Assembly: GCA_003990745.1 (NCBI GenBank)
Contig: RBNI01007432.1
Span: 1-10,318 of the forward strand
Source: Jimgerdemannia flammicorona
Lineage: Eukaryota > Mucoromycota > Endogonomycetes > Endogonales > Endogonaceae
Direction of reading: 5' to 3'
DNA length: 10,318 nt
Shown here: piece after piece, positions 1 to 10,318 of the stretch
How the letters are laid out: each line of letters opens with the position of its first letter
Position numbering within the stretch: position 1 is the first letter of the stretch
Made by a program: the position numbers and the translations under genes
Notes under the pieces: generated by a model
What the model saw: only the letters and a program-made list of their open reading frames with translations
Told to the model about the DNA's origin: nothing
Databases searched by the model: none

Positions 1-380
1 AGTCTCTGGCAGATAGTATTGAGTTGATCCTTGAGAGCTTGCTTGATCTCTTCGGTATAATATGTTGTTCTGAGGAAGTCCTTCATGTTGTCAAGTTTAA
101 CTGCATCAGCACCAGCAATGGTGGCTGCATTAAACTTGTCTCTGGCAGATCCTCTGAGGCTGACTGGTAGAAGGGCCAATTGAGCATCCACACCAAGGGC
201 TCGTATGGCGGCGAATTGTTCAAAGTCTTCAATGAAGGTCAGGATTGACTCTTCAGTAGTATATCCATAGAATGTAGGGGGACGCATTTCCATCTTGTCT
301 TGAATTCTTGCAGGGGTGACTCTTATAGTTAGGGTAGTTATTGTGGGGGTTGTTCGTTTTTCAGCTTGAAAGTGAGGGAT
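1..380 (-). CDS. gag: Partial Ty3/Gypsy Gag of element X, open to the left edge
   Basis: The minus strand reads open from 380 to the window edge. It contains the Gag-like stretches RPPTFYGYTTEESILTFIED and LPVSLRGSARDKF, typical of the capsid region of Ty3/Gypsy elements, where Gag packages the element RNA into particles. An in-frame TGA lies at 383-381. The first in-frame ATG codons are at 293 and 287. Another ATG at 384-382, just after the presumed primer-binding site, is in a different frame and soon meets a stop, so the true N-terminus may have been lost to a frameshift. About 127 codons are visible without a stop, much cleaner than the neighbouring elements, so X may be the youngest LTR element here. 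Seen: the open frame and motifs. Inferred: the family assignment. Confidence 0.75.
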   Translation of the reverse strand, partial: MPHFQAEKRTTPTITTLTIRVTPARIQDKMEMRPPTFYGYTTEESILTFIEDFEQFAAIRALGVDAQLALLPVSLRGSARDKFNAATIAGADAVKLDNMKDFLRTTYYTEEIKQALKDQLNTICQR

Positions 381-392
381 TCATCTTGAATC

Positions 393-410
393 ACCAGCCA
401 ATGGGCACCA
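393..410 (-). other. Candidate primer-binding site of element X
   Basis: Minus-strand sequence TGGTGCCCATTGGCTGGT begins 8 nt after the LTR terminus TACA. Primer-binding sites start with TGG, the complement of the tRNA CCA end, and lie just downstream of the 5' LTR, so position and first bases fit. I cannot name the tRNA. An 8-nt spacer is somewhat long. Confidence 0.45.
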
Positions 411-619
411 AGTTGTCATGTAGTGATCACTGAGTCCTTCAAATATGCCAGATTCTCTTCAAGGTATATCTCTTAGACTAACTCAAGTTGTTATAAACAA
501 GTTCTTATTGGAGTGCCTTCCCAAGGTCTTATAGTCCTCAAACTTCTTATCTTTAACTGCCTTGTTATCTCTTAGATTGCATGCAAGGAAGTGTGTGTAT
601 TACACTGAGAGGAACTGAC

Positions 620-625
620 TTTATT
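620..625 (-). terminator. AATAAA polyadenylation signal in LTR X
   Basis: AATAAA on the minus strand, about 20 bp after the TATAAATA box of the LTR, where the R region would lie. It is near the TATA box, so it may serve mainly at the 3' LTR. The call is by motif and position. Confidence 0.4.
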
Positions 626-644
626 TCAGAGGAAATAAGAGAGG

Positions 645-652
645 TATTTATA
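645..652 (-). promoter_or_regulatory. Core promoter (TATAAATA) of LTR X
   Basis: Minus strand TATAAATACCTCTC, about 230 bp before the LTR end and gag. The equivalent site in LTR Y (3739-3732) reads TATAAATACCCTCTC, so the two families share this core. It probably drives the genomic RNA of element X. Confidence 0.55.
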
Positions 653-725
653 CAAAATATAATTCAATAATTGCTAAGATATAAAGCTAAATATAAATTC
701 CAATAACTAAAATTACTAAGTTCCA

Positions 726-865
726 AGGCTGGCATTATTTGGTATCACAACAAAATGCCGGTGCTGGCATTATCCAGTGTTACATGAGAATACTGGTGCT
801 GGAACAATTTCGCATCACCTCAGAATACCAGTGCTGGCATTATCCAGTGTAACAAAGAACTTAGA
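726..865 (-). repeat. Degenerate 35-bp tandem repeat in LTR X, four units
   Basis: Units start at 726, 761, 796 and 831 with exact 35-bp spacing. Each begins with a form of GTGCTGG. The 20 bp GTGCTGGCATTATCCAGTGT occur identically at 761-780 and 831-850, while units 1 and 3 share a different tail (ATTTGGTATCAC versus ATTTCGCATCAC). The array lies between the ORF X stop and the LTR core promoter, the usual place for U3 enhancer repeats. Confidence 0.75.
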
Positions 866-1709
866 GCAGAAAGTTCAGGACTAGGGGGGCTTCATCATTA
901 TCATCATTATCACTGAAGGAGATAAGATCCACGAATTCATCATGCAGGTCACGCATTTCGCGTACTTTGGGTATGTCGCACGTCTCGCGTATGTCGAAGT
1001 CACGTGGGATGATGTCATCGATGACGTCATCACGTTCGACTGTGGCGGGAAAATCAGGAACAAGATCTGGAGCTCTCCAGTCTATGAGGTTCTCTTCTAC
1101 AAAATAGGGGACAAATGTGAGGTCTTAGGGGGATCTAACCCGGATGCTTGGGCCTTGGAATACTGAGATCAATCCTTGCAGGAATTGGTCTGGGTTGTCC
1201 TGAAGGATGGGGTACCAGAAGTCTTCTACTTCTTCGCTGTTGAGGGTGATAGTGGACTGGGCTTCTGTGGCCACCCTGGCTTCTAGTGCATTGATATGGC
1301 AGGATGACAGGTCTCTGAAATCTGAGACTCTAACATACTCCAAGTTGGGGATCAACTATGGTGCATGCCTGAAGATCTGATGGATCTTCTTAGCTATCCT
1401 CGTTTCGCGTATGTCCATGGAGGTGGCATCTTGTAGCTCTTGGGTGCTGGCCTGTGGGAACTCCTGGCAGAGGAGGTTTCCTATTTCATACTCCTGCCAC
1501 ATTTGGAGGCATTCGGTAGCAATGGTGATCCTTGTTTCCATTTCATGGCAGTAGAGAATAAAGTGATAGGGGTCTGCAGTACCCAGGTTGATACTAGGAG
1601 TCCTTCTTGAGCGGGTCCTCATGGCTCTTCTGATGTCTTGGAACATCCTTTCTTTAACCGAGGTACCTTGGTGATTCCTTGACCTTGAGGTTTGGCAGGC
1701 AGCGGGCAT
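861..1709 (-). pseudogene. ORF X: unknown 282-aa protein inside LTR X, two in-frame stops
   Basis: A single minus-strand frame runs from ATG 1709 to TAA 863-861 with no frameshift, broken only by TAG (1358-1356) and TAA (1127-1125). I recognise no family. Visible features: a basic N-terminus (residues 1-40, many Arg), a probable helical segment with several Cys (YCHEMETRITIATECLQMWQ, about 53-72), and an acidic C-terminus with RDDVIDDII (226-234) and FSDNDDEAP. The motif DIRET occurs twice, in SMDIRETRIAKK and DFDIRETCDIPK. No membrane segment or signal peptide is evident. It has its own TATA box 87 bp upstream and an A/C-rich leader. It lies wholly within U3 of the LTR on the gag strand, so an intact element would carry two copies. 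Weak similarity to ORF Y is described in the findings. A captured host gene is the alternative. Confidence 0.6.
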
Positions 1710-1788
1710 TTTGTTTGTAGTAAGTCTTTGAGCTATTTTGGGATTGGTAGTTCTTGTTGATTGCTGCTACTGCGGTTCCTTGGTCCTT

Positions 1789-1796
1789 CTTTTATA
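1789..1796 (-). promoter_or_regulatory. TATA box upstream of ORF X
   Basis: Minus strand TATAAAAG, 87 bp before the ORF X ATG. The leader between them is rich in A and C (CAGCAATCAACAAGAAC; ACTACAAACAAA just before ATG), as in fungal 5' leaders. This suggests a second promoter in the LTR, separate from the genomic-RNA promoter at 652. Confidence 0.45.
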
Positions 1797-1952
1797 TTCT
1801 TTAGGATGCTTGTGCTGTGGTCACAATGACTCATGGTTGGTCATCATTGCTCATCTTGTATGCCATATGATCTTCTTGTGCTCCGATCTGGTGGCTTTGC
1901 AAGGAAAGGCTGTCTCCTGTGCTGATGTCATCATTCTGGGGTCACTGTTACA

Positions 1953-2541
1953 ATACTCATATGTATAAATCAGAGACTAGGAAGTCTTCAAGAGAGCTCT
2001 TTACAAACAGTTCAAGTCTACTAATGCTACCAAACTAGCCAGAGACAAGTTAGCAAACATCAAGCAACTCAAGTCTATATAAAGCTATAATACATAATTC
2101 TTATCAATCCTACTTGAGCTACCAGTAATATCTAAGGATAAAAAGATAGACCACTATGTCTAAGGCCTGAAGGGAAATACATGAGTCAAGGTTGAGCTAA
2201 AGGAGTCCAAAAACCTTGATGAAGCTATGAGAATTGCCAATAGGTTCAATATTATTACCTTTGGTAACCACTTTGAACCAGAACACCACAAGAAGAACCA
2301 CTTTGAGAACTGTCACAAGAACCAACCAAAGATAGTTGGCCCAGTACTAATAGACCTAGACACTATGAACAAAAAGAACACCAAGCTTACTTCTGAAGAA
2401 AAGGACTGCCTGAAGAAATCTGGAGCCTGTTTCTTCTATCACCAAACAGGATACATTGTAACCAAATATCTCAAATCTTTAATACCAGTCACCATATTGT
2501 CCAAGGACACATCTGTCAACTCCACCACTAGTCAACTTGAG
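1953..2541 (+). pseudogene. gag: Decayed Gypsy Gag: capsid part and ruined zinc knuckle
   Basis: Frame 1 (codons starting at 1954, 1957 and so on) reads a classic Ty3/Gypsy Gag: VFKRALYKQFKSTNATKLAR, then LANIKQLKSI, FLSILLELPVISKDKKIDHY, and LDEAMRIANRFNIITFGNH. Gag forms the particle and binds RNA. Stops fall at 1966, 1978, 2080, 2095, 2161 and 2182; most are explained by CAA to TAA, CGA to TGA or TGG to TAG. The C-terminal zinc knuckle (CX2CX4HX4C) begins at Cys 2428, but the next three ligands are all Tyr (codons 2437, 2452, 2467). The N-terminal capsid part is missing, cut by LTR X. The frame continues into the dUTPase. Confidence 0.85.
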
Positions 2542-2965
2542 CTCAAGATTAAGAAGCTTCATCTGAGGGCCCAGATCCCTCAATATTAAACAGAAGGAGT
2601 CATTGGTCTTGATTTACACTTAGTCAAATAAGTCACTATTTCAGCTAAGGACTGAACTCTGGTGTCTACTGGAATTGCAGTTTAATGTTCTGAAGGACAT
2701 TATGTCAGAATTATATTGCAATCAGGACTTAGTATCAAACATTATATAGATACATATAGATACTGGTATCATTGATCTAGACTTTTGAGGACAAGTTCAA
2801 GTTCTACTTATCAATCAGAAGGATCAAGACTACACAGTCAAGAAAGGAGATCAAGTCATGCAAATGATTCTAGAAAAAGCCAGTTAACTTAAGATTATAG
2901 AAGTCCAAGAACTCTCTGAGACTAAATGAGATCAAAAAGATTTTGGCAGTACTGATCAAGCAGCA
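2542..2965 (+). pseudogene. dUTPase domain between nucleocapsid and protease of the Gypsy polyprotein
   Basis: dUTPase hydrolyses dUTP to dUMP and pyrophosphate and so limits uracil in cDNA. All five motifs of the trimeric family are visible. Motif 1 is GLDLH (2605-2619). VSTGIAV (2662-2682) follows, as is usual. Motif 2 is QSGLSIKHYID (2719-2751). Motif 3 is GIIDLDF (2765-2785), with the catalytic-type Asp at 2774. Motif 4 is VKKGDQVMQMILEKA (2837-2881). Motif 5 is DFGSTD (2939-2956). Stops lie at 2587, 2629, 2653, 2683, 2786, 2885 and 2927. The frame changes from 1 to 2 at a 10-bp tandem duplication (2744-2763). It was fused in frame to Gag before and protease after. The order nucleocapsid, dUTPase, protease is that of betaretroviruses such as MMTV. 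Confidence 0.88.
2744..2763 (+). repeat. 10-bp tandem duplication that frameshifts the dUTPase
   Basis: ATATAGATAC occurs twice in direct tandem (2744-2753 and 2754-2763). The reading frame is 1 before it and 2 after it, and the 10-bp gain accounts for the change exactly: HYIDT on one side continues as DTGIIDLDF on the other. Confidence 0.85.
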
Positions 2966-3239
2966 AGTCTTAGTGAAAATTAAGCTCAAGCTATGCTTAT
3001 TTTAAAAGGCCTAGTCAAAGGAAAAGAAGTTCAAGTACTCATAGACAGCAGAGCTACAGGGAACTTCATCAATCAGAATCTCATCAAAAGCCTTAAGATC
3101 CTTACTAAGTCTGCACCCAAGAACAATAGTATAGTTACTGCAGATAGTACTCTGTACCCCATTGAGTCAATTGCCACCAAACTACCCATTAAGATCCAGA
3201 AATATTGGGAATGAGTAGACTTTAAGGTTGCACTACTAG
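2966..3239 (+). pseudogene. Aspartic protease (retropepsin) remnant, active-site Gly lost
   Basis: Frame 2 continues from the dUTPase through one stop (TAA after LSEN) into MLILKGLVKGKEVQVLIDS, the start of a Gypsy-type retropepsin that would cleave the polyprotein. The active-site triad D-T/S-G followed by A-T reads D-S-R-A-T here: Asp 3044-3046, Ser 3047-3049, and Arg (AGA, 3050-3052) where Gly (GGA) is expected, a single G to A change. FINQNLIKSL follows, as usual in the family. After a TGA at about 3212 the frame reads VDFKVALL and stops at 3239, where LTR Y begins. The rest of the protease and all of reverse transcriptase are missing from this window. Confidence 0.85.
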
Positions 3240-3598
3240 TGTAAGAGGGTTGCTTTTTAGAGTAACCATTACATAGTTCTGAAAGGGTTTTCTAGAAGTT
3301 CTGGATATTCTAGAAGACCATTTTCTTATAGTCAAGATCAATTTCGTATGGAGTATGTCCTCTATGCTTATTGATTTCAAGATCGGGTTGACGTCTCAAC
3401 CAAAGTCCTTTCTTTGGACTAGTTCTGGATGTTCAGGATTTTCCATATTTCAGGAAGTTCGAGAAACTAAGACCAGCTTAGTTGAATTGGTGTATCGCTG
3501 CAGACAATACCCAATTAGGAAATTTCGTAATGGGGTTAGGAGTGGGACCTAACAGGGAGCAGATTTACTTAAGAGTGGTTTGTGGGTTATTAAATAGA

Positions 3599-3604
3599 TT
3601 TATT
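3599..3604 (-). terminator. AATAAA polyadenylation signal in LTR Y
   Basis: Minus strand AATAAA, about 130 bp after the LTR Y TATAAATA box. By position it would end Y transcripts in the 3' LTR. The call is by motif and context only. Confidence 0.45.
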
Positions 3605-3731
3605 CACTATTCATGATATTACTATACTAGGAGTAGTTGTGTGAGGGGATATTGTGAAGAAGTGCTCAGGAGTTGTGTTCGGATTGTTCAGATCTGTTCA
3701 AGTCTGAGATTCTGAGGTCTGGGGGAGAGGG

Positions 3732-3739
3732 TATTTATA
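3732..3739 (-). promoter_or_regulatory. Core promoter (TATAAATA) of LTR Y
   Basis: Minus strand TATAAATACCCTCTCCCC, nearly the same as the LTR X promoter (TATAAATACCTCTC). It lies about 190 bp after the ORF Y stop and about 490 bp before the LTR end. Confidence 0.55.
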
Positions 3740-3792
3740 CTAATGAGGGGCTATCTGGACTATGCTAAATATGGGTGTAGCACTAAGTGCTT

Positions 3793-3915
3793 TGCTGAGT
3801 CGGAATGCAGTCATATAGTACAAGTGTGATCTGATATATCAAGAGATCGTCTGACTGCTGAGTCAGTTCACAGTCATGTTGTACAAGGCTAATCTAACTA
3901 TACTATGACTGCTAA
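3793..3915 (-). repeat. Degenerate tandem repeat in LTR Y, about 63-bp period
   Basis: Plus-strand TGCTGAGTC starts at 3793 and 3856. The two copies share CAGTCAT, GTACAAG and ATCT at the same offsets. A third partial copy (GACTGCTAAC) starts near 3908. It sits between the ORF Y stop and the LTR promoter, the same place as the 35-bp array in LTR X. Confidence 0.6.
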
Positions 3916-3928
3916 CCTATTTATGGTT

Positions 3929-5026
3929 TTAGGCACTGTCTGGATAGTCTTCGATGATATCACCATCAATTGCTTTATCTCTGATGAAGTAGTTGTCTAG
4001 GAAAAGTGGTTCGCAGATTACTTCTCCTTATTCGCTAAGGTAGTAATACATTGGAACTTCATCTCTGTTCCACAGGATAGCATCGTCTGTCTCATATGCT
4101 GGATAAGGTATTGGTGGGCAAAGAAGTAGTGCATCGTTTTCACTTTCATTGGATTCACTGTCTGCATACCTTCTATAGGTTACAGCACTATGAGTCATAG
4201 GGTTGTAGTAAGCTAGCGGCTGTGGTTCATGTTGCTCATACTTGGGTGGTGGAGTAGTTGGTTCGACTTCAATGGTTGTCTGAAGGTATAGGTTGTATTC
4301 TCCAGTCTCTTCATTGTAGTTAAAGTAATTGGGGGTGAATGCAGGTTGGTATTCGTGCCAGTGGTCATTGTCTCAATAAGTCTTGTATGTGGTTATGAAC
4401 TGTTGTAAGTTCATCAGCAAGGTTGGCAGTGTGATCAGGGTTGGTAGAGATCCTTGGCTTGAGGTCATGTCAGCATCAGAGAGATCGTTGTCTTCTGCTT
4501 CATCTTCATCAAATCAGATTATATCATAGACATCCTTCATAGCATATCTGACTTGGAGCATTTACAGGATATGGTCATCAGGGTGCGGGAAGGTTCTGTC
4601 AGTAGTCTGAACATATTTAAGATACTTGTGGTTGAGTTCTTGTATCATGTCATCAATTTGGCCATAAAACAGGGTAGCAACCATTTTGCTGGTAGTAACT
4701 CAGAGATGGGGAATAAAGGTGCTGTACTCGTAGAAGAGTTCTTGGTATTTGTGGGCAATGAGCTTCTGGTGTTGAGATATCTGGGTAATGTCTGTATCAT
4801 GGTGGTGTTCGACCATGTCTTCCAGGAGGTGGCTGATCTGGTAGTAGCTTGAGATTTGTCCAATTTGGTGGGCCTCATTAAGCATATTCAGGGCATTCCA
4901 TCAGGCTTCCACAAAGTAGAGTGGTGCTAGACTATGGATATTTATGAGGGGCAGAGGGGGTGTGGCTTGGTTGACAATGGCATTCCAAATGTCAGCGCGG
5001 ATGCAGTTGTAGATCTCGGTGGTCAT
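3929..5026 (-). pseudogene. ORF Y: unknown 365-aa protein inside LTR Y, six in-frame stops
   Basis: One minus-strand frame runs from ATG 5026 to TAA 3931-3929 without a frameshift. Stops at 4903 (TGA), 4702 (TGA), 4564 (TAA), 4516 (TGA), 4375 (TGA) and 4030 (TAA) all fit single transitions in CGA, TGG or CAA. I recognise no family. Residues 1-200 look helical, for example YYQISHLLEDMVEHHHDTD. A middle stretch is acidic (FDEDEAEDNDLSDAD). The C-terminal third is rich in Pro, Tyr and acidic residues, with TTPPPKYEQHEPQPLAYYNP holding a PPxY motif (PPKY, residues 260-263, bases 4249-4238). It ends RDKAIDGDIIEDYPDSA. No membrane segment is evident. A TATA-like box lies 72 bp upstream, with a CAA-rich leader. 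The preserved frame shows that it once encoded a protein. Confidence 0.68.
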
Positions 5027-5092
5027 GTTTGTGTGTTTTGAAGTTGTGGTTGTTGTTTGTTTGGTTCTCATTTGATGCATCTTGGGGCTCAG

Positions 5093-5098
5093 TATATA
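5093..5098 (-). promoter_or_regulatory. TATA-like box upstream of ORF Y
   Basis: Minus strand GCATATATACTGAG, 72 bp before the ORF Y ATG. The leader is rich in C and A (ACAAACAACAACCACAAC and ACACACAAAC just before ATG). This mirrors the spacing and leader of ORF X. Confidence 0.4.
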
Positions 5099-5178
5099 TG
5101 CATCTGTTCTTGATTGGTAAGATTCCGTTTATATGAATCTTGTGTTCTGTGACTTCGTATTGACTCAGCTTCATGATC

Positions 5179-5265
5179 TTGCAGGTGATTTCCAGATTTG
5201 TTTAGAGATTGCATGTGATTTCAGTGGCTTATTCAGAGGGTGACGTGTGATTTCTGTGGCTTGGA
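5179..5265 (-). repeat. Three degenerate 30-32 bp repeats in U3 of LTR Y
   Basis: Plus strand GCAGGTGATTTC (5181), GCATGTGATTTC (5211) and ACGTGTGATTTC (5243) share the core GTGATTTC. The last two also continue with CAGTGGCTT and TGTGGCTT. They lie upstream of the ORF Y TATA box and could act in its control. Confidence 0.6.
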
Positions 5266-5281
5266 GGTTGTGCACTTACAA

Positions 5282-5294
5282 CTCTCCCCTTCTT
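5282..5294 (-). other. Polypurine tract of element Y
   Basis: Minus strand AAGAAGGGGAGAG, 13 purines, then one T, then the LTR start TGTAAG at 5280. The polypurine tract primes plus-strand cDNA synthesis and marks the 3' LTR boundary. This is the best evidence that LTR Y starts here, and hence that ORF Y lies inside the LTR. Confidence 0.75.
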
Positions 5295-5708
5295 AGCTTT
5301 CGACATCCTCATCGAGGCCTTCTAATTTTGTTCTAATATTGTTACACCATTTGGGAGGTCAAAAGTCCGGTAAAGTCCATTTTTTCAGAAAGTAGCATAC
5401 TCGTAGTATAGTTGTCTAACATGTTGGATTCATATGTTAAAGGGTTGTGTGTTCAATGCTGTGCGCCAGAGGTAATTCTGACATCATTCACTGCTAGAGA
5501 ATTTCCTCTAAGGAATCTTCTTAAATGTCTATGTCTTGTTTCCCACCAGTGGTACAGAGAGAATAGGCTGGCTTTCAGTTTTGCTATTTTTCCAGAGAGT
5601 TGGTATTCTTTTGTTCTTGCTGAGTTCTTGATAAGGTTCGTGATAATTATAATATTCAGGAGGGTATAATATATAGTATAAACTGATAGGTGCAGGAGTG
5701 TTCAGATT
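5295..5708 (-). other. Non-coding spacer between pol stop and polypurine tract of Y
   Basis: About 410 bp follow the pol stop on the minus strand. It has no sustained reading frame and no motif I recognise on either strand; short open stretches look like chance. Confidence 0.5.
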
Positions 5709-6657
5709 TTAGTTGTTCAAGGAATCGTATTCCTGAACTAAATTGGTAGCATTCTGGAGATTGGTCTTGGGTTCCTATGTTGCATCATGGATTGGATAAC
5801 CTTTCCAAAAAAAAAAAAAAAAAAAAAAAAAGATAACCTTTCCATTTAGTGAGATACTCAGGGTGGTTCTTGTGACCACATCTGTTGAGGATTTGTTCAA
5901 CTTCATATTCTTCCTGGTCATTAATAATGATGGGTACAGGTGGTTTTGTAGTACAGTTCGGGAATAGTTCATTGTCATTGTCATTGTATTGCTTGAGACA
6001 TTGGACATTGAAGACTGGATGAATCTTAATAGTGTCTGGTAGCACCAATTTATAGGAGGTTGAAGAGACTTGTGAAATGACTTCAAATGGTCTAATGAAC
6101 TTGCTGTTCAGCTTTATAGATGGTCTGTGCTTGAGGTTGTCAACTCGGTACCCTTGGATGTCTAATAGAACTTTTTCTCCAATATCGAAGGTTTCTTCTT
6201 GGTGATGTTGGTTAACATACTGTGACTGTTGTTCTTGAGCTCGCGATAAATTGTCAATTGCGATCTGGCTTAGATTACGTATTTGGAGTAAGAATTCTTC
6301 AACAGCTTCAACTATAGAGGGTTCTTCAGTGGTTCGGATGAGTGTCAGAAGAGTGTTTGGGTTTTGTCCAGTGTTGGTGAAGAATGGGGTCATTCTGAGA
6401 GAGGCTTGCTTGCTGTTGTTATAGGCAAACTTGACTGCAGTAAGATGTTTATGCCAATCATCTTGTCTGTAGAAAACATAGTTTCTTAGCATTTGTTCCA
6501 GAGTTCGATTCATTCTTTCAGTTTGGCCATCAGTTTCAGGGTGAAAAGCTGTAAACAGTACAAGTTTTGTTCCAAGGTGCACATAGAGGGCTTTCCAAAA
6601 ATGGCTGGTAAATTTCGGGTCTCAGTCACTAACAATGATCTTAGAGAGACCATGATA
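5709..6657 (-). pseudogene. pol: Pol C-terminus of element Y: integrase, GPY/F module, chromodomain
   Basis: The minus strand reads YHGLSKIIVSD, then a TGA (6624-6622) in place of Arg, then DPKF. The second catalytic Asp of the DDE triad is at 6627-6625. HPETDGQTERMNRTLEQ follows, with the catalytic Glu at 6519-6517. Next comes a GPY/F-type module (KLNSKFIRPFEVISQV and IHPVFNVQCLKQY), then a chromodomain (YEVEQILNR, HPEYLTKWKGYP, EPKTNLQNATNLVQEYDSL) ending at TAA 5711-5709. Chromodomains direct Gypsy chromoviruses to marked chromatin. A 37-bp insertion (25 A plus one 12-bp repeat) breaks the frame inside TKWKGYP, and the conserved Trp codon after IHDAT is TAG (5777-5775). The N-terminal integrase part and everything upstream are lost at the LINE junction. 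Confidence 0.9.
5795..5843 (+). mobile_element. Poly(A) insertion with perfect 12-bp target-site duplication
   Basis: GATAACCTTTCC occurs at 5795-5806 and again at 5832-5843, separated by exactly 25 A (5807-5831) and nothing else. Removing one copy and the A tract restores the chromodomain frame. Target duplication plus poly(A) is the hallmark of target-primed reverse transcription by LINE enzymes, here with the body cut away entirely. The A tract has the same orientation as the LINE about 0.9 kb to the right. Confidence 0.85.
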
Positions 6658-6740
6658 GTCACCTTTCACCTGTACCATTTGGGTGACACAAGTTTCTGAC
6701 AACACCTACAGCAACATCGTCAAGTATTGGTGCTTTCAAG

Positions 6741-8627
6741 ATGGCGAGCAATATGCATTCTGGTGAGCGTACTGGGCAGGGCGGCCTCAGTGCCTTCGAC
6801 TGGCAACATGTGGGGGGGGGTCGGAGTGCTGGTCTTGGCATGCCGAGCACTTTGGTGAGAGGACGTGGGGCTGGAGGGGGTGGCAGAGGCGGGGCAAGGC
6901 CACATGGGGGTGGGAGGATGACCTTCGCGGATAAGGTCAGGATGGGGAAGCAGGCGACAGAACTGGATGGCTGGCTGGAGCTGGGGAAGGCGGCTGCTAC
7001 CTCGAGTGGCAAGAAGGCCTCTCCACTGGGGGGACAGTATAGTGGGGCTGGAGGAGTAGTGGCTGAGGCTGTGACTGTTGATGGCGGTGTGACGGGCAAT
7101 CTGGAAAAAAATCCAGATGTGATGGCTGATGGGGGACCTGGACAGGGGAGGGGCGCAGGGTCTGGGGATCTGGCTAATGGTGTGACGGGCCTTGTGGTGG
7201 CCCCGTTACTCAAGAAATCCCGTTCGGAATTCACCATCATATTGTGCTTCTGAGGCTTAGCGGTGATGGCGAAGATGGTGCTGGGGCTGTTGGCAAGCGA
7301 GGTGAAGGGTGCAGCCTTGGTTAAGTTTTTGAAGAAGCTGGAAGCAGTCGAGGTGGGGTTTGAAGAGGAAGATTTGCTACTGGAGGCAGTGGAGAAGGAT
7401 GTGGTAGTTGGAGGGATTTCAGTGCCAATGGCGAGGTATATGCACTGGGATCCCCGGGTGGTTCATCTGGTGATTGCGGACTTGCCAACTGTAAAGAAGG
7501 AGAAGGTGAGGAGGCTGGTCACCGATGTGGTGAAGGAGTACAGCGAAGTGGTCAATATTGGATTCAGGGTGTGGGAGGGGACTGAGCTCAGGACAGGAGA
7601 TGTGGATATCCAGTTGAGGTTGTTTGGGATGGAGAATACTGGGAAGGCTAGGGACTGGCTGGTGGTATTGAAGTGGGGCCCGGTGGAGTGCAAGGTCTCG
7701 AGGGTGAAGGGGTCTGAGGAAGAGGAGGAGGACTTACTGGAGGCGCTTGAGGACTTGGCTGGAGCTGTTGAGAGGCAGCAAAGAGCTTGGAGGGCTTATG
7801 AGGCTAGGATGGTTGTGGAGGTGATTGAGGGCAAGAAGATGCAGATGGACAAGGTGCTCTGGGAGAAGGTGAAGGGGAGGCAGCTGCAGAAGGAGTTGTT
7901 GGCCAGTTTGGATGGGGGCCACAGGACAAGGGGTGTGGAGGAGGGCATGGGCGCGAGTGCTAGCATCTGGGTGGAGGGGGGGCAGCAAGAGGAGAAGACG
8001 AAAGAGAGTGGGGGATGGGGGCCAGAGGAGGCTGGAGTAGATGTGGCAATGGTGGAAGATCCTCCGATCCAGTATGGTGTTCCCGAGATGGGGGAGGGAG
8101 AGCTGGAGGATGTGTCTGAGGATGGGTGGGATGAGTCGGTGCGAACTAAGAAGAGGAAGGAAGGTGAGGTAGATCTGGAGCAGGTGGTAGAGGTAGTTGG
8201 AGGGGAGAAGTGGCTATTGAGGGCATTGCAGAATGTGGTGGCTGAGGAACTGGGCGAGATCGATTTCCAGGTGATCAGTGAGGAATTCTGGGGGTGAGTG
8301 CTGCGTGGGGAGGAGGTTGTGAGGAAGTTGAGAGATGAGATGATGGCAGCTCTTCTGGAGGCAGAGGAGTATGAGGTCACTGAGGCAAGGGAGGCGACAC
8401 TCTTGGGAATAGCTAATGAAAGGGCAGCCTATCTGTGGGGGCCAAGGAAGGGATTGGAGAAGTGGCAGGTGGTTTGCGAGGAACATCGGGCAGCGATGGA
8501 GATGGTGGATAGTGAGGACTGTGCAGAACTACTGGTGGCTCTGGATGAACAGCAACATGTAGAAGAAGAGATTGTGGCAGAATGGAACCTGGATCTGGCT
8601 GGAGAGGAAGTGAGCATGGAACTGTAG
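6741..8627 (+). pseudogene. LINE ORF1: RGG-box nucleic-acid-binding protein, two in-frame stops
   Basis: One frame of 628 codons from ATG 6741 to TAG 8625-8627, with TGA at 7251-7253 and 8295-8297. ORF1 proteins bind LINE RNA and form the ribonucleoprotein. Residues 40-59 are an RG/RGG-rich box (RGRGAGGGGRGGARPHGGGR), followed by MTFADKVR, a short motif resembling LINE ORF1 N-termini. Residues about 239-295 (VVHLVIADLP, then a basic helix, then DVDIQLRLF) could be an RRM-like or DUF4283-like fold; this is a guess from the strand-helix-strand pattern. Residues about 325-390 are highly charged and probably coiled coil (SEEEEEDLLEALEDL). A basic patch RTKKRKEGE near residue 470 may be a nuclear signal. 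No CCHC zinc knuckle is visible. The N-terminal 50 residues hold a run of nine G bases (6812-6820), a possible frameshift spot. Confidence 0.75.
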
Positions 8628-8661
8628 ATGCGGAGATTTCAGCATTATCAAATATTTCACT

Positions 8662-10318
8662 ATGAATAGTACAACCAACATTTTTTCTCTGAATGTCAAT
8701 GGGCTTAGAGGGACTGGGAGGTGGCGTATGATTTTTGGATGGCTGAAGAAGCTGGAGGTGGATCTCTTCTTGCTTCAAGATATATGGTGTGAGGGGGAGG
8801 AAGATGGACTGGAATGGACAAGAGAGTGGGGGGGGGCAGTGGTTTGGCAGGATAAAGTGGGGATCCTGGTTAGGAAGTGGAGAGGGGACATTGTGGACAC
8901 TGGACATTGGGGTAGCAGATTAGTGTGGGGGACATGGCAGAGGTCTGGATAGAACTCAATTGTGGTGGGATCATGTTACTGCCCAGCTGAGAGAGGGACC
9001 CAAGTGGAGTGGATTGGAGATCTGCGGGATTCTGGGATCTTGGCTGAGGCTAGAGTGGATTGCTTGGGGGGTAACTTTAATATGATACAGGAGAGTCGGT
9101 TGGACCGGACTGATGGGGGACAGGGTGTGGCAGGACGGAGTGGGGGACTGGAGGACTGGGAAGAGGTGGAGAGACTCAGCTCACTGGTGGATGCTATGAG
9201 ACTTCAGGATGAAGACCGGCATCTTTATACTCACTGGGTGGGAGGACTTGGTACTAGGATTGATTGGGTTCTGACTGCTGAGTATTGGGGCAATGCAGTT
9301 TGGGAGATGATGGAGGTCAAGTGGTGCCCTTGGTCAGACCACTGGGGGATTCGGGGTGGTGGGAGGTTTGGAGGGAGCAGAGAGGGGCCAGGACATTGGC
9401 GGCTGAACTCTTCACTGATGGATGAGATGGACCTGTGGAATGTGTAGGTGATAGTGGTGTGGTCCAAGATAAATGATTGGAGGTGAGCAGGGATGAGGAT
9501 TGGAGATAGGTGGCATCAACTGAAATCCAAAGCTCAGAGATACTGGAGGGAGGTGGGGAAGGAGCGGAGTGCTCAGCATAGGCGACGAGTCCGATGGGTG
9601 TCAAGGAGACTTGAGAGGCTACTGCTGAATTGGGCTGAATTACTGGGGGAGGAGGAGATATTGGATTGGAAAGCCAGGCAGGCTAGGCTGGAAGTGGTGG
9701 AACTGCAGGATTTGTTGAGGAAGGAGGAAGCAGTACAAGCTCAGGCTATGGCAGCCAGACTACGGTGGCAGGGAATGGAGGAAGGTGAATGGCCTACAAG
9801 GTTTTTGTCCCGGCTCCTCCGTGCTAGGAGAGCTAGGCACTAGTGGGAGAGAGTTCTTAATGATGAGGGAGAGATGGTATTAGGTATGCAGGGAATCCTT
9901 GGCCAGTTGAGTGCTCGCTGGAGTAATCTCTGGAGTGAAGAGGAAGGAGGGGAGGTGGGGCAAGACATTAAGTGGCATCTCGAAGGGTAGCACCCAAACC
10001 CTGCAGCAGGGTTGGGGGAGCTTGGTAACCCGGTTTTGGGAGAGGAGATCCTTCGAGTTCTGGCATCAACAACCCTGGGAACGGCGCCTGGGGAGGATGG
10101 TCTGTCTTGGGACTTTTGGAAATGTATGGCATCTGTAGAGGAGGTTCTGGAGGAGATGATGCTGATGTGTGATGCCATCATCAGTACCGGGAATGGATTG
10201 GAGGGCAGCAGTTGGGGCTGGTATCACTGCTGTATAAGGACAAAGGGCATAAGGAGGACTGGAAGAATTGGAGGCCAATTATGCTGCTGGATATGGACTG
10301 CAAGCTGGTCACCAAAAT
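8662..10318 (+). pseudogene. LINE ORF2: endonuclease plus start of reverse transcriptase, broken
   Basis: The frame from ATG 8662 has stops at 8950 (TAG), 9445 (TAG), 9484 (TGA), 9841 (TAG) and 9988 (TAG), then a frame change near 10190. Endonuclease motifs: FSLNVNGLRG (8683-8712) and VDLFLLQD, where the usual LQET Glu is Asp. GGNFN follows, with AAC 9073-9075 where catalytic Asp is expected. Then TRIDWVL, and WSDHW with the catalytic Asp-His at 9337-9342. A linker rich in Arg, Trp and Glu follows. Reverse transcriptase starts with GTAPGEDGLSWDFWK (10081 on); after the frame change it reads LGLVSLLYKDKGHKEDWKNW and RPIMLLDMDCKLVTK, then leaves the window. The enzyme would nick the target and copy LINE RNA there. 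The YADD catalytic box is not in the window. Confidence 0.9.

Follow-up and report, generated by a model that had tools for sequence, protein, structure and literature searches.

Two Ty3/Gypsy families of Jimgerdemannia flammicorona probably carry accessory genes within the U3 region of their long terminal repeats

Investigating a stretch of 10,318 nucleotides of Jimgerdemannia flammicorona (contig RBNI01007432.1, in the following the window), we found two long terminal repeats (LTRs), X and Y, belonging to two Ty3/Gypsy families, each of which probably carries a true accessory gene, located wholly in U3. A complete open reading frame (ORF) lies within the LTR in X as well as in Y, and codon-level constraint is shown for the ORF variants that are common to several copies; in the window itself, both ORFs are dead. 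An earlier note on this DNA had interpreted the two ORFs as LTR-borne protein genes of two Gypsy families; this reading is supported, none of the tests proposed to refute it having done so.

The two elements and the plan of their LTRs

The positions of all features are collected in Table 1. Loci of X and Y were sorted by their flanks (up to 600 bp). LTR X had been proposed to end at 419; its identity and minus-strand orientation stand, whereas the true limit is 414, as set by 4-bp target-site duplications (TSDs) and the primer-binding site (PBS) on comparison of the flanks. The terminal TGACA, five bases past the end first proposed, thus is part of the LTR, the PBS then begins ACTTGGTGCCC, and matching 4-bp TSDs flank two elements of full length as well as four solo copies. 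At least 30 copies of LTR X occur in the window's own genome, either before a PBS and gag, after a polypurine tract (PPT), or solo with TSDs; among 30 loci examined, the gag-side flank is common to 6 and the PPT-side flank to 16. The PBS and gag noticed beside X recur in copies of the 5' type, and one copy (L022) contains a longer open gag frame with a zinc knuckle. LTR Y, also present in at least 30 copies (PBS-side, PPT-side and solo with TSDs), has the limits and strand first given; of 30 loci examined, 12 have the PPT-side flank in common, 13 the PBS-side flank, and three were flagged for an identical 5-bp TSD. The PPT that had been taken to fix the start of Y, or a near variant of it, was found before other copies of the 3' type.

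In full-length elements, recognised as pairs of LTRs on one contig, each of the two LTRs contains the ORF region, as the earlier reading demands: C4392 (93.2% LTR identity) and C84 (92.6%) for X, both paired in direct orientation and flanked by 4-bp TSDs, and C251, C2201 and C1221 for Y, in which both LTRs align along nearly the whole Y LTR, with ATATT as a 5-bp TSD at both outer sides of the C251 pair.

Table 1 Features of the window in order of position
Feature	Position	Strand	Remarks
gag start of X	3..293	minus	exits the window; common to 5'-type copies
Primer-binding site of X (ACTTGGTGCCCA)	402..413	minus	adjoins the LTR end; present in copy L061 too
LTR X	414..1952	minus	1539 bp, TGT...ACA; 5' LTR, element continues leftward beyond the window
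TATAAATACC box of X, presumed genomic-RNA promoter	643..652	minus	exact in 10/12 displayed copies incl. window
35-bp imperfect tandem repeats of X	728..854	minus	behind ORF X, ahead of the genomic promoter
ORF X in U3	861..1709	minus	282 codons, two in-frame stops in the window; 278-286 codons open elsewhere
TATA-like box before ORF X (TATAAAA)	1790..1796	minus	11/12 displayed copies incl. window
LTR Y (3' LTR)	3240..5280	minus	2041 bp in the window; about 2074 bp in many copies
TATAAATACC box of Y, presumed genomic-RNA promoter	3730..3739	minus	identical in 12/12 displayed copies incl. window
Pair of diverged 40-nt repeats behind ORF Y	3793..3895	minus	75% identical
ORF Y in U3	3929..5026	minus	365 codons, six in-frame stops in the window; open elsewhere
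TATA-like box before ORF Y (TATATA)	5093..5098	minus	11/12 displayed copies incl. window
Polypurine tract of Y (GAAGGGGAGAGT)	5281..5292	minus	same or near variant before 3'-type copies
Integrase C-terminus and chromodomain start of Y	5785..6582	minus	SH3_Tf2-1 E 1.3e-15; Chromo below cut-off here

By domain order, X and Y belong to separate lineages of Ty3/Gypsy elements. Both families show paired direct LTRs with TSDs, a PBS after the 5' LTR and a PPT before the 3' LTR; the order gag, protease, reverse transcriptase (RT), integrase was pieced together from several copies, with the integrase beside the 3' LTR. The interior of X encodes a gag zinc knuckle, protease, dUTPase, RT and integrase, that of Y dUTPase, protease, RT, a Tf2-1-type SH3 domain and a chromodomain. 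For Y, the rve match (26.0 bits) stays under its cut-off of 32.6, while the SH3 domain and the chromodomain pass theirs; the latter follows the integrase as in chromoviruses (PF00385, E 2.7e-17 in copy L039), and the gag frame of Y has no Pfam match. No chromodomain was matched in the 381-residue integrase frame of X copy L015, the approximately 316 nt from there to the LTR lying outside the scan.

The boxes described before and behind each ORF recur at the frequencies given in Table 1; X copy L005 has TACAAAA in place of TATAAAA, and L011 and L012 are one base off TATAAATACC. AATAAA begins 27 nt past the start of TATAAATACC in X, at the presumed start of R, and 135 nt past it in Y. Tandem repeats just after the stop, claimed for both LTRs, are borne out in X by the 35-bp array (3.6 repeats in the window, 4.1-4.3 in L015 and L028); Y has merely two diverged 40-nt copies, which are 75% identical, 63 bp apart and form no clear array. 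As binding sites, the X repeats survive as a suggestion only, their conservation being no higher than that of the rest of the LTR. From the sequence of the LTRs we infer separate promoters for the LTR gene and the genomic RNA. A promoter at the start of U3 would drive the LTR gene, which closely precedes the genomic-RNA promoter in the same orientation, and the poly(A) site of the LTR itself would terminate the gene's transcript. The 3' end of the genomic RNA would bear the gene as well, so that each retrotransposition would leave two copies, and a solo LTR would stay a one-gene unit.

The same arrangement is recognisable in older, decayed relatives of X, in which the ORF still lies between two promoter boxes. 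In L066 and L067, 212 and 215 residues, respectively, align gap-free at 47-48% identity, with a TATAAAA box before the ORF and a TATAAATA box after it at matching places, TATA-like strings being frequent in these AT-rich copies (9 and 4 matches). The view that two families follow one plan is upheld and strengthened, the lineages being different and the two proteins showing no detectable relation.

Open frames and selection

The ORFs behave as repeats and not as single-copy host genes, with at least 136 (X) and 112 (Y) matches in their own genome. The lengths of 282 and 365 codons first reported find similar values in other copies, but they span stops in the window, where neither ORF is open: one TAG and one TAA interrupt X, and six stops precede the final stop of Y. 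Based on hand counts of the best-scoring matches only, 57 of the 136 X matches and 26 of the 112 Y matches contain no stop inside the match, whereas 79 and 86 do; this criterion considers stops alone, start codons and frameshifts being outside it, and the scored matches, being the top candidates from every search of the genome, give lower bounds biased towards well-kept copies.

Selection was assessed as the ratio of nonsynonymous to synonymous changes (N/S) relative to expectation, with simulations, after removal of CpG- and CpA/TpG-type transitions, which make up about half of the variants (188/359 in X, 292/526 in Y). For variants present in at least two copies, N/S in the ORF frame amounted to 0.43 of the expected value in X and to 0.42 in Y, none of 1000 simulations being as low in either, whereas the same variants gave 1.69-2.05 in the other two frames. 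Many copies being open and N/S lying below expectation in the ORF frame, the data agree with the earlier reading. Calibration with shared variants gave 0.55 (32/500) in X and 0.11 (0/500) in Y for the integrase, and 0.76, 1.68 and 1.03 (X) and 1.05, 1.23 and 0.91 (Y) for the non-coding LTR end. Private variants are neutral in X (1.02) and already constrained in Y (0.60; 4/1000 simulations as low); in the non-coding control, one frame of the X private variants was low as well (0.49, 18/500). The X LTR pairs show N:S of 35:19 and 43:24, as for neutral sequence, and the Y pair of C251 35:31, under the approximately 1.9:1 expected. With all variants kept, those of X present in at least four copies show little constraint (0.83, 57/400). 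Differences are distributed over codon positions 1/2/3 as 0.338/0.236/0.426 in X and 0.335/0.161/0.504 in Y.

It should also be noted that stop-making variants are not depleted among those shared by at least two copies once hypermutable contexts are removed (X 1 versus 1.2, Y 6 versus 3.0 expected). Among all variants in at least four copies they number 3 versus 6.3 (X) and 13 versus 15.1 (Y) expected, and only the variants present in at least half of the Y copies include none (0 versus 3.0). Transmission of copies with a broken gene may therefore have occurred; this is in line with a gene required in trans and not in every copy, or else with LTR pairs together with recurrent change. One could take the undepleted stops among shared variants, the majority of scored matches with a stop and the dead window copies to mean that the ORFs are chance or passively captured frames without protein function, in LTRs that merely grew long. 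We consider this very unlikely: neutral decay after insertion would itself yield broken copies, and a frame-specific shortage of amino-acid changes among the shared variants of both families, akin to that in integrase, as well as near gap-free relatives at 44-49% amino-acid identity and the relatives found by protein search (see below) argue against it. Constraint imposed by regulatory DNA or RNA, such as an enhancer or a packaging signal, might be expected from the location, U3 being the usual site of regulatory sequence; this explanation is hardly credible, given that the constraint tracks codon positions and that the trend is reversed in the two remaining frames.

The encoded proteins and their possible function

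The C-terminal stretch of both proteins is acidic and contains many bulky hydrophobic residues. The first fifth of the X protein is basic (+3 to +6 in 9 copies), that of Y is not (-3 in one and -4 in the other of two measured copies). Among nine copies of X and two of Y, none showed a membrane segment, the strongest hydrophobic 19-residue window reaching 1.32. In Pfam, no family exceeded the cut-off for four proteins (the best matches below it were ATG5_HBR, DUF5545 and HepT-like), and one protein per family had no match in NCBIfam and PHROGs. In the PDB, neither Y L043 nor the X profile A3 found a match, and X L015 a single one at chance level (aminoaldehyde dehydrogenase, E 0.28), which is not credible. 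A search of 5.8 billion proteins revealed eight relatives on short contigs, nameless or 'hypothetical', which are 56-85% identical to X or 65% identical to Y. Host relatives of the LTR ORFs may exist in other eukaryotic genomes. Regarding a prokaryotic or viral source, pattern matches in viral contigs (X, Y) and genome contigs (X) were not confirmed by tblastn. Comparison of the X and Y profiles, both shallow, gave a probability of 1.3% for shared ancestry, and homology is not claimed. A PPxY late domain, considered for Y, is present in L043 and L045, is absent from P0007, and was dropped.

Tentatively, we favour a soluble product acting in trans as a regulator of its own LTR, be it an activator or an anti-silencer, a reading suggested by the acidic, hydrophobic-rich tails, the basic start of X and the position of the gene's end beside repeats before the genomic promoter. 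Next comes antagonism of host defence, in which a real gene would act against RNAi or DNA methylation and not on the LTR promoter; the share of CpG- and CpA/TpG-type transitions makes methylation or RIP-like pressure plausible and a soluble protein without assigned family would suit such a role, yet neither Pfam nor NCBIfam nor PHROGs provides a family that may point to it, and we regard it as rather unlikely. Still less likely is an accessory of the genomic RNA, serving nuclear export or packaging. MMTV Rem is a protein of this kind. CERV of Cer1 is reported in PMC10309623 as a further accessory of the genomic RNA. The expected position of the gene at the 3' end of the genomic RNA and the basic start of X would agree with this, the start of Y, which is not basic, would not.

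Should the regulator reading apply, the genome would contain hundreds of dispersed, promoter-equipped regulator copies that could act on all relatives, and action in trans would also explain the spread of copies with a broken gene. Quite possibly, the LTR serves as a gene cassette, at least two different Gypsy lineages having, perhaps independently, placed unrelated genes under selection, which probably encode regulators and have a promoter each, entirely within U3, where each insertion would give two copies and solo LTRs would stay trans-acting genes.

Relation to known systems

To our knowledge, complete genes inside LTRs are known mainly from vertebrate retroviruses. Lentiviral nef and the accessory genes of foamy viruses are 3'-end frames overlapping U3 in part, whereas the X and Y genes lie entirely in U3, TATA-like box included. 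Foamy Tas, expressed from an internal promoter, activates the LTR of its own virus; for the X and Y products, a role as transactivators of the Tas or HTLV Tax type would be suggested by the acidic tail and the position of the gene. Sag of MMTV, a membrane glycoprotein, exerts its action on T cells; by hydrophobicity, Pfam and PDB the X and Y proteins are not of this kind, as they contain no membrane segment and have no credible family or structure match, and hosts and lineages differ. The likeness to sag lies in an accessory gene inside the LTR lengthening it, the MMTV LTR being exceptionally long with approximately 1.3 kb according to passages of PMC3026287.

The presence, in a single genome, of two unrelated LTR genes from different Gypsy lineages suggests that accessory genes can be accommodated in U3, where a gene would be doubled per insertion, survive in a solo LTR and act in trans. 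Such genes would escape any annotation in which LTRs are taken as non-coding; whether LTR retrotransposons exert control over themselves through proteins of their own becomes a directly testable question.

Searches of an open-access library revealed no LTR-internal gene of a fungal Ty3/Gypsy element; PMC12139950, PMC12037069, PMC4016481, PMC11117352, PMC8282616, PMC4715297 and PMC10974842, followed as leads, proved unrelated in the passages considered. Plant LTR retrotransposons with additional ORFs are alike in having an extra gene beside gag-pol; the main text of PMC7264820 contains neither 'within the LTR' nor 'in the LTR'. Gypsy elements with a dUTPase are described in PMC2864245 from Postia placenta (PosPlaTy3), Phanerochaete chrysosporium and Tuber melanosporum; the text passages compared place no ORF inside an LTR, and one figure legend mentions an 'additional ORF with unknown function'. 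The dUTPase occupies variable places in these fungal elements, including that between protease and RT as in X (PMC2864245). With the Tf2-1-type SH3 domain and the dUTPase, the X and Y elements have a fungal likeness.

Copies, pairs and ends of the two LTRs

The genome of J. flammicorona (134.8 Mb, 7754 contigs), of which the window is one entire contig, C7432, yielded 48 matches to 419-1952 for the LTR of family X (40 best of 3174 candidates) and 50 for that of family Y (40 best of 3871 candidates). Each of 29 fetched X matches, the window copy not counted, covers 1411 or more of the 1534 bases. Among 30 X loci read with their flanks, 16 share an upstream flank ending in TCAGGAGGAAGA or a near variant and six share a downstream flank starting with TGACAACTTGGT (or close), followed by gag. 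Two contigs, C4392 and C84, carry two X LTRs each in the same orientation, with ORFs about 7.25 kb apart and LTR identities of 93.2% and 92.6%, respectively; as the earlier note had supposed, the ORF region lies inside both LTRs, being present in all four, with longest open pieces of 188 and 264 codons (C4392) and of 284 and 255 codons (C84). The X terminus is TGACA (TGATA in some copies), and an LTR with this end gives 4-bp target-site duplications, read from the flanks both for the pairs (ATAT in C4392, CTAT in C84) and for solo LTRs (GTAT in L003, ATAT in L005 and L020, ATGC in L021). Shared flanks, pairs and duplications thus uphold the LTR status proposed for 419-1952, but its boundary had to be moved from 419 to 414.

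For Y, the polypurine-tract side (GAAGGGGAGAGT or near) is common to 12 and the primer-site side (ACTTGGTAGCAG or near) to 13 of 30 loci, three of which were flagged for identical 5-bp duplications. C251, C2201 and C1221 each contain two Y LTRs in the same orientation, about 8.6 kb apart, every one aligning to nearly all 2041 bases. The element of C251 has ATATT at both outer sides and Y protein matches in both LTRs, placing the Y ORF, too, in both LTRs of a full-length element. This element is flanked by opposite-orientation pieces of another Y LTR (6844-7223 and 17897-18241), which overlap by 5 query bases (1661-1665); it is a Y inserted into a Y LTR.

The ORFs of 282 and 365 codons claimed for the window are broken there (2 stops in X, 6 in Y) but exist elsewhere: in nine of the first 30 X loci the frame is open over 278-286 codons; of the first 30 Y loci, two reach 365 codons and one more reaches 332. 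Genome-wide, hand counts gave 57 stop-free matches among 136 scored for X and 26 among 112 for Y, the scored matches being the best-scoring ones and not a random sample. In nine X and two Y proteins the last fifth is acidic (charge -10 to -20 in X, -16 and -19 in Y) and, of the final 60 residues, 18-25 are bulky and hydrophobic; from their sequence, the proteins of both families would be expected to lack a membrane segment. Two PPxY-type motifs occur in the Y ORFs of L043 and L045 (residues 260 and 270) and are absent in P0007, a relative.

Features of the window and of the two LTRs (anatomy in LTR positions; Y from the window copy)
Feature	Position	Strand	Remark
LTR X	414-1952	-	window left end
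X TATA-like box	LTR 156
X ATG	LTR 244
X 35-bp repeats			after ORF X stop
X TATAAATACC	LTR 1301
Decayed gag-protease-like stretch	1953-3239	+	between X and Y
LTR Y	3240-5280	-	window middle
Y TATATA	LTR 183
Y ATG	LTR 255
Y TATAAATACC	LTR 1542
25-A run with its 12-bp duplication	5795-5843		in Y chromodomain region
25-A run	5807-5831		uninterrupted
LINE-like element	~6700-10318	+	window right end

Selection on both LTR proteins

When pairwise comparisons are pooled, dN/dS in the ORF frame comes to 0.40 in X (34 copies) and to 0.25 in Y (30 copies). Both values are below 1, as the proposed check asked, and each is the lowest of the six frames in its family. Since the remaining frames span 0.39 to 1.79, a context-matched test was used, in which variants are counted against one natural copy and identical changes are placed randomly on matching sites, N/S being given relative to this expectation. 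With all variants, X gave 1.05 for private variants (one copy), 0.45 for those in 2-3 copies (0/400 simulations as low), 0.83 for those in at least four (57/400) and 0.47 for those in at least half of the copies (15/400); the Y values are 0.61 (1/400), 0.79 (44/400), 0.54 (0/400) and 0.36 (0/400). In a filtered set, from which CpG- and CpA/TpG-type transitions were removed, 171 of the 359 variants in X and 234 of the 526 in Y remain: N/S is 1.02 for private X variants, 0.43 in two or more copies (0/1000 as low) and 0.36 in four or more (2/1000), and 0.60 (4/1000), 0.42 (0/1000) and 0.22 (0/1000) for Y. Shared variants in frames 1 and 2 give 1.61-3.28. Selection on the proteins of both LTRs is shown by these data.

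The same test on integrase gave 0.55 for shared X variants (15 of 18 copies usable; 32/500 as low) and 1.28 for private ones, and 0.11 (12 copies; 0/500) and 0.68 for Y. At the non-coding LTR end, shared variants in the three frames give 0.76, 1.68 and 1.03 (X) and 1.05, 1.23 and 0.91 (Y), with one low frame for private X variants (0.49; 18/500). Differences between paired X LTRs, which are post-insertion changes, have N:S of 35:19 and 43:24, close to the expected 1.9:1. Two results are harder to fit: the Y pair of C251 (35:31) lies under the neutral expectation, and changes that create stops show no depletion among filtered shared variants (X 1 vs 1.2 expected, Y 6 vs 3.0; in all variants of at least four copies, X 3 vs 6.3 and Y 13 vs 15.1). 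Either a broken LTR gene did not keep some lineages from spreading, as would be possible if its product works in trans, or the classes are blurred by LTR pairs and by changes that recurred. Overall, we read the data as constraint on the protein in the lineages that went on to transpose, after which the copies decayed freely.

About half of the ORF variants (188/359 in X, 292/526 in Y) are CpG- or CpA/TpG-type transitions, in line with DNA that is methylated or has undergone RIP-like mutation.

Relatives, lineages and a possible origin

Six relatives of the X protein were found at E up to 1e-3, a seventh through a wider profile, and one of the Y protein; they sit on contigs of 778-1625 bases (JGI or ENA sources) and Pfam domains are absent from them. 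Querying the genome with the distant relative P0005 returned, besides X itself, older and heavily decayed relatives, four of which were read (L065-L068, on C2849, C602, C913 and C1094). Their main stretch is 44-49% identical to X, with gap-free runs of 212 (L066) and 215 residues (L067), a frame change and one gap in L065, four gaps in L068, and between 6 and 11 stops where they align. In C602 and C913 the ORF is preceded by ATATAAAAGAAG and followed by TATAAATA(C/T)CC, both at corresponding positions. Similarity between the two sets in about 210 bp upstream of the first box and extends to about 42 bp beyond the point where the second begins; two shorter similar stretches follow. These pieces are AT-rich and TATA-like strings are frequent in them (9 and 4); where their LTRs end could not be fixed. 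The plan of box, ORF and box thus probably predates X.

Judged by domain make-up, X and Y appear to be different lineages. X has a gag zinc knuckle, a protease fragment, dUTPase (E 3.9e-26), RT and an H2C2/rve integrase, whose frame gave no chromodomain in a domain search; Y has dUTPase (E 2.5e-30), protease, RT, a Tf2-1-type SH3 and a chromodomain (E 2.7e-17), its rve match being under the cut-off. The dUTPase stands between protease and RT in X (L069, 249-1364) and before protease in Y (L070, 279-707), which suggests separate captures; fungal Gypsy elements with dUTPase, some between protease and RT, have been reported (PMC2864245).

Conserved boxes point to promoter use within the LTRs, and the LTR protein may act as a regulator. 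A polypurine tract shifting upstream past a former post-pol ORF would have brought the entire gene inside U3. The closest parallel is sag, the LTR-encoded gene of MMTV (PMC3026287). Among the papers listed by searches of mostly open-access literature, no title or abstract opening describes an LTR-encoded gene in a fungal element.

The window as an apparent nest of elements

The window has the look of a transposable-element nest. The gag-protease-like stretch, possibly a third Gypsy-type family, seems to have received insertions of both X and Y; its piece 2227-2589 had no Pfam match. The LINE-like element, which appears to interrupt the Y integrase, gave no Pfam match in four tested pieces; its coding strand is strongly G-rich, and near 8662 it has an endonuclease-like start, NIFSLNVNGLRG. 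In the Y chromodomain region, the 25-A run has a 12-bp duplication, GATAACCTTTCC, on either side and looks like a retroposon insertion reduced to its poly(A) tail.
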